DNA of 64,000 nt, from the NCBI RefSeq assembly GCF_003052265.1, contig NZ_QANS01000001.1:186001-250000 (forward strand), written 5' to 3'. This document shows, in pieces, positions 1-64,000 of this stretch; the stretch's first letter is position 1, and every line of letters starts with the position of its first letter. The stretch comes from Stenotrophobium rhamnosiphilum (GTDB taxonomy: Bacteria > Pseudomonadota > Gammaproteobacteria > Nevskiales > Nevskiaceae). The translations under genes and the position numbers were made by a program. Under the pieces are notes generated by a model, which ran no database searches, was not told where the DNA came from, and worked only from the letters and a program-made list of their open reading frames with translations.

Positions 1-462
1 TGGAAGCTTGAAAACAAGCGCGAAATCTATGTGCCAGTCAACTCGTACAAAGTGCACAGCGACCAGTACAAATACCCGGACATCATTCGCAAGAATCACG
101 TCAATCAAGATTTGACTAGATATGAACTGCGTCGCGTTTGGGTCGTGGATGCGCGTGTTAAGAAAGGCGGCGTGAGCCATCTTTACAAACGGCGCACGTT
201 TTATCTGGATGAAGATAGCTGGCAGATCGTGTTGGTCGATGTCTATGACGCGCAAGACCAACTCTGGCGTGTGCAGGAAGGGCACAGCATCGTGGCCTAT
301 GACAAGGCGTATCAAATGCCGGTGATGGAAACGATCTACGATTTGTTCAATGGCCGATATCTGGTGCGTGGCCTGAATAATGAAGAGGTCGAAACGACCG
401 GTCAGAGCTTTGAAGTGCGTGATTTTGAGCCCGCCCGCGCTCGACGTGCCTCACGAAAATGA
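1..462 (+). CDS. DUF1329 family outer-membrane protein, C-terminal fragment
   Basis: The frame is open from the first base, so this is the C-terminal 153 codons of a gene starting outside the window. The text WKLENKREIYVPVNSYK, the conserved RRVWVVDARVKKG stretch and the YDLFNGRYLVRGLNNEE segment are typical of DUF1329, a family of roughly 450-residue secreted proteins thought to have a LolA/LolB-like lipid-binding fold. No catalytic function is established for the family. About 200 bp downstream lie a YCF48-like propeller and an MMPL transporter on the same strand, a grouping that recurs in gammaproteobacteria and suggests envelope lipid or hydrophobic-compound handling. The GTG at 31 is an internal codon rather than a start, because homology continues upstream of it. 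Confidence 0.85.
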   Translation, partial: WKLENKREIYVPVNSYKVHSDQYKYPDIIRKNHVNQDLTRYELRRVWVVDARVKKGGVSHLYKRRTFYLDEDSWQIVLVDVYDAQDQLWRVQEGHSIVAYDKAYQMPVMETIYDLFNGRYLVRGLNNEEVETTGQSFEVRDFEPARARRASRK

Positions 463-663
463 CGGCAGAATGACCGCAGGTAGGGTACTTGTATAGGCAA
501 GCAGATAGGGTATGCGCATTACATTAGGGCAGGCTATGATGAAAACCTGCCCACACGCGAGCAGTACCCCGCGTCTTTGAGCGAAAATTTGTAAGCTTTA
601 AATTAGTTTAAAAATCAGTGCCACGGTAAAGACCGGGGCGTACTTTTCTGGGGGAGTCAGAAG

Positions 664-1800
664 ATGACCATGAAACATAAAAAGAAATTGCTTGTAGCTG
701 GCGCTGCCGCTGCAATGTTGGCAACCGCAGGTTGGGTATTGGCTGAGGACGCTGCCGCGCCCGCTGCAGATGCCCCGGTTGCTGACGAAGCTGCTGCTGC
801 ACCTGCTGACGATGCCGCTGCCCCTGCAGAAGAGACGGCTGCAGCTGAAGCCGAAGCTCCGGTAGTCGCGGCCAAGCCGCGTCCTTCCGAGATCATGCCG
901 CTCGCTTCACGCAGCCCAATGTTGGGCTTGGTGAATACCGGCAAGCATTTGGTCGCTGTGGGTGACCGAGGCCAGATTCTGGTTTCTAACAATGGCCGTA
1001 ACTGGGCTCAGGTGCCGACGCCTGTGCGTTCGCCGTTGACCGCCGTGACTTTTGTCGATGACAAAAACGGCTGGGCGGTTGGCCACGATGCCACCATCCT
1101 GCACACCGCTGACGGTGGCAAGAGTTGGGAACTGCAGAACTTCAACGCAGAACTTGAAAAGCCGTACCTGAGCGTGCGCTTCCTTGACGCTAACACCGGT
1201 TTCGCCATTGGCGCTTACGGCATGGCCAGCAAAACCAGCGACGGCGGCAAGACCTGGACCGATCTCGACGCTCCAGCAATCCGCGCCGACGAGCTTCACC
1301 TCAATGACATCATCAAGCTTGGCAACGGCAATCTGCTGGTTGCAGGCGAGCAGGGCACCATTGGTGTTTCAGCCGACAACGGCAACACTTGGGAAAAAGT
1401 GAATTCACCTTACGAAGCTTCGCTGTTCGGCGCTCTGCCGGTCGGTGAGAAAGGTGCACTTGTATACGGTCTGCGCGGCAACGTTTTCATCAATAACGAT
1501 GTGCGTTCCGGCAGTTGGACCAAGATTGATACCAAAACAGTCGACACTTTCTTTGGTGGCACGACTACCGCTGACGGCAAGCTGATTCTGGTTGGTCTGT
1601 CCGGCACGATTTTGGTTGTTGATGCAGCAACCAAAGATGCTCGTTCTGTGAAGATCCGCAAGGACGAAGTGACGGCCAGCGGTCGTCGTATCACCGACGT
1701 TGTGACCAGCACCCTGAGTGGCGTGATCCCATTCAAGGAAGGCGTCCTCGTCGCTGGCGACGAAGGCATTCAGACGCTCGCGAGCCTGCAGGCTCAGTAA
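664..1800 (+). CDS. YCF48-related beta-propeller protein, secreted
   Basis: 378 residues. The N-terminus has a lysine-rich n-region, a hydrophobic core and an AxA-type cleavage site near residue 27. A low-complexity Ala/Glu/Asp linker (residues about 28-75) follows, then repeated WAVGHDATILHTADGGKSW-like blocks. These are the YCF48/BNR propeller repeats of the photosystem II assembly factor HCF136 family. In non-photosynthetic proteobacteria such proteins sit next to MMPL/RND transporters and DUF1329 genes, as here, so a periplasmic partner role for the next gene's product is inferred. The start is well placed: GGGGGAG at 650-656 lies 7 nt before the ATG. The downstream gene begins 33 bp after the stop. 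Confidence 0.85.
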   Translation: MTMKHKKKLLVAGAAAAMLATAGWVLAEDAAAPAADAPVADEAAAAPADDAAAPAEETAAAEAEAPVVAAKPRPSEIMPLASRSPMLGLVNTGKHLVAVGDRGQILVSNNGRNWAQVPTPVRSPLTAVTFVDDKNGWAVGHDATILHTADGGKSWELQNFNAELEKPYLSVRFLDANTGFAIGAYGMASKTSDGGKTWTDLDAPAIRADELHLNDIIKLGNGNLLVAGEQGTIGVSADNGNTWEKVNSPYEASLFGALPVGEKGALVYGLRGNVFINNDVRSGSWTKIDTKTVDTFFGGTTTADGKLILVGLSGTILVVDAATKDARSVKIRKDEVTASGRRITDVVTSTLSGVIPFKEGVLVAGDEGIQTLASLQAQ

Positions 1801-1833
1801 GAAAACAGCGCGAATAAGAAGGGGAGTTTAAAA

Positions 1834-4686
1834 ATGAGTGAAAACAACGACGCTGCGCACATGAGCCGCACGACGAAGATGCTGCGAGCCATTGAGCCGC
1901 TGATCTACGCAAAGCGCTGGCTGACGATGTCCATTCTGTTGGTCATCACCGCATTCCTGTTTGTACATATGCTGTTGATCCGTACGGATGCTGGTTTCGA
2001 TAAATCGATTCCGCTGGAACATCCGTACATGAAGGTGTTGAAGCAGTACATGGCCGACTTCGGCGGCGCCAACACCGTGTTGGTGGCGTTGATCCAGAAA
2101 GACGGCAACATCTATAACGAGAAATATCTCACCGAACTCAAGCAGGCCACGGATGAAGTGTTCTTCCTGCCTGGTATTGATCGTTCGCGTGTGTCTTCGC
2201 TGTTTACGCCAGACGTGCGTTACATCGAAGTGGTGGAAGGCGGCTTTAAGGGCGGCAACGTTATCCCTGCCGAATACGCTCCTACGCAAGAAATGTTCGA
2301 CATTGTTCGCGATCACGTGAACAAAGGTGGCCACGTCGGCCGTTACACCACTAAAGATCAGCGCGGCGCCATGATCTTCTCGGAGTTGCTGGAAGTTGAT
2401 CCAGTCACCGGCGAGAAACTCGATTACGGCAACGTTGCTCACATGCTGGAAGACCGCATCCGCGGCCGCTTCACCAGCAAGATCAAATATACGTACAAGC
2501 TCAAAGCTGACTACACGTCGGAAGACGGCAAATACAAGTTCAAAGCGGGCGAAGCGGTTGACGAAGGCTTCACCGATCTCGGCTGGAAGCAGCGTTTCAC
2601 CACGTTCAACGCGCTCAAGCAGGTTGAAGGCGAAGACAAAAAAGAAATCGTGCCGATCAAGGGTAACTTGGTCACCGTTTCGACCGAAGCAAATCCGCAG
2701 TACAACCCAGACGTTGAAATCCATATCCTCGGCTTTGCCAAGGTTGTTGGCGACGTTATTGATGCAACGCTGCAAGTGGTGGTGTTCTTCCTGATCACCT
2801 TGATCATGACCATGATCTTGCTGTGGCTTTACATCGGTAACTTTAAGCTCGCAGTGTTACCGCTGATCTGCTCACTGGTAGCCGTGGTTTGGGAATTTGG
2901 TTTGCTGCGCCTGCTCGGCTTCGGTCTCGATCCGTTTGCGATTCTGGTGCCGTTCTTGATTCTCGCGGTATCGGTGTCTCACGGCGTGCAGTACGTCAAC
3001 GCCTGGGTCGGCGAAATTGCTGAAAACGGCCGCAACAGCTTCGACGCATCGCTGCAAACCTGGCGCCGTTTGGCTATTTACGGAACGATGGCGATCATGA
3101 CGGACGTCGTTGGCTTTGCCACGATCTACCTGATCCCAATCGACATCATTCGTGAAATGTCGATCAACGCGACGCTCGGTATGGCCGCGATCATCGTGAC
3201 CAACAAGATCATGATGCCGATCATGCTGACTTGGGTTGATATCGGTGATCCAAAAGTTTTTGCCGCCAAGCAAGAGAAGCGCGACAGCATCTTCGATCCG
3301 GTATGGCATGTGCTTTCCAACATGGTCAACTTCAAGCCTGCGGTAATCACAATCGTGATCTGCTCGTTCATCTTGGGTTGGAGCTTGTGGAAGGGTAAAG
3401 AATTACAGGTGGGTGATAGCCAGGCCGGTGTGCCAGAACTGTTGCCGGACTCGCGTTTCAATAAAGACTTCCGTGAAGTCACCAACAACTTCGCCATCGG
3501 CGTCGACATCTTCAAGGTTGTGGCTGAAACCGATGCGGATGCTTGTACCAAGTACACGGTGATGGAACAGATCGACCGTTTTGGCTGGCACATGCAAAAC
3601 ACGGCTGGTGTGCAGTCGACCATTTCGCTGCCTTGGGCAGGTCGTCAGGTGAACTCTGCGTTCTCCGAAGCGAGCCCCAAGTTCAAGGTGCTGCCGCGTA
3701 ACAAATACGCGATGGTGCAGTCGATCACACCGATTCCGACGTCTTCTGGTTTGTTGAGCCCGAACTGCTCGGCCATGGCTGTGTTCGTGTTCACCAAGGA
3801 TCACAGAGCTGCGACCATCGAACGCATGGTTGAAGGCGTCAACAAGTTCAATACGACGAATGGCGCTGAATTCTATGCAGACAATAAAGACGTCGACGCT
3901 AAGTACTGTGCTGACAAACTGACGGCACGTCGCAACATTGGTGGCACGCGTGCGGATCTGGCTGAGGCCGTTGATAAGTACAAGAAGCGTCATCCTGATG
4001 CGAGTGATGAAGACATCGCTAAAGATGCCCGCATTGCTGGTCTGCAGAAAAATGTTGATGACGGTGCTGCCAAGCTCGCAACGTTCGTGAAGGAGTGCCC
4101 GGTCAACTTCGCTATGGCAACGGCTAACGTCGGTGTTATGGCGGCAACCAACGAGGAAGTGCATCGCCTCGAGAAGCTGACACTGCTTTACGTCTACATC
4201 GCGATCGTCATTTGCGTTTACCTCTCGTTCTTCGAGTGGCAGAGTATTCTCAGCATCATGCTGCCCTTGGCGCTGGTGTCATGGTCTGCCTATGCAGTCA
4301 TGGCCGTGCTTGGTATCGGCATGAAGGTGGCAACGTTGCCGGTGGTCGCGCTCGCGGTGGGTATCGGTGTGGATTACGGTATCTATATCTACGCCACCAT
4401 GGCTGACGCTGTGAACGGCGGCTTCTCGATGAAAGAGGCCTACTACAAGACGCTGAAGATGACGGGTAAGGCGGTGATCTTCACCGGCATCACCCTCGGT
4501 CTCGGTGTTGCGACGTGGCTCTTCTCGGGCCTGCAGTTCCAGCGCGATATGGGCGCACTGCTGGTGTTCATGTTCACCGCGAACATGTTCGGCGCCATCT
4601 TGGTGCTGCCGGCCATTGCCTCGTTCTTGCTCAAGGTTAAGCAGTTGGCGCCTGGCGAGAAGCCAGTCTTTAAGCCACGCCACTAA
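1834..4686 (+). CDS. MMPL/RND superfamily transporter
   Basis: 950-residue inner-membrane protein with the two-fold RND layout: one membrane segment near residues 30-50, a periplasmic loop to about 300, five segments to about 460, another near 505, a second periplasmic loop to about 765 and five more segments to the end. The second half carries GIGVDYGIYIYA, with the acidic residue expected for proton coupling. The matching site in the first half reads AVSVSHGVQYVNA and lacks it. Proteins of this group export lipids or hydrophobic compounds; the substrate cannot be read here. AAGGGGAG lies about 8 nt before the ATG. It is the last gene of the DUF1329-YCF48-MMPL unit and is followed by a strong terminator. 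Confidence 0.85.
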   Translation: MSENNDAAHMSRTTKMLRAIEPLIYAKRWLTMSILLVITAFLFVHMLLIRTDAGFDKSIPLEHPYMKVLKQYMADFGGANTVLVALIQKDGNIYNEKYLTELKQATDEVFFLPGIDRSRVSSLFTPDVRYIEVVEGGFKGGNVIPAEYAPTQEMFDIVRDHVNKGGHVGRYTTKDQRGAMIFSELLEVDPVTGEKLDYGNVAHMLEDRIRGRFTSKIKYTYKLKADYTSEDGKYKFKAGEAVDEGFTDLGWKQRFTTFNALKQVEGEDKKEIVPIKGNLVTVSTEANPQYNPDVEIHILGFAKVVGDVIDATLQVVVFFLITLIMTMILLWLYIGNFKLAVLPLICSLVAVVWEFGLLRLLGFGLDPFAILVPFLILAVSVSHGVQYVNAWVGEIAENGRNSFDASLQTWRRLAIYGTMAIMTDVVGFATIYLIPIDIIREMSINATLGMAAIIVTNKIMMPIMLTWVDIGDPKVFAAKQEKRDSIFDPVWHVLSNMVNFKPAVITIVICSFILGWSLWKGKELQVGDSQAGVPELLPDSRFNKDFREVTNNFAIGVDIFKVVAETDADACTKYTVMEQIDRFGWHMQNTAGVQSTISLPWAGRQVNSAFSEASPKFKVLPRNKYAMVQSITPIPTSSGLLSPNCSAMAVFVFTKDHRAATIERMVEGVNKFNTTNGAEFYADNKDVDAKYCADKLTARRNIGGTRADLAEAVDKYKKRHPDASDEDIAKDARIAGLQKNVDDGAAKLATFVKECPVNFAMATANVGVMAATNEEVHRLEKLTLLYVYIAIVICVYLSFFEWQSILSIMLPLALVSWSAYAVMAVLGIGMKVATLPVVALAVGIGVDYGIYIYATMADAVNGGFSMKEAYYKTLKMTGKAVIFTGITLGLGVATWLFSGLQFQRDMGALLVFMFTANMFGAILVLPAIASFLLKVKQLAPGEKPVFKPRH

Positions 4687-4704
4687 TCAGTACGGTTCTG
4701 TAAA

Positions 4705-4735
4705 AACAAACCCCGCGAAAGCGGGGTTTTGTTTT
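4705..4735 (+). terminator. Rho-independent terminator after the MMPL gene
   Basis: AACCCCGC-GAAA-GCGGGGTT hairpin with a GNRA-type loop, followed by TTGTTTT. An A-rich left flank could also let it act on leftward transcripts leaving apaH. Confidence 0.9.
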
Positions 4736-4741
4736 GGTGGC

Positions 4742-4806
4742 GTAGGGTGCGCTGTGCACACGCACCAGCCTGCGCACAGGCTCACCCAGATGCGCATAGC
4801 GCACCC
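4742..4806. repeat. GTAGGG-type dispersed palindrome, degenerate copy
   Basis: Begins GTAGGGTGCGCTGTGCACACG and closes GCGCATAGCGCACCCC, an imperfect inverted repeat. It matches the copies at 24831 and 46276 at its left end but lacks the terminal CCCTAC on the right. It sits between the convergent MMPL and apaH genes. Confidence 0.7.
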
Positions 4807-4812
4807 CATGGC

Positions 4813-5649
4813 TCAATCCTTCGCGTGTGGCTTCTGAAACTGCTCACAGTCCACGTTGATGGTCTGCATGGTCGTGAGGTTGAGTGCGGTCAGACAGCCA
4901 CCCCAGAGGCATCCAGTGTCCAATCCATACACCTGCGCCTGCGGCCAGTGCACTTTGCCTAGCGTCGACCAATGCCCAAAGATGATCGTGTCTTGGGCCG
5001 TTTTGCGTCCCGGCACTTCAAACCAAGGCATGAGCCCTTGAGCCTGCGTGCCAGGTGTGCCGGAAGGTTTTAGATGGGTACGGCCATCCGCTTCGCAATA
5101 ACGTAGACGAGTAAGGCAATTAACGACGAAGCGCAGCCGCTCGATGCCGCGCAGTTTTTCATCCCAAATATCGGGGTCGTTGCCGTACATCTGAGCCAGA
5201 AATTTATCGCTTTTAGGGCCAGTCAAAGTGCTGCTGACTTCTTGCGCGAGTGACAAAGTTTGCGCGCGATCCCACTGCGGTGGCACGCCAGCGTGAAGTA
5301 TCAACGCGCCGCTGTCGGTGTCTTCGTAGACCAGCGGTTGCGCCAACAGCCAGTCGAGTAATTCGTCGCAATCTGATGCACGAAGGATGTCGTCAAACGT
5401 ATCATTGCGCCCAACGTGGCCGCTGCGTGCGGCTGCGATCAAATGTAGATCGTGATTGCCGAGCACTGTTGTGGCAGCATGTCCTAGTGATTTGACGTAG
5501 CGCAGAACCTCGAGTGATTGCGGCCCGCGATTGACCAAATCTCCGGCAAAAACCAATCGATCACGATGCGGCGAAAAATCAATTTTTAGTAGCAGTCTTT
5601 GCAGCGGTGCGAAGCAGCCTTGCAAGTCGCCGATAGCGTAAGTGGTCAT
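4813..5649 (-). CDS. apaH: Symmetrical bis(5'-nucleosyl)-tetraphosphatase
   Basis: 278 residues, the usual ApaH length. It hydrolyses Ap4A to two ADP and also removes Np4 caps from RNA. The metallophosphoesterase motifs are present in order: GDLQG near residue 7, GDLVNRGP near 36, GNHD near 65 and HAGVPP near 121. In many gammaproteobacteria apaH follows ksgA (and apaG) in the surA-pdxA-ksgA operon. Here it keeps the same strand but is about 11 kb from rsmA, with the Tad pilus locus between, and apaG is not seen. The ATG at 5649 gives the canonical MTTYAIGDLQG start. Confidence 0.95.
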   Translation of the reverse strand: MTTYAIGDLQGCFAPLQRLLLKIDFSPHRDRLVFAGDLVNRGPQSLEVLRYVKSLGHAATTVLGNHDLHLIAAARSGHVGRNDTFDDILRASDCDELLDWLLAQPLVYEDTDSGALILHAGVPPQWDRAQTLSLAQEVSSTLTGPKSDKFLAQMYGNDPDIWDEKLRGIERLRFVVNCLTRLRYCEADGRTHLKPSGTPGTQAQGLMPWFEVPGRKTAQDTIIFGHWSTLGKVHWPQAQVYGLDTGCLWGGCLTALNLTTMQTINVDCEQFQKPHAKD

Positions 5650-5818
5650 AGTTATCGGACGTCAGTGGTCATAGTTGAGGGGTGAACGGTAGTTCAGCAT
5701 ATATAGGGCCGATAAGCGGTATCTATTACCGTTTCAGTAGCTTTGACGATACATCGATCTAGGCGGATATTAACTCCAGGCCGAAGTGGCCGGATTTCAA
5801 ACCATCAGGAGAAGGAAA
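5650..5818. promoter_or_regulatory. Divergent intergenic region between apaH and the Flp pilin gene
   Basis: It must hold the promoters of apaH (leftward) and of the pilin transcript (rightward). A perfect 5-bp inverted repeat with a 5-nt spacer, CGGTA-TCTAT-TACCG, lies at 5717-5731 and could be an operator half-site pair. A GGCC-GAAGT-GGCC hairpin sits about 35 bp before the pilin ATG. No convincing -35/-10 pair could be assigned. Confidence 0.3.
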
Positions 5819-6013
5819 ATGCTACAGAAAGTAATGAAGTTTATTCGTGATGAAGAAGGCGCCACGGCTGTTGAGTACGGCTTGATTATCGGCCTGATCG
5901 CCGTTGGTCTGGTTGCGATTCTGACTGCAATCGGTGGTGCAACTGATGCTGCAGGTCTGAGAGGCTTGTTCTCGCGTGTAAGCACCGCGGTTACGACTGC
6001 ACTCGGCACGTAA
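5819..6013 (+). CDS. flp: Flp family type IVb pilin
   Basis: 64 residues. The prepilin pattern is clear: a short positively charged leader with RDEEGATAVEYGLIIGLIAVGLVAIL, where the conserved glycine precedes the cleavage site and E/Y are at positions 5-6 of the mature hydrophobic segment. This is the major subunit of the Flp/Tad pilus used for surface attachment. AGGAG at 5807-5811 lies 7 nt before the ATG at 5819 and decides this start over an in-frame ATG 33 bp upstream. It is followed 11 bp later by the prepilin peptidase gene, so pilin and peptidase are probably co-transcribed. Confidence 0.93.
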   Translation: MLQKVMKFIRDEEGATAVEYGLIIGLIAVGLVAILTAIGGATDAAGLRGLFSRVSTAVTTALGT

Positions 6014-6024
6014 TCCTGCAGCAC

Positions 6025-6492
6025 GTGCATGACCTGGTGATTAGCGGCGGCCTGGCAATTTGGGCCGTCGCTATTGCCTGGAAAGATTGGCGCAGTCATC
6101 GGGTTCCAAATGTAGCGCTAGTGTTGTTGCTGGTTCCAGCGCTCTTGGCGCTGGTGGTAAACGGTAAAGGCCTATTGGGTGTGGCGATACTGCCGAGTCT
6201 GATGGGCTTTTTCATTGGCGGTGGAATCTTGTTGCCGGGCTATGCCATCGGCAAGATGGGCGCCGGTGATGTGAAGTTTGCCGCCTGCATGGGTTTGTTA
6301 CTCGGACCTCTGGCGACGCTTAAAATGCTGTTGGTGTTTGCCATAATTCTCGGCGCACTTTCAGCAGCAGTATGGCTGGTTCATCGACATGTGCCGGAAT
6401 CAGGGAAGCGAAGGATCGCAGCTGCACCGGCATTGGCTGTAGGCTTCATCGTTCAACTATTCGCAGAATCTTTGTTGTGGAGTTTTTTTTGA
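6025..6492 (+). CDS. cpaA: Flp prepilin peptidase (TadV/CpaA, A24 family)
   Basis: 155-residue polytopic membrane protein, the short form without the N-terminal methylase-like domain of PilD. The aspartate W-K-D-W-R-S-H-R-V-P-N near residue 20 and the GAGDVK motif near residue 76 are the two catalytic aspartate sites of type IV prepilin peptidases. It cleaves the Flp prepilin and probably the TadE/TadG pseudopilins. The start is weakly supported: GTG at 6025 or GTG at 6037, neither with a strong ribosome site. The stop TGA overlaps the next ATG by 1 nt. Confidence 0.88.
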   Translation: MHDLVISGGLAIWAVAIAWKDWRSHRVPNVALVLLLVPALLALVVNGKGLLGVAILPSLMGFFIGGGILLPGYAIGKMGAGDVKFAACMGLLLGPLATLKMLLVFAIILGALSAAVWLVHRHVPESGKRRIAAAPALAVGFIVQLFAESLLWSFF

Positions 6493-6989
6493 TGAACCGC
6501 ATGGAAGCAAAAGGCTCAAACGTGTTGCGCCGCTGCAAGCAAGCAGGCGCGGCCGTTGTTGAGTTCGCTTTTGTGTTCCCCATCTTGTTGTTCCTCATCT
6601 ATGGGCTGGTGGTCTACGCCTATATTTTTGTTCTCCAGGAATCGATTACCTTCGTTGCGCAGCAAGCAGCAGCGTCTGCGGTTTCGGTTTCGCCCAATCA
6701 AACAGCCTCCGCCCAGCGCACGCAAATGACGACGCTGGCGCAAAACACGGTGACGCAATCACTATCTTGGCTCGGCGCAGGTCAGCTGGCACGAGTTTCT
6801 ACCACCGTCACATTCTGTTCACTGACCGCAGGCACAACATGCCCAACGGATGGCAGTGATGCGGTGGTGGTGACAGTGCGCTTCAGCATGAACACGCCGA
6901 CCTCGCTGTTTCCAGTACTATCCTTTGGAAGTGGACAGGTTCCGCCGACGCCGACTCAATTGGCTTCTCGAGCGACTGTACGTATTTGA
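6492..6989 (+). CDS. tadE: TadE-like minor pilin
   Basis: 165 residues from the ATG at 6492. That ATG overlaps the preceding TGA and has GTGGAG about 9 nt upstream. The N-terminus carries QAGAAVVEFAFVFPILLFLIYGLVVYAYIF, the TadE hallmark with a charged residue in an otherwise hydrophobic helix and a glycine-type processing site. The rest is a small Ser/Thr-rich extracytoplasmic domain with a Cys pair (FCSLTAGTTC). TadE-like pseudopilins are processed by the same peptidase and are needed for pilus assembly. The reading frame is open 120 bp further upstream, but that part overlaps cpaA. Confidence 0.85.
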   Translation: MNRMEAKGSNVLRRCKQAGAAVVEFAFVFPILLFLIYGLVVYAYIFVLQESITFVAQQAAASAVSVSPNQTASAQRTQMTTLAQNTVTQSLSWLGAGQLARVSTTVTFCSLTAGTTCPTDGSDAVVVTVRFSMNTPTSLFPVLSFGSGQVPPTPTQLASRATVRI

Positions 6990-7061
6990 TTTAGCGAGCT
7001 ATGGCTGCGGCGTCAACGCGGTTAATCTATAGAAAATGTAAAAGATTTCGAGGGACGCAAG

Positions 7062-7985
7062 ATGAGCAGCACCACTCTTAAAATAGTTACCGTTGTATTG
7101 GTGCTGTTAGCACTGATTCTCGCGGTCGTGAGCTATCGCGTTTTTCATAGCTACGCTGAAGAAGCTCAGAAGGCTACGGAAGACGCCAAGAAGCAGGCTA
7201 CTCCACAGACACTTGCGGTCGTAGCGCTAAAGCCGCTGCCGGCTTATCAGCCGATTGATCGTGATTCTGTTGGCTTGGTGCCAGTTTCGGTGGTTCCACC
7301 ACAGTATTTCACCAGTCTCGATGACGTGGTCAAGCATGTGCCGTTGGTCGATATTGATGCTGGCGCCCCAGTTACTGCGCGCTACTTCAAAGAGGGTAAT
7401 GTGCTGGCCAAGGTTATTCCACCGGGCTTCCAGGCCATTTCGATTGAAGTAACGGATATTGTCGCCGTCGGCAATTTCGTGCGTCCGGGCGATATTGTTG
7501 ATGTACTCCTTTATCTGCGCTCCGGTGTTGCTAGCACTCCGGGCTCGGTAGCAGTAGATCAAGCGCAGTCTCGCGTTCTGCTCAAAGATGTTCGTGTGTT
7601 GGCTTATGAAGAACGCATCATCGATCGACCTGAAGGCATCAAGGATGACAAGAGCGGTGAACCCCAACATCGCCAGCGTACAGCCGTTTTAGCAATACCA
7701 GACGCCGATACCACCAAAGTAATGCTCGGCATCAGCTTGGGCGAAATTCGTCTGGCCCTGCACAGTCAAAATCCAGATGTCGCCAAGACAGAGCCAACTG
7801 GCGAAAACGGTTTGCCACTCTCGGCCAAGGCAATTGCGGCGCGCGATGCAAGCAAAGTGCCGGACAAAGCAGTTACAGCGGGTGAGTTGTCGCGAGTGCG
7901 TCCATCACCTAAAGCAAGGAATGCGAACCCATCAATCGAAGTGATTCGTGGCTCTAAAGCTGAAAACGTCGGCACCAATCTTTAA
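7062..7985 (+). CDS. cpaB: Flp pilus assembly protein CpaB/RcpC
   Basis: 307 residues with one N-terminal membrane segment (residues about 7-25), then a SAF-like domain (VALKPLPAYQPIDRDSVGLVPV...GAPVTARYF) and the RcpC/CpaB domain (VTDIVAVGNFVRPGDIVDVLLYL...). The protein is anchored in the inner membrane with its bulk in the periplasm, and is thought to help the secretin engage the pilus. GAGGG at 7050-7054 precedes the ATG by 7 nt. It is followed 8 bp later by cpaC. Confidence 0.9.
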   Translation: MSSTTLKIVTVVLVLLALILAVVSYRVFHSYAEEAQKATEDAKKQATPQTLAVVALKPLPAYQPIDRDSVGLVPVSVVPPQYFTSLDDVVKHVPLVDIDAGAPVTARYFKEGNVLAKVIPPGFQAISIEVTDIVAVGNFVRPGDIVDVLLYLRSGVASTPGSVAVDQAQSRVLLKDVRVLAYEERIIDRPEGIKDDKSGEPQHRQRTAVLAIPDADTTKVMLGISLGEIRLALHSQNPDVAKTEPTGENGLPLSAKAIAARDASKVPDKAVTAGELSRVRPSPKARNANPSIEVIRGSKAENVGTNL

Positions 7986-7993
7986 GGCGCGCC

Positions 7994-9331
7994 ATGAATA
8001 CCAAAAACATCTCTCGTTTTGCTGCGCTGACTTTTGCATTGTCACTATCGGCTTTTGCAGCATCGGCAGCCAAAGCCACACCTGACCTGATTCAGGTTGA
8101 GCAGGGCACACATAAATTGGTGCGCTCAGCAGCAGGTGTTGCGCGAGTTGCGGTGGGTGATCCGAATATTGCGGACATCAACGTGATCAACCGCCGTGAG
8201 CTTTTAGTTAGCGGCAAGACAATCGGTATCACCAGTTTGTTTGTGTGGCCGAGCAAGACTGGCACGCCAACTGAATATCGGATTCGTGTTGGTGCGGTTC
8301 AGGATCCGGCACGTGCTTCACGTCCACAAGATCCTGAACTGCAAGGCGCAATCATTGATCCAGGCTTGCAGTTGGAAGGCAGCTTGCCGAATTTGCTGGC
8401 ACACCGTCGCGCAAAAACGTCGGCACAGCAGGGCACCAAAGATGGCAAGGTTGCTGATCGCAGCAGCGTTGCGCTTGAAACGCAGGTAATGACGGACGTC
8501 AAGATTGCAGAAGTCAGCCGCCGCACTTTGCAGTCCTACGGCTTGAACTTCTTCAAAGCCAACAACCAATTTACGATCGGTGCCTCGCCGCCTGGTGCAC
8601 AGAATGGTGTGAGCAGTTTTACGGGCCAACAGGGCACGAGCATTTTGCCGGTGCAGAACGCGTTCAATATTCTGTTTACAAATAGTGGCCAAGGTTTGTT
8701 GGGCGTACTGAGTGTGCTGGAGCAGAAAGGTTTGGCACATACGCTAGCTGAGCCAAGTCTGGTTGCGATGAGCGGCCAAACCGCAACCTATCTGGCTGGC
8801 GGCGAGTTTCCTGTTCCAGTGGCGCAAGGCGGCTCCGCCTCTGGAGGCATTACTGTGACCTATAAAGAATTTGGTGTTCGTTTGAGTCTGACGCCAACAG
8901 TTCTTTCACGTGATCGCATCGCGCTGAAAGTGGCACCGGAAGTCAGCGACCTCGATTTTTCGGCAGGCATTCAGATTGGCGGCGTTGCGGTTCCATCACT
9001 GATCGTGCGTCGCACGGATACTTCGATTGAACTCGGCGATGGCGAGACCTTCGTCATTTCAGGATTGGTCTCACGCAATCTGGTTAACAGCGTTAACAAG
9101 GTGCCATGGCTGGGCGACATTCCGGTACTGGGTGCATTCTTCCGTTCGACCTCAATCAATCGTGAAGACAAAGAACTGGTGATGATCGTTACTCCGCATC
9201 TGGTGCGACCTTTGGCACGTGAAGCTAAGTTGCCGCCGCTGCCTGGCGCCAAGTACGACAATTACAATCCTAACTTTGCTCAGACGATGTTCTTGGAGCG
9301 CGGCGATTACGACACCGGCTTCAGCAAATAA
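7994..9331 (+). CDS. cpaC: Flp pilus secretin CpaC/RcpA
   Basis: 445 residues: a cleavable signal peptide ending near ASAA (residues 1-27), the pilus-formation N-terminal domain (LIQVEQGTHKLVRSAAGVARVAVGDPNIADINVI), and the secretin core from about 160 with LAEPSLVAMSGQTATYLAGGEFPVP and the GLVSRNLVNSVNKVPWLGDIPVLGAFFRS signature near 350. It forms the outer-membrane channel of the Tad pilus. No good ribosome site precedes the ATG (GGCGCGCC only). The 8-bp gap to cpaB suggests coupled translation. Confidence 0.93.
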   Translation: MNTKNISRFAALTFALSLSAFAASAAKATPDLIQVEQGTHKLVRSAAGVARVAVGDPNIADINVINRRELLVSGKTIGITSLFVWPSKTGTPTEYRIRVGAVQDPARASRPQDPELQGAIIDPGLQLEGSLPNLLAHRRAKTSAQQGTKDGKVADRSSVALETQVMTDVKIAEVSRRTLQSYGLNFFKANNQFTIGASPPGAQNGVSSFTGQQGTSILPVQNAFNILFTNSGQGLLGVLSVLEQKGLAHTLAEPSLVAMSGQTATYLAGGEFPVPVAQGGSASGGITVTYKEFGVRLSLTPTVLSRDRIALKVAPEVSDLDFSAGIQIGGVAVPSLIVRRTDTSIELGDGETFVISGLVSRNLVNSVNKVPWLGDIPVLGAFFRSTSINREDKELVMIVTPHLVRPLAREAKLPPLPGAKYDNYNPNFAQTMFLERGDYDTGFSK

Positions 9332-9353
9332 AACTAACAATAAGAACAGTTCC

Positions 9354-10541
9354 ATGAGACCACAGGCTGTAGTCGTTGCTGATGATCCGGTTTATTTGAA
9401 CTGGCTGCAAAACGTTGCCGACGGTATCGATTTCACAGCCGTGCATCCGCTGGATGCCGATGATTTGATTGAGCGCGTCAAAATGCTGGGCCGTGTCGAC
9501 ATCGTGTTCTTTCAATTTGAGAGTGCAAATGTTGCTGAGCGCAGCGGCATGGTTGAGAAGTTTCTCGATCGTATGCCTGACATTCCCTTGGCGGCATTGG
9601 CGGCAGATAGCAATGCAGAAGTAATGCTTGCCGCGATACGTGCAGGCGCGCGTGATTTCTTTGTGCTGCGTCGTGACGATACCAACGTTGCTGCCTTGCT
9701 CGGAAAATTACTGCGCCGTTCCACGCAAACGCAGTCAACTTTGCCTAAGGCGCACGGCAAGTTATTCGCTGTTGTGTCAAGCAACGCCACTGAACGTATT
9801 GCATTCACTGCCGAACATTTGGCCCTAAGCTGTGCCAGCCAGATGTCAAAGAATGAGCGCGTATTGCTGTTGGATATTGCGGGGCCGGTTGGTGCAGCAG
9901 GGATTTTTCTTAATCTGAATCTCAGCTACAGCGTCCTTGATGCGATCAGCGATGTTTATCGTGCAGATCAAACCTTGGTTGATACTGCGTTTCCTAAGCA
10001 TGTGAGCGGGATTTATGTGCTGACCCTGCCGGAGGACCTGATTGGTCATCCGAAAATTAATATTGATGAGCTGCTTAAGCTTTTACAGGTTATGCGCGGC
10101 TTGTTTGGCTGCATCGTCGTCGCTATGGACGGTGCGCTGCCACTCGCAGGTATTACCGGCATCATTGCCCAAGCAGATCGCACGCTCCTGCTCACGGATC
10201 AGTCCATCATCAAGTCACGCCACAATAAATATCTGTTGCGTACGCTGCGTTTGGACAACTGTGCCTTGGATCAAACCATGCTGGTGATCGATGGCTATCG
10301 TCGTCGCATGGGGCTGGAAGCCCAAAGCCTTGCTGACATTTTGGATCTCAAGCTTCTTGCGACCTTGTCGGGCGAAGGTGACGCGCGCATTCAATCTATG
10401 AACACCGGTGAGCCGATGTTCACTTTGGCGCCGAAAGATCAGTATTGCGATGACATGCGTCGCATGGCCGCCACATTATTGTCTGGTGCTATGCCTGTAG
10501 TTGCGACACGTCCTGGCTTGCTCGGAAAGTTGTTCAGCTAG
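9354..10541 (+). CDS. cpaE: Pilus assembly protein CpaE/TadZ with degenerate nucleotide site
   Basis: 395 residues. An N-terminal receiver-like domain (PQAVVVADDPVYLNWLQN...) is followed from about residue 135 by a MinD/ParA-like domain. Proteins of this family localise the Tad machine to the pole. The usual deviant Walker A (KGGxGxT) is expected where the sequence reads KLFAVVSSNATERIAFTAEHLALSCA, and no P-loop is recognisable. The later VLLLDIAGPVGAAGIFLNL segment corresponds to the Walker A' region but is also changed. It is therefore likely not an ATPase, as reported for some TadZ proteins. The ATG at 9354 is chosen over upstream in-frame codons, which lie inside cpaC. Confidence 0.82.
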   Translation: MRPQAVVVADDPVYLNWLQNVADGIDFTAVHPLDADDLIERVKMLGRVDIVFFQFESANVAERSGMVEKFLDRMPDIPLAALAADSNAEVMLAAIRAGARDFFVLRRDDTNVAALLGKLLRRSTQTQSTLPKAHGKLFAVVSSNATERIAFTAEHLALSCASQMSKNERVLLLDIAGPVGAAGIFLNLNLSYSVLDAISDVYRADQTLVDTAFPKHVSGIYVLTLPEDLIGHPKINIDELLKLLQVMRGLFGCIVVAMDGALPLAGITGIIAQADRTLLLTDQSIIKSRHNKYLLRTLRLDNCALDQTMLVIDGYRRRMGLEAQSLADILDLKLLATLSGEGDARIQSMNTGEPMFTLAPKDQYCDDMRRMAATLLSGAMPVVATRPGLLGKLFS

Positions 10542-10542
10542 C

Positions 10543-11766
10543 ATGAACAGCGCTAATACTGAACAGGTCACGCGCTTTCGACTGTCTGATCAGTATCAGC
10601 AGCTCAAGAGCAGTTTTCATCGGCATTTGATTCAACAGATTGAGGAACGCAACCTCGAGATTGATCAATGGGATGAAGCAAAGCTTGAGCGCTTCGTCAC
10701 TGAGCAAATGCGTCGCTACGTTGTTGAACAACGCCTGCCAGTAAATCTACGCGAATCAGAAGCGCTGGCACGAGATGCCTGCGATGAATTGATGGGCTTT
10801 GGCCCAATCCAAGCGCTGATTGAAGACGACACGATTAATGACATCGTGGTGAATGGCCCAAGCAATGTGTTTGTAGAACGTGACGGCAAGCTCACCATTG
10901 CACCGGTACGTTTTCTCGATGACAACCATGTCATTCGTGTGATTCAACGCATCCTCGCGCCGATTGGCCGACGCGTTGACGAATCCACGCCGATGGTGGA
11001 TGCACGCTTGCCGGATGGATCGCGTGTAAACGCAATTATTCCTCCGATTGCCTTGGACGGTCCTTGCTTATCTATTCGTAAATTCCGCAAGAAGGCGTTG
11101 ACCTCGGAAGATCTAATCCGCAGTGGCAGCGTTAGCGAAGCGGCGCTCAACTATCTGCAAGATCGCGTTCGTCAACGCACCAATCTGATCGTTGTGGGCG
11201 GTACTGGCTCGGGTAAAACCACTTTCCTCAATCTATTGTCGCAATGGATTCCGCAGGGTGAACGCATCGTCACTGTTGAAGACGCCGCTGAGTTGCGCTT
11301 ACAACACGGACACGTTGTTCGTCTGGAAACGCGCCCGCCGAATCTCGACGGTGAGCGCGCTGTCACCGCACGTGATCTCGTACGTAATGCCTTGCGTATG
11401 CGACCAGACCGAATCATTGTCGGCGAAGTTCGCGGCGATGAAGTGTTGGATATGTTGCAGGCGATGAACACTGGTCACGATGGATCAATGACCACGATTC
11501 ACGCGAACAGCACACGTGACGCTATTCATCGTATGGAATTGCTGGCCGGATTCGCGGGTTACAACGGCAGCGAAGTGACTTTTCGCGGTCAAGTTGCCAG
11601 CGCGATTCATTTGCTGGTGCATGTGGCCCGTCTGGCAGATGGCAAACGTCGACTGACCTCGATTACCGAAGTGCTTGGACTCTCCGGGAATGAACTGCAG
11701 ATGCGTACTGTATTCCACTACGACATGGAGGCCGGTGTTCACGTGGACAGCCGAGACAAGCCATGA
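10543..11766 (+). CDS. cpaF: Tad pilus secretion ATPase CpaF/TadA
   Basis: 407 residues, hexameric cytoplasmic ATPase of the type II/IV secretion superfamily that powers pilus assembly. GGTGSGKTT (Walker A) lies near residue 219. [19 protein letters not shown] (Walker B and Asp box region) lies near 287, and the His box [16 protein letters not shown] near 325. The N-terminal domain has the [25 protein letters not shown] stretch typical of the CpaF group. The ATG at 10543 is separated from the cpaE stop by one base. The stop overlaps tadB in ATGA. Confidence 0.95.
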
Positions 11767-12695
11767 TCTTTGCTGTGCTGCTATTTCTGGTTTCCTTGCT
11801 ACTTGTTGGCGCGGCAATTGTGATCACGCTGCGGTCGAGCGGCGACGATAAAAAAACTGACGCGTTACTGCGGATTCGTGCTCTAGGAGGAGATGAGGTT
11901 GCTGATCTGGCTTCTCCAGAAGCCGATGACAACAAGATTAAGAATCCAATCTTGCGCTGGACTTGCCACATCTTGTGGCGCTCTGGATCAGAAGTTGAAA
12001 TTGAGACTGTTCAAAAAATCTTGATTGGCTTGGGGATTTCAATTCCTTTGGTGTTGCTGATCTTCGGTACGTTTACAGGCGCATTCATTATTGGCGTTGT
12101 GCTGATTGTTGGATTTATCTCGCTGACACGTCAGGCAGCAGCGCGTCGCCGCAAAATCGTTGGGCAACTTCCAGACTTTCTTGAAAGCACCATTCGCGTA
12201 CTCGCTGCGGGTAATACGCTAGAAGAATCGATGGCTTCAGCTGCGCGCGAAAGTGCTGAGCCCTTGCGCACACTCTTTCTGAGCATCAGTCGGCAGGTGC
12301 GCTTGGGCGCGCCAATTGAAAACGTGCTGATGGAGACCGGCCGCATTCACAAGTTGCGTGATATTCGCGTGATGGCCTTGGCCGCTTCGGTTAATCGCAA
12401 ATACGGTGGCAGCCTCAAAAACATTTTGCGTAGCCTCGTGCAGGCTATTCGTAGTCGTGATGCCGCAGCACGCGAACTGCGAGCGCTGACAGCAGAGACG
12501 CGCTTTTCAGCAATTATTCTGTCAACAATTCCTGTCGCATTGACGCTCTACATCATGCTGATTAACCGTGGCTACTACGTCAACATGTGGGCGGATTCGA
12601 GCGGCCGTACTTTGCTAATCGTTTCTGTGCTGTTGCAGTTGACGGGCATCATCGTCATCTGGCGAATGATGCGTTCTACGGAGGACGCAGAATGA
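11763..12695 (+). CDS. tadB: Tad pilus inner-membrane platform protein TadB
   Basis: 310 residues with the type II secretion F domain (residues about 130-260, LPDFLESTIRVLAAGNTLEESMASAARESAEPLRTLF). Membrane segments are at the N-terminus, near 85-120, and two near the C-terminus. TadB and TadC form the membrane platform contacted by the CpaF ATPase. It overlaps cpaF and tadC by ATGA at both ends, so translation is coupled. Confidence 0.92.
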   Translation: MIFAVLLFLVSLLLVGAAIVITLRSSGDDKKTDALLRIRALGGDEVADLASPEADDNKIKNPILRWTCHILWRSGSEVEIETVQKILIGLGISIPLVLLIFGTFTGAFIIGVVLIVGFISLTRQAAARRRKIVGQLPDFLESTIRVLAAGNTLEESMASAARESAEPLRTLFLSISRQVRLGAPIENVLMETGRIHKLRDIRVMALAASVNRKYGGSLKNILRSLVQAIRSRDAAARELRALTAETRFSAIILSTIPVALTLYIMLINRGYYVNMWADSSGRTLLIVSVLLQLTGIIVIWRMMRSTEDAE

Positions 12696-13633
12696 GTCCG
12701 ACAATCCTTGCGAGCTTGCTTGCGCTAACGGTTCTCATCGTCATTGGCGCTATTTTTGCCGTCGGCATACTTGCGCTCCGTTCGCGTGAGAAGAGTAAGT
12801 TGCAACAGCGCATCGCGCCCACTGCACAAGAGCGCGAAGAGTTTGCGACGGGCGGTGATCGTGCCGTGCTACAAAGATTGGCAAAACGTGGCAAAGCGAT
12901 TGAAGACTGGGTCGATAGCGACAATCAAAGCGCACGTCTGATGTTGCAGGCCGGCTGGCGCAGTGCTCAAGCACGCATGCTTTGGTACATTTTTCAAGGC
13001 GGCTTGCCGGTTGTAATGATTATTGGTTTGCTGATTTTCTGGTTGTTTGGGCCGGCGCATCTTAAAACTCCGTTCTTCATGGTGCTGCTCGTTTTTTGCG
13101 GAGCGTCGCTGTCATTCCTGATGCCGCGCTGGATATTGCGAAGCGTTGCTGAAAGTCGTCGCGAACGCATCAAATCTGAAGTGCCTTTGTTTATTCATTT
13201 GCTGGTGCTGTTGTTTGAAGCCGGCTTGTCTAACCGTCAGGCGTTTGCGAGCTTAGTGCGTGAAGGCCGTGGCGTGCTGCCAGAGTTGGGCCGTGAATTT
13301 GAAGTGGTGCTGCGACAGCTCGATGCCGGCGCCGATACCGAGGCTGTCCTTAAAAGCTTTAGTGATGTGATGGATATCGGTGATCTCAGCACGGTGCTCG
13401 GTGTGCTGCGCCAAATCGATCGTTACGGCGGCGAAGTGCGTGAACCTTTGCTGGAAACGCTCAAGATTCTTGAAGAGCGACGCACGATGGATTTGCGCGA
13501 GCGCGTGAATATTTTGTCCGGCCGAATGACGGTCGTGATGGTGGCTTTCTTCTTTCCAGCCTTGCTGATTTTTGTTGCTGGCCCGGCATTCCTCTCAATC
13601 ATTCGGGCATTGGCCCAGGTTAACGGCCAATGA
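12692..13633 (+). CDS. tadC: Tad pilus inner-membrane platform protein TadC
   Basis: 313 residues from the ATG at 12692, which overlaps the tadB stop. The F domain (EVPLFIHLLVLLFEAGLSNRQAFASLVREG...) spans about 170-290, with an N-terminal helix, two central segments and one C-terminal membrane segment. It is the partner of TadB in the pilus platform. GGAGG lies 8-12 nt upstream inside tadB. The stop overlaps the tadD-like gene in ATGA. Confidence 0.92.
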   Translation: MSPTILASLLALTVLIVIGAIFAVGILALRSREKSKLQQRIAPTAQEREEFATGGDRAVLQRLAKRGKAIEDWVDSDNQSARLMLQAGWRSAQARMLWYIFQGGLPVVMIIGLLIFWLFGPAHLKTPFFMVLLVFCGASLSFLMPRWILRSVAESRRERIKSEVPLFIHLLVLLFEAGLSNRQAFASLVREGRGVLPELGREFEVVLRQLDAGADTEAVLKSFSDVMDIGDLSTVLGVLRQIDRYGGEVREPLLETLKILEERRTMDLRERVNILSGRMTVVMVAFFFPALLIFVAGPAFLSIIRALAQVNGQ

Positions 13634-14319
13634 AATCCCTAAGGGTTTCTGCAAGTACGCAGTTGATGCGTGTTGTATGTGTCAGCGTGCTGATGCTTAC
13701 GTTTAGTGGATGCGCGAGCCTTACGCGCGCCTCAGACTCTGGTGTGCGTGAGCGCGGCAGAGGTGATGATAGTGTTGTTCACGCGGACCTCATTCGCGGC
13801 ATGCTCGCTAAGCAGCAGTACTACGCAGCATTGGCGCATGTGGAAGATCAGAAGCGCAGCTCGGGTGCCACACGTGAACTCAAGCTGTTAGAGGCTGAAG
13901 CGCGCCGCAATCTGGGGCAGAGCGTACAGGCTGAAATACTTTATAAAGAACTGCTCAGCACGGACTTTCGTGCGGATGCTGAGCATGGTCTGGGTCTCTT
14001 GTACGCTAAGCGCGATATCAAGGTTGCCGTTCAGCACCTGCGCTTAGCCGTTCAACGGCGACCCACTGAAGTAACGTTCCGAAACGATCTAGGCTATGCC
14101 TTGATGGTTTCAGGACGTTACAAAGAGGCTTTGCCTGAACTGGCGACAGCGGTGGAACTGGATCAAAACAACCAGTTAAGCCGCAACAACTTGATCACGC
14201 TATTGCTTCTCACCAAAGACGAAACCCGCGCCAAGCAGATTGCTCGCAACAGCGGGGTTAGTGATGACGAACTGGCTGGCTTGCGTCGTAAAGCGCAAAC
14301 CCTGATGAAACCACGTTAG
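13630..14319 (+). CDS. tadD: TadD-like tetratricopeptide lipoprotein
   Basis: 229 residues. The signal peptide ends in FSGCAS, a lipobox-like site with Cys near 28, so outer-membrane lipid anchoring is likely. Residues about 55-200 form TPR units (YYAALAHVEDQKRSSG..., HGLGLLYAKRDIKVAVQHLRLAVQRRPTEVTFRNDLGYALMVSGRYKEALPELATAVELDQNNQLSRNNLITLLLL). TadD proteins act as pilotin-like assembly factors for the secretin. It overlaps tadC by ATGA and ends 11 bp before the DUF3613 gene. Confidence 0.88.
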   Translation: MKSLRVSASTQLMRVVCVSVLMLTFSGCASLTRASDSGVRERGRGDDSVVHADLIRGMLAKQQYYAALAHVEDQKRSSGATRELKLLEAEARRNLGQSVQAEILYKELLSTDFRADAEHGLGLLYAKRDIKVAVQHLRLAVQRRPTEVTFRNDLGYALMVSGRYKEALPELATAVELDQNNQLSRNNLITLLLLTKDETRAKQIARNSGVSDDELAGLRRKAQTLMKPR

Positions 14320-14330
14320 AGGTAAGTACC

Positions 14331-14603
14331 ATGAATAAGCTCTTGATGATTTTAGTTCTGACAATACCGTTCGCAGCTATGGCTGATGATAAAGCCGCCT
14401 ATAAGTTGGGCGATGAAGTGCATGCATGGACTGATCTGCAGAAGAGCGGTGCGGCGAGCAATCCTGCTGTGCAGCCGATGCCAGGCGAGATCGCTGACAA
14501 AGTTTACGATCGTTATCTAAAGACATTTGATTATCCGATTCCGCAGACTTTCGATCGCGAAAGTTTTGTCGGCGGTAGTAGTGGCGGAAGTGGCGGTCAA
14601 TAA
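14331..14603 (+). CDS. DUF3613-like small secreted protein of the Tad locus
   Basis: 90 residues: a short signal peptide (MNKLLMILVLTIPFAAMA), then YKLGDEVHAWTDLQKSGAASNPAVQPMPGEIADKVYDRYLKTFDYPIPQTFDRESF and a Gly/Ser tail. Small proteins of this pattern (W-x-x-L-Q-x-S-G-A-A-A and E-A-D-x-V-Y-x-R-Y) recur between tadD and tadG in beta- and gammaproteobacterial pilus loci and are classed as DUF3613. Their function is unknown. AGAGGTAAG precedes the ATG by about 6 nt. Its 3' end overlaps the probable tadG start. Confidence 0.75.
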   Translation: MNKLLMILVLTIPFAAMADDKAAYKLGDEVHAWTDLQKSGAASNPAVQPMPGEIADKVYDRYLKTFDYPIPQTFDRESFVGGSSGGSGGQ

Positions 14604-16542
14604 GCGCCCAGGTATTTCATCTCTGCACCGCCAGCGCGGTGCTGTAGCAGTTTTTGTCGCAATTTCATTAACTGCTTTGCTGATCGGAACGATGCTCGCC
14701 ATCGAGACCGGCAGGGTCTACACCACTCAGCGTCAATTACAAAAAGCCGCGACATTGGCTGCACTGGATGGAGCGCGCGTTGTCAGTGGATGCAGCAGCG
14801 GCAGCCCTACGCAAACCTTGCTCAATACACGCGTTAGCAGCAGCCTGGCTGCCAACGGTTTTGGTGCTGCCAACGGGTTAGTAACGATTGCTCAAGCAGG
14901 CAGAATTCAAACCGTCACTACGGCTAGTGGCGTTCAGCAACGCTCATTAGCAACGAGCAGCTTTAGCAGTGCCAATGCCGCGCGCGTGACTTTGCAAGTG
15001 CCTTTCCCACAGCAGTTCATTCCGCTGTTTAGAACAGGCGGCACCATGCGAGCCTCTGCAACAGCAACGCAGGACGTGCTTGGCAGTGTTCGTGTCGGCA
15101 GTGGCGTGGCCAAGTTCAGTGGTGGCATGGTCAATAATTTGTTGTCAGGTTTGCTTGGCGGCAACGTGACACTGACCGCTGCGGACTACACGGGTTTGGT
15201 CAACACCAACATCACCGCAGGTCAGCTGGCAACAGCGATAGGACTGAGCGTCACAGATCTTTCTGACCCACTCAAAATTGCGACGAAGACTCCGATATTG
15301 AGTAGCGCACTGAATAGTCTGGCCGGTGCTTTGAGTGGCTCGGTTAGTAATCAAGTCAAAGATGCGCTGCTGAATCTTGCGGGACAAAGCACCAACAGTG
15401 CACCGATTCAGCTCGGCAGTATTTTGTCACCCTTGGGTGCAGTGGCGGCGGACGTGCCGGTGCTCAATCTGGGTGATCTGGTGCAAGCGCTGGCCATCGC
15501 ATCGCGTGCAGGTTCAACGATACAAGTTCCCGTCAATTTAGATGCTGCTGGCATTGCAGCAGTGAAGGTATTCGCCAATATTATCCAGCCACCCAAGCTA
15601 AGTCCCTTGGGCCGTCCAGGCGCAACACAAGCCAGCACGGAACAGATCACGATCAAGATTCGCGTCGAGATCGGCCCTCTGTTGACGACGTTAACGAATT
15701 CCATCAATTTGATTGCAGGCACACTCAATGCGGCCTTAAAGACTTTGACAAATTTGCTGGGCCTGCTGGGTCTGGGCATTGGTTTGCCAACGATTGATAG
15801 CCTTAATCTTCCGAATATCGGCGTCGATGTCACGATTGCGCCTGCCATTGCGTATCTCGATCGAATTGATTGCCCACGCCCGGGCGTCGCTTTGGGGCTA
15901 CCTGTTGCAGGCTTGAGCGCAAAAACTGGATTGGCCAATGTGCAGGTCGGCACATATACCGGCACTGCCACAGCTGCGAATCCGATGATTCTTGGTTCTG
16001 CGCCGTTGAACTTGTTAACCATCCATGTTCCGAAATGCACTGGCCTCGTTCTGCTGGGCGCTTGCGTTGGTAGCCATACTGTTACTGATGTGCCGGTGAG
16101 TCTGACGCTCGCAGGAAACATCAATGTTTCATCTACCATCACGACGCTCAAAGACGTGAAGGAATTTACGGTGCTGTCGCCGCAGAAGGGCACTATCCCC
16201 CCGGTATATCGTGCTAATGGTGCGGTGGGTACGCCGACTGTACCTGCGGCAAGCGGGACCAATCCGAATCCTCAGACTGTCAGCTCCGCAACCAGTGTGA
16301 CACTGAGTTTAGTGAAGCCAGCTCCGAATACGCAGGGTCTTGATCTGACCAATTTGCTGACAGCCGTGACCAACATCGTTCAACCACTTTTAAATCTGGT
16401 TAACGGCTTGGCCAGTAGCGCAATCAATCCCTTGTTGTCTGCCTTGGGATTGCAGTTGGGCACGGCAACTGTGTGGATGGACACCGTCACTATTGGACAA
16501 CCAACGATCGTGACAACGGCAGTGCCGCCTGTGACGCCTTAA
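14590..16542 (+). CDS. tadG: TadG-like pilus-assembly protein
   Basis: 650 residues from the GTG at 14590. The N-terminal QRGAVAVFVAISLTALLIGTMLAIETGRVYTTQRQLQKAATLAALDGARV is the TadG/TadE-like segment (a processed pseudopilin-like helix) followed by the conserved L-Q-x-A-A-D-x-A-A-L-A-A-A-type helix. The rest is a long Ser/Thr/Asn-rich, Cys-poor extracytoplasmic region that includes the TadG C-terminal pattern (VTLQVPFPQQFIPLFRTGGTMRASATATQ). The start is uncertain: GTG at 14581 or 14590, both inside the DUF3613 gene and without a strong ribosome site, so translational coupling is likely. It is the last gene of the pilus operon. Confidence 0.82.
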   Translation: MAVNKRPGISSLHRQRGAVAVFVAISLTALLIGTMLAIETGRVYTTQRQLQKAATLAALDGARVVSGCSSGSPTQTLLNTRVSSSLAANGFGAANGLVTIAQAGRIQTVTTASGVQQRSLATSSFSSANAARVTLQVPFPQQFIPLFRTGGTMRASATATQDVLGSVRVGSGVAKFSGGMVNNLLSGLLGGNVTLTAADYTGLVNTNITAGQLATAIGLSVTDLSDPLKIATKTPILSSALNSLAGALSGSVSNQVKDALLNLAGQSTNSAPIQLGSILSPLGAVAADVPVLNLGDLVQALAIASRAGSTIQVPVNLDAAGIAAVKVFANIIQPPKLSPLGRPGATQASTEQITIKIRVEIGPLLTTLTNSINLIAGTLNAALKTLTNLLGLLGLGIGLPTIDSLNLPNIGVDVTIAPAIAYLDRIDCPRPGVALGLPVAGLSAKTGLANVQVGTYTGTATAANPMILGSAPLNLLTIHVPKCTGLVLLGACVGSHTVTDVPVSLTLAGNINVSSTITTLKDVKEFTVLSPQKGTIPPVYRANGAVGTPTVPAASGTNPNPQTVSSATSVTLSLVKPAPNTQGLDLTNLLTAVTNIVQPLLNLVNGLASSAINPLLSALGLQLGTATVWMDTVTIGQPTIVTTAVPPVTP

Positions 16543-16554
16543 TCTCTGAAGTGC

Positions 16555-16998
16555 CTACGGTGCTGAAGGAATATTCAGCACCATCACATCGCAAGGTGCA
16601 CGGTGCACCACACTCTCATCGGTATGCGAGAACAATGCAGCGAGTCCGCGGCGTTGTTGATGACCAATCACGATTAGATCGATATTTAGCTCTGCGCTGA
16701 GCCGTAGAATTTCTGCAACAACACCGCCCGGTGCAACGATTGCAGCTTCCGGTGGTAGATCAAGTCGCTGACAGAGCTCGTTTAACTGTTCGCGCGCTTG
16801 TTGTTGCATTTGTTCAGTGAGATTCACTGGTGCAGCGATCATCGATTCGCCAGCATCCATCGGCAGATATTCAACCGCATGAACGACGCTGAGTCGCGCA
16901 GAAAAAAACTTCGCGAGATCGCGTGCGCGTTTGAGTACGCGTTCGCCGCCGTCATTGAGTTCTATCGCCGCAAGCAGGTGGCTATAGGTGTTGTCCAT
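16555..16998 (-). CDS. Universal stress protein (UspA family)
   Basis: 147 residues, single Usp domain. It starts with YSHLLAAIELNDGGERVLKRARDLA and has the nucleotide-binding type motif near the C-terminus: VIGHQQRRGLAALFSHTDESVVHRAPCDVMVL, a G-x2-x9-G-(S/T)-like loop with some deviations. The ATG at 16998 is preceded at 8 nt by GGAG, which also overlaps a possible GTG at 17007. A perfect 9-bp inverted repeat GGTGCTGAA-N6-TTCAGCACC (16559-16582) lies in the last codons, facing the convergent tadG end. It may act as a bidirectional transcription barrier, although no T-run follows. Confidence 0.88.
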   Translation of the reverse strand: MDNTYSHLLAAIELNDGGERVLKRARDLAKFFSARLSVVHAVEYLPMDAGESMIAAPVNLTEQMQQQAREQLNELCQRLDLPPEAAIVAPGGVVAEILRLSAELNIDLIVIGHQQRRGLAALFSHTDESVVHRAPCDVMVLNIPSAP

Positions 16999-17044
16999 GT
17001 TCAGCACTCCACGAATGGTGGTGTGCCTAGTATTGACCTATGAG

Positions 17045-17842
17045 TCAGGGTGTCAAGCTACGAGCAGCCACCGCAGTGAGACTGGCGAACTCAGCGGCGC
17101 TGAGACGCTCTGCGCGAATGCCGGGATCAATACCTGCTTCGCGGATTTGATCTGCTGTCATCAGCGTTTTCAATCCGTTGGAGAGCGTTTTGCGGCGCTG
17201 CGAAAACGCGGCAGCAACAATGCGATCAAATAATGTGTGATCGACAATTTCAAATGCAGGTGGACGCGGCACCAAGCGCACGATGGCGGAATCCACTTTT
17301 GGCGCTGGATTGAACGCGCCAGGTCCAACGGTGAAAAGTTTCGACACATGCGCACGCGCAGCGAGTGCAACCGTAAGGCGACCGTAATCATCGTCGCCGG
17401 GTTCTGCAGCCATGCGATCGACTACTTCTTTCTGCAGCATGAAGTGCATGTCGGAAATGTGATCGGCGTAGCGCAGTAGATGAAACAGAATCGGCGTGGA
17501 GATGTTGTAGGGCAGGTTGCCGACGAGGCGTAGTTTGCCTTGCGCAGGAGCGAGCGTGCTGTAGTCCACTTTGAGCGCGTCGGCCATCACGATGTCGAGA
17601 TTGTCGACGTCGTCACCGCAGTTGGCTTTTAGATGCGGAATCACATCGCGATCTAATTCAATGACGCGCAGCTTGCCGAGTTTGCGTAGCAACGGCACGG
17701 TGAGCGCGCCGAGTCCCGGCCCAATCTCAATGATCGCTTCATGTGGCAGAGGATTGATGCTGCGAATGATGCGATCGATAACGCCCGCGTCGTGCAGAAA
17801 GTTTTGACCGAAGCGTTTTTTGGCGGCGTGTTGATCGTTCAT
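17045..17842 (-). CDS. rsmA: 16S rRNA (adenine1518/1519-N6)-dimethyltransferase
   Basis: 265 residues. KsgA/RsmA dimethylates two adjacent adenosines in helix 45 of 16S rRNA late in 30S assembly. Motifs: [11 protein letters not shown] at the N-terminus, the SAM-binding [10 protein letters not shown] near 40, and the catalytic NLPYNIST near 112. The ATG at 17842 overlaps the pdxA stop in ATGA; an ATG two codons upstream is also possible. It belongs to the leftward lptD-surA-pdxA-rsmA series. The usual next genes, apaG and apaH, are absent here and apaH is displaced. Confidence 0.95.
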
Positions 17843-18840
17843 GAGCATAGTGTGACAGCAAGGGCGACGGCGGCGCGAAGACTACCCACATCAGCGCGTC
17901 CTGTACCTGCAAGATCGAGTGCGGTGCCGTGATCAACCGATGTGCGGATGATCGGCAGGCCGAGCGTGATGTTGACTGCTTCGCCGAAGCCAACGTATTT
18001 GAGCGTGGGCAAGCCTTGATCGTGATACATCGCCAGCACTGCGTCAGCGTGGTCGAGATATTTGGCAGTGAACAAGGTATCGGCGGGCAGCGGGCCCGTG
18101 ATGTTCATGCCTTCAGCGCGCATGGCATCGAGTGTCGGAATGATGGTGTCGATTTCTTCGCGGCCGAGATGACCGCCTTCGCCCGCGTGCGGGTTGAGTC
18201 CGCAGCACAGAATGCGTGGCTGTTGAATGCCGAACTTGGTGCGCAGATCTTGCTGAAGCACGCGCAATACCGTCGTCAGTGTTTCGCGTGTGATCGCAGC
18301 AGGGACATCTTTGAGTGCTAGATGAGTGGTCGCGAGTGCGACGCGCAGCGGGTGTTTGCTATTGGCAACGAGCATCATCACTGGCATCGGCGCTTGGCAA
18401 AGCTCAGCCAGAAATTCGGTGTGCCCAGAGAACGGGATGCCCGCATCGTTGATCACACTTTTTTGCACGGGGCCTGTGACAAGCGCTTGTGCTGTGCCTT
18501 GCTGGCAGGCCTTTGCAGCAATCGTCAGCGTATCAAGCACGTAGCTCGCGTTGCGCTTGTCCAAGTTGCCTGCGTGTACTGGCGCTGACAGAGTTACGGG
18601 CAGCACTGCGAGTGTGCCTGCAGGTGTTGGGGTTGGCGCGGAGTCCAGCGTCACCAGCTTTAGTTTGATGGGCAAACCCAGTTGCTGTGCGCGCTGCTGC
18701 AGAAGTTCAGGATCGCAGACCGCAACTAATTCAAGCGGGTGTGCTGTCTGTGCGAGTGTGATGACAAGATCAGGTCCGATACCCGCCGGTTCGCCCGGCG
18801 TGATCAGAATTCGTGCGCTGCTCTTGACCTCGCTGCTCAC
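17839..18840 (-). CDS. pdxA: 4-hydroxythreonine-4-phosphate dehydrogenase
   Basis: 333 residues. PdxA oxidises 4-phosphohydroxy-L-threonine in the DXP-dependent pathway to pyridoxal 5'-phosphate. [12 protein letters not shown] at the N-terminus, [10 protein letters not shown] near 140, the metal histidine in [10 protein letters not shown] near 168, [16 protein letters not shown] near 208 and [14 protein letters not shown] near 305 are all as in the family. It has a GTG start, 15 bp after the surA stop, and its stop overlaps rsmA in ATGA, so the three genes are probably one transcript. Confidence 0.95.
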
Positions 18841-18855
18841 AGTGCACGAATCGCA

Positions 18856-20175
18856 TTAAGACTTGGTAGCCGCGTTAGCGTCTGCGTCGCTCTTTAAGCG
18901 ATATTCAACGTAGGCTTCTTCACGCAGCTTACGCAACCAGTTGTCGTATTCTTCGGCGCTCTTGCGCTGGCCAATTGCAGTGCGTGCGCGATTGCGACGA
19001 GTTTCTTCTGTGGTGTCACGCGTACGGCGCTCAATCACGCTGGCGATATGCCATCCAAATTTGCTGTGGAAGGGCTGGCTGATTTCGCCCGGTTTGAGCT
19101 GATCCAGGCGAACCTGAAATTCCGGCACAAATATTCCGGCAGCCTGAAAGCCCAAATCACCGCCGCCGTTCTTGGAGCCGGGGTCGTCAGAATATTTCTT
19201 GGCGAGTTCGGTGAAGTCTTCGCCCTTTTGCAGGCGATCATAAATATCACGAGACAGTGCGCGCGTTTGCTCTTCATCACGCAGCGCATTCGGGCTGAGC
19301 AGAATGTGCTTGGCGTGGGTCTCTGCGACGGTCTGACGACCGCTGCCGCCGCGCTCATCTACCAGCTTGATGATGTGATAACCGCTGCCAGCTTCCAGCA
19401 CACCGCTGACGTCGCCTTTACCAAGCTTGGCCGCAGTTGCCGCAAACAAGCTCGGCAAGTCAGCCGCTTTGCGCCAATCGAGATCACCGCCTTGCAGTGC
19501 GTTCTGGCCGTTGGAGTTGGCGAGCGCGAGCTGGGCAAAGTCTTCACCAGCCTTGAGGCGTTTCACAAGGTCTTCAGCTTTGGCGCGAGCTTTGTTGCGC
19601 TCTTCGTTCTTGGCAGCATCTGGCACGGCAATGAGGATGTGTGAGAGGCGATATTCCTTGTTCTCTTCCTGACCCGCTGGTTGCGTGGCAAGGAACAGGT
19701 CAACGTCTTGATCGGTGATGGAGATGCGGCCATCGACTTCTTTTTGACGCAGACGGCTGATCAGGACTTGATCGCGAATCTGTTCGCGCACGGCGAGATA
19801 GTCGTTGCCATCTTTCTTCACGCTCTCAGCAAACTGCGGCAAGGTCATGCCGTTCTGCGATGCGATGTTGGTGATGACTTCGTTGAGCTCGCGATCGTCA
19901 ATGCGTTCGCCTGCTTCTGCAGCGCGTTGCGTTTGCAGCTTGGTCAGAATCAGGCGCTCAAGCACCTGCGTGCGGAGCACATCTTCTGGAGGATCAGCAA
20001 TGCCGCGTTCTTTGATCTGTTGCTTCGCGTCGACGATGGACTGGTCCAGTTCGCTCTGCAGAATCACGCCGTCATTTAGGACGACGATGATGCGGTCCAG
20101 CGATTCGGCCGCATGTGCGGCGCCGCTGAAAGCAAAAACGAGAATGGCGAACAGCCGGAATAACGATGTTTTCAT
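18856..20175 (-). CDS. surA: Periplasmic chaperone / peptidyl-prolyl isomerase SurA
   Basis: 439 residues: signal peptide (cleavage after AAHA, about 22), SurA N-terminal domain (ESLDRIIVVLNDGVILQSELD..., about 23-150), two parvulin PpiC domains (about 172-272 and 284-385; EYRLSHILIAVP and AETHAKHILLS start them), and a C-terminal helix. It escorts outer-membrane proteins such as LptD to the Bam complex; lptD lies just upstream on the same strand. The 216-bp gap to lptD contains an AT-rich island that may carry its own promoter. Confidence 0.95.
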   Translation of the reverse strand: MKTSLFRLFAILVFAFSGAAHAAESLDRIIVVLNDGVILQSELDQSIVDAKQQIKERGIADPPEDVLRTQVLERLILTKLQTQRAAEAGERIDDRELNEVITNIASQNGMTLPQFAESVKKDGNDYLAVREQIRDQVLISRLRQKEVDGRISITDQDVDLFLATQPAGQEENKEYRLSHILIAVPDAAKNEERNKARAKAEDLVKRLKAGEDFAQLALANSNGQNALQGGDLDWRKAADLPSLFAATAAKLGKGDVSGVLEAGSGYHIIKLVDERGGSGRQTVAETHAKHILLSPNALRDEEQTRALSRDIYDRLQKGEDFTELAKKYSDDPGSKNGGGDLGFQAAGIFVPEFQVRLDQLKPGEISQPFHSKFGWHIASVIERRTRDTTEETRRNRARTAIGQRKSAEEYDNWLRKLREEAYVEYRLKSDADANAATKS

Positions 20176-20309
20176 GGAAGGTGTTTCGATGGTTTTTCGA
20201 ACGAAAGCGACGCAATAAAGCGGGCAATAAACGGGCGCAAGGTTAACACGCTCATCCTGTCAGACGTTGATCTGTGCTTTAGGTTCCAGACAGGTGAGCG
20301 GCGATGTGG

Positions 20310-20390
20310 TTTTGCGCTTTTTGAAATGTTATAAAAAATAATATAAAAACTTATTAATAATCTATTTAAAACGATTTTCTTCAGGCAAAC
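20310..20390. other. AT-rich island between lptD and surA
   Basis: A run of almost only A and T at about 20329-20368, ending in TTTAAAACGATT, in otherwise GC-moderate DNA. It is 3' of lptD and about 150 bp upstream of surA on the minus strand. It may be an UP-element or nucleoid-protein site for a surA promoter; no exact promoter could be fixed. The remaining 20176-20309 shows no gene. Confidence 0.4.
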
Positions 20391-20391
20391 C

Positions 20392-22641
20392 TTACTGCGG
20401 CAAGGTGTCGTTGATCGGCAGCAGACCCGTGAAGCCGGTGCCGATGCGCGTCATGCCTTTGAGTTCGAGTTGAACATAAATGCCGTTATCGAATCTGCCG
20501 CTGGTGTTGGCAACATAGCGACGATAGGACGTACGCAGTGCCCAGCAGCACGTCTCGTACTCAAGGCCGCCGAGCACATCGAGTGTGCGGTTATCTTCAA
20601 TCGAGTAACGCCAGCGACCTGCGGCACGCCAGCCTTCAAATAAAGGAATGGAGGCCACCACGTCGCTCTGTTCGAGCACACCGCGGCGATAGCGATAGAC
20701 CAAGTCAAGACGCTTGCCCGTGGCGCTGGTCTCGTCCTCGCGATAGCGCACCGCAAAGTTGGCGCGATTGAATTGGCGATCGCCCGGCGCCCATTGCAGC
20801 AGTGACGATGCCGCCCAATGCGAGGAAAGGCGGTAATCCAAAGTCGAAATAAAGTCGGTGGCGCCGTTACCCGGAGAGACAAAGCCTGGCAGCGTGACTT
20901 CTGGTGCGGTGAAGCGATAGATCTGACCGATCGTGGCGGTCAGACGAACCTGTCCCGTGTTGGGATCTAGCAAGCGTGAGGACAGTGCGAAGGCAGCCTG
21001 ATTAGCATCGGCGATGCGATCAATGCCGGAATAACGATTGCGCGAGAACAGTTCGGTGACGTCGAAATCGGGTTCACCGCTATCAAACGTTGGGATGTCG
21101 TTTTGATTGCGATACGGCGTGTAGAGATACATCAACTGTGGTTCGAGCGTCTGCACGCTGCCATTGGCGGTGATGCGTTCAAAGCGCAGGCCGCCCTCAG
21201 TGCTAAACGTCGGCACGGTACGCTGTGGCGCGGAGGGTTGTCCCGGCGCTACGTTCGATAGCTGATAGGCGGTATAGCGCGCATCAATCTGGCTGGTGGT
21301 GTACCAAGCGATGTTGTCCTTTTCCAAGCGCAGGAAAGGCTGCAGATCAAGACGCTGACCATCGATCGAATTTGGGCGCGTGAAATAGTCGTACTCAGCG
21401 CCAAGTCCAGCGCGCGTGTTGTAGAAACTATTCGGCGTTAACGCATCCAAACGAATTTGCGGCACGCGGCGATAAGGTTCGTCGGCAGGCAGAATCGTGT
21501 TGTCGATGGTTTGGTAATCCTGAACCATGACATTGACTGTGTACGACGCGGGCGCTTGATAAGTGAGTCGCGCGCTGCGATCAAGGTAGGTGAGCGCGCT
21601 GGAATCAATACGCGTACCGCCGAAGTCTTCGAAATATTGTTCGTCGCTGACATCGGCAACGTGAATATCAAGTGCAAGACGCGGATTGATCAGGCTGTCG
21701 TGCTGAAACTCAAGAAAAGTACGGCGATCTTGCGTCTGACGATCTTCGTGGAGATATTCAAGGTCAAGCTTGCCTTCGCTCTGTTCAAGTAGGTAGCGAA
21801 AGCTGTTGCCAAGCTGCGTGCCGCGCTTGGACATATAGCGTGGCGTAAACGTGTCATCGATATTCGGCGCGATGTTCAGATAAATCGGCTGACGAAAATC
21901 AAAGCCCATGTTTTCCGTGATGCCAACCGTCGGAAACAGCAGGCCGGTGTGGCGTTCGTTGTCGATTGGAAAGCGAAAGTAAGGCATGTAAAAAACGGGG
22001 ACGCCGCCGAGCTCAAGACGAGCGTTGGTTGCACTGCCCATGCCTTCGTCATAGTCGAGATGTACTTTGGTCGCGGCGAGATACCAAGCGTTGGAGTCGG
22101 GCCCGCAAGTGGTGTAGCGAATGCGCCGGATATTCGCAGTGCCATGCTGATTCACCTGCACGACGTCCGCGCTACCGCGAGCGGCGCGTGAGGGCAGGGT
22201 GAACAGGGTGTTGTTGAAGGCGCCTGATTGCGTGTTGAGATCAAAATCCGCTGACTGGCTTTTGATATTCATCTGCTTGCTGCGGAACAGCGACTCGGCA
22301 CGCACTTCGATCGTGCGGTTCTTATCGTCGTAGTTCAGTGCTTCGCTGGAAAATTCTTGCCCGCCTTGCATCACGCGCACTTTGCCGAGCAAGGTGCTGA
22401 TGCCTTCCTTGTCCAGCGAGACATCATCGGCTGTCAGGTGAACCGGGCCATTTTCAGGGCCTTCGACGAGCATCGGCAGATTAGCGGCCAGCGGCAGTTG
22501 CTGACACATCGCGGCGGCGCGTGGCTCGCTGCGTTTGGCGGACTCTATGGATGAGCCGTTTTCTGAAGCCATAGCTGCAGGCACGGCAAGCAGCGCGCAG
22601 AGAACAAGCGTTACACGGGTGTAAGCAGCGGAACGGAGCAC
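20392..22641 (-). CDS. lptD: LPS-assembly protein LptD
   Basis: 749 residues, outer-membrane translocon that, with LptE, inserts lipopolysaccharide into the outer leaflet. Signal peptide to about residue 25; periplasmic beta-jellyroll (OstA-like) domain with VHLTADDVSLDKEGISTLLGKVRVMQGGQEFSSEALNYDD near 67-110; then the 26-strand barrel domain with RYTTCGPDSNAWYLAATKVHLDYDEGMGSATNARLELGGVPVFYMPYFRFPID and the C-terminal GLEYETCCWALRTSYRRYV. Cys residues at the jellyroll start (MCQQ), in TTCG and in the CC pair match the inter-domain disulfide pattern. GTG start with AAGGA 7 nt upstream. Confidence 0.96.
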   Translation of the reverse strand: MLRSAAYTRVTLVLCALLAVPAAMASENGSSIESAKRSEPRAAAMCQQLPLAANLPMLVEGPENGPVHLTADDVSLDKEGISTLLGKVRVMQGGQEFSSEALNYDDKNRTIEVRAESLFRSKQMNIKSQSADFDLNTQSGAFNNTLFTLPSRAARGSADVVQVNQHGTANIRRIRYTTCGPDSNAWYLAATKVHLDYDEGMGSATNARLELGGVPVFYMPYFRFPIDNERHTGLLFPTVGITENMGFDFRQPIYLNIAPNIDDTFTPRYMSKRGTQLGNSFRYLLEQSEGKLDLEYLHEDRQTQDRRTFLEFQHDSLINPRLALDIHVADVSDEQYFEDFGGTRIDSSALTYLDRSARLTYQAPASYTVNVMVQDYQTIDNTILPADEPYRRVPQIRLDALTPNSFYNTRAGLGAEYDYFTRPNSIDGQRLDLQPFLRLEKDNIAWYTTSQIDARYTAYQLSNVAPGQPSAPQRTVPTFSTEGGLRFERITANGSVQTLEPQLMYLYTPYRNQNDIPTFDSGEPDFDVTELFSRNRYSGIDRIADANQAAFALSSRLLDPNTGQVRLTATIGQIYRFTAPEVTLPGFVSPGNGATDFISTLDYRLSSHWAASSLLQWAPGDRQFNRANFAVRYREDETSATGKRLDLVYRYRRGVLEQSDVVASIPLFEGWRAAGRWRYSIEDNRTLDVLGGLEYETCCWALRTSYRRYVANTSGRFDNGIYVQLELKGMTRIGTGFTGLLPINDTLPQ

Positions 22642-22780
22642 AGGGGATCCTTATAGATGCCGCATTTTCAGCTATTGGGGGCTCAGCGTAAACCGTTTAA
22701 AGGTCATCGCTGATACGGTGACAGCGCAAGCGCCGCCCCGTAAGCTTCGCCCAAATTGTAAAGACTCGATGTAATTCCTC
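22642..22780. promoter_or_regulatory. Divergent lptD / amgK promoter region
   Basis: 139 bp between two divergent GTG-initiated genes, so both promoters should be here. No clear sigma70 or sigmaE pair was identified by eye. A CGTAAACCGTTTAAAGG stretch near 22689 is the most AT-rich part. Confidence 0.35.
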
Positions 22781-23776
22781 GTGACCATAGCCTCATTTGC
22801 CAACGATCCTCGCGCCCAAAGCGCTTACGACTGGGCCAGCGCACAGCTTGGCCGTCAGGATCTCGACATCGCTCCGGCCTCGGCCGATGCCAGCTTCCGT
22901 CGCTATTTCCGCCTCAGCGCTGCGGGTCAGTCTTGGGTGTTGATGGATGCGCCGCCAGATAAAGAGAACTGCGAGCCGTTCATTCATATCGCTGGATTGG
23001 TGCGCGATGCCAAGCTCAATGGCCCGATTGTGCATGCGCAGGATTTGAAGCAGGGCTTCCTCTTGCTATCGGATTTGGGCACACAGACTTATCTGCATGT
23101 GATCAATGAAGCCAATGCTGATGAGCTATTCGCACCTGCCATCACTGCGCTAATTCACTGGCAGCTTTCGTCCAAACCCGATGAGCTGCCGCCGTATGAC
23201 GAAGCGCTGCTGCGTCGCGAGCTTTCATTGTTCCCGGATTGGTACGTAGCCAAACATTTGCAACGCTCGCTGACCCCAGCACAGGCTGCGCTGCTGCGTG
23301 ATGCGGAAGATGTGCTCGTCGCACGCGCATTGGCACAAGCCAAGGTTTATGTGCACCGCGACTACATGCCGCGCAATTTGATGATCTCCACGCCTAATCC
23401 CGGCATCCTCGATTTTCAGGACGCCGTGTTCGGGCCCATCACCTATGACGTGGCTTCGTTATTTAAAGATGCTTTCCTGTCTTGGCCTGAGCAACGCGTA
23501 CGCGTGTGGGTTAAGCAGTATTGGACCGAAGCACGTGCTGCAGGTTTGCCGTTGAGCGACGACTTCGAATCATTCTTCCGCGACTTTGAATTGATGGGCG
23601 TGCAACGCCACCTCAAAGTTCTCGGCATCTTCGCGCGCATTAATTATCGCGATGGCAAGCCGCATTATCTGGCTGATACACCACGCTTCATTCGTTATGT
23701 GCGTGAAGTGGCGGCGCGTCATCCAGAGCTTGCTGGTTTGGTGCAGTTGTTTGATGAATTGGAGCTAAATTCGTGA
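22781..23776 (+). CDS. amgK: N-acetylmuramate/N-acetylglucosamine kinase AmgK
   Basis: 331 residues, aminoglycoside-phosphotransferase fold. [12 protein letters not shown] (catalytic HxDxxxxN) lies near residue 188 and [30 protein letters not shown] (metal-binding DxQDA) near 207. AmgK phosphorylates the anomeric carbon of MurNAc in the peptidoglycan recycling shortcut to UDP-MurNAc that bypasses de novo synthesis and gives intrinsic fosfomycin tolerance. The pairing with murU next to lptD is the pseudomonad arrangement. GTG start; the stop overlaps the murU GTG. Confidence 0.92.
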
Positions 23777-24441
23777 GAGCAATGATCCTCGCAGCAGGCC
23801 GCGGCTCACGCATGCGTGAACTCACCGACGTTACGCCGAAGCCGCTGCTACAAGTCCGTGGCAAACCGCTGATCGAATATCACCTCGAACAGCTCAAGCA
23901 AGCGGGCATTCATGAGTTCGTGATTAACACCGGCTGGCTCGGTGAAAAAATTGAAGCGGCGCTAGGTAACGGCAAACGCTGGAACGCACGCATTCAGTAT
24001 TCGCATGAAGGTTGGCCCGCGCTGGAAACGGGCGGCGGCATCCACAAGGCGCTACCGCTGCTGGGTGAAGATCCATTTCTCGTCGTCAATGGTGACGTCT
24101 ACATCGAATGCGAGTGGAAGAACTGGACGCGCCGCGGTCTTGCGCGTGGTGATCTGGCGCATCTGGTGCTGGTGCCTAATCCGCCGCATAACATCAAAGG
24201 CGATTTCGGTCTGGTGTCTTCGCGCATTTACGATGCAGGCGCGCAATACACGTTTAGCGGCATCTCAATTCTTGATCCCGCGTTGTTTGATGACTGCAAA
24301 CCAGGTTCTTTCAAACTGGCACCTTTGATTCGCAAAGCTGCGGCCAATGGTCATGCCACTGGCGAATTGTTTAACGGACAATGGTCTGACGTAGGCACGC
24401 CAGAACGACTCAAGCTACTCGAAGCGAGGCGCAAAAAATGA
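23773..24441 (+). CDS. murU: N-acetylmuramate alpha-1-phosphate uridylyltransferase MurU
   Basis: 222 residues. The nucleotidyltransferase signature [36 protein letters not shown] is at the N-terminus, with FLVVNGDVY (metal-binding Asp) near 100 and GDVGTPERL-like SDVGTPERL at the C-terminus. It converts MurNAc-1-P and UTP to UDP-MurNAc, the step after AmgK. The GTG at 23773 overlaps the amgK TGA; an ATG three codons later (23782) is the alternative. Its stop overlaps the osmC ATG. Confidence 0.92.
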
Positions 24442-24827
24442 TCAAGGTTCAGAAAGCTGCAGACGGCAAACTCAAGCAGACTATTGAGATTGGCAATCAC
24501 CAAATCATTGCTGATGAGCCGGTGAGCGTTGGTGGTGATGACCAAGGCCCTGGCCCGACGGAATTGCTGCAAGCCGCGCTAGGCTCTTGCACCGCGATCA
24601 CCGTGACGATGGTAGCCAAGCGTAAAGAGATGCCGCTCAAAGATGTGCGCGTGCAGGTTTCGATGGAGAAAACGGCAGACGCCACGCGTTTTCATCGCGA
24701 AATCGAATTGGTGGGTGAGCTCACTGCTGAGCAGCGCGAATACTTGCTGGGCATTGCCAACAAATGTCCGGTGCACAAGATTTTGAGTGGCAAGATCGAA
24801 ATCGATACGGTCTTGCAGGGCAGTTGA
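24438..24827 (+). CDS. OsmC family protein
   Basis: 129 residues. [50 protein letters not shown] carries the first conserved Cys, and [21 protein letters not shown] the second, the redox pair of OsmC/Ohr-type thiol peroxidases. The short form fits the YhfA/OsmC-like branch rather than Ohr. It overlaps murU in ATGA and is the last gene of this three-gene unit; the link to cell-wall recycling is positional only. Confidence 0.88.
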
Positions 24828-24830
24828 AAC

Positions 24831-24896
24831 GTAGGGTGCGCCGTGCGCACCAACTCTCTACTTAAGGGATTTGTTGGTGCGCACAGCGCACCCTAC
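24831..24896. repeat. GTAGGG-type dispersed palindrome
   Basis: Near-perfect inverted repeat: GTAGGGTGCGCCGTGCGCACC at the left end and its near complement ending GCGCACCCTAC at the right, with about 24 bp between. Same subtype as 46276-46341. Its right end supplies the TAG stop of the leftward gene that follows. Confidence 0.85.
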
Positions 24897-25300
24897 AAAT
24901 CTTCAGAGTTAGTAGGCTCAGTACGATCGCTGTCGTCTTCCAAGTCACCGGCTTCAGCGATTTTTTCCAAACGCTTTAAATGCATCTTGAGAATACGCTC
25001 GCCTGCGCCTTCGTTGTTCAGCTGATCTTCCAGCGCATTGCGCAGCGCTTCGATATCAAAGTGAGCAGACTCCGGATCCGTCACTGCGTTGATTTCGCCG
25101 CAGAGTTTTTCCCAGTTACCGTCGACGATCAGCATCACCGGCATGATCGGTTCGTCCAGCTCAATGCTGGAAAATTCGAAACGATGAGAGTGTCCATCCC
25201 AAGTCACCCACTGTGCTTCGCGTGAGTCGAGCCAGGTGAGAACAGCTTCAGCAAAAACGGCCGCAAATTTTTCAATCTGCGCGGGTTCGATCGCGATCAT
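24893..25300 (-). CDS. Hypothetical acidic protein
   Basis: 135 residues; no family recognised. The N-terminal two thirds look like a compact globular domain (MIAIEPAQIEKFAAVFAEAVLTWLDSREAQWVTWDGHSHRFEFSSIELDEPIMPVMLIVDGNW), and a charged helical part runs to a Glu/Asp-rich tail (LEDDSDRTEPTNSEDL). No signal peptide or membrane segment. The ATG at 25300 is preferred: the longer frame (to 25327) would take its first codons from the inverted-repeat element that starts at 25305. The TAG stop lies inside the palindrome at 24831-24896. Confidence 0.6.
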   Translation of the reverse strand: MIAIEPAQIEKFAAVFAEAVLTWLDSREAQWVTWDGHSHRFEFSSIELDEPIMPVMLIVDGNWEKLCGEINAVTDPESAHFDIEALRNALEDQLNNEGAGERILKMHLKRLEKIAEAGDLEDDSDRTEPTNSEDL

Positions 25301-25304
25301 TATG

Positions 25305-25569
25305 GGGCCTGTTAACGCTAGTTTCACGTCAGCGCTGCCCCCTCAAAAATTGCCAGGCAAGGCGCGACTGACGAAGTTTAGTGATTCTAAACGAGGAAGG
25401 AGCAACGCGGCATGGCAATTTTTGAGGCGGCAGCCCGAAGGGGCGGGAGCCATTGGACGCATGGCGGCGTCATCAGTCGCTTACATAGAGTCACTATGCC
25501 GCGCTCCCTCTTTCTTGCCCTGCGCCCAATGGCTTTCGCCGCTGGCGCGAAATTAGCGTTAACAGGCCC
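25305..25569. repeat. 265-bp structured inverted-repeat element (MITE-like)
   Basis: Bounded by 30-bp inverted repeats (25305-25334 and 25540-25569) with three mismatches, each starting GGGCCTGTTAACGCTA. Inside are two long hairpins. Hairpin A has 22-bp arms at 25334-25355 and 25413-25434 (one mismatch) and an apical GTTTAG-TGATT-CTAAAC stem. Hairpin B has 23-bp arms at 25442-25464 and 25518-25540 and an apical CATAG-AGTCA-CTATG stem. It exactly fills the gap between the hypothetical gene and the lipA stop. No ORF for a transposase; no clear target duplication. Confidence 0.8.
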
Positions 25570-26544
25570 TTAAGCCTGTAACACGCCGTGTGCTTGTTGA
25601 TCAGCGTGATAGCTGGAGCGCACCATCGGACCGCTCGCAACGTGGGAGAAACCCATTTCTTCGCCGAGTATGCGCAGGCGTTCAAATTCATCCGGATGCA
25701 CATAACGTGCGACTGGCAAATGATGTTTAGATGGTTGCAGATATTGGCCCAGCGTCAGCATGTCGACCTTGTGCGCGCGCAGATCGCGCATCACTTGTTC
25801 GATTTCGCTGATCTCTTCTCCAAGGCCCAGCATCAAGCCGGATTTGGTCGGCACTTCTGGATGCAGACTTTTGAAGCGCTCGAGCAGATCGAGTGACCAT
25901 TCGTAGTCCGAACCCGGACGCGCTTGCTTGTAGAGGCGCGGTACGGTTTCCAGATTGTGGTTGAACACATCTGGAGGCGTGTCATTAAAGATCACCAGCG
26001 CAGGATCCATACGACCGCGGAAATCCGGCACCAGTACTTCAATCGTCAGTTTTGGTGACAGCACGCGGGCTTCGCGGATACAAGCGGCAAAGTGTGCGGC
26101 GCCGCCATCTTTCAAATCATCGCGATCTACTGAAGTGATGACGACATAGCGCAGTGCCATATCGCGAATTGTGCGAGCGAGATTAATCGGCTCGTCCGCA
26201 TCGAGCGCATTCGGGCGACCATGTGCCACATCGCAGAACGGGCAGCGACGGGTGCAGATCGCACCCATGATCATGAAGGTGGCCGTGCCCTTGCCGAAGC
26301 ATTCGCCGAGGTTGGGGCAGTTGGCTTCTTCGCAAACCGTATGCAGATTGTTGTCGCGCAGCGCTTTCTTAATGCGCGCGACTTCTGGCGTGCCCTGCGT
26401 CTTGGCACGAATCCAAGACGGCTTGCGCAGCATCTCTGTCGTGGCTTCGATCTTGATCGGAATACGCGCCATCTTCTCCGCGCCACGCAGTTTTTCACCG
26501 GCGACGATGGGTTTGATAGCGGGGGATTCTGGGGACGTGCTCAT
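25570..26544 (-). CDS. lipA: Lipoyl synthase
   Basis: 324 residues from the ATG at 26544. This radical SAM enzyme inserts two sulfurs into protein-bound octanoyl groups. [12 protein letters not shown] is the auxiliary-cluster CX4CX5C motif, CTRRCPFC the radical SAM CX3CX2C motif, and RSSYHAD near the C-terminus supplies the conserved Ser ligand. The frame stays open 51 codons further upstream, but that part is translated repeat DNA and is not conserved LipA sequence. lipB is not adjacent. The stop abuts the 265-bp element. Confidence 0.95.
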
Positions 26545-26659
26545 GCGGGGCTCGATTCGCGGACGGCACATTTTACGCCCTTCAGATGGGGGAATGTCGG
26601 TTAATCCTTGCTTGGCGGGAAATGGGGCTTTGCTGGGGAGGTAGGGGGAGGGAGTTCTG

Positions 26660-26715
26660 CTCCTGCGCGGCTTTTTAGAGAGGGCATCTCTGCACAAACG
26701 CCTACGCTCTTTCGC
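26660..26715. repeat. 56-bp direct repeat, copy 1
   Basis: Starts CTCCTGCGCGGC, contains GGGCATCTCTGCACAAACGCC and ends CTACGCTCTTTCGC. It matches 26755-26810 with only a few substitutions. Located upstream of lipA. Confidence 0.8.
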
Positions 26716-26754
26716 GTTCTTTTTTGGGACATCAATGCGGCGCCGACAACCCCA

Positions 26755-26810
26755 CTCCTGCGCGGCCTTTTAATGAGGGCATCTCTGCACAAACACCTAC
26801 GCTCTTTCGC
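26755..26810. repeat. 56-bp direct repeat, copy 2
   Basis: Second copy of the repeat at 26660-26715, same orientation, start-to-start distance 95 bp. The segment between the two copies does not match their outer flanks. Together with the terminator this fills the 352-bp gene-free gap 26545-26896. Confidence 0.8.
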
Positions 26811-26848
26811 ATCCATGCGACCGCGTAGGTACAGAACATCCTGTTCAT

Positions 26849-26872
26849 AAAAAAGGCCGCCCGGGGGCGGCC
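26849..26872 (-). terminator. Rho-independent terminator after the PlsC-like gene
   Basis: On the minus strand GGCCGCC-CCCG-GGCGGCC followed by six T. It lies 25 bp beyond the stop of the acyltransferase gene and separates the ornithine-lipid pair from lipA. Confidence 0.88.
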
Positions 26873-26896
26873 ATTGTGCCAAGGTTCTTATGCGGC

Positions 26897-27718
26897 TCAG
26901 GTCAGCGCAGATTCCAACGCTGTTTCCAAGCTCGGCTGCAAGCTCGTTCGCTGCGTAGGCATCACAACTTTCGAAATGCTGGCTTGTGTCATCTCAGCCA
27001 GTTCTTCACGTGTGCGGCCTTCGCTGGCGAGTACGGCACCGTAGTTCACTTCCACCACAATCTCTGGCTCTTTGAGCATGCGCAGGACGTGGCTGACGAG
27101 ATCGTCGTCGCCGATGAAGGGGGCGATGTTGTCGCCGCTGGCGGAGAGGCCGTAACGGAGCGCTACCGGTTGCACCACGCATTGCGCTTCGAGCGCGGCG
27201 GCGAAGAGACGCGGGTGGAAGGGCAGCACGCTGAGGCCGTCGGTGGTCGTGCCTTCAGGAAAGATGGTGACGCAGCCACCGGCTTTCAGATGTGGAACGA
27301 GTTTATCCAGCAGCGGGCGTGAGCCACCTTTGCCACGACGGATGTAGAACGTGCCGCAGGCGTCGGCGAGTGAACCCGCGATGGGCCAATCTTGAATTTC
27401 GGATTTGGCGACAAAGCGCGTCGGTTCGCTGGCGCCGATCACGATGATGTCGAGCCACGACACGTGATTGGCGACCGTGATGCGTCCACCATCATGTGGT
27501 GCGCCGTTACGAATCAGTTCGATGCTGAAGATGCCGAGTGCGACTTGGCACCACCAGGTCATCAGTGCTTGTGCGTTAAGTCGATTCCAACGATCCAGCA
27601 TCAACGCAACGCCTAGCAGCAGACCAATCGCCAAGTGAATGACTAATCGCGCGCCACGCACAACGGCCCGCACAGTGCGAGCCGGTGTGGTGTTCATGAG
27701 GGCGCTAAGTTCAGGCAT
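26897..27718 (-). CDS. olsA: PlsC-type acyltransferase, probable OlsA (lyso-ornithine lipid O-acyltransferase)
   Basis: 273 residues. An N-terminal membrane helix (VIHLAIGLLLGVALMLD) is followed by the acyltransferase domain with NHVSWLD (HX4D) near 84 and FPEGTTTDG near 153. On its own it would be called 1-acylglycerol-3-phosphate acyltransferase. It is assigned to OlsA because it directly follows, and overlaps by 8 nt, an OlsB-like N-acyltransferase. OlsA acylates the hydroxyl of lyso-ornithine lipid. The ATG at 27718 has no obvious ribosome site, consistent with coupled translation. Confidence 0.75.
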   Translation of the reverse strand: MPELSALMNTTPARTVRAVVRGARLVIHLAIGLLLGVALMLDRWNRLNAQALMTWWCQVALGIFSIELIRNGAPHDGGRITVANHVSWLDIIVIGASEPTRFVAKSEIQDWPIAGSLADACGTFYIRRGKGGSRPLLDKLVPHLKAGGCVTIFPEGTTTDGLSVLPFHPRLFAAALEAQCVVQPVALRYGLSASGDNIAPFIGDDDLVSHVLRMLKEPEIVVEVNYGAVLASEGRTREELAEMTQASISKVVMPTQRTSLQPSLETALESALT

Positions 27719-28499
27719 TCAGAACCGCAGGCTGTTCGCTCGGCGCAGATTTACCGAGGAAGTGGCGGGCGTAGCGCGGGTTGAGGTCGCTCACATTGAG
27801 CAGCATGAAAACGTCTGCGCAGTTGAAGTCGCGATCCCAGTACGCTTCGCCGCAAGCCTTGGCGCCGAGGTTGACGTAAGCCTTGAGCAGTGGCGGCATC
27901 TTCGGCTTTTCAGTCACGCGTGCGTCAGCTGCTGGCAGCGGAATGAAAGGGCGAACCTGCTGGCGTTCTGGTGCCATGTACTTCTCGCGCAGCGTGCCGA
28001 GGATTGCGTGCGCGCTGGCGCCGCCATCTTCAAGGCCGATGCTGGCGCAACCAAACAAGTAGTCGTAGCCGTGGCTGGTGATGTAAGACGCGATGCCCTG
28101 CCACAGTGTGGCAATCGCAGCGCCGCCGCGGTATTCAGCGTCTACGCAGGTGCGGCCGATTTCCATCACGCGGCCAGGCAGTGAGTCGATCATCGAGAGA
28201 TCGAATTCGCCTGCGGAGTAGAAGCCGCCAGCATTAGGGGCCATGTCGTCGGTCAGGATGCGCGTGCAAGCGATCACTTGGCCGGTTAGCGTGTCGCGCA
28301 CCATCAGGTGGCGGCAGTAGCGGTCGAATTGGTCGTGGTCGATGCCTTCAGCACCGCCATCAATTTGTGCGCCCATTTCTTGGGCAAACACGCGGTAACG
28401 CAGCTTCTGCGTTTCCAGAATTTCTTCGCGCGTAGTTGCGAAGCTGAGTTCAAAACGTGCAGCGCGGGTGCCATCACCTGCTTCAATCATTGCGGACAT
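27711..28499 (-). CDS. olsB: Probable L-ornithine N-alpha-acyltransferase OlsB (GNAT fold)
   Basis: 262 residues. FELSFATTREEILETQKLRYRVFAQEMGA is the hallmark start of the OlsB/hemolysin-like acyltransferase family. VMEIGRTCVDAEYRGGAAIATLWQGIASYITSHGYDYLFGCASI and VNLGAKACGEAYWDRDFNCADVFMLLNV follow. OlsB forms lyso-ornithine lipid from ornithine and 3-hydroxyacyl-ACP; with OlsA it makes phosphate-free membrane lipid. AGAGGAA lies 7 nt before the ATG at 28499. A 12-bp palindrome GTGCACGTGCAC lies just upstream. It follows opgH on the same strand. Confidence 0.85.
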   Translation of the reverse strand: MSAMIEAGDGTRAARFELSFATTREEILETQKLRYRVFAQEMGAQIDGGAEGIDHDQFDRYCRHLMVRDTLTGQVIACTRILTDDMAPNAGGFYSAGEFDLSMIDSLPGRVMEIGRTCVDAEYRGGAAIATLWQGIASYITSHGYDYLFGCASIGLEDGGASAHAILGTLREKYMAPERQQVRPFIPLPAADARVTEKPKMPPLLKAYVNLGAKACGEAYWDRDFNCADVFMLLNVSDLNPRYARHFLGKSAPSEQPAVLNA

Positions 28500-28605
28500 T
28501 TCCGTATTCCTCTTTCTTTTGTGCACGTGCACGATAGGAGAGGAAGATGGAAGTGAGATGACTGTTTAATGAAGCTTGTGTGACAACCGCAACAGCGGCC
28601 TGTGA

Positions 28606-30942
28606 TTACTTCGGCGCTGGCTCCAGCGGCCAATCAGAATGGCGCGCTACCGGATCGGACTGCAGCATATGGTGCAAACGTGACAGTGCGTCGGGGTCCG
28701 CGAGCAGTGTGTTGCGTTGAGTTTCGTTGAGCGCGTTCGGACCATTCTTGAAAGCGTGCAACGCCAACTGTGCGCGGGCTTCGACGATATGCGGCGGACG
28801 TTTGTCGCGCGGCGTAACGGCGGCGCGCACCATTGAAAAGGTGAGGGGATGGGCTGCAGCGCGTTCAAAGCCACCGCTGTAATCGGGTGCTCGACGCACC
28901 GCTGCCTTGGTCCAGCGCAGTTCACGCGGTGGGTTGGATTCTTCTGGAATCAGGAAGAAGCGATGTTCACGGGACCAGCGTCCCAGTGACACGCGCGAAC
29001 TCCAAACCGACAGCGGCACCGCGATGATCAAGCTGCCGACGATAGGCAGCAGCCACCACAAAAATCCGGGATTGAGCCAGTAAACGATGCCGGCCCAAAC
29101 GATGCCCAGCAAAGTGCCGGTGCCATGGCGCAGCAGTGCTTCGCTCCATGGCGTTTCGTTATCGCCGCGTGGCGGCGATTTCCATTTGATCGACCAGCCA
29201 ATCAGCGCTGTCGTCACAAACTGTGTGTGAAACAACATGCGCACCGGCGCGAGCAGTGCGGAGAACAGCACTTCCATAATCGTGGTGCCGATCAGCTTGA
29301 AAGGACCGCCGAAGAAGCGTGAGCCTTTAGCGAGCAACAGAATTAGCGATAGCAGCTTCGGCAGGAAGAGCAGCGTGGCGGTGGCGCCAAATAAGCGCAT
29401 CGCCCATTCCGGATGCCACTCGGGCCAAGTTGGGAATAGCTGATACGGCTGCGTGAAATATTCTGGCGGCGTCAGTGTTTGTACGGCGAGCAGAACAGTC
29501 GACAACACCAAAAAGATAAACCACATCGGCGCCGACAAATACGCCATCACGCCGGTCATGAACACAGCGCGATGTGCGGGGTGCAGACCTTGCGAGAAGA
29601 ACAGGCGGAAATTTTGAAGATTGCCTTGGCACCAGCGACGGTCACGCTTGAGCTCATCCAGCAACGTCGGCGGCATTTCTTCGTAGCTGCCTTCCAAGTC
29701 ATACGCGATCCACACACTCCAACCTGCGCGACGCATCAGCGCAGCTTCGACAAAATCGTGCGACAGAATTTCGCCCGACAACGCGCCGCTTCCAGATAAA
29801 CGACCTAGCGAGCAATGCTGCATAAACGGCGCTACGCGAAGGATTGCGTTGTGGCCCCAGTAATGCGATTCGCCGAGTTGCCAATAGTGCAGACCAGCGG
29901 TGAACAGTGGGCCATAAGCGCGCGTCGCAAATTGTTGGATGCGTGCGTAAAGCGTTTCGCGGCCGGATGCGCGTGGTGCGGTTTGAATAATGCCCGCGCC
30001 GGGATTTGCTTCCATCAACTGCACAAGACGCTTGAGGCAGCTGCCTGACATCACGCTATCGGCGTCAAACACCACCATATATTTATAGTCGCTGCCCCAG
30101 CGGCGGCACCAGTCGGCAACGTTGCCGCTCTTGCGTTTGATGCGATGGCGACGCAGGCGATAGTGGATATGACTAAAGCCATCCACTTCGCGGCATAGAT
30201 TCATCCATGCCTCCAGTTCTGCAACGCGCGTGTCGGCTTCGCTGCTATCGCTGATGATGAAGAAGTCGAAATGCTTCAGCGCACCCGCGCGCATCACCGA
30301 GTCGTAACTGGCGCGCAGTCCAGCAAACACACGTGCGACATCTTCGTTGCAGATCGGAATGATGATGGCGGTGCGGCTGTCGTCTGCAATCGGCTGATCA
30401 GCGGGTGTGTTGCCGTTGATCGAGTATTTGTCTTTGCCGCGCAGCAAAACCCAGAAGCCCATCAGCGCAGTCCAAAAACCGCTGCCGACCCAAGCAAACA
30501 AAATGGCATAAATCGCCAGCACTACGAGTTCGAGCGGTTTGGTGCCGTGATACGGCAACACCGCGCTCATGAAAAATGTTGCAACCCAGGTTTGTGCAAT
30601 CACGAGGCCAAGCAATAAAAAGCGACGATTGCGGCCACTAACGCGCCACGGCACGTTGCCTGAGTGCGGCGCTTCTGCGGCGATGACTTCGGGTGCGCGC
30701 ACGGTTTGTTTGCCATAGCGCAGACGTAGCCAACTCGCGAAACGTTTGAACGGATTGTTCTGCCACTCGTTAGGCGTCATCGAGGCGCGATGCAGCGGCG
30801 GCATCGTCACCAGTCGCAGATGACCATTAACGTCAGTCGGCAAGACATTGCTGATGTGCGCATCGCCACGCTTGCGGCCCTGCGCTTGCAAGCGCGCTAG
30901 CAGCGCTTCCCGCTCAATATTGGAATCACCCGCAGTCGTCAT
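28606..30942 (-). CDS. opgH: Glucans biosynthesis glucosyltransferase H
   Basis: 778 residues, inner-membrane family-2 glycosyltransferase that builds the beta-1,2 backbone of osmoregulated periplasmic glucans from UDP-glucose. Two membrane segments near 110-170; the catalytic domain with FDADSVMSGSCLKRLV near 300, SHDFVEAALMRRAGW (D-x-D region) near 400 and DRRWCQGNLQN (QxxRW-type) near 430; and several C-terminal membrane segments. The Glu-, Arg-rich N-terminal cytoplasmic extension is usual for OpgH. Follows opgG after a 198-bp gap with a hairpin and an AT-rich island. Confidence 0.95.
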   Translation of the reverse strand: MTTAGDSNIEREALLARLQAQGRKRGDAHISNVLPTDVNGHLRLVTMPPLHRASMTPNEWQNNPFKRFASWLRLRYGKQTVRAPEVIAAEAPHSGNVPWRVSGRNRRFLLLGLVIAQTWVATFFMSAVLPYHGTKPLELVVLAIYAILFAWVGSGFWTALMGFWVLLRGKDKYSINGNTPADQPIADDSRTAIIIPICNEDVARVFAGLRASYDSVMRAGALKHFDFFIISDSSEADTRVAELEAWMNLCREVDGFSHIHYRLRRHRIKRKSGNVADWCRRWGSDYKYMVVFDADSVMSGSCLKRLVQLMEANPGAGIIQTAPRASGRETLYARIQQFATRAYGPLFTAGLHYWQLGESHYWGHNAILRVAPFMQHCSLGRLSGSGALSGEILSHDFVEAALMRRAGWSVWIAYDLEGSYEEMPPTLLDELKRDRRWCQGNLQNFRLFFSQGLHPAHRAVFMTGVMAYLSAPMWFIFLVLSTVLLAVQTLTPPEYFTQPYQLFPTWPEWHPEWAMRLFGATATLLFLPKLLSLILLLAKGSRFFGGPFKLIGTTIMEVLFSALLAPVRMLFHTQFVTTALIGWSIKWKSPPRGDNETPWSEALLRHGTGTLLGIVWAGIVYWLNPGFLWWLLPIVGSLIIAVPLSVWSSRVSLGRWSREHRFFLIPEESNPPRELRWTKAAVRRAPDYSGGFERAAAHPLTFSMVRAAVTPRDKRPPHIVEARAQLALHAFKNGPNALNETQRNTLLADPDALSRLHHMLQSDPVARHSDWPLEPAPK

Positions 30943-30949
30943 TGTTCGC

Positions 30950-31010
30950 TAATTATTGTGATTATTTATTAAATTTATTTAATTAATAAAATAAATTTAA
31001 ACGATTATCG
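30950..31010. other. AT-rich island upstream of opgH
   Basis: Almost only A and T from about 30952 to 30999, ending in TTTAAACGATT. It is strikingly similar in composition and terminal motif to the island at 20329-20375 upstream of surA. It lies directly before the opgH start on the minus strand and may be a promoter UP region or nucleoid-protein binding site. Confidence 0.4.
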
Positions 31011-31106
31011 ATAGACCAAATCATCAGTGCGGCTAGGCCGCAGACAGGTCTTGGGCGCGCAGTTTAATGCCTGCGCCATTTGAGTGCTGAGTTTGAGCAA
31101 TCAATG

Positions 31107-31135
31107 AAGGCGCGAGAGCAGGGCTCCCGCGCCTT
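31107..31135 (-). other. Strong hairpin 6 nt after the opgG stop
   Basis: AAGGCGCGAGAGC-AGG-GCTCCCGCGCCTT, a 13-bp stem with one mismatch. On the minus strand it is not followed by a T-run, so it is not a standard terminator. It probably works as a processing or mRNA-stabilising structure between opgG and opgH, or as a partial attenuator. Confidence 0.6.
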
Positions 31136-31140
31136 GAAAC

Positions 31141-32730
31141 TCAGGGAGAGTTCTTGGTGCCCGATTGCGGCGGCAGGATGTAAGACCAGGTTTCAGAGAT
31201 GGTCTCGTTGTCCTTGCGCAGGAAGGCGCGCATTTCCACTGGTTTATCGTCGTCGAGACGTTTGAAGCGCACGACCAAGCGTCTGCCGCCGGTGATGTCG
31301 TTACGCACCACGCGGCGCTCGATCATCTCAGCGTTGTCGTCGAGCCACACGCCAGAGATGACTTTGTCGTCTGGCTTGAGATTGGCGAGTTCGCCGCCTT
31401 CAAAATCGATATTGAAACGAATGCTGCTGTCATCCGGATCGCGCGTATAGCCGTTGCCGCGACGCGTTTGCACCGCGTAGGCCATTGGCGGACGCGTTTC
31501 CTTGTTCATCTGCCAAGACAAGTTGTAAGCGAAATCCAAGGGCTGGCCCGGCGCCGGCATGGTGTCGGGCGACCAATAAGCCGAGATGTTGTCGTTGGTT
31601 TCGTCAGGCGTTGGAAGCTGCACAAGCTCAATGCGACCTGCGCCCCAATCACCTTTGGGTTGTACCCACGCGCTGGGGTGAAGGTCGTAGCGCTTGTCGA
31701 TATCTTCGTAGTGATCAAATTTGCGATCACGTTGCATCAGACCAAATCCGCGCGGGTTGGTGGCGGTGAACGAGGTCATCAGCAAGCGCTTGGGGTTCAC
31801 CAGCGGACGCCAGATCCATTCGCGATCGGTTTGAATTTGCAGGCCGTCGGAGTCATGCACTTCCGGGCGGTAGTCTTGGGGATGCGGCTGGTTTTCGCTG
31901 AACTGGAACATGCTGGTCAGCGGCGCCAGGCCCAGCTTGCCAACGGATTCACGCAGATAGACGCGCGCTTGCACGTCAATCGAAGTGGAGTCGCCAGGCT
32001 TGATGATGAATTTGTAAGCACCGGTCACTCGCTTGGAATCCAGCAACGCGTAGATCGTCAACTGCTTGTCGTCGACTTTCGGCGTTTCAATCCAGTATTC
32101 GGTGAAAGCAGGAAACTCTTCGCCCGAGATCAGGCCGGTATCAACTGCTAAGCCGCGTGCGGCTAAACCGTAGTGCTGTCCTTTGCCAACGCCACGCAAA
32201 TAACTGGCGCCTTGAAACACCAGAAACTCGTCTTTGTAATCTTTTTTATTGAGCGGGTAGTGAATGCGAAAGCCCGCAAAGCTGATGTCGCGCAGCTTAT
32301 TTTTATCGAGTGTGTTTTTGCCGTAGTCGAAAAAGTCCGGATTAAAACGCAGTGCTCGCGAGCCCTTCGGGGTGACGAGATTAATTTTTACGGTCTGCGT
32401 GTAGTAAAGGCCCGGATGGAAAAACTGCAGCTCAAAGGGCAGTTTGGTGCCGCGCCACATGGCTTTATTAGATTTAAAACGGATGTCGCGATACTGATCG
32501 TAAGAAAGGTCTTGCAGTTCTTTCGGCAGATCGCCGTCCGATTTCTCATAAGGCTTTTCAGCCAGCGCACGTGCACGCTCACTGACGTCTTTAAAGTCAA
32601 AAGCCTGTGCAGGCATTGCGATCAGTGCGGCAAACAGCATTGCGCAGCCCGTGATCGACGAGCTCCATCCCAATTTCATGGCATTCCAGTTGATGCGATC
32701 AATACGAAATTTTAAAGGCAAAACGGACAT
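31141..32730 (-). CDS. opgG: Glucan biosynthesis protein G
   Basis: 529 residues, periplasmic protein needed for osmoregulated periplasmic glucan branching. A long charged n-region and a hydrophobic core (WSSSITGCAMLFAALIAMPAQA) form a signal peptide ending near residue 43. The mature start FDFKDVSERARALAEKPYEKSDGDLPKELQDLSYDQYRDIRFKSNKAMWRG is the family signature. An ATG at 32679 would give a more standard signal peptide; neither start has a good ribosome site. It lies 15 bp after the RNase T stop. Confidence 0.93.
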   Translation of the reverse strand: MSVLPLKFRIDRINWNAMKLGWSSSITGCAMLFAALIAMPAQAFDFKDVSERARALAEKPYEKSDGDLPKELQDLSYDQYRDIRFKSNKAMWRGTKLPFELQFFHPGLYYTQTVKINLVTPKGSRALRFNPDFFDYGKNTLDKNKLRDISFAGFRIHYPLNKKDYKDEFLVFQGASYLRGVGKGQHYGLAARGLAVDTGLISGEEFPAFTEYWIETPKVDDKQLTIYALLDSKRVTGAYKFIIKPGDSTSIDVQARVYLRESVGKLGLAPLTSMFQFSENQPHPQDYRPEVHDSDGLQIQTDREWIWRPLVNPKRLLMTSFTATNPRGFGLMQRDRKFDHYEDIDKRYDLHPSAWVQPKGDWGAGRIELVQLPTPDETNDNISAYWSPDTMPAPGQPLDFAYNLSWQMNKETRPPMAYAVQTRRGNGYTRDPDDSSIRFNIDFEGGELANLKPDDKVISGVWLDDNAEMIERRVVRNDITGGRRLVVRFKRLDDDKPVEMRAFLRKDNETISETWSYILPPQSGTKNSP

Positions 32731-32745
32731 CCCTGTCGAGTCTAA

Positions 32746-33417
32746 TTATGTGGACGCGGCCGGCTCAGCCGACGCATCTTCGGGGGTGTTCTGTACCGAT
32801 TCGTAAATCGGTCGCATTTTGTTCACTAACAAGCAGAAAAGTTCCGCAGTGCGCTCGGCGTCATAGATCGCTGAGTGCGCTTCTTTCTGATCGTAATCGA
32901 GCCCGGCGGCGATTAATCCACGCGCCAGCACCGTTTGGCCGAGCGCGGCGCCGCAGAGGGTGGCGGTATCGAACACGCTAAAGGGGTGGAAAGGGCTGCG
33001 CTTTACGCTGCTGCGCGCAATGGCCGCATTGAGGAAGCCCAAATCAAAGTGTGCGTTGTGGCCGACCAGAATGGCGCGGGTGCAGCCGTTTTCTGAGACT
33101 GCGTTGCGAATCGGCTTAAAGATGTGATTCAGCGCTTCCAGCTCTGGCTTGGCCAGACGCAGGGGGTGATCGGGGTCAATGCCGTTGAATTCCAGCGCAG
33201 CTTTTTCCAGATTGGCACCCGGAAAAGGCGTGACATGGCTGAATACGGTCTTTTGGGGCACCAGATTGCCGTTCTCGTCCATGCCCAAAATCACGGCTGC
33301 GATTTCCAGCAGTGCATCGGTCTGGGCATTAAAACCGCCGGTTTCGACGTCCACCACGATCGGCAAAAAGCCGCGAAAGCGGTGGCCGACTTTGACGATT
33401 GGGGGCTCAGTGCTCAA
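32746..33417 (-). CDS. rnt: Ribonuclease T
   Basis: 223 residues from a TTG at 33417. GGAG 6 nt upstream supports this start, and it gives the normal RNase T length. The longer frame to an ATG at 33510 adds 31 residues unlike the family. DEDD exonuclease motifs: VDVETGGFN near residue 24 and [11 protein letters not shown] near 125; [13 protein letters not shown] near 184 gives the final His and Asp. It trims 3' ends of tRNA and other stable RNAs. It precedes opgG by 15 bp, so read-through into opgGH is possible. Confidence 0.9.
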
Positions 33418-33572
33418 CAAAAACTCCAGACGGGGGACGCGAGCGGGGTCGCGGCTGCGGATTATCCGTCCTTGTGACCACGGCTGCACGGAATTCGGCG
33501 AATAAAGCACCGTTTAATTCGGTAAAGGCGCTTCGGGCGCTCGATCAGCCCTGTCTGGAATGATTTCGGGAA

Positions 33573-34589
33573 TTACTGAGTATCGGGCCCGATTCTCACC
33601 AGCAACTTGCCCTGATTGCCGCCGTTGTAGAGCAGTTTGCAGGTATCAACCGCGTTTTCGAGGCCATCGACGACATGCAGTTTGAAATGTAAACGTCCTT
33701 CCAAAATCCACTGCGCCAGCTTGGCCTGCATCGCGGGGTAGCTCTTGCTGTAGTCGAGGCACAGAAAGCCTTCGATGCGCAGACGTTTGTAAATAACGTT
33801 GCGGAACATATACGGGCCGGGCACGGGCTCATTGGTGCTGTAGCTGGCAATGAGGCCGCACATAACGACGGTGCCGCCGATTTTCATATGCGTGAGCGCG
33901 GCGTCGAGCTGTTCGCCGCCGACGTTTTCAAAGTGCACATCAATGCCTTCTGGCGCCAATTCGCGCAGGCGCTCCAGAACATTCTCGGATTTGTAATCGA
34001 TGGCGTGGTCGTAGCCGTACTGCTCAGTCAGCAATTTGCACTTATCGCGACCGCCCGCGACACCAATCGTGCGGCAGCCGTGAATTTTGGCGAGCTGACC
34101 GGCGACCATGCCGACAGCACCTGCGGCGGCGGTGACAACTACCGTATCGCCCGGCTTGATGCGACCAATGTCGTGCAGACCGATATAAGCGGTAGGGCCA
34201 GCGATGGCGAGCACGCCGAAAGCATCAGCCAGATTTAAGCCGGGCAATGGTGCCATCGGCGTTAGGCCGGTGCCGTCAGTCACCACGTAATCTGACCAGG
34301 TATCCAAGCCTGAGGCCAGACATCCTCCGGGAAAATCCTTGTGGCGCGACTTGATCACCTCGCCCACCACAACACCGCGCATCGCGGCACCGAGCTTCAC
34401 TGGCGGCAGATAGGAGTCTTGATCGCTCATCCAAATGCGATTGCTGGCGTCTAGCGACAGCAAAATCGTGCGCATCAGGAATTCGCCGTCTTTGAGTTCT
34501 GGCAGCGTGTGTTCGCGTAGCTCCAGCGTGTCATTTTCAATATTGACGATGGGGCGTTTTTGCAGGAACCAGCTACGTGCAGATGTCAT
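33573..34589 (-). CDS. NADP-dependent medium-chain reductase (CurA/PTGR-like)
   Basis: 338 residues, zinc-free MDR superfamily. N-terminal GroES-like part (ELREHTLPELKDGEFLMRTILLSLDASNRIWM) and nucleotide-binding motif VVTAAAGAVGMVAGQLAKIHGCRTIGVAGG near 152, in the AxxGxxG form of leukotriene/curcumin reductases. It likely reduces C=C bonds of alpha,beta-unsaturated carbonyl compounds with NADPH. Single gene, divergent from the histone-like gene. The specific substrate is unknown. Confidence 0.87.
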   Translation of the reverse strand: MTSARSWFLQKRPIVNIENDTLELREHTLPELKDGEFLMRTILLSLDASNRIWMSDQDSYLPPVKLGAAMRGVVVGEVIKSRHKDFPGGCLASGLDTWSDYVVTDGTGLTPMAPLPGLNLADAFGVLAIAGPTAYIGLHDIGRIKPGDTVVVTAAAGAVGMVAGQLAKIHGCRTIGVAGGRDKCKLLTEQYGYDHAIDYKSENVLERLRELAPEGIDVHFENVGGEQLDAALTHMKIGGTVVMCGLIASYSTNEPVPGPYMFRNVIYKRLRIEGFLCLDYSKSYPAMQAKLAQWILEGRLHFKLHVVDGLENAVDTCKLLYNGGNQGKLLVRIGPDTQ

Positions 34590-34742
34590 GAGTCGTCCTC
34601 GAAATAATGTCGACGAAGACTGCGCGTGTTCGCTTTTCTCGACCCCACCTTAAGGGGTAGTTAGCAATGTTCTGATGAAGCGTTATTTCAATCGTTATAT
34701 CATTCGCCCTTAGAAACTTCGTTTTGAGTCTGTTACCGACCT

Positions 34743-35528
34743 ATGGCTATCAAGAAATCTCCCAGCAAATCTCCCGCAAAAAAAGCAGTCGCTAAGAAAG
34801 CCGCTGCCAAGCCTAAGGCTGTTAAAAAGCCCGTTGCTGCGGTCAAGCCCAAGGCAAAGACGAAGGTTGTCGCCAAAAAAGCAGTCGCTAAAAAGAAGGT
34901 TGTGGCTAAACCTGCTGCCAAAGCGAAGAAGGTCGTTAAAGCAGCGCCTAAGAAAGCCGTTGCTAAAGCGCCTGCTAAAAAGCTGCCTGCCAAGAAGGCA
35001 GTGGTTAAAAAAGTAGCAGCCAAGAAAGTTATTGCTAAGAAAGCAGTGAAGGCGCCAGCGAAGAAAGTTGCCAAGCCTGCTGCTAAAAAGCCTGCCGTCA
35101 AAAAGCTTGTTAAGACGGTTGCTAAAAAAGCTGCGCCAGCTCCGAGCAAACCGGCCAGCAAGGTCGTCGCCAAGAAAGCTTCGGTTTGGAAAATTCCAGC
35201 GAAGAAGCCTGAGCTGATTATTCCGCCAGCTGTTGCGCAGAAAGTTGCTGCTGCCAAACCTGTTGCTGCTCCGCTCAAAAAGCAGGCGATGAAAAAAGCA
35301 CCTCGCCCACGCGTGGCAAAAACCACAGCCAAGGGTGAAGTGCCTAAGCGCAAGCCTAGAAAGGCTTCAGGTCTGAAGCGTTACGCAGAAGTGATCAAGA
35401 AAGCACTCGCCAACAAACAGCCTTCCGGCCCTCAGCTAGAGATGCTGCTGCGTCCGGAATACAGCGAAAGCGGCCGCGTGTCGCAGGACGCTGAGCGTTT
35501 GATGGGTGTTTCGCGCAAGGTTCACTAA
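34743..35528 (+). CDS. Histone H1-like Lys/Ala-rich DNA-binding protein
   Basis: 261 residues. Residues 1-135 are a degenerate tract of KKAVAKK/AKKPAAK-type units (Lys, Ala, Val, Pro), as in bacterial H1-like proteins (AlgP/HctB type). The last 60 residues form a different module: RKASGLKRYAEVIKKALANKQPSGPQLEMLLRPEYSESGRVSQDAERLMGVSRKVH. The tail probably folds or binds a partner, while the repeat binds DNA or polyanions nonspecifically. No ribosome site stands out before the ATG. The opposite strand has a long Ala/Phe/Leu frame, which is only the shadow of the repeats. Confidence 0.85.
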   Translation: MAIKKSPSKSPAKKAVAKKAAAKPKAVKKPVAAVKPKAKTKVVAKKAVAKKKVVAKPAAKAKKVVKAAPKKAVAKAPAKKLPAKKAVVKKVAAKKVIAKKAVKAPAKKVAKPAAKKPAVKKLVKTVAKKAAPAPSKPASKVVAKKASVWKIPAKKPELIIPPAVAQKVAAAKPVAAPLKKQAMKKAPRPRVAKTTAKGEVPKRKPRKASGLKRYAEVIKKALANKQPSGPQLEMLLRPEYSESGRVSQDAERLMGVSRKVH

Positions 35529-35532
35529 CGCC

Positions 35533-35736
35533 TTAAGCGTGGGCGTGGCCACACAACGCGCGCAAAGGCGTTGTGCGTCCCGTCCACAGCTTTTCATGGA
35601 AGTGGAAGGCCACGGTATTGCAGCAAGGCTCAATGAGTGCGATCACGCCGCCCGTCAGTAAGTCACCTGTCATCAGGTAAACGACGCTGAAAGCGACGGT
35701 GAAGTGAACAGCGGCAAAGCTCAAAGTCTTAGTCAT
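35533..35736 (-). CDS. DUF2061 small membrane protein
   Basis: 67 residues from the ATG at 35736: MTKTLSFAAVHFTVAFSVVYLMTGDLLTGGVIALIEPCCNTVAFHFHEKLW. This is the DUF2061 pattern, with two hydrophobic segments and the conserved I-E-P-x-x-N-T-V-A-x-x-x-H-E-K. Function unknown. It is convergent with the histone-like gene, only 4 bp apart, with no terminator between them. Confidence 0.85.
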   Translation of the reverse strand: MTKTLSFAAVHFTVAFSVVYLMTGDLLTGGVIALIEPCCNTVAFHFHEKLWTGRTTPLRALCGHAHA

Positions 35737-35851
35737 GGCGGCGTCCTCGGCATTGATAAGAATTATTCTTAACAATGAATCGGGCCGCCAATCGTATGTT
35801 TCCATGCTTGCGATAAGGCTTGCCTATCGAGCGTTTTACGCAGGCAACTGC

Positions 35852-36760
35852 TTAATGCTCGCCGCGTGGCACCGGCAGTTTCAACCAATCTTCCGGCAAG
35901 GGAATGAATTCCGTCTCGCCCGGCACCTTGTCAAAACTCTGAGCCAACCAGCGTTCTTGCGCATCGCGGATACGCTCTGGCGTGCTGGCGACAAAATTCC
36001 ACCACAGCAATCTTTCGCCATCGAGCGGCGGTCCGCCGAGCAACATCAGCAGGGTTGGACCTTTTGCTTTTAGCTTGGGCTGACCGCCAACGCTGAGTAC
36101 GGCGAGCTGGCCCGGGTTCAGGGGCTGGCCATCAATTTCTACAGCACCATTGATCACATAAATCGCGCGTTCGGCGTGCTCGTCACTCAATGTCAGCTCT
36201 GCGCCATCGGCCATCTGCGCTTCGGCATAAAACAGTGGCGAGGCGATGCGCACGGGGGCTTCATGGCCATAGAGCGTGCCGGCGATCAGGCGAATTTGCG
36301 CCTGCTCCTGTCGGAACACCGGAAGCGTGGCAGCCGGGCAATGCTGGAAATCGGGTGCGCAGTCTTCTTCGCTGAGCGGTAGTGCTACCCACATTTGCAA
36401 GCCATGCAGCGCAGAACCAGTGGCGCGCAAATCGGGCGGGGTGCGCTCGGAATGCGCGATGCCTGTGCCTGCGGTCATCCAGTTGACGTCGCCGGGGCGT
36501 ATATCAAGCTCGCTGCCCAAGCTGTCGCGATGGGTAATCGCGCCTTCATAGAGATAGGTGACCGTGGCCAGTCCGATATGCGGATGCGGCCGTACGTCGA
36601 TGCCATGACCGGGTGCGAACTGCGCGGGGCCCATGTGATCAAGGAAAACAAACGGGCCGACATGGCGACGTTTTGCAAAGGGCAAAAGGCGTCGGACGGT
36701 AAAGCCGCCGAGGTCCTGAGTGCGCGGTTCAATGATCAATTCAATGGGATTGGTGCTCAT
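35852..36760 (-). CDS. Pirin family protein
   Basis: 302 residues, double cupin. FVFLDHMGPAQFAPGHGIDVRPHPHIGLATVTYLYEGAITHRDSLGSELDIRPGDVNWMTAGTGIAHSE contains the HxH and later His/Glu metal ligands of the N-terminal cupin. The C-terminal cupin-like part carries EIDGQPLNPGQLAVLS and LLLMLLGGPPLDGERLLWWNFV. Bacterial pirins include quercetinase-like enzymes and protein-binding members, so the activity is open. The ATG at 36760 is used; the longer frame overlaps argG. Confidence 0.9.
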   Translation of the reverse strand: MSTNPIELIIEPRTQDLGGFTVRRLLPFAKRRHVGPFVFLDHMGPAQFAPGHGIDVRPHPHIGLATVTYLYEGAITHRDSLGSELDIRPGDVNWMTAGTGIAHSERTPPDLRATGSALHGLQMWVALPLSEEDCAPDFQHCPAATLPVFRQEQAQIRLIAGTLYGHEAPVRIASPLFYAEAQMADGAELTLSDEHAERAIYVINGAVEIDGQPLNPGQLAVLSVGGQPKLKAKGPTLLMLLGGPPLDGERLLWWNFVASTPERIRDAQERWLAQSFDKVPGETEFIPLPEDWLKLPVPRGEH

Positions 36761-36809
36761 GGCTCGTCCTAATTTTGCTGACGTAAAGCTAGCACGGTGC
36801 GAGTCGCTA

Positions 36810-36815
36810 TATAAT
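36810..36815 (+). promoter_or_regulatory. -10 element of argG
   Basis: TATAAT within CGCTATATAATCGCG, 42 bp before the argG ATG. No good -35 is found at 16-18 bp, so an activator or extended contacts may help. Confidence 0.5.
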
Positions 36816-36857
36816 CGCGCCGCTTTTTCTCCCATTTTTTGAACGTACGAACTCCCT

Positions 36858-38069
<1,212 letters not shown>

Positions 38070-38086
38070 GTATTTCCATATTAATG

Positions 38087-38115
38087 AAAAAGCCGGCTTT
38101 CGAGCCGGCTTTTTT
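38087..38115 (+). terminator. Rho-independent terminator of argG
   Basis: AAAAAGCCGGCT-TTCG-AGCCGGCTTTTTT, UUCG-type loop and a T-run. Confidence 0.95.
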
Positions 38116-38133
38116 ATTGCTTATGTGTTGACC

Positions 38134-38214
38134 GTAGGGTGGGTTAGCGCAGCGTAACCCACCACCTATTCGATATGAGGTAACGGTGGGTTACGCTGCG
38201 CTAACCCACCCTAC
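38134..38214. repeat. GTAGGG-type dispersed palindrome, GGGTTAGCG subtype
   Basis: GTAGGGTGGGTTAGCGCAGC at the left and a complementary GCGCTAACCCACCCTAC at the right, about 30-bp arms around a short centre. The ends match the other copies in this window, but the stem body is different. Confidence 0.88.
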
Positions 38215-38223
38215 ATTACTGAA

Positions 38224-38421
38224 TTATTTTTGATCTTCCGCGTCGCGCGCGTCCTGTTCTGCTTTGCGTTGACGTGTGCGCTCTAGTGCAGTCGATGCTT
38301 CAGCGGCCGTTGCATAAGGCCCGATGCGTGTGGTGCTGCCGCATCCAATACTTTCTTCGACCTGATTGTGTTCAAGGCACCAGTAGAAGTTCTTTGCGTC
38401 TCTATTCGTGTTGATGGTCAT
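38224..38421 (-). CDS. Small conserved protein with FYWCLEHNQVE motif
   Basis: 65 residues: FYWCLEHNQVEESIGCGSTTRIGPYATAAEASTALERTRQRKAEQDARDAEDQK. Two Cys and one His in the front part could bind a metal; the back is a charged helix. Short proteins with F-Y-x-C-L-x-H-x-x-V-E and R-x-G-P-Y-x-T-x-x-E-A are familiar from actinobacteria too. Function unknown. It lies 12 bp downstream of the Nramp stop on the same strand, so the two may be co-transcribed. The palindrome at 38134 lies right after it. Confidence 0.7.
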   Translation of the reverse strand: MTINTNRDAKNFYWCLEHNQVEESIGCGSTTRIGPYATAAEASTALERTRQRKAEQDARDAEDQK

Positions 38422-38433
38422 AAGAGTGTCTCT

Positions 38434-39714
38434 TCAAGTTGTGACAAACATTGCGATGACAGCGGCGGCCATCACTGCGGTGGCCAGCCAGCCGAAAGTT
38501 TTCAAACGTAGCGAGATGGCGTAGCGGCCCATGACTTCGCGACGTGAGGCGAGGATCATCATCACGATCATGATCGGGACAGCGATGATGCCATTGAGTA
38601 AGGCACTCCAGAGTAACGCTTTAATTGGTGAGATGTTGGCGAAGTCGAGTGCGCAGCCGCCCAGGGTTGCGAGAGCGATGAGGCCGTAGAACTCGCGGGC
38701 TTCGAGCAGTTCCAGATTGAGTCCTGCGCGCCATTCAAAACATTCGGCAACGGCGTATGCGGCAGAGCCTGCAAGTACAGGCACAGCGAGCAGGCCGGTG
38801 CCGATGATGCCGAGTGCGAATAGCAAGAAGGTGAATTCACCACCTAAAGGGCGCAGCGCTTCTGCCGCTTGTGCAGAAGTTTGAATATCGGTGATTCCAT
38901 GCAGATGCAGTGTCGCCGCAGTCGTCAGAATGATGAAGAAGGCGACAAGATTCGAGAAGCCCATGCCGATAAAGGTATCGAACTTGATGCGACGCAATTG
39001 CTTTCGGCTTTCAGGGGTTTCTTCTTCGGTTGCGGCGAGTGGCATGGCGCCGGGCGTGTTGTGAATCTCTTCCACTTCTTGCGCGGCCTGCCAGAAGAAT
39101 AGGTAAGGACTGATCGTGGTGCCAAAGATGGCGACGATGATCATCAACGTGTCGCGATCCCAAGTGATCTTGGGCGCGACCACGCTCGCAGCAACTTGCT
39201 CCCAAGGCACGTTGAGCATGAACACAATCGCGACGTACGACAGTAGCGAGAGCGTGAGCCACTTCAGATATTCGACATAACGCTTGTAGGCCATGAACAC
39301 CTGCAGCGTGAGACACAGCAGGCCGATGATGGAAGTGTATTCATGCGCTGAGCCGCCAAGGAGCAGGCGAGCGGCATCGCCCATTGCGGCAATGTCGGCG
39401 GCAATGTTGATGATGTTGGCGAGTAGCAACAGCGAAACGATGCCCAACAGTAGTGGCTTGGGAAAAGCTGCACGGATATTTGCTGCAAGCCCTCGACCAG
39501 TGACGCGACCAATGCGCGCGCTGATGAGCTGAATGCCCACCATCAGCGGATAGGTAATCACCATCGTCCACAGCATATTGAAACCAAACTGCGCGCCAGC
39601 CTGCGAGTAGGTGGCGATGCCGCTCGGATCATCATCTGCTGCGCCGGTGATCAGGCCGGGGCCGAGCTGACGCACGGCTTGATAGCGGTTGAAGCGGTTA
39701 GCGGGTTGGTTCAT
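38434..39714 (-). CDS. Nramp-related divalent metal transporter, atypical ion site
   Basis: 426 residues, 11-12 membrane segments of the LeuT-fold SLC11/Nramp type. The first helix reads GAADDDPSGIATYSQAGAQFGF instead of the canonical DPGN-containing motif. The sixth helix reads IFGTTISPYLFFWQAAQEVEEI instead of MPHN. Because the Asn and Met ligands for Mn2+/Fe2+ are replaced, substrates other than Mn or Fe are possible, for example Mg2+ as in Nramp-related Mg transporters. Upstream is an AT-rich segment (about 39765-39833) that is likely its promoter region. Confidence 0.85.
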   Translation of the reverse strand: MNQPANRFNRYQAVRQLGPGLITGAADDDPSGIATYSQAGAQFGFNMLWTMVITYPLMVGIQLISARIGRVTGRGLAANIRAAFPKPLLLGIVSLLLLANIINIAADIAAMGDAARLLLGGSAHEYTSIIGLLCLTLQVFMAYKRYVEYLKWLTLSLLSYVAIVFMLNVPWEQVAASVVAPKITWDRDTLMIIVAIFGTTISPYLFFWQAAQEVEEIHNTPGAMPLAATEEETPESRKQLRRIKFDTFIGMGFSNLVAFFIILTTAATLHLHGITDIQTSAQAAEALRPLGGEFTFLLFALGIIGTGLLAVPVLAGSAAYAVAECFEWRAGLNLELLEAREFYGLIALATLGGCALDFANISPIKALLWSALLNGIIAVPIMIVMMILASRREVMGRYAISLRLKTFGWLATAVMAAAVIAMFVTT

Positions 39715-39764
39715 CTGATGCTACCGGCGGCGGTGGAGCGTGGCGCTAAAGACCGCGGTAGCGT

Positions 39765-39833
39765 GAATTAATTCAAAGCTAATATTTGTCTAGGTAAATG
39801 TAAAAAAATAATAAATAAAAGAGTGTGTTTTTG
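39765..39833. other. AT-rich intergenic segment upstream of the Nramp gene
   Basis: A run dominated by A and T with AAAAAAATAATAAATAAAAG, between the EVE-gene stop and the Nramp start. Likely promoter/UP DNA for the leftward Nramp gene. No MntR- or Fur-like palindrome was recognised. Confidence 0.35.
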
Positions 39834-39835
39834 AC

Positions 39836-40312
39836 TCAAGGCGCCTTCGCATTCTCGAGCTTCAGGATGTAATCCCAATGCTCTTTTTTTACTGGCGTTA
39901 CAGAAAGGCGCGAACCTTTTTCCAGAATGCGCAGGCCTACGAGTTTAGCTTCGTGCGTGCGAATTTCAGGCAGCAGCACGGGACGTTTAAGTTTGCGTTG
40001 GAACTTCACATCCACCAGCAACCAACGTGGCTCTTCTGGTTTGCTGCCAGCGTCGTAGTGATCTTGCTTCGGATCAAACTGCGTAGGGTCTGGGTATCCA
40101 TTGCTGGCGATTTCCATCACGCCGTAAATGCCAGGCTCTGGGCAGCTGGAATGATAGAAGAAAGCGAGATCGCCTTCTTTCATATTGTCGCGAAACATAT
40201 TGCGCACTTGATAGTTGCGCACGCCGTCCCAAGGGGCAGTTTGCTTGGGGCGCTTGGCCAGATCATCAATTGAAAAACAATCGGGTTCGGACTTCATTAG
40301 CCAGTAGGCCAT
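39836..40312 (-). CDS. EVE domain protein
   Basis: 158 residues, single EVE (PUA-like) domain, a fold that binds modified bases in nucleic acids. AYWLMKSEPDCFSIDDLAK, WDGVRNYQVRNMFRDNMKEGDLAFFYHSSCPEPGIYGVMEI and YPDPTQFDPKQDHYD are classical thymocyte-nuclear-protein-like signatures. Such genes commonly travel with fau/zapA in gammaproteobacteria, as here. The ATG at 40312 is chosen over a start 18 bp upstream because the family begins at M-A-Y-W. Confidence 0.92.
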   Translation of the reverse strand: MAYWLMKSEPDCFSIDDLAKRPKQTAPWDGVRNYQVRNMFRDNMKEGDLAFFYHSSCPEPGIYGVMEIASNGYPDPTQFDPKQDHYDAGSKPEEPRWLLVDVKFQRKLKRPVLLPEIRTHEAKLVGLRILEKGSRLSVTPVKKEHWDYILKLENAKAP

Positions 40313-40346
40313 GTGCTGCTCTCTAATCAAAAATTAAAATTTAGGT

Positions 40347-40955
40347 TCAAAATTTGTATATGCCAGCTTCTGTCGCGACGGCGTTGAGGCGAATGTCCCA
40401 AGGCTCGGATGGAATTGCGGCAACGTGTTGGAGTTCGTAACCATAGCCGACCAGTAATGGTTTGCGGAATGGCCTGGGTGCTGCGAGTGCGCGATCGTAA
40501 TAACCGCCGCCGTTACCTAGGCGCTGGCCCGTGCTATCAAAACCGAGTAATGGCACGACGATGACATCGAATTGTTTTACGCGACGTGAAAGTAGTCGGC
40601 CTGCGGGCTCTTTGATGTTGAGCATGTTCAAGCGCAGTGGCGTGTCTGCTTTGAGTTGTACAAAACGCATGCGGCGTTCAGATGCGATGCGCGGCACATA
40701 AACCTGTTTGCCTTCGCGCAGCAGGGCGTCAATCAAAGGCTCGGTGCCAAGCTCAGAACCGTAGTTGAGATAAACCGCGACATGCTTTGCGTGGCGCAGT
40801 GGTGCGCTGCCTACAAGATGGCAGGCGGCCAACAGTGCGGCCTTGCGTGCGTCTTCGGAAGAAATTTCGCTGCGCTTGCGACGCAGTTCGCGACGTAGCG
40901 CGCTCTTGCGCTGCGTGGCGTTATAAGAAGGGGTGTCTCCCGCCTGCGTCGTCAT
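40347..40955 (-). CDS. fau: 5-formyltetrahydrofolate cyclo-ligase
   Basis: 202 residues. It converts 5-formyl-THF to 5,10-methenyl-THF with ATP. RRELRRKRSEIS at the N-terminus, the VYVPRI region near 95 and LLGFDSTGQRLGNGGGYYDRAL near 135 are conserved. The only plausible start, the ATG at 40955, lies inside the 3' part of the 6S RNA, and codons 1-8 overlap its terminal stem. In E. coli the gene (ygfA) is co-transcribed with 6S RNA but starts after it. Ribosome loading may therefore compete with 6S folding. Confidence 0.93.
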   Translation of the reverse strand: MTTQAGDTPSYNATQRKSALRRELRRKRSEISSEDARKAALLAACHLVGSAPLRHAKHVAVYLNYGSELGTEPLIDALLREGKQVYVPRIASERRMRFVQLKADTPLRLNMLNIKEPAGRLLSRRVKQFDVIVVPLLGFDSTGQRLGNGGGYYDRALAAPRPFRKPLLVGYGYELQHVAAIPSEPWDIRLNAVATEAGIYKF

Positions 40956-41116
40956 AAACTCACGACCTTGAGACAGAGTCTCAAGTGGGTGCTTCGCAAT
41001 GCTATTGGGCTTCTCACTTCAAGGTGAGCCTGCACGCCGAACACTGGTACGGCTCCCGGGGTTAACAATTAGGCTCAAGGGTTTTGGAGCTTGTGCCGAA
41101 ACCGAGGGAGACACCG
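40932..41116 (-). ncRNA. ssrS: 6S RNA
   Basis: 185 nt, the typical length, between zapA and fau, its standard location. A perfect 10-bp closing stem pairs GGTGTCTCCC (5' end, 41116-41107) with GGGAGACACC (40941-40932). Inside are the CCCTTGAGCC stretch, a large central region expected to form the open bubble that mimics an open promoter, and the 3'-arm hairpin CTTGAGAC-TCT-GTCTCAAG. 6S RNA binds sigma70-RNA polymerase and damps transcription in stationary phase. Confidence 0.88.
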
Positions 41117-41122
41117 GATAGA

Positions 41123-41128
41123 AGCATA
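41123..41128 (-). promoter_or_regulatory. -10 element of the 6S RNA promoter
   Basis: TATGCT on the minus strand, 6 nt before the G at 41116 that begins the closing stem. A TTTTGC/TTGCAA -35-like stretch lies 13-15 bp upstream, shorter spacing than ideal. Confidence 0.5.
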
Positions 41129-41172
41129 CCATTTCAGACTGTTGCAAAAGATGACAGCCGCTCAACGGTGAT

Positions 41173-41493
41173 CTACTCAAGCGCCAACGTGGAGTCGATG
41201 TCCAAGCGCAGTTGTTTCACACGCGCCACCGCAGCAGCGTCTGGCTGAGACACGCCATCAATGCCACGCATTTCAAGTAGTTCGCGTGCAATGTTAAGTG
41301 CAGCCATCACAGCGATACGCTCAGCGCCTAATGCGCGGCCGCGCTTGCGGATGCTGGTCATGCGCTCGTTGAGATAGTCCGCAGACTTCACCAGCGCTTC
41401 GTGTTCTTCTTGTGGGCAGGCAACACTGTATTCCTTGCCCATGATGCGTACGGTAACGCTCAGCGAGTCTTTGCCAAGTTTCGCAGCGGTCAT
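41173..41493 (-). CDS. zapA: Cell division protein ZapA
   Basis: 106 residues. VTVRIMGKEYSVACPQEEHEALVKSADYLNERMTSIRKRGRALGAERIAVMAALNIARELLEM is the ZapA fold: a small beta head followed by a long coiled-coil helix. It bundles FtsZ filaments at the division ring. It overlaps the upstream small coiled-coil gene in ATGA and is followed by 6S RNA on the same strand. Confidence 0.94.
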   Translation of the reverse strand: MTAAKLGKDSLSVTVRIMGKEYSVACPQEEHEALVKSADYLNERMTSIRKRGRALGAERIAVMAALNIARELLEMRGIDGVSQPDAAAVARVKQLRLDIDSTLALE

Positions 41494-41684
41494 GATTCCT
41501 GCTCCGTTTCTAGCGCGCGGATGCGATCAACAATGCCTTCAATGCGGCGGCGCAATTCAGCATTGAGCGCCAACAAACGATCGCGCTCTTGCAGCGTGCG
41601 CTTATGCTCAAGGCGCGCCTGACTGTAGGCGGCCATCATGCGCTGCACACGGTCTTCGAGCTGTTCGAGTTCTGATTCGAGCAT
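41490..41684 (-). CDS. Small coiled-coil protein (TIGR02449/ZapB-like)
   Basis: 64 residues: MLESELEQLEDRVQRMMAAYSQARLEHKRTLQERDRLLALNAELRRRIEGIVDRIRALETEQES, a continuous coiled coil. Small proteins of this type sit directly before zapA in many gammaproteobacteria. A ZapB-like role in linking ZapA to the nucleoid is an inference. The ATG at 41684 is used; the longer frame runs into the degP end and is not conserved. Confidence 0.85.
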   Translation of the reverse strand: MLESELEQLEDRVQRMMAAYSQARLEHKRTLQERDRLLALNAELRRRIEGIVDRIRALETEQES

Positions 41685-41695
41685 GGCGGAAATAG

Positions 41696-41731
41696 AAAAG
41701 GCGACGGGCCTTAGTATAGCCCGACGCCTTT
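41696..41731 (-). terminator. Terminator after the Do-family protease gene
   Basis: AAAAGGCGACGGGC and GCCCGACGCCTTT pair around a 9-nt loop, with one A-A mismatch. On the minus strand a short T-run follows. It lies between the protease stop (41749) and the coiled-coil gene start (41684). Confidence 0.75.
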
Positions 41732-41748
41732 GTGGGTCTAGTACTGTT

Positions 41749-43212
41749 TTACTGCAACAGGATAAACAGTGCGCCGTTACCGCGACGGACATGCAGCAGG
41801 AGCTGAGTGGCTTTAGGGCCGGCCAGTTTCTGGAAGGTTTCCATGCTGTCGACCGGCTGACGATTCACCGCATCGACGATGTCGCCCGGGCGCAGGCCCG
41901 TACGTGCCGCAGGGCTACGTGGTTCCAGCGCTTTGAGCAGTACGCCGCGCACATCTTCAGTGGACTGCTTGACGGACTCATCAATCGGCGCAAAGGACGC
42001 GCCTGCCAGCAAGGGGCTTAGCTCAGAAGCAGCAGCGGTTTGCTCGGTGCTCTTGCCGATAACAACCGTGACCGTCTGTGGTTTGTTGTCGCGCAGAATC
42101 TTCATCTCAACCTTGTCACCTACGCGCATCAAACCGACGAGGTTACGAAGCTGGGCAAAGTTCTCAATTTCGTGACCATTTGCGGCAAGGATGATGTCGC
42201 CAGTCTTCAGGCCAGCGTTAGCAGCTGGGGACTTGGGAACGATCTTGGTAATGACCGCGCCGTTGCTGCGATCCAGCCCCATAGCCTTTGACAGTTGCGG
42301 GTCAAGATCCTGGCCCATCACGCCGATGCGGCCGCGCTGTACGGAGCCATGCGAGATCAACTGATCCATCACGCTCTTGGCGAGATTTACTGGAATCGCA
42401 AAGCCCAGGCCGATGTTGCCGCCGGACGGCGAGTAGATGTTGCTCGGGATGCCGACCAGTTGGCCTTGCAGATTGATCAGCGCACCGCCGGAGTTGCCCG
42501 GGTTGATAGACGCGTCAGTCTGGATGAAGTCTTCGTAGCCACCTTCGCTGATACCGGTCTGGCGGCTCAGGCCGCTGATGATGCCGGAGGTGACGGTCTG
42601 GCGCAGGCCAAAAGGCGAGCCGATGGCGACAACAAAATCGCCGACTTCTGCCTTGGAAGAATCAGACAACGGTACGGCTTTAATGTTGTCAGCTTTGATC
42701 TGCAGTACCGCAACGTCGGTTTCCGGATCTTTGCCGATCAGCTTGGCATCGAACTCGCGGTTATCGCTGAGGCGCACTTTGATGGTGTCTGCCTGCTCGA
42801 CCACGTGGTTGTTGGTGATGATGTAACCCTTGACGGCATCGACGATCACGCCGGAGCCGATCGATTGCGCTTCGCGCTCTTCAGGTTGCTGTTGGCCACG
42901 TGGATCTTCTTGCTGATCGGGTGCGCCAAAGAAGCGGCGGAAGAAAGGGTCTTGCAAGAGTGGATTCTGTACGCGTTGCTCTGCTTTGGCCGTAACCGAA
43001 ATATTGACCACGGCTGGCATCACTTGCTTGAGCATCGGTGCCAGCGAAGGCACAACGCCTTGAGAAATCGGCAATGCGGCAGCTGCGAGTGCAGAAGCGG
43101 CGGTGCCTGCGGTCACGGCGACCGGCGCGCTGGACATCATGAACGCCGCGGCAACAATCGAGGCCGAAACGGCAAGAGGGGCAACAATCTTTACGAGCAA
43201 TTGACGAGACAT
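41749..43212 (-). CDS. Do-family periplasmic serine protease (DegP/MucD)
   Basis: 487 residues: signal sequence (about 1-45), trypsin-like domain with NNHVVEQ (His) near 135, DVAVLQIK (Asp) near 165 and DASINPGNSGGALIN (Ser) near 240, then two PDZ domains (about 290-375 and 395-480). It degrades or refolds misfolded envelope proteins. The long Q-linker-like insert PDQQEDPRGQQQPEEREAQ before the catalytic His is the LA-loop region. AAGGA lies 7 nt before the ATG. The name degP versus mucD cannot be decided from context. Confidence 0.93.
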   Translation of the reverse strand: MSRQLLVKIVAPLAVSASIVAAAFMMSSAPVAVTAGTAASALAAAALPISQGVVPSLAPMLKQVMPAVVNISVTAKAEQRVQNPLLQDPFFRRFFGAPDQQEDPRGQQQPEEREAQSIGSGVIVDAVKGYIITNNHVVEQADTIKVRLSDNREFDAKLIGKDPETDVAVLQIKADNIKAVPLSDSSKAEVGDFVVAIGSPFGLRQTVTSGIISGLSRQTGISEGGYEDFIQTDASINPGNSGGALINLQGQLVGIPSNIYSPSGGNIGLGFAIPVNLAKSVMDQLISHGSVQRGRIGVMGQDLDPQLSKAMGLDRSNGAVITKIVPKSPAANAGLKTGDIILAANGHEIENFAQLRNLVGLMRVGDKVEMKILRDNKPQTVTVVIGKSTEQTAAASELSPLLAGASFAPIDESVKQSTEDVRGVLLKALEPRSPAARTGLRPGDIVDAVNRQPVDSMETFQKLAGPKATQLLLHVRRGNGALFILLQ

Positions 43213-43288
43213 GGAGATCCTTATCTTTATGTTCTGATAACGGGCAGCGACGCTAAGACCGCAGTTGTTGAACCGAGTTTCAGATTTT

Positions 43289-43921
43289 TTATTTCACGCG
43301 CATGCGTGCGTTCAAGTTGTAGCGACCGCGGATGCTGGCGCTGGCTAGCACATGGCCATCGAGTGCTTTGCGAAGCTCGGCTAGCGTGTAAGCGCCTTTG
43401 ACCTTTGCCTGATCAAGATCGGTCGCGTGAATCGTGAACGTGTAGTGATGCACGCGTGCATCATTCCAGGGCGGGCAAGGGCCGTCATAGCCCAAATAAG
43501 TGCCTGCCATACCAGCGTCGCCAGCAAACCAGCCGGTGTAATCGTTGACGCCTTGGCGTGCACCTGCTGGGCCGCTTGGCGCGGATTTGCCTTTGACCGT
43601 CACGCCATTGGAGCCACTGCCTTCAGCAATTTCAGTGACGTCGGCCGGAATATCCACCATCAGCCAATGCACGAATTCAGCGCGTGGCAAATCAGCAGGG
43701 ACTTCGCGACCTTCCTGATTGACGTCGTCCGGTTTGGTCGGCGCGTCGGCATCAATCACCGTCAGCACAAATGAACGTGTGCCTGCAGGTGCGCCAGACC
43801 AAGCCAGATGCGGGTTCAGATTCTGCGAGAGTCGAACATGTCCACGCGGAGCCTGAACGCAAAAGCCACAGCGACCGGGAATCAGGCTGCCGTCTTTAAA
43901 AGTTTTGCTGGAAAGTTTCAT
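43289..43921 (-). CDS. YbhB/YbcL family PEBP-like protein
   Basis: 210 residues of the phosphatidylethanolamine-binding/Raf-kinase-inhibitor-like family. NLNPHLAWSGAPAGTRSFVLTVIDADAPTK carries the DPDAP-like motif; HWLMVDIPADVTEIAEG, GYDGPCPPWNDARVHHYTFTIHATD follow. The insert ...DDVNQEGREVPADLPRAEF is common in the larger members. Cytoplasmic; the ligand is unknown. It lies 15 bp after the sohB stop. Confidence 0.9.
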   Translation of the reverse strand: MKLSSKTFKDGSLIPGRCGFCVQAPRGHVRLSQNLNPHLAWSGAPAGTRSFVLTVIDADAPTKPDDVNQEGREVPADLPRAEFVHWLMVDIPADVTEIAEGSGSNGVTVKGKSAPSGPAGARQGVNDYTGWFAGDAGMAGTYLGYDGPCPPWNDARVHHYTFTIHATDLDQAKVKGAYTLAELRKALDGHVLASASIRGRYNLNARMRVK

Positions 43922-43936
43922 CTGCAGTTTCTCTCT

Positions 43937-44971
43937 TTAGACCTGACGCGACCAAGCTTTCTCAACGCCACCGCGCAGACCCATCCCAAGTTTGACCAGA
44001 CCACCTGAGAGGCGATCGCCCAAGGTTTGGCGACGGCGGTAATTAATCTCGTAAATGTCGGCGTCTTTCGAACGATCAAGCAAATAGTCGTCGCTGGTCT
44101 TGATCTCGTCGATCAAACGCAGGCTCAGCGCGCGGGTGCCGAACCAATGTTCGCCAGTCGCCACTTTGTCGATCTCAAGAACCGGACGGTTCTCGGTCAC
44201 AAAGGCTTTAAACAGCTGATGCGTTTCTTCCAACTCTTCACGGAATTTTTCGCGGCCTTCGTCGGTGTTTTCGCCAAACATCGTCAGCGTGCGCTTGTAC
44301 TGGCCAGCGGTGTGCAGTTCAAAGTCGATCTCGTTCTTTTTCAACACGCGATGGAAGTTGGGAATCTGCGCGACCACGCCAATCGAACCAATTATGGCGA
44401 AAGGAGCGGCAATAATTTTGTCAGCGACGCAGGCCATCAAATAGCCACCGCTGGCGGCGACCTTGTCGATAACGACGGTCAGTTTGATTTTGCGGTCACG
44501 GATACGCGTGAGCTGGGATGCGGCCAGGCCGTAGGAGTGCACCAATCCGCCTTCGCTTTCCAGGCGCAGGACAATTTCATCTTCCTTGCGGGCCACTTGC
44601 AGCACGGCGCTGATTTCTTCGCGCAGCGATTCCACCGGGGTGGCGTTGAGGTCGCCATCAAACCCTAAGCTGAACAGGCGAGGGCGAGGCGGCTGAAGGC
44701 CTTTCTTCGCTGCTTTCTCTTTTGCTTTGTCTTCTGCTTTACGGGTCTTTTGAAGCTGTTTGAGCTCGTTTTCGTCCAATAACTGGTGATTCAGCGTGTC
44801 CGCCATCAATTCGAAACGATCATTGATGTTCTTGATCTGAAGGTGGTCATGCGACTGTTCGCGGGCCTCGCGGATCAGTGAAAACAGGCCTGCCAGCACC
44901 ATAAAAACCGCCGCAGCGAGGGTGATGGTCTTGGCCAAAAAAAGACCGTACTGCAACAGAAAATCGGTCAC
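43937..44971 (-). CDS. sohB: Inner-membrane signal-peptide-peptidase-like protease SohB
   Basis: 344 residues. An N-terminal membrane helix (residues 12-32), a charged linker rich in Lys/Glu (about 60-90), then the S49 protease domain: VIDKVAASGGYLMACVADKI with nucleophile Ser near 178 and HTAGQYKRTLTMFGENTDEGREKF with general base Lys near 230. It has the usual Ser-Lys dyad of SppA/SohB peptidases. GTG start at 44971. Confidence 0.93.
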   Translation of the reverse strand: MTDFLLQYGLFLAKTITLAAAVFMVLAGLFSLIREAREQSHDHLQIKNINDRFELMADTLNHQLLDENELKQLQKTRKAEDKAKEKAAKKGLQPPRPRLFSLGFDGDLNATPVESLREEISAVLQVARKEDEIVLRLESEGGLVHSYGLAASQLTRIRDRKIKLTVVIDKVAASGGYLMACVADKIIAAPFAIIGSIGVVAQIPNFHRVLKKNEIDFELHTAGQYKRTLTMFGENTDEGREKFREELEETHQLFKAFVTENRPVLEIDKVATGEHWFGTRALSLRLIDEIKTSDDYLLDRSKDADIYEINYRRRQTLGDRLSGGLVKLGMGLRGGVEKAWSRQV

Positions 44972-45014
44972 AAAATGTACTCCGGGATGCTTTAAAGTCG
45001 ATTAGGAGAGTTTA

Positions 45015-45044
45015 ATGGATGCGCCGTCTTGGCTTTTCAAGTGA
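45015..45044 (+). other. Possible 9-codon leader ORF with a strong ribosome site
   Basis: AGGAG at 45004-45008 lies 6 nt before ATG; the frame reads MDAPSWLFK then TGA. It lies in the 211-bp sohB/ompA divergent gap, about 75 bp upstream of the likely ompA -10, so it would need its own transcript. Could be chance. Confidence 0.2.
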
Positions 45045-45118
45045 GTGCGCTGGATTACATATGCTAATAAAAATAACGTAAAATTCGGTGCGGGTTAACG
45101 ATTTGCATGTTATTTGCG

Positions 45119-45156
45119 TATACTAACAAGGCTTATTTCCGAGCCGCTTTAGCGGC
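45119..45156 (+). promoter_or_regulatory. ompA-family promoter -10 and leader hairpin
   Basis: TATACT at 45119-45124 is the best -10, without a clear -35 at standard spacing. The transcript would carry a GCCGC-TTTA-GCGGC hairpin at 45143-45156 just before the ribosome site TTGGAG, possibly stabilising the abundant mRNA. Confidence 0.45.
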
Positions 45157-45182
45157 CTCAACTTGGGTTGGAGATTCAAACA

Positions 45183-46202
45183 ATGAACACTATGTCCCGG
45201 GCATTTGCTGGCCTGATTTTCGCTGTTGCTGCTCTACCTGCCTTCGCGCAGGCGACTGAAACGCGTCCTTATGCTTCCGTGATGTACGACACCGTGTTCT
45301 CGGACAAAGATCGCAATGCCGAAACCGGTAACGGCTTCTCGGTTGGCGCCGGTAAGGCGCTGAACAAGTACTGGGGCGTGGAAATCGGTGGTTTCTACGA
45401 TAAAGCCAAGGCTCAAGCTGGTGGCACGAGCTGGCGCGAATATGGCGCCAAGATCGACGGTCTGTTCTTCTACTCGCGTGACCCACGCTTCTCGCCTTAT
45501 GTTGGCATCGGCCTCGGCGGCATGAAGAATGAACGTCGCGATACCGGCGATGACTCCACGGACTTCTTCGCTGACGCTGGCGTAGGTTTCTTCAAGTATT
45601 TCCCAATTGCTAGCTACGATGTCGGCTTCCGCGCTGACGCTCGCTATCGCTGGGTGAACGCACATGATTTGCCAGCTGGCAACGAGAAATCGTTTGCTGA
45701 ACCAATCGTAAAGGTTGGTCTGGTATTCCCATTCGGCAAGCGTAGCGCTGCTACGATTGCTTCTGCCTCTGCAGCCGCCGCTGCTGCAACTGCTCCAGCA
45801 GCCGCTGCTCCTAAGGGTAATGACGGCGCGGTTGCTGCCGCCAAGACCGGCGAATTCGAAAACGTTTACTTCGACTTCGATCAGTCCGTACTGACCGATC
45901 CTGCTAAGGCAACCTTGGATAACGCAGCTGGCACGATCAACGGCCTGACGCAGAAATTCCCAAGCCTGAAGATCGAACTGTCCGGCCACACCGACTGGAT
46001 CGGCACCGAAGGCTACAACCAGGCGCTGTCTGAGCGCCGCGCTGAAGTCGTCAAAACCTATCTGGTTCGCAAGGGCGTTGCTGCTGGTCGCATCAACACC
46101 AGCGCATACGGCGAAGCCAAACCAGCTGCTCCGAACGATACGGCCGAAGGTCGTGCGCTCAACCGTCGCGTAGAAATCAAAACCGACGCGCCGCAGAAGT
46201 AA
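45183..46202 (+). CDS. OmpA-family outer-membrane protein
   Basis: 339 residues: signal peptide ending AFAQA (about 22), an eight-stranded barrel (about 23-190, TRPYASVMYDTVFSDKDRNAETGNGFSVGAGKALNKYWGVEIGGFYD...), an Ala/Pro-rich linker (about 200-220) and the OmpA C-terminal peptidoglycan-binding domain (VYFDFDQSVLTDPAKATLDNAAGTIN...LSGHTDWIGTEGYNQALSERRAEVVKTYLV). The Asp and Arg for diaminopimelate binding are present (HTD and ERRA). ATG at 45183 with GGAG about 10 nt upstream. Codon use suggests strong expression. Confidence 0.93.
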   Translation: MNTMSRAFAGLIFAVAALPAFAQATETRPYASVMYDTVFSDKDRNAETGNGFSVGAGKALNKYWGVEIGGFYDKAKAQAGGTSWREYGAKIDGLFFYSRDPRFSPYVGIGLGGMKNERRDTGDDSTDFFADAGVGFFKYFPIASYDVGFRADARYRWVNAHDLPAGNEKSFAEPIVKVGLVFPFGKRSAATIASASAAAAAATAPAAAAPKGNDGAVAAAKTGEFENVYFDFDQSVLTDPAKATLDNAAGTINGLTQKFPSLKIELSGHTDWIGTEGYNQALSERRAEVVKTYLVRKGVAAGRINTSAYGEAKPAAPNDTAEGRALNRRVEIKTDAPQK

Positions 46203-46218
46203 GTAGAACGCTGTAACT

Positions 46219-46246
46219 AAAAACCCCGCCAATTGGCGGGGTTTTT
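46219..46246. terminator. Bidirectional terminator between ompA and hemH
   Basis: AAAAACCCCGCC-AATT-GGCGGGGTTTTT, A-run on the left and T-run on the right, so it can stop both the ompA and the leftward hemH transcripts. Confidence 0.93.
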
Positions 46247-46275
46247 CTTTTATGTACCGAATTTCGCAAGAGCCA

Positions 46276-46341
46276 GTAGGGTGCGCTGTGCGCACGCGTT
46301 GCAGAGCTAACTCAGAATTCGGTGCGCACGGCGCACCCTAC
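46276..46341. repeat. GTAGGG-type dispersed palindrome
   Basis: GTAGGGTGCGCTGTGCGCACG at the left and GGTGCGCACGGCGCACCCTAC at the right around a 24-bp centre, the same subtype as 24831-24896. It lies 3 bp beyond the hemH stop. Confidence 0.88.
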
Positions 46342-46344
46342 GGA

Positions 46345-47325
46345 TTAGAGCGCTGACTGCACCAAGCTCTGCATCATGCGAATGTGCGCATCATCGGCAT
46401 TCAGCGCCGGGATATAACGAAAGCCTTCGCCTCCCGCAGCCAAGAAATCCTCGCGATAACGGATCGCCACTTCTTCTAGCGTCTCCAAACAATCCGCCGA
46501 AAATCCAGGACAAATCACGTCTAGTGTTTTGATGCCTTTTGCAGCGTATTGCGGCAACACGACGTCGGTATACGGCTGCAACCAAGGCTCGCGACCCAAA
46601 CGACTCTGGAAGCTGATTGACCATTCTTCAGGTTTGAGCTGCAAGGCTTCAGCAAGCAGCGCTGCGGTTTTCTTGCACTGCGCATCGTAAGGATCGCCCT
46701 GATTCACATAGCGCTGCGGAATACTGTGAAAGGACATCAGCAGATGCTCACTCGCACCATGCGTTTGTCGGTATGCACGAACGCTGGCGGCCAGTGCTTC
46801 GATATAAGCCGGCTGCGCGTGATAGTCGTTGATGGTGCGCAGTTCGGGGATATGACGTTCACGCGCAAGCACGCGAGCGATCGCATCAAATACCGAAGCG
46901 GTTGTAGTGCCGGAATACTGCGGATACAGCGGCAGCACCACGATGCGTGTTGCGCCTTTTTGTTTGAGCTCAGCCAAAGCGCTGGCAACGCTTGGGTTGC
47001 CATACGTCATGCCCAAGGCAACGGGAACATCAGCGCCGAGCAAGGTTTGTAGCTGTTGCGCTTGCTGCTTCGATACCGCGAGCAACGGCGAACCGCGCTC
47101 GCTCCAGACGGACGCATAAGCATGCGCAAGTTTCTTCGGACGGAAAGGCAGAATGAAACCGTACAACACCGGCAACCACACTGCGCGCGGAATTTCGACC
47201 ACGCGCGTGTCAGACAAAAACTCGCGCAGATAACGCCGAATCGCTGGAGCGGTTGGCGCGTCGGGTGTGCCGAGATTGACCAGCAGTACGCCAGCTTTGT
47301 CTTTGGAGTTATGCATCATTGCCAT
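46345..47325 (-). CDS. hemH: Ferrochelatase
   Basis: 326 residues. It inserts Fe2+ into protoporphyrin IX, the last step of protoheme synthesis. VLLVNLGTPDAPTAPAIRRYLREFLSD at the N-terminus, LMSFHSIPQRYVNQGDPYDAQC with the catalytic His near 198, and CPGFSADCLETLEEV with the conserved Glu near 270 are intact. Two Cys in the PGFSADC region fit the non-cluster bacterial type only loosely. Stands alone; no clear ribosome site before the ATG. Confidence 0.96.
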   Translation of the reverse strand: MAMMHNSKDKAGVLLVNLGTPDAPTAPAIRRYLREFLSDTRVVEIPRAVWLPVLYGFILPFRPKKLAHAYASVWSERGSPLLAVSKQQAQQLQTLLGADVPVALGMTYGNPSVASALAELKQKGATRIVVLPLYPQYSGTTTASVFDAIARVLARERHIPELRTINDYHAQPAYIEALAASVRAYRQTHGASEHLLMSFHSIPQRYVNQGDPYDAQCKKTAALLAEALQLKPEEWSISFQSRLGREPWLQPYTDVVLPQYAAKGIKTLDVICPGFSADCLETLEEVAIRYREDFLAAGGEGFRYIPALNADDAHIRMMQSLVQSAL

Positions 47326-47336
47326 AGTCTAGAAAT

Positions 47337-47364
47337 AAAACGCGGCTGCGATAGGGCAGCCGCG
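47337..47364 (-). terminator. Terminator after the amino acid permease gene
   Basis: CGCGGCTGC-CCTATC-GCAGCCGCG on the minus strand followed by TTTTATTT, 23 bp beyond the permease stop. Confidence 0.9.
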
Positions 47365-47386
47365 AGGTTAAAAGTTGGAGTGAAGA

Positions 47387-48790
47387 TTAAGCTGAGTTGA
47401 TCGCGGAGTGATGGCGCGAGTAGGTAAAGTAAATCACCAAACCAATCGACATCCAGATCGCGAATGCGATCCAAGTGAGGGCTGGCAGGCTGGCCATCAA
47501 CCAAGCGCAGAAGCCCATGCCAATCAGTGGAAGCAACGGCACCCATGGCGTTCTAAATGGACGCTTCAAGTCAGGTTTGGTTTTGCGCAGGATGATCACG
47601 CTGAGGCAAACCAAGAAGAATGCGCCGAGCGTGCCGAGGTTCACCAGCTCTGCAACCTTGCCGATCGGGAAGAAGCCGGCGATGAGTGCAATCACCACGC
47701 CGCTGGCCAAAATCAATTTCACTGGCGTCTGCGTTTTCGGATGCACGGCTGCCATCGGCGCAGGCAACAAGCCGTCGCGTGACATCGCCAACACAATACG
47801 AGTCAGAGCGTAGTAGAGCACCAGCATCACGGTGGTGATACCGAAGATGGCGCCGGTGGCGATCATGCCCTGTGCCCAACCTATGCCTAGGGTGCCCATT
47901 GCAGCAGCTATTGGCGCTTTGATGTCGATCTGAGTGTAAGGCACTACGCCGGTGAGAATGCCGGAAACGATGATGTAGAGAACCGTGCAAATGCCGAGTG
48001 AAGCGAGAATGCCAATCGGTAAATCGCGTTGCGGTTTCACCGCTTCTTCACCTGCGGTGGAGACCGCATCAAAACCAATGTAAGCAAAGAAGATCAACGC
48101 TGCGGCAGTGGTGACGCCAGCAAAACCAAAGTGTGAATTGCCATCAGCATCAATCACCTGTTCAGGAATAAACGGATGCCAGTTCGCAGGATCCACATGT
48201 GGGCCAGCAATTGCGATGAAGGCCAGAATTGTCACGAGCTTGACCATCACCATCGCGCCATTAAAGCGCGCTGCTTCTTTCACGCCCCAGCACAGCAGGC
48301 CGGAGAGCATCAGCACAATCAAAATCGCGGGAAGATTGCAGATGCCGCCTTCCATGGGTGCTGCGGTGAGCGCATGAGGCAACTCAATGCCAAAAAACGA
48401 CGACAGGATTTTGGCGAAGTAACCAGACCAGCCAATCGCGACGGTCGAAGTTGCAACGCCGTATTCCAGAATCAAATCCCAACCAATAATCCACGCCACA
48501 AATTCGCCGATGCCGACGTAGGCGTAACCATACGCACTGCCTGCACCGCCGACCGCGCCCGAGAGTTCGGCGTAACACAGCGCTGCGAATGCGCAGGCCG
48601 TGCCGGAGATGATGAAGGACAGCACGATGGCCGGGCCTGCATGCTCTGCGGCGGCGACACCGGTGAGTACAAAGATGCCGGTGCCGATGATGGCGCCGAT
48701 GCCGAGCAGGGTCAGATCTAAGGCGGTGAGTGTGCGTTTGAGGCCCGTGTTGGCATTGGGGTCAATTGGCTTGGTGCGGAACAGATTCAT
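47387..48790 (-). CDS. APC-superfamily amino acid permease (CAT-like)
   Basis: 467 residues with 12 membrane segments. LGIGAIIGTGIFVLTGVAAAEHAGPAIVLSFIISG near the N-terminus is the APC/CAT glycine-rich first helix. VTTAAALIFFAYIGFDAVSTAGEEAVKPQRDLPIGI near 235 is the sixth-helix/loop motif of cationic amino acid transporters. The YfnA-type length (about 465) fits. The exact substrate is not readable. It is divergent from the TM2 gene. Confidence 0.9.
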   Translation of the reverse strand: MNLFRTKPIDPNANTGLKRTLTALDLTLLGIGAIIGTGIFVLTGVAAAEHAGPAIVLSFIISGTACAFAALCYAELSGAVGGAGSAYGYAYVGIGEFVAWIIGWDLILEYGVATSTVAIGWSGYFAKILSSFFGIELPHALTAAPMEGGICNLPAILIVLMLSGLLCWGVKEAARFNGAMVMVKLVTILAFIAIAGPHVDPANWHPFIPEQVIDADGNSHFGFAGVTTAAALIFFAYIGFDAVSTAGEEAVKPQRDLPIGILASLGICTVLYIIVSGILTGVVPYTQIDIKAPIAAAMGTLGIGWAQGMIATGAIFGITTVMLVLYYALTRIVLAMSRDGLLPAPMAAVHPKTQTPVKLILASGVVIALIAGFFPIGKVAELVNLGTLGAFFLVCLSVIILRKTKPDLKRPFRTPWVPLLPLIGMGFCAWLMASLPALTWIAFAIWMSIGLVIYFTYSRHHSAINSA

Positions 48791-48982
48791 AAATTTAGGA
48801 CGCTCCCTACTTCTTATATTTGATGTTCATTACGTCTTAGGCATGCACAAGCCACGCCATCTATAGCCGGATTATGCCGTAACGTTGTTAAAAACGTCCC
48901 CAGTTGCGACAAGTTGTCTGTGCCATGATGGTTCGAGCCGCTTGAATAGCCGGGCTTCGTAGTGATTTTGAGGAGTGTGATG

Positions 48983-49384
48983 ATGAATTCTGAGATCAAA
49001 AGCCATGGCCTCCTGATGGGCTATGTCCTCTGGATATTTGGTTTTATGGGCGCCCACCGTTTCTATTACGGCCGTCAAATCACCGGCACCATCTGGTTCT
49101 TTACCTTGGGGCTGTTTTTTATTGGTTGGATCGTTGACCTATTTTTGATCCCAAGCATGGATCGCAGTGCCGATCACAAATACCGGTCGGGCGGCATCAG
49201 TTACAGCGTGAGTTGGATACTGCTCACCTTCCTTGGCATCTTTGGCATCCATCGCTTTTACATGGGCAAATGGATCACCGGCATTTTGTATCTCTGCACC
49301 GGCGGACTATTTCTTATTGGTTATATCTATGACTACTGGACGCTCAATGGTCAGATCGATGAACTCAATAGCGGACAGCGTTAG
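48983..49384 (+). CDS. Tandem TM2-domain membrane protein
   Basis: 133 residues; AGGAG 7 nt before the ATG at 48983 (an ATG codon directly before is possible). Two similar units: YVLWIFGFMGAHRFYYGRQITGTIWFFTLGLFFIGWIVDLFLIP (residues about 13-57) and WILLTFLGIFGIHRFYMGKWITGILYLCTGGLFLIGYIYDYW (about 78-120). Each has the TM2 pattern G-x-x-G-x-H-R-F-Y-x-G then two helices. The function of TM2 proteins is unclear. Single gene. Confidence 0.87.
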   Translation: MNSEIKSHGLLMGYVLWIFGFMGAHRFYYGRQITGTIWFFTLGLFFIGWIVDLFLIPSMDRSADHKYRSGGISYSVSWILLTFLGIFGIHRFYMGKWITGILYLCTGGLFLIGYIYDYWTLNGQIDELNSGQR

Positions 49385-49496
49385 CTGCGGTAGCGATTTG
49401 CTCAGGGGACGCAAGGTTACCTCGGATCGGCCAATGTGCAGTACGGTGCCGTATTGCAGAATCATCTCATCTCCACTCCTTTAAGGACTTACGTCG

Positions 49497-51317
49497 ATGC
49501 CGACCTATAAAGCCCCGCTGCGCGATATGCGCTTCCTGATCAACGAAGTGTTTGATTTTCCTAAGCACTACGCTGGCCTGTCGAACGGCAAGGACGCTGA
49601 TCCAGATACCGTCAACGCCATTCTTGAAGAGTGCGCCAAGCTTTGCGAAGGCACGCTGGCCCCGCTGAATCTGTCGGGCGATCAGGAAGGCTGCGTTCTC
49701 GAGAACAATAAAGTTCGCACGCCGAAGGGCTTTAAAGAAGCCTACGAAGAATATTGCTCAGGTGGCTGGCAGGGTCTGTCTCACCCGACCGAGTACGGCG
49801 GCCAAGGCCTGCCGATGTCGATGGGTCTGTTCAAATCCGAAATGATGGGCACGGCCAACTGGTCGTTCACCATGTATCCCGGCCTCAGCCTCGGCGCGAT
49901 GAACACCGTGATGCAGCACGCCAGCACCGAGCTGAAGAACATCTACATGCCGCCGATGACTGACGGTCGTTGGACCGGCACCATGTGCCTCACCGAACCT
50001 CAGTGCGGCACCGACTTGGGTCAGGTCAAGACCAAGGCAGAACCGCAGGCTGATGGCACGTACAAAATCACCGGTACCAAGATTTTCATCTCGGCTGGCG
50101 ATCACGACCTCACCGAAAACATCATTCACATCGTGCTCGCACGTCTGCCAGATGCGCCGGCCGGCACGCGCGGTATCTCGTTGTTCATCGTGCCAAAGAT
50201 GCAGGTGAATGCCGACGGCTCCGTTGGCGAGCACAACAACGTCGTCTGCAGCGCGCTTGAACACAAGATGGGCATCAAGGCTTCGGCCACTGCCGTCATC
50301 AACTTTGAAAACTCAGTCGGCTACATGATTGCAGAACAGAACAAAGGCCTCGAAGCCATGTTCACGTTCATGAACACCGCACGTATCGGTACTGCGATTC
50401 AGGGCGTTGCCCATGCAGAACTGTCGATGCAGGGTGCGGTGGCTTACGCAAAAGAGCGTCGCTCGATGCGCGCACTGCGCGGAAAGCAGGAACCAGAAAA
50501 AGTTGCTGACGCGATCATCAATCACGCCGACGTGCGCCGCATGTTGCTGACGCAGAAAGCGATCGCCGAAGGCGGCCGCGCGATGATTTACTTTGCTGCG
50601 CAGTACGCTGATCACATGACCAATGGCGTCATTGAAGGCGACGACAAGAAGTTCAAGTATTGGGATGACAAGCTCGGCTTCTTTACGCCGATCATGAAAG
50701 GCTTCTTGACCGAAATGGGCTTGGAAGCTGCGAACCAGGGCGTGCAGGTGTTCGGTGGCCACGGCTACATCAAAGAACACGGCATGGAACAGATCGTGCG
50801 TGATGCACGTATCTCCACCTTGTACGAAGGCACCACCGGTATTCAGGCGCTCGACTTGCTCGGTCGTAAGGTTCTCGTGATGACGCGTGGCAAGGCCGTG
50901 CGTGAATTCACCGGCCAGATCGCCAAGTTCTCGCTTGAGCACATGGGCAACGCCAAGCTGCGTCGCTACGCCACCGACCTCGCGCGCCTCAGCGCCGAAT
51001 GGAACGTGCTGACCATGCGCATCATGCTGATGGCTCGCAAGGATCGTGAACAGGTGAGCGCTTCCAGCCATCACTTCCTGATGTACTCGGGTTATGTAAC
51101 GCTGGCTTACTTCTGGGCACTGCAGGCTGCGGTTGCTGACAAGAAATTGGCAGAAGGAAATGGCAGCGAGAGCCCTGAGTTCTACAAGGCGAAGATTGCT
51201 GTGGCTCGTTTCTACTTCGACCACTTGCTGCCACGCGCCAAGGGCCATGCATCGTCGATGCTCAAGCCGAGCAAGACGCTGACCAAGTTGCCGATTGATC
51301 ATTTCATCTTTGAATAA
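49497..51317 (+). CDS. Acyl-CoA dehydrogenase, DmdC-type large form
   Basis: 606 residues, longer than standard acyl-CoA dehydrogenases because of the extra C-terminal domain found in DmdC/FadE5-like enzymes. MCLTEPQCGTDLGQVKTKAE is the FAD/substrate motif near 160. VQVFGGHGYIKEHGMEQIVRDARISTLYEGTTGIQALDLLGRK near 410-455 has the YEGTTGIQA segment with the predicted catalytic base region. DMRFLINEVFDFPKHYAGL at the N-terminus is also group-specific. Codon use is strongly biased. It oxidises acyl-CoA to 2-enoyl-CoA; substrate unknown. Single gene. Confidence 0.92.
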   Translation: MPTYKAPLRDMRFLINEVFDFPKHYAGLSNGKDADPDTVNAILEECAKLCEGTLAPLNLSGDQEGCVLENNKVRTPKGFKEAYEEYCSGGWQGLSHPTEYGGQGLPMSMGLFKSEMMGTANWSFTMYPGLSLGAMNTVMQHASTELKNIYMPPMTDGRWTGTMCLTEPQCGTDLGQVKTKAEPQADGTYKITGTKIFISAGDHDLTENIIHIVLARLPDAPAGTRGISLFIVPKMQVNADGSVGEHNNVVCSALEHKMGIKASATAVINFENSVGYMIAEQNKGLEAMFTFMNTARIGTAIQGVAHAELSMQGAVAYAKERRSMRALRGKQEPEKVADAIINHADVRRMLLTQKAIAEGGRAMIYFAAQYADHMTNGVIEGDDKKFKYWDDKLGFFTPIMKGFLTEMGLEAANQGVQVFGGHGYIKEHGMEQIVRDARISTLYEGTTGIQALDLLGRKVLVMTRGKAVREFTGQIAKFSLEHMGNAKLRRYATDLARLSAEWNVLTMRIMLMARKDREQVSASSHHFLMYSGYVTLAYFWALQAAVADKKLAEGNGSESPEFYKAKIAVARFYFDHLLPRAKGHASSMLKPSKTLTKLPIDHFIFE

Positions 51318-51335
51318 GTTGATCTGGTTTGAATA

Positions 51336-51366
51336 AAAAAAGGCGCCATTGGCGCCTTTTTTTATT
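51336..51366. terminator. Bidirectional terminator between the acyl-CoA dehydrogenase and apbE genes
   Basis: AAAAAAAGGCGCC-ATT-GGCGCCTTTTTTT, symmetrical with runs on both sides between convergent genes. Confidence 0.93.
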
Positions 51367-51377
51367 TTTGTGAAAAA

Positions 51378-52280
51378 TTAGCGTGTCGCGAGATTGCCGC
51401 TGACTTTTCCTTTCGTGTCGATATGCATATGGCGCAACCCCAACTCCGCTAACCACTCCGGTCCTTCAGTTGCGCCTTTGAGCATTGCAATGGTTGTAGC
51501 TGTGCCCGCAATCAAACATTGCTCCGCAACGACGCTGACACCTGCGAGGCTGCTGACGGGCCAGCCCGTGAGTGGATTGAGAATGTGGCAGTAACGTTTG
51601 CCATCACGTTCAAAGAAACGCTCGTAATCGCCGCTACTGGCAATGCCGCCGCTGGTGAGCGCGATCTGTGCAATCGCTACTTCTAGATTTCGCGGATTGC
51701 GAACGCCGACTTCCCAAGGTGCGCCATCGGGATGTGGGCCAATCAATGAAATGTCACCGCCCAGCTCTACAAAGCCATGGTGCGCGCCAACATCGCGACA
51801 AGCTTGCGCGGCACGATCAGCTGCGTATTCCTTCACGTAACCGCCGAAGTCTAATTCCATACCTGCGCGCGGCAACACCAAATGCGGGCGTTGCCATGAG
51901 AGTTTGTCCCAGCCAATCAGTTGCAGCGTATTGTCGATTTCGCTTTGCGCTGGAATGCGAGCGGCTTTGAAATCCCACACCCGACGCAGAACGCCGGATG
52001 TGATGTCGAACAAACCTTCGCTCTGTTCCCATGCGGCTTGTGCGTAGTCGAACAAGCCTGCGGTTTCTTCATCTACTTCAATGCCGCGTGCATCACCGGC
52101 AGAGCGATTGATGCGCGTGGTGACGCTGTCATCGAGATAGCGCGAATAGATTTTTTCCAGACGCCGCACTTCGGATTGCGCAGCATCGGCTTGCACTTGT
52201 GCGCGCTGTTCATCGGCGGCGTAGAGGCGTACCTCGCAAACACTGCCCATTGCGCGAAATGGAAATTTGAAAAGCTGCAA
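51378..52280 (-). CDS. apbE: FAD:protein FMN transferase (ApbE)
   Basis: 300 residues. FKFPFRAMGSVCEVRLYA, the early RRLEKIYSRYLDDSVTTRINRSAG, the central ELDFGGYVKEYAADRAAQACRDVGAHHGFVELGGDISLIGPHPDGAPWEVGVRNP and the HILNPLTGWPVSSLAGVSVVAEQC segment are family signatures. It attaches FMN covalently to Thr of target flavoproteins (Nqr, Rnf, NosR types). None of those targets is in this window. TTG start at 52280, or ATG at 52250. No lipobox or signal peptide is visible, so it may act in the cytoplasm. Confidence 0.9.
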   Translation of the reverse strand: MQLFKFPFRAMGSVCEVRLYAADEQRAQVQADAAQSEVRRLEKIYSRYLDDSVTTRINRSAGDARGIEVDEETAGLFDYAQAAWEQSEGLFDITSGVLRRVWDFKAARIPAQSEIDNTLQLIGWDKLSWQRPHLVLPRAGMELDFGGYVKEYAADRAAQACRDVGAHHGFVELGGDISLIGPHPDGAPWEVGVRNPRNLEVAIAQIALTSGGIASSGDYERFFERDGKRYCHILNPLTGWPVSSLAGVSVVAEQCLIAGTATTIAMLKGATEGPEWLAELGLRHMHIDTKGKVSGNLATR

Positions 52281-52349
52281 AGTGTTAAGAGAATCTACTG
52301 AGTGTTAGTGACCCAGAGTCTACTGTGTAGCGATGACGTCGTCAGTTAT

Positions 52350-52429
52350 GTAGGGCGGGAGCATCCCGCCTTCTGCAATCCAAGCCTCATTCACAATTCA
52401 AGCAAGATGGCGGGATGCTCCCGCCCTAC
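52350..52429. repeat. GTAGGG-type dispersed palindrome, GGGAGCATCCCG subtype
   Basis: GTAGGGCGGGAGCATCCCGCC at the left and GGCGGGATGCTCCCGCCCTAC at the right, exact complements over 21 bp, around a 38-bp centre. It shares only the terminal GTAGGG with the other subtypes. Confidence 0.9.
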
Positions 52430-52432
52430 AGA

Positions 52433-53917
52433 TCAGGGCGAAGCGGGCTCTCCAAGCATCAGAACGTTTGCCATGTCTGGCGGCGGAACATCTTTGGTGC
52501 TGATGCTATGCGGACTTTCTTGCGGCCAGGCAGGCGCAACAAAAACGGTTTCGATCAAATACGGATCATCGAAATAGTGCGTGCCATTCGGAGTGGCGGG
52601 CAGTGCGCCGAATTGCCAAGGTGCGCTCGGCGATTTTGCGCTCGCGAGTAGGCCGGTCGGGCCATAGATGCTTCGTGTGCCGCCCTTTGGTAGCGAGAGC
52701 GTCAGCAAATCTTCGTAGGGTTTCAGGGTGTATTTTTTTGCAGTGCTATCGGCGGCGACAGGCACGAGACGACGCGCAAGATGGTCTTCAGATTTAAGGC
52801 GCACGGCCCATGGTTCGCTGGGCACGGTTTGCAATGCGAGCGCCAGCGCATTTTGATCTTGTGGCAGTGCATGTGTCGGCAGTGTTTGTGCAGGAAACCA
52901 AAGATGATCGCTGCCATCCATACGCACGCTGTCATAGACCAAGGGCTTGCCATCAGGATCGAGCGTAACGCGCCAAGCCATGCCATCGAGCGGCGCAGCA
53001 TTCGGTGTGCTGGAAGGGAAGAAAATGAAGTAGACGAACTGGATGAGGCTGCGTCCACCAAAACGCATGTAGCTCGCTTGGTAATAAACCGTCGGCTGAT
53101 CAAGATTGATGCTGAGTTGTGTGCCGTTATCTTTGGTTTCAATCCACACCGGAGCGCCGGGTCGATCTTGCGGTCCTGCGGTTTCAATCAGCCAGCGTGG
53201 TGCATGCGCTTCGGCGAGTGATGTCCACCACTGCGTGGTCATGCCGCTGCGGCCAAGTTCATCGTGCGAGAGGCGATCAAATGTTGGTGGCGCTTCTTCG
53301 TCTGCGCTTGGAGTTTCTGGCTGCCATAGCGCCAGTGGTCCCGGCGAAGAAAGCTGCGTAAGTGATTTCGCAAAGTCAGCTTTGATTTGCGCGTCGCGTT
53401 TTGAGGTGGACGCTGTAGCCGCAATAGGCGATGCAGGTACAGGCACAGCTTTGATCATGCGTTCGCGCGTCGTGTCGTTTTCCAGTTCATTCAATGACAG
53501 CCAGACCGAGCAGAGTCGCAGATCACTCAAGAGTCCAGCGCGCGCCTGATTCGTCAGGCCAAGGTTGCGCAGTTCGATATCGCGTGAAAACGATTCGTTA
53601 TCGCGCAGCTGCAAAATCCAAGTGGAGTAAGTTTCGGGATCGCTGATCTCTTTGGTGAAAGAGGCCATCAAGCGATCGCTGCGCAGATAAGGAAAACCTT
53701 CGACCTGGTGATAGCCCGCATCGCGTACACCGGCTTTATCGATGCGTGCATCAATGTCGGCAAAGGCAACACGACAGGCGGTGAGTTGGGCGGCGAGTTT
53801 GGCTTCTGCGCGTGCTTCGCGCTCAGTGACTTCTGAGCTGGCGGCTGAGGCCAATAGAGGGAAGAGTGCCGAGGCAAGAACAAAGGCCGAAACCAGCCGT
53901 GGTGCGCGTAAGGTCAT
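52433..53917 (-). CDS. Hypothetical secreted protein
   Basis: 494 residues from the ATG at 53917 (GGAG 7 nt upstream). Signal peptide MTLRAPRLVSAFVLASALFPLLASAAS. The mature part begins with a charged helical section (EVTEREARAEAKLAAQLTACRVAFADIDARIDKAG). A beta-rich central and C-terminal region follows, with LNQPTVYYQASYMRFGGRSLIQFVYFIFFP and WRVTLDPDGKPLVYDSVRMDGSDHLWFP, suggestive of a structured periplasmic or surface protein. No family or active site recognised. The stop lies 3 bp from the palindrome at 52350-52429. Confidence 0.6.
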   Translation of the reverse strand: MTLRAPRLVSAFVLASALFPLLASAASSEVTEREARAEAKLAAQLTACRVAFADIDARIDKAGVRDAGYHQVEGFPYLRSDRLMASFTKEISDPETYSTWILQLRDNESFSRDIELRNLGLTNQARAGLLSDLRLCSVWLSLNELENDTTRERMIKAVPVPASPIAATASTSKRDAQIKADFAKSLTQLSSPGPLALWQPETPSADEEAPPTFDRLSHDELGRSGMTTQWWTSLAEAHAPRWLIETAGPQDRPGAPVWIETKDNGTQLSINLDQPTVYYQASYMRFGGRSLIQFVYFIFFPSSTPNAAPLDGMAWRVTLDPDGKPLVYDSVRMDGSDHLWFPAQTLPTHALPQDQNALALALQTVPSEPWAVRLKSEDHLARRLVPVAADSTAKKYTLKPYEDLLTLSLPKGGTRSIYGPTGLLASAKSPSAPWQFGALPATPNGTHYFDDPYLIETVFVAPAWPQESPHSISTKDVPPPDMANVLMLGEPASP

Positions 53918-54048
53918 CGTGCAACTCCCTAATTCCATTTTTGAGATGGGCTGGTGTATCCGAGGCCAGTTGGGATCATGAGGCCGTAAATTTTTATGCG
54001 AGCCACCCATATGAGGAGGCCCACAGAAAATTGGCTCATGTCCACAAA

Positions 54049-54066
54049 CTGTAAGAATCTTTACGG
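54049..54066. promoter_or_regulatory. Inverted repeat CTGTAAG...CTTTACGG before the PhoX-like gene
   Basis: The sequence CTGTAAGAATCTTTACGG is nearly self-complementary and lies 18 bp before the PhoX-like ATG. It resembles the CGTAAAG/CGTAAG words upstream of the PAP2 gene in an inverted layout, so it may be a related regulator site. No standard Pho box was found. Confidence 0.3.
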
Positions 54067-54083
54067 TAAATTGATGCCCTTAG

Positions 54084-55421
54084 ATGCAGGCAGCGCTTGA
54101 GACCCCCATGCACCCATTAAAAGCCGTGATCCCTCGTGGCGCAGCGACGCGCCGTGAATTTCTCCAGCAGATGTTTTTGACCGCTGGTGCCTTGAGCATC
54201 AGCGGCAGCCTGCTCAGTGCCTGCGGCACAAGCACGGGGGTTGGTGGCCGCGGCCGCTTTGGCAATATCGGACCGCTGGGTGCGCCGGATGCACGGGGTA
54301 TCCGCGTGCCAGAGGGTTTCTCGACTCGCGTGGTGGCGGTGACCGGTCAAGTGCCCGCGCCGGGCAGTAGTTATCCCTGGCACATCTTTCCGGATGGCGG
54401 CGGTGTGATGCCGAAGGCGGATGGCGGTTGGTATTACATCTCCAATAGCGAAATCCCCGGTGCCGGCTCTTTAGGTTTTCAGTTTCCGCAGCTGGCACCG
54501 CTGTCGAACATTATTGAAATCTTTGTGCCCGGACTTGGTGGCAGCGGTGTGCTGGAGTTTGCTGCGGACGGCACGGTGGTCGATGCCTATCGCATCCTCG
54601 GCAACACCACGTTCAATTGTGCAGGTTGCGTTACGCCTTGGAACACTTGGCTGTCTTGCGAAGAATGGCCTAACGGACAAGTTTGGGAATGCGACCCGAC
54701 CGGCGCCAATAGCGCGATTGCGCGTCCGGCGTTGGGTTTCTTCTCACATGAAGCGACCGCCATCGATACACAGCGGCGCATGGTTTACATGACTGAAGAT
54801 ATGCCCGACGGTCGCTTCTATCGTTGGGTTGCTGATAACACCGATTGGCCCGCCGGTGCTGCGCGCCCAGCGCTGCAGTCCGGAAAGTTGCAGGTATTAA
54901 AAGTGAACGGTGGTGGTGTTGCCGCTGCACTGAATGGCCCGCAGCCGGTCGTATGGATCGACGCACTCAGCCCTGATCAACCGCAAGATGCGAATCGTCA
55001 TCCAGACAGCGCAGCCTTTGATGGCGGCGAGGGCGTGTGGAATCACAAAGGCTTTGTCTACTTCTCCACCAAAGGCGATAACCGCATTTGGGTGTACGAC
55101 ACGCACAGCGAAACGCTTGAAGTGATTTACGACTTGGCGACTGCCGAGAATCCAATTCTCTCCGGCGTCGACAACATCACCGTCACCAAGCAAGGCGATG
55201 TGTTGGTTGCGGAAGATGGCGGTGACATGCAGGTTGTTGTGATCCTGCCAGATCGCACGCTCAAACCGTTGCTGCAAGTCACTGGACAAGACGGCTCAGA
55301 AATCGCGGGCATCGCTTTTTCTCCAGATGGCCGTCGCATGTATTTCACCAGCGATCGCGGCGGTCCGAATGGTCCGGGCTTGGGCATCACCTATGAATTG
55401 TTATTGCCGGAAGGGCTTTAG
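54084..55421 (+). CDS. PhoX-like (DUF839) secreted phosphatase, Tat substrate
   Basis: 445 residues. The N-terminus has a twin-arginine motif TRREFLQ near residue 22, a hydrophobic stretch and a lipobox-like SACG, so Tat export with lipid anchoring is possible. The body has the DUF839/PhoX pattern: CVTPWNTWLSCEE near 175, FFSHEATAIDTQRRMVYMTEDMPDGRFYRWV near 215 and GIAFSPDGRRMYFTSDRGGPNGPG near the end. PhoX enzymes are Ca2+/Fe-dependent alkaline phosphatases, but many DUF839 members are unproven. An ATG at 54108 is an alternative start. Confidence 0.83.
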   Translation: MQAALETPMHPLKAVIPRGAATRREFLQQMFLTAGALSISGSLLSACGTSTGVGGRGRFGNIGPLGAPDARGIRVPEGFSTRVVAVTGQVPAPGSSYPWHIFPDGGGVMPKADGGWYYISNSEIPGAGSLGFQFPQLAPLSNIIEIFVPGLGGSGVLEFAADGTVVDAYRILGNTTFNCAGCVTPWNTWLSCEEWPNGQVWECDPTGANSAIARPALGFFSHEATAIDTQRRMVYMTEDMPDGRFYRWVADNTDWPAGAARPALQSGKLQVLKVNGGGVAAALNGPQPVVWIDALSPDQPQDANRHPDSAAFDGGEGVWNHKGFVYFSTKGDNRIWVYDTHSETLEVIYDLATAENPILSGVDNITVTKQGDVLVAEDGGDMQVVVILPDRTLKPLLQVTGQDGSEIAGIAFSPDGRRMYFTSDRGGPNGPGLGITYELLLPEGL

Positions 55422-55424
55422 TTT

Positions 55425-56201
55425 TTAAAAGGTCCAGCTCAACTGAATGCCTGGCACAGGCAAGGCATTAAGGTTTGAGATTGGCGTTGTGTCGAGCGGA
55501 TCAGGTCGTGCCCATGTGGTCTCGCTCGGCATCATCAGCGTAGGCGTAAACGACAAGGTTCCGTTCTTGGTTTTGATGCTGCCGAAATCGTAGTTAGACA
55601 AAACGCCGAGCGCCGCGCCGCCGATCACATCGCGCCAATAGTGGTTGTGCGATTTCACGCGCGTGTAGCCCACCCAGCTTGCAGCGCCATACGCAGGCAG
55701 GCCCCACCAAGGGCCATATTCTTTGCGAATGAACTCAGCGCCCATAAACGCCGCAGCGGTGTGGCCAGATGGGAAAGATTGGCTACCACCATTAGGGCGT
55801 TTGGCATTGACCGCATATTTGAGCGCGTAGGTTGCAACCTCCATGCGCACAAACGACACCGCGAAATCATGTCGCGGGCTACCGTTGAGATCGGGCCCGG
55901 GCCAACCGAAGCTTGGGCTGTAGCTGGAGGAGGCATCTAACGCAGGCGAGGTAAGTGATTGCGCGCCGCCGCCAAATGACCAATCGCCGTCAGAGTTGAG
56001 AACAAAACTCAGACCGAGTCCGATCAGCGGAATACCCCACTGCAAGATATCGCCGCTTTGTTGCCACATCGGCTTGCCAGTGGGCTGATCGGCAGCCCAA
56101 GCCATGTGCATAGGTTGCGTAATCATCACGACAACAAGGCCCAGCAGCATCCGCGAATGGCGGTGGGGATGGCGATGCGAAGATTCGATACGTTCGTTCA
56201 T
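55425..56201 (-). CDS. PAP2-family phosphatase
   Basis: 258 residues with a signal peptide (cleavage after AWAA, about 36). The three acid-phosphatase motifs are present: KYAVNAKRP near 132, PSGH near 145 and TRVKSHNHYWRD near 180-191. It could remove phosphate from undecaprenyl-PP, PG-P or the lipid A 1-position. The C-terminus is a beta-rich tail ending in GIQLSWTF, like an outer-membrane strand. It is encoded 116 bp downstream of the sensor kinase gene in the eptA cluster and is preceded by a CGTAAG-N5-CGTAAG box, so control by the local response regulator is inferred. Confidence 0.87.
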   Translation of the reverse strand: MNERIESSHRHPHRHSRMLLGLVVVMITQPMHMAWAADQPTGKPMWQQSGDILQWGIPLIGLGLSFVLNSDGDWSFGGGAQSLTSPALDASSSYSPSFGWPGPDLNGSPRHDFAVSFVRMEVATYALKYAVNAKRPNGGSQSFPSGHTAAAFMGAEFIRKEYGPWWGLPAYGAASWVGYTRVKSHNHYWRDVIGGAALGVLSNYDFGSIKTKNGTLSFTPTLMMPSETTWARPDPLDTTPISNLNALPVPGIQLSWTF

Positions 56202-56245
56202 GATCGTATCTTTGCAAGCCGATCATTAGTGCCGCGTTGTGGCGG

Positions 56246-56262
56246 CGTAAGCTTTTCGTAAG
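56246..56262 (-). promoter_or_regulatory. Predicted response-regulator box upstream of the PAP2 gene
   Basis: CGTAAG-CTTTT-CGTAAG, two identical hexamers 11 bp apart, with a third related word CGTAAAG at 56265-56271. On the minus strand it reads CTTACG-N5-CTTACG, the geometry of OmpR/PmrA-type sites, 45 bp before the PAP2 ATG. Compare 60079-60095 before eptA. Confidence 0.55.
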
Positions 56263-56317
56263 ATCGTAAAGTTGTTGAGCGACGAAAAGCTTAAGCGTGG
56301 AGCAGCTTGTTCGCTGT

Positions 56318-57583
56318 TCAGAATTTCACAACAAAACGTGCGCCCGCGCCATCCGCATTGCTAGCGCTAATCTGCCAGCCAAGACGATCACAAATGCGAT
56401 GAACGATATACAAGCCCAGACCGAGTCCTCGACTCTGTGCTCCGCGATAGCGTCGCTCAAAGATGTGATCCAGCGCGTTGTTGGCAATGCCAGTGCCGGT
56501 GTCTTGTACGACGAACTCGTGTTCAGTCAGAGAAATGTCGATGCGCCCTTTGCTGGTGTTCTGGATAGCATTGCTGATTAAGTTTTGCACTACGCAAAGC
56601 ACCATCGCCTGCGGTGCTTGCACGGTGACGGGCACGCGAATATCAACGTTAATGCTGAGTGCCTTGTCGGTGAGCTGATCGCTAAAAGCATCTGCACGTT
56701 CGTGCAAAATTTCATGCAACGCACAGTTGTCGTTGGCAATGCCGCCGTCTTCACGAGCGAGGAATAGCAATGCCTCGATTAAAGCCTGCATTTGTGAAGC
56801 CGCGCGGCGGATACGCGCTAAGCGTTCGATGCTGCGTTCGCTGAGCTGGGGGTCTTCTTGCAGTAAATGTGTTGCGCTAATGATGACCGACAACGGCGTG
56901 CGCAATTCATGACTCGCGTCATCAGTAAAAGCTTTCTCGCGTTCGACGTATTGGTCGATCTTTTCTAGGTATTGATCAAAGGCACGTGCGATTTGACCAA
57001 CTTCGTGATCGCCGAACTGGCCGCCAACTTTAATGCCGCGATCCATCGGATCGATATCCGTGACCAGACGAGCTAGTCGTGACACCGGTCGCGTGACTAA
57101 CAAAGAAAGTCCAGCGCCAACGATTGCAGCGGCGACTAAACAACCCGCGATGAATATCCAGGCAAGGCCGACGAGTCGTACCTCTAAGTTTTCGACGCGA
57201 ACGAGGTCGATGCTCATATAAATTCGCGTGTCGCCGATATCGTGGCGAATCCCTTGATACTCGCTGCCTTTCCATTTGAAGTCATCAGTCTTGCCGTTGC
57301 TCCAATTCGCCATCGGCGTAGGCAAATCGGTGCTCGCTTCGCCGGCTTTGTAGACGTAAGTACGGATGCCGTCGCGTTCGGGCGGTTTGATGCCTGGATT
57401 TTGAAGGTGGTAGTCGGTGAATGCGTTGACTTCACGCATCAGTGATTGGGTGACCAATTCTTCTTCCAGCACGTCGATGAACTGATCCATCGCGTAGTAA
57501 AAACCGCCAGAGATAAGCGTAGCGACGATCAGCAATGCTCCGACAAAGCGCGAACGCAAGCTGAGGCGCAAATTAAAGGGCAT
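56318..57583 (-). CDS. Sensor histidine kinase of the eptA cluster
   Basis: 421 residues from the ATG at 57583 (GGAG 6 nt upstream). Two membrane helices (about 12-32 and 138-160) enclose a periplasmic domain of about 100 residues, much longer than the 30-residue PmrB/BasS loop and without its ExxE iron motif. HAMP follows, then the H-box FTDDASHELRTP with His near 225, and the N, G1 and G2 boxes VQNLISNAIQNTSKG, VVQDTGTGIAN and SRGLGLGLYIV. It overlaps the response regulator gene by 11 nt. The ligand is unknown; a cationic-peptide or envelope signal is inferred from the eptA partner. Confidence 0.9.
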   Translation of the reverse strand: MPFNLRLSLRSRFVGALLIVATLISGGFYYAMDQFIDVLEEELVTQSLMREVNAFTDYHLQNPGIKPPERDGIRTYVYKAGEASTDLPTPMANWSNGKTDDFKWKGSEYQGIRHDIGDTRIYMSIDLVRVENLEVRLVGLAWIFIAGCLVAAAIVGAGLSLLVTRPVSRLARLVTDIDPMDRGIKVGGQFGDHEVGQIARAFDQYLEKIDQYVEREKAFTDDASHELRTPLSVIISATHLLQEDPQLSERSIERLARIRRAASQMQALIEALLFLAREDGGIANDNCALHEILHERADAFSDQLTDKALSINVDIRVPVTVQAPQAMVLCVVQNLISNAIQNTSKGRIDISLTEHEFVVQDTGTGIANNALDHIFERRYRGAQSRGLGLGLYIVHRICDRLGWQISASNADGAGARFVVKF

Positions 57584-58274
57584 CGTCCGCTCCAATGCGG
57601 TAGCCCATGCCGTGCACGGTGTGCAGCAGCTTGATGCTGTGATCGCGATCTAGTGTGTGGCGCAGTGCATGGATGTGTGCACGCAAGGCGGCGTCGCTGT
57701 CCGGAGGGTCATCGCCCCACAGTGCAATCTCAACATCGCGACGCGATACAACATTCGGCGAGACCGACATCAAACGTTCCAGCAATTTGTAGCCGCTAGG
57801 AGTGAGTTCCAAGCGAGTACCTGCACGACGGCAGACCAGGGTCTGCCGATCAAGCGTGAGATCAGCAACCTGCAATATGTTGGTGCCGCCGCCTTTGCTA
57901 CGGCGCTGCAATACGAGCAAGCGCGCGTGTAGTTCGGGTAGCGAGAATGGTTTGGTGAGGTAATCGTCTGCCCCGACTTCAAAGCCGATCAATTTGTCGC
58001 GCTCGGTATCACGCGCAGTCAGCATTAAGATCGGCAAGCTGCTGCCCGCATCATTGCGTAGGCGTTTGCATAGCATTACGCCATCTAATCCCGGCAGGCC
58101 GAGATCGAGAATGACGGCGTCGTAGCTGTTGGTGGCGGCCAGATGCAAGCCGGTGAGTCCATCACCGGCGTAGTCGACAAGATGATGGCGAGCCTCAAGA
58201 AACTCGCCGATATTTGCGGCGAGGTCTTGGCTGTCTTCAATCAAAAGCAGGCGCATTGGGGCGGCGGTTTTCAT
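57573..58274 (-). CDS. OmpR/PmrA-type response regulator
   Basis: 233 residues: receiver domain with the phosphoacceptor Asp in DAVILDLGLPGLDG near residue 52 (positions from ATG 58274) and LTKPFSLPELHAR. A winged-helix effector follows: LELTPSGYKLLERLMSVSPNVVSRRDVEIALWGDD and LRHTLDRDHSIKLLHTVHGMGYRI. It lies 24 bp after the eptA stop. The likely target box is CGTNAG-N5-CGTNAG, seen before both eptA and the PAP2 gene. An ATG at 58256 is the alternative start. Confidence 0.9.
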   Translation of the reverse strand: MKTAAPMRLLLIEDSQDLAANIGEFLEARHHLVDYAGDGLTGLHLAATNSYDAVILDLGLPGLDGVMLCKRLRNDAGSSLPILMLTARDTERDKLIGFEVGADDYLTKPFSLPELHARLLVLQRRSKGGGTNILQVADLTLDRQTLVCRRAGTRLELTPSGYKLLERLMSVSPNVVSRRDVEIALWGDDPPDSDAALRAHIHALRHTLDRDHSIKLLHTVHGMGYRIGADDAL

Positions 58275-58297
58275 GCCGTCAAGGCTAGCATTACTCG

Positions 58298-59989
58298 CTA
58301 CTGTTTTTTGCACGATGCAAACAGATCTTGTGTTGGTTTGTAGGCTGCCGTGCGGATGCTGAGTAGATCGAGGATCGAGTCGAATAGATTGTCATGCGAG
58401 CCCGGCTGAGTTCTGAGTGCTTTGACACAGCTGACGTCGATTTTAAGTGCGGCCGGTGCATGGGCGGAGAACCAAGCCATCATCGGCACATGAGTTTGTT
58501 CAGCCGGCGCCAGACTGCGCGGCAAGCCGTGCAAGTAGATGCCGTTTTCGCCCAAGCTTTCGCCATGATCGGACACATACAGCATTACGCTATCGACACT
58601 GTTTTGGTGTGCGCGCAGTTGTTCTATCAAGTCTGCGAGCATCGTGTCGGTGTAGACAATCGTGTTGTCGTAGGCGTTAACGACTTCTTCACGCGAGCAG
58701 CGCTGTACGCTTGCGTTGCGGCAATCGGGTGTGAAGTGACGTGCAGATTCTGGATAGCGTTTGAAGTAAGCCGGGCCGTGGCTGCCTTTTTGGTGCAGCA
58801 CTAAAAAGTGTGCGCTGCCTGCGGTCTTCGGCATCACTGCATCAAAATCTTTCAGCAGAATGTCGTCATGGCATTCGCCGTCGGCACACAGTTTGGGATC
58901 GCTTTCTGATTCGAAGGAAACCGAGCCGGTACGCACGCACACGCCCATGCATCCGGCGTTGTTATCGCGCCAAATCGTCGGCACGCCAGTACGGGCAACG
59001 ATGTCGAGGAGGTTTTCTTCGGCACTTGCTTTCTTGCGGCTGAATTCCTGTTGGCCCAGTCGCGAGAACATGCAGGGCACGGACTGCAGCGTCGCCGTTC
59101 CGCAGGATTCAAAATTCGGATAATTGATCAGCCCTGGCGTAGTCGACAGTCGCGGCGTGGTATTGCGTGCGTAACCGTTGAGACCAAAGTTGGCGGCGCG
59201 CGCAGTCTCGCCAACAACGAGCACGATCAGTAGCGGCTTGGCAGTGGGGTTGCTTACACGTACGGCGTCGGGCGCCACGGAAAGCAAGGTCGGTGGTGGA
59301 CCTTTGGGCAGCAGATCCACGACCGCTTCTTTCATCGCATACATCGGTGCGGTTGGATTCACGTAGAGACGTACGCTGCGGTTTTCACGTCCCCAGAAGC
59401 TCAGTGTGCTGAACTGACTAAATAAAATAATCAGCAAACCGCAAAGCATGATGCCGACCAGCGCGAGGCGTCGACGTAGTTCTACGCCAAAACTTTCAAA
59501 GCGCAGTGGCAGGCGAGCGATGATCCATGCCGGCAGAACGCCTTGGGTCAGTACATGCATGAAGAAGGCGAGACTCAGCAAGTCGGAAGCTTCGTGGACG
59601 TCGGTATTAAAAGCGTTGGCGATCATCGCGCGATCAATCACCGTGCCGAAGCTCTCCATAAAATAACTGCAAACGGCCGAGATCAGCACAAAGATCGCGA
59701 GCGCTGGTTTCTGGACGCGCGGCAGACACAGGCCCGCCATGGCGAGCACTAATATTGTGGCTAGCGCGTAAACCGTCGATGCCAGAATTCGCCATTCCTG
59801 TGCGCCGAATGGGCGTGGCAGCGAGTGCACAATGGCCTCGAACAGCGACAGATTTTGTGTGGTGACCAGATACAGAACAGTCAGCAGCAGCAACTGGTTG
59901 GCGCCCAGCGTTGGCAGGAACGACAGAGACGATGCCGAGGTTTGCGCTGGCGCAACTACAACGACTTCCGATGAAACTGATGAGTTCAT
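58298..59989 (-). CDS. eptA: Lipid A phosphoethanolamine transferase EptA
   Basis: 563 residues from the ATG at 59989 (a GTG at 60028 is possible). Five N-terminal membrane segments to about 185, then the periplasmic sulfatase-like domain. VVGETARAANFGLNGYARNTTP near 250-270 contains the nucleophilic Thr. SCGTATLQSVPCMFS, CMGVCVRTGS and DGECHDD carry the disulfide Cys, and YVSDHGESLGENGIYLHG the Zn ligands Asp/His. It adds phosphoethanolamine to lipid A phosphates, giving polymyxin resistance. The eptA-regulator-kinase order matches enterobacterial eptA-basRS. Confidence 0.92.
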   Translation of the reverse strand: MNSSVSSEVVVVAPAQTSASSLSFLPTLGANQLLLLTVLYLVTTQNLSLFEAIVHSLPRPFGAQEWRILASTVYALATILVLAMAGLCLPRVQKPALAIFVLISAVCSYFMESFGTVIDRAMIANAFNTDVHEASDLLSLAFFMHVLTQGVLPAWIIARLPLRFESFGVELRRRLALVGIMLCGLLIILFSQFSTLSFWGRENRSVRLYVNPTAPMYAMKEAVVDLLPKGPPPTLLSVAPDAVRVSNPTAKPLLIVLVVGETARAANFGLNGYARNTTPRLSTTPGLINYPNFESCGTATLQSVPCMFSRLGQQEFSRKKASAEENLLDIVARTGVPTIWRDNNAGCMGVCVRTGSVSFESESDPKLCADGECHDDILLKDFDAVMPKTAGSAHFLVLHQKGSHGPAYFKRYPESARHFTPDCRNASVQRCSREEVVNAYDNTIVYTDTMLADLIEQLRAHQNSVDSVMLYVSDHGESLGENGIYLHGLPRSLAPAEQTHVPMMAWFSAHAPAALKIDVSCVKALRTQPGSHDNLFDSILDLLSIRTAAYKPTQDLFASCKKQ

Positions 59990-60078
59990 CGGCTGAGTGT
60001 GCGCTGTTCGTTGTTTGCCAAAATCCACGTTCTTAACTGCCAGAGGGCTATTTGATGCTGCAAAGCTAGCAATGCGAC

Positions 60079-60095
60079 CGTGAGAATTTCGTTAG
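60079..60095 (-). promoter_or_regulatory. Predicted response-regulator box upstream of eptA
   Basis: CGTGAG-AATTT-CGTTAG matches the CGTNAG-N5-CGTNAG pattern found before the PAP2 gene, in the same orientation relative to the gene. It is 90 bp before ATG 59989, or about 50 bp before the possible GTG start at 60028. Confidence 0.5.
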
Positions 60096-60182
60096 GAAGC
60101 CTTGGATTTGAAGAATGGGTGAATCTGGCTGCGCCTGAATCGGCGATACTTACGCATACCTGAATCTCACCCGACGCCATTC

Positions 60183-60929
60183 ATGAAGAAAGCCCTCAGC
60201 TGCATCCTGACCCCGATTTTCTTGATCGTGTGGTTGATGCTGTTGAACATTTTTCATGTTGTTCAGTATGTAGCGCTCAATATCTTTGGCTCGCAGGCGC
60301 ATCAGCGCACCGTGATTTGGCTCAACTTCTTTCTGGTGCACGCGCTGTGGATTCTCGGCACGCGCATTTCATCGAGTCAGGCGGCGCCGCTGCCGACCGA
60401 TCGGCCGATTATTTTTATTGCCAACCACCAAAATAAGCTGGATGTGTCTGGAATCGGCTGGTATTTGCGCAAACATTTGCCAAAGTTCGTCTCCAAGATC
60501 GAACTCGCGCGCGGTATTCCTAGCGTTTCGTACAACCTGCGTCACAGCGGCGCCGCCTTGATTGATCGCGATGACGCGCGACAAGCGCTTAAAGAAGTCG
60601 GCCGTCTCGGCAAGCTGATTGAAGACACGTGTGGTTCTGCGGTGATTTTTCCGGAAGGTACGCGTTCGCTGACCGGCGACGTCGCGCCGTTTCAAGTCGG
60701 CGGTGTAAAAACGCTGCTCAAAAAAGCCCCAAGTGCAGTCGTGGTTCCGATCTACATCCACAACACCTGGGCGCTCAATCGCTACGGCAAATTCCCGATG
60801 GGCATCGGTGAGCGTTTGAGTTGGACTGTGTTGGCGCCGATTGAGCCAGCGGGGCAGGCCATCGACGCAGTGGTCGCCCAAGCCGAGGCAAGTATCCGTG
60901 CAGAGCACGATCGCAGATTGACGGGCTAG
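60183..60929 (+). CDS. Lysophospholipid acyltransferase (PlsC-like)
   Basis: 248 residues. Membrane helix at residues 8-30. NHQNKLDVSGIGWYLRKHLPKFVSKIEL (HX4D) starts near 81, followed by a GIPSVSYNLRHSGAALIDRDD region and FPEGTRSLTG near 156. The classical sn-2 acyltransferase arrangement, probably making phosphatidic acid. It is a second paralogue besides the OlsA-like protein at 26897-27718 and the better candidate for housekeeping PlsC. Divergent from eptA, and followed by a bidirectional terminator. Confidence 0.9.
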   Translation: MKKALSCILTPIFLIVWLMLLNIFHVVQYVALNIFGSQAHQRTVIWLNFFLVHALWILGTRISSSQAAPLPTDRPIIFIANHQNKLDVSGIGWYLRKHLPKFVSKIELARGIPSVSYNLRHSGAALIDRDDARQALKEVGRLGKLIEDTCGSAVIFPEGTRSLTGDVAPFQVGGVKTLLKKAPSAVVVPIYIHNTWALNRYGKFPMGIGERLSWTVLAPIEPAGQAIDAVVAQAEASIRAEHDRRLTG

Positions 60930-60941
60930 ATCGCGCGCATC

Positions 60942-60969
60942 AAAAAGGCGGGATTGCTCCCGCCTTTTT
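60942..60969. terminator. Bidirectional terminator between plsC-like and DUF1302 genes
   Basis: AAAAAGGCGGGA-TTGC-TCCCGCCTTTTT, symmetrical, between convergent genes. Confidence 0.93.
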
Positions 60970-60999
60970 GATTTACTTTTTACACGTGCATCACTGCGA

Positions 61000-62904
61000 T
61001 CAAAACTGATATCCCACACGCATTGTGAACTCATCGCGGCTGCTAAAGGTTGCTACCGAGCTGCTATTGGAATTGCCGTTGAGGCTGCCATTCAGATAGT
61101 TGTAGAAACCTTCGATGGTCAGATTGCCATTTGGTTTCCAACGCACGCCCGGCTGCACAAGGATGCCACCTGCAAACGGTTCGTAAAGAACCGCAAGGTC
61201 AGCGCGCCAAACCAGATTAGGGAAGGGCTGCTGCAAGGCGAATACAAAAGCGTCGTAGCCATTCTTGCCCGTCGGTACGTTGTTGGTGTCGCCACCTTGA
61301 CCTTCGAGACTGCGGCCGAGAATGTCGCTACGCGTTCTGTGCATCCACTGCGCCACCACATACGTTGCCGGCAACTCCTTGACGATGCTCTGGTACTTTT
61401 CCAATACCACTGCGGTCACCAGTTCATCTTGCTTGAGAAACTTTTGGCCCAGCGATGGATTGGTGAAGCTACGGTCTGGCGTGTACAGCGCTTCGACGTT
61501 GATGATCAACTGATCCAACCAAGAGCCGGGGCTGCTTTGCGTAACGTAACTGCCGCCCAAGCCCAAATTGGTTTCAGCACGATACTCACGTTCAATATGG
61601 CCACGCAGACCGCTGCCCGAGAGACGGAAGAACGTATCGAGTTCAAGTGATGCAGTAGGCATATCAGTGCCAACATTCAGCGCGCCAAGAGGACCGGTGC
61701 CAGCGGGAAAATCATCAATGGCGCTGTTGAGTCCCTGCACACCATCCAAGCGTGACATGGCGGCGTAAGTGAACCACTCTTTGGCCGTCCACACACCCGT
61801 CGGATCAATTTCAAATGGCGTTTGCATCAGCAGGCCGCCGCTACCTGGCGCGCCAGGAATGTCACGATTCACGCCTGATTCTGTCCAGCGGAAAACGCCG
61901 TCCGGGTTGTAGCGACGTGCAGCAACCGCCTGCACGCCAAACTTGCCGATATCGCCTTTAAAGCGCAGACCGTAGTTCAGCTTGTTGTCGTAATCGCCAT
62001 AGCGGTCATGCACCGTGAACTGCGAGGCAATGATGTTGTAAGGCGTGTTGGGATTGGACAGCACCGTCGGCTGGAATTTCTGCACAAAGCCATCGGCCAA
62101 CCAGCCGCTATCGAACTGATACGAAGTGCGAAGCGCCAGTGATGGCACGCGCTTGTCTTGGAACTCTTCGCTTGCGTAGTCCAAGATTGAATGACGTCGG
62201 AAATCGATGCCGTTGGGAATGTCCAGAACGCGGAAGAAGATCGCTTGGCCCCAGGCAATATCTTGGTTGCCCAGTTTGATCAGCAATGGCCCCTTGTTGT
62301 ACGCAAAGTACAAAGAGGGCAAGTCAATCATGCCAATACGGTTGGACCATTCCAGTGGGTTGGGGCGGCTTTTGCCTTCAACGTCTTGGTGAAAATAATC
62401 CGGGCGGCCATACATGCGGCCTGCAGCCAGACTGCCGACGTCACCAGGCTCGAACTCTTGATAGGCGCCGGGATCCGCTACAGCGCGCAGCCGCGCGACA
62501 AAATTGAAGTTCTCGTTAAATTTGATATCGGCGCGCAGATCAGCGCGCAGCAGTTGCATATTGAAAGCGTTATGCGCGGGATCGCCAGTGCGTGTTGCTG
62601 GATCTGGTGTTGCGAAAATTGTTGGTGGAGAGCCCAGCGGATAATCAAACGAAACGCGATTAACCGTTACGCCATTAAATAGATTGCCGCGTTGGTTGAA
62701 CGGATTTTCGTTGGCCGTGGCAATCGACATGTCATAGCGCAGCGAGCCGGAATAACTGATATTGAAACTGGAGCTTTTACCGTCGCTTTCTGCGTTGGTG
62801 GTGGTACCGCTGTAATCATCCTGGGCAAAAACCGATGCCGCAGTCAGCGCCAAAAGTCCGGCGCTCGAATAAATCCAACGACGACTCTTTCTTGTTTGTT
62901 TCAC
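61000..62904 (-). CDS. DUF1302 family outer-membrane protein
   Basis: 634 residues. Signal peptide to about 27 (LLALTAASVFAQ), then a beta-rich sequence throughout with the C-terminal ...FSSRDEFTMRVGYQF ending in Phe, the outer-membrane barrel signature. MQLLRADLRADIKFNENFNFVARLR and IKLGNQDIAWGQAIFFRVLDIPNGIDFRRH are DUF1302-specific. Genes of this family usually lie next to DUF1329, but here it is about 60 kb from the DUF1329-YCF48-MMPL operon at the left edge. GTG start with AAAGGAG 6 nt upstream. Confidence 0.9.
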   Translation of the reverse strand: MKQTRKSRRWIYSSAGLLALTAASVFAQDDYSGTTTNAESDGKSSSFNISYSGSLRYDMSIATANENPFNQRGNLFNGVTVNRVSFDYPLGSPPTIFATPDPATRTGDPAHNAFNMQLLRADLRADIKFNENFNFVARLRAVADPGAYQEFEPGDVGSLAAGRMYGRPDYFHQDVEGKSRPNPLEWSNRIGMIDLPSLYFAYNKGPLLIKLGNQDIAWGQAIFFRVLDIPNGIDFRRHSILDYASEEFQDKRVPSLALRTSYQFDSGWLADGFVQKFQPTVLSNPNTPYNIIASQFTVHDRYGDYDNKLNYGLRFKGDIGKFGVQAVAARRYNPDGVFRWTESGVNRDIPGAPGSGGLLMQTPFEIDPTGVWTAKEWFTYAAMSRLDGVQGLNSAIDDFPAGTGPLGALNVGTDMPTASLELDTFFRLSGSGLRGHIEREYRAETNLGLGGSYVTQSSPGSWLDQLIINVEALYTPDRSFTNPSLGQKFLKQDELVTAVVLEKYQSIVKELPATYVVAQWMHRTRSDILGRSLEGQGGDTNNVPTGKNGYDAFVFALQQPFPNLVWRADLAVLYEPFAGGILVQPGVRWKPNGNLTIEGFYNYLNGSLNGNSNSSSVATFSSRDEFTMRVGYQF

Positions 62905-63221
62905 TGAACTCTCCTTTAGGCGGGAGTGCGATCCGATGCCGGACCGCCCCTTTTTTTTCGCACGTTGTCTCGCAGTCCCGTGTCACTTGATGTGACTACA
63001 AGCTGCTTCACGACAATGGGACTTACCTAACCCCCTTCCGCCACCTAATCGGGTGGGAGTTCTTCTAAACGACACCGTTCAGCAGCTTTCGCTGTGCCGT
63101 TTGGCGTTTGGCGGAAAAAACTAAGTGATGAGCGCGCGGTTTTTTGCTGTTGGGCTAAAGCGTGTCCCCGGGTTTTACCCGGGCTGCGGGGTAGGGCGCT
63201 GGGTACTTCTGGGACCTGCCC
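62905..63221. other. Intergenic region between DUF1302 and groES
   Basis: No gene seen. It must carry the leftward DUF1302 promoter (not identified). A compact CCCGGG-TTTTA-CCCGGG hairpin lies at 63167-63183, and a longer imperfect stem with AGCAGC-TTTC-GCTGT at about 63089-63105. Neither has a T-run behind it. Confidence 0.35.
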
Positions 63222-63250
63222 CTTGAATATGGCTGGTTAGCCCCTACAAT
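63222..63250 (+). promoter_or_regulatory. Sigma32-type heat-shock promoter of groESL
   Basis: CTTGAAT at 63222-63228 and CCCCTACAAT at 63241-63250 match the CTTGAA and CCCCATNT boxes; 13 bp separate CTTGAA from CCCC, within the range for RpoH promoters. The CIRCE operator begins at the last base of the -10 box. Confidence 0.8.
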
Positions 63251-63276
63251 TAGCAGCCTCGGTGTGAGAGTGCTAA
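63250..63276 (+). promoter_or_regulatory. CIRCE operator (HrcA site) of groESL
   Basis: TTAGCAGCC-N9-GAGTGCTAA. The right arm is perfect and the left arm matches 7 of 9 of the consensus TTAGCACTC-N9-GAGTGCTAA. It overlaps the expected transcription start, as typical for HrcA repression. Confidence 0.85.
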
Positions 63277-63349
63277 CAACGGCTGTTTAAAGCTATCAGC
63301 GCCTCCCGCCACGAGACCCCTAACAAATTGATAAGACTGGAGTTTGTCC

Positions 63350-63640
63350 ATGAAACTACGTCCCCTGCACGATCGCGTGATCGTCAAGCGTCTTGAAGAA
63401 GAGAAGAAATCAGCTGGCGGTATCCTCATTCCTGATAGCGCTGCTGAGAAGCCTTTGACGGCTCAAGTGGTTGCTGTAGGCACGGGCAAGCGCACCGAAG
63501 ACGGCAAAGTGCACGCCGTTGACGTCAAGGTTGGCGACAAAATTCTGATCGGCAAGTACGCCGGCACCGAAGTGAAATTCGGCGGCGAAGAACTCGTCGT
63601 GCTGCGCGAAGACGACATCATGGCTGTCTTCAGCAAGTAA
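63350..63640 (+). CDS. groES: Co-chaperonin GroES
   Basis: 96 residues: [96 protein letters not shown], complete and canonical, including the mobile loop [23 protein letters not shown] lies about 7 nt before the ATG at 63350. It forms the lid of the GroEL cage. The start used here drops two codons of an upstream TTG frame. Confidence 0.97.
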
Positions 63641-63652
63641 TCGAACTCATAA

Positions 63653-64000
<348 letters not shown>

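Follow-up and report, generated by a model that had tools for sequence, protein, structure and literature searches.

The window, a 64,000-nucleotide stretch of the Stenotrophobium rhamnosiphilum genome (contig NZ_QANS01000001.1, positions 186,001 to 250,000), holds a 265-bp element (25305-25569) in which two hairpins lie within terminal inverted repeats. On one side the element directly adjoins the TAA stop codon (25572-25570, minus strand) of lipA (Radical_SAM and LIAS_N; 25570-26697, minus strand), the start of which is that of the longest ORF and may truly lie further in. On the other side the ATG (25300-25298) of a downstream gene without a Pfam match (24893-25300, same strand) begins about 4 bp past the element (junction at 25298-25304), which supplies the 5' leader of this gene and probably its ribosome-binding site too. 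A second, unrelated palindrome (GTAGGGTGCGC...GCGCACCCTAC) lies at 24830-24897 between an OsmC-like gene and the next gene. The contact with the lipA stop codon had been noted in a preliminary description of this DNA, which also held that the element has no ORF; a 106-aa open frame (25236-25556) in fact crosses it but shows no gene-like sign.

The element is built from nested inverted repeats, as the preliminary description had it. The outer arms (25305-25334, plus strand, GGGCCTGTTAACGCTAGTTTCACGTCAGCG; and 25540-25569, minus strand, found by inverted-repeat search) form a 30-nt repeat of 90% complementarity. Hairpin A (25334-25434, plus strand), delimited by inverted-repeat search and folding, has a 25-nt stem repeat (25334-25358/25410-25434, 92%), and hairpin B (25439-25543, minus strand), delimited in the same way, has one of 27 nt (25439-25465/25517-25543, 81%); hairpin B extends at its base into the inner part of the right arm. 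Hairpin B is a diverged inverted relative of hairpin A, a relationship already suspected and now borne out by a further inverted repeat (I6) as well as by the sequence. Within hairpin A, core strand 1 (GCCAGGCAAGGCGCGA, 25352-25367, plus strand) and core strand 2 (GCAACGCGGCATGGC, 25402-25416, plus strand) flank a tip (TTTAGTGATTCTAAA, 25376-25391, plus strand) that varies among members, as seen from its sequence and a comparison of inner sequences.

Nine full copies, 84-91% alike, are present in the host genome on both strands of five contigs, with one end fragment on a sixth contig; the element is thus no singleton, the case that would have weighed against the preliminary description. Relatives match in 28 of 61 genomes (the host's own included) and in 14 of 21 genera, and the one other genome of the host's genus gave no match. 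The core-strand pattern, of which core strand 2 is also a part, has at least 118 further matches in named genomes; those listed include Solimonas, Nevskia, Salinisphaera, Salinicola, Microbulbifer and Variovorax, as well as Ramlibacter, Acidovorax, Herbaspirillum and a Zetaproteobacterium. Among the 119 core matches listed, 34 have no enclosing inverted repeat at the thresholds used, several because the locus ends nearby. The relatives of the element are spread across Gamma- and Betaproteobacteria, and the family is very widespread. A few core matches come from metagenome-assembled genomes labelled Desulfovibrionaceae and Bacteroidota; at four loci (L102, L111, L116 and L150) the core stands in such genomes labelled Bacteroidota or Phaeodactylibacter, by horizontal spread or bin contamination. 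The window element itself matched no plasmid or phage record. A Solimonas member used as query matched two plasmid records out of 72,556 and none from phages; a bare-arm query, run at E up to 10, matched seven plasmid records, two of them real, and a Burkholderiales-type query matched two. No Rfam family matches the element, and no published description of the family was found in the open-licence literature, searches with sequence strings included.

The recurrent part of the members is formed by two strands, GCCAGGCNAGGCGCGA and GCAACGCNGCATGGC, which lie below the tip; their constancy is in part a result of selection, as the search pattern was built from the same letters. The tip motif TAGTGAYTCTA, emphasised in the preliminary description, is not the conserved part: TAGTGANTCTA is found in only 5 of 100 distinct inner sequences, and a looser form in 14. 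Members differ in the number of hairpins. The main form measures 265-271 bp. Forms with one hairpin (L318-L322) measure 172-182 bp, and some palindromes are bare of hairpins (L190, L191 and L256); the core can be lost with the palindrome remaining. Members of about 370 bp (L026, L018/L187) have one more hairpin, placed between A and B or next to them, as if hairpins were gained as units. One Ramlibacter element (L209) has a further hairpin within hairpin A.

Empty sites were found at two Variovorax loci. At the first, the copy of Variovorax paradoxus 2u118 reads ...GGAC[TA]GGG..CCC[TA]ACCGC, and the empty junction GGACTAGCCGC is intact in two sister species, with three more species lacking the element and having an altered spacer. 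None of the 14 loci with both flanks at this site holds the element, strain SPNA7 set apart; in that strain the core is lost and both arms are kept. At the second site the element is present in three species, in one of them as GGTC[TA]GGG..CCC[TA]AACCC, and absent from 27 of 30 loci (GGTCTGAACCC and similar). Read from these alignments, both sites fit an insertion at TA with duplication of the TA, each needing one extra base difference. From 68 elements with TAG ends, four orthologous duplicates were removed; in the resulting 64, one of which (L006) was bounded by the script inside its arm, the reconstructed targets are CTAG in 39, CTAA or TTAG in 13, TTAA in 5 and other in 7, giving a YTAR context in 57. 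A 4-bp duplication of the IS5 type fits without further change only the 39 CTAG cases; if arms and flanks were homogenised after insertion, this could obscure whether 2 bp or 4 bp were duplicated. For the window copy there is no orthologous empty site, since related genomes have different sequence beside lipA.

Among elements with enough flank, an open frame of 100 codons or more ends exactly at the boundary TAG, on one side or the other, in 48 of 61, compared with 27 of 84 control sites, for which CTAG sites at other positions of these loci were used (Fisher p 4e-8; open frames, not gene calls, were scored). The TAG frame is open at 61 of 125 boundaries and the other two frames at 23 and 38, so open frames of high-GC DNA explain part of the excess. 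In the host genome, only two of the nine copies adjoin a stop codon. Because the first base of the element is a G, insertion after TA rebuilds TAG and would leave the struck gene intact; the copies display a bias that suggests landing at stop codons and recreation of the TAG.

The ends of the element point to its likely mobiliser. When viral contigs were scanned with the terminal end pattern, end pairs 821 bp (L359) and 862 bp (L373/L358) apart came to light, with transposases inside. These transposases carry the Pfam domains DUF4096 and DDE_Tnp_1 and belong to the NCBIfam IS5 family NF033580, an assignment made on L373 and L359, the remaining autonomous elements being tblastn relatives. By the reverse route, from the transposase to plasmid records, eight of ten elements were found to have TAGGGCSTGTTMACACTA-type ends or ends one or two bases off, mostly at CTAG. 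These eight come from Enterobacter, Variovorax, Polaromonas, Caballeronia (two, L392 and L393, which look like the same insertion and have one arm one base off the shared end consensus), Cupriavidus (two) and Paracoccus; the other two of the ten loci (L394 and L398) lack TAGGGCSTGTTMACACTA-type ends. Autonomous IS5-family elements (L383, L390-L393, L395-L397, L359 and L373; about 810-860 bp, range 809-863) thus carry the ends of the element, TAGGG(C/T)(C/G)TGTT(A/C/G)AC, mostly at CTAG, and the outer end of the left arm in the window matches the same TAGGGCSTGTTMACACTA. Among six further IS5 loci (L383-L388), the match is perfect over 18 bp in L383, and L384 (ISKpn12 family) has a related TAGGGTCAGGAC end; the lipA end of the window copy reads AGGGCCTGTTAACGCTA, compared with AGGGCCTGTTAACACTA in L383. 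The twin-hairpin core is absent from the nine autonomous IS5-family elements scanned. Since the ends are those of autonomous IS5-family elements, mobilisation in trans by an IS5-family transposase is suggested. The idea that this is a non-autonomous mobile element, one of two raised in the preliminary description, is thereby upheld, together with the nine dispersed copies, the relatives in 28 of 61 genomes and the empty sites; the search for copies and empty sites that it proposed was successful on both counts.

A transposase of another family has to be considered. The duplicated TA and the preference for CTAG first led us to suspect an IS630/Tc1-mariner element as mobiliser of the window type; the IS630 ends do not fit, and those of IS5 do. 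An IS630 group in a genome from the host's own family (G015) shows CTAGTGTCCTTTAACA ends at CTAG that resemble those of single-hairpin TAGTGTC relatives, yet only 11 of 15 end bases agree with the element by eye, PF13358 has no match in 16 of 20 Variovorax genomes, the IS630 copies there have other ends, and IS5-family elements match the ends better, making a MITE of the IS630/Tc1-mariner family very improbable. PF13358 and PF13701 each gave no match in the host genome. At three loci (L222, L239 and L289), IS630-family elements are inserted into or at the edge of the palindromes, at the element's own TA sites. The architecture, with two related imperfect hairpins in opposite orientation, an intergenic position and conserved asymmetric strands, also recalls the inverted REP pairs (BIMEs) moved by Y1 (RAYT) transposases, but long terminal inverted repeats common to IS5 elements and a duplicated TA are not known as features of REPs, and we give such an origin hardly any credence.

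The preliminary description also offered a family of structured RNAs and proposed folding and covariation analysis. The fold is indeed strong (RNA z -12.5 and -11.1 for the two strands, DNA z -8.8; none of 200 dinucleotide shuffles equalled it), and on most measures covariation is higher than in any of the shuffles or slid controls. Many copies stand directly after stop codons and so would probably be transcribed, as expected of a 3' UTR structure or small RNA maintained by selection on pairing. The covariation, however, lies mainly in the outer arms. In 31 outer pairs of the 23 Variovorax copies (19 sites, three of them represented in two or three species), 13 have two-sided changes, with 50 two-sided, 1 one-sided and 10 unpaired cells; among the nine host-genome copies, 17 of 28 pairs have two-sided changes, with 46, 6 and 3 such cells, respectively. 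Over the outer 23 nt, 18 left arms can be told apart among the Variovorax copies, and the left arm equals the right in 15 copies; mismatches between the two arms of a copy add up to 11 over all copies, compared with a minimum of 54 in 20,000 permutations. A change in place is seen in L305, where both bases of pair 15:256 are unlike those of the orthologues L308 and L310; L305 also shows unrepaired changes in one arm. An RNA under selection would be expected to change through G-U pairs, and the near lack of these in the outer arms points to homogenisation of the arms at the DNA level, not to selection on an RNA. Template switching between the arms of inverted repeats is described, in accounts of such repeats, as homogenising them (PMC8604942, PMC8794818). 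With hardly any G-U step, no Rfam match, and a spread that empty sites and IS5 ends explain without an RNA role, a structured-RNA family is improbable and gives way as the main reading; strong folding and covariation, which the preliminary description proposed to examine, are both present.

We therefore consider it highly probable that the element is an IS5-family (NF033580) MITE that inserts at TA, has its arms homogenised and carries the hairpin core along. It is proposed that a transposase of the NF033580 group (DUF4096 plus DDE domain) moves the element in trans, and that it would insert at TA, usually within CTAG or another YTAR and often in the stop codon of a gene. After insertion, one arm may serve as template for the other during replication by palindrome template switching, as the paired changes without wobble intermediates suggest. 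Hairpins would be gained and lost, giving core-less, one-, two- and three-hairpin versions. For the twin-hairpin core, carried along in this way, our best guess is a role in preserving the palindrome's capacity to fold and be replicated, or in helping mobilisation. The window copy is old and probably no longer mobile.

The core is not confined to elements with the ends found in the window: the 31-base hairpin signature occurs in elements with unrelated ends, namely TAGGG with TA duplication, CCTRGAAACGGCAGTTG, and TAGTGTC (Salinicola and others). In Burkholderiales, the same core is found in elements with CCTRGAAACGGCAGTTG ends and 5-bp direct repeats (TTCAA, ATTAT and TTTAT, by eye). In the 3.4-Mb genome of Ramlibacter sp. 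H39-3-26 (G061, L081) the CCTRGAAACGGCAGTTG ends match 160 times forward and 149 times reverse (309 in all), an unusually dense load of MITEs with 5-bp direct repeats. IS1380 was tried as mobiliser of this Burkholderiales type, which has CCTAG ends and 5-bp repeats; PF13701 is present in only two of ten genomes, and the intact resident IS1380 copy in Ramlibacter has other ends, TTAGCCCG(G/C)ATATTTCAC, so that IS1380 was rejected for that genome. Relatives with one hairpin, whose ends read TAGTGTC or TAGTGTG and lie at CTAG, were observed at eight loci (L074, L092, L104, L151, L164, L173, L182 and L194). Their ends are close to those of the IS630 group in G015, which hints at a possibly different mobiliser, and for the TAGTGTC relatives the IS630 reading may apply. 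One may speculate, though we think it rather unlikely, that the twin-hairpin core is a travelling module, a passenger of passengers, to which a host protein of replication or recombination may bind so that long palindromes survive and spread.

In kind, a MITE of a known IS family is ordinary. A close parallel is MITEPsy1 of Pseudomonas syringae, described as short, protein-less, associated with IS5 ('IS5?', with ISPsy2-like ends) and inserted at CTAG or YTAA, with transposition in vivo reported (PMC3189936). MITEPsy1 differs in being 100 nt long, in its 18-nt ends of other sequence (GGAAGGTCTGAAAAAGCC) and in the reported 4-nt duplication, and its description there gives no twin-hairpin core (PMC3189936). 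The inverted REP pairs are likewise two related hairpins in opposite orientation (PMC2817692), but REPs belong to Y1 transposases, and the present element has terminal inverted repeats and a duplicated TA. The autonomous NF033580-group IS5 elements share the ends and mostly the CTAG site, and differ by their length of 809-863 bp, the presence of a transposase and the absence of the core in the nine scanned. The sequence of RUP, from Streptococcus pneumoniae, is taken here to be unrelated to the element. RUP and other TA-site MITEs are, in the account of PMC2229807, short and intergenic with a TA target, and mobilisation in trans by an IS transposase was proposed for RUP; it differs in being linked to IS630-Spn1 and 107 bp long (PMC2229807). 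The novelty lies in the family and its spread, the core, the landing at stop codons and the clear homogenisation of the arms.

For the genomes concerned, the findings mean that this family is present but unannotated in many proteobacteria, with a benign landing mode in which the first base of the element would restore the stop codon it strikes. They also carry a caveat for RNA discovery: the textbook-strength covariation in these elements is very probably the product of DNA arms that copy one another, and not of selection on an RNA. Looking for a scarcity of G-U intermediates offers a simple test for other cases too.
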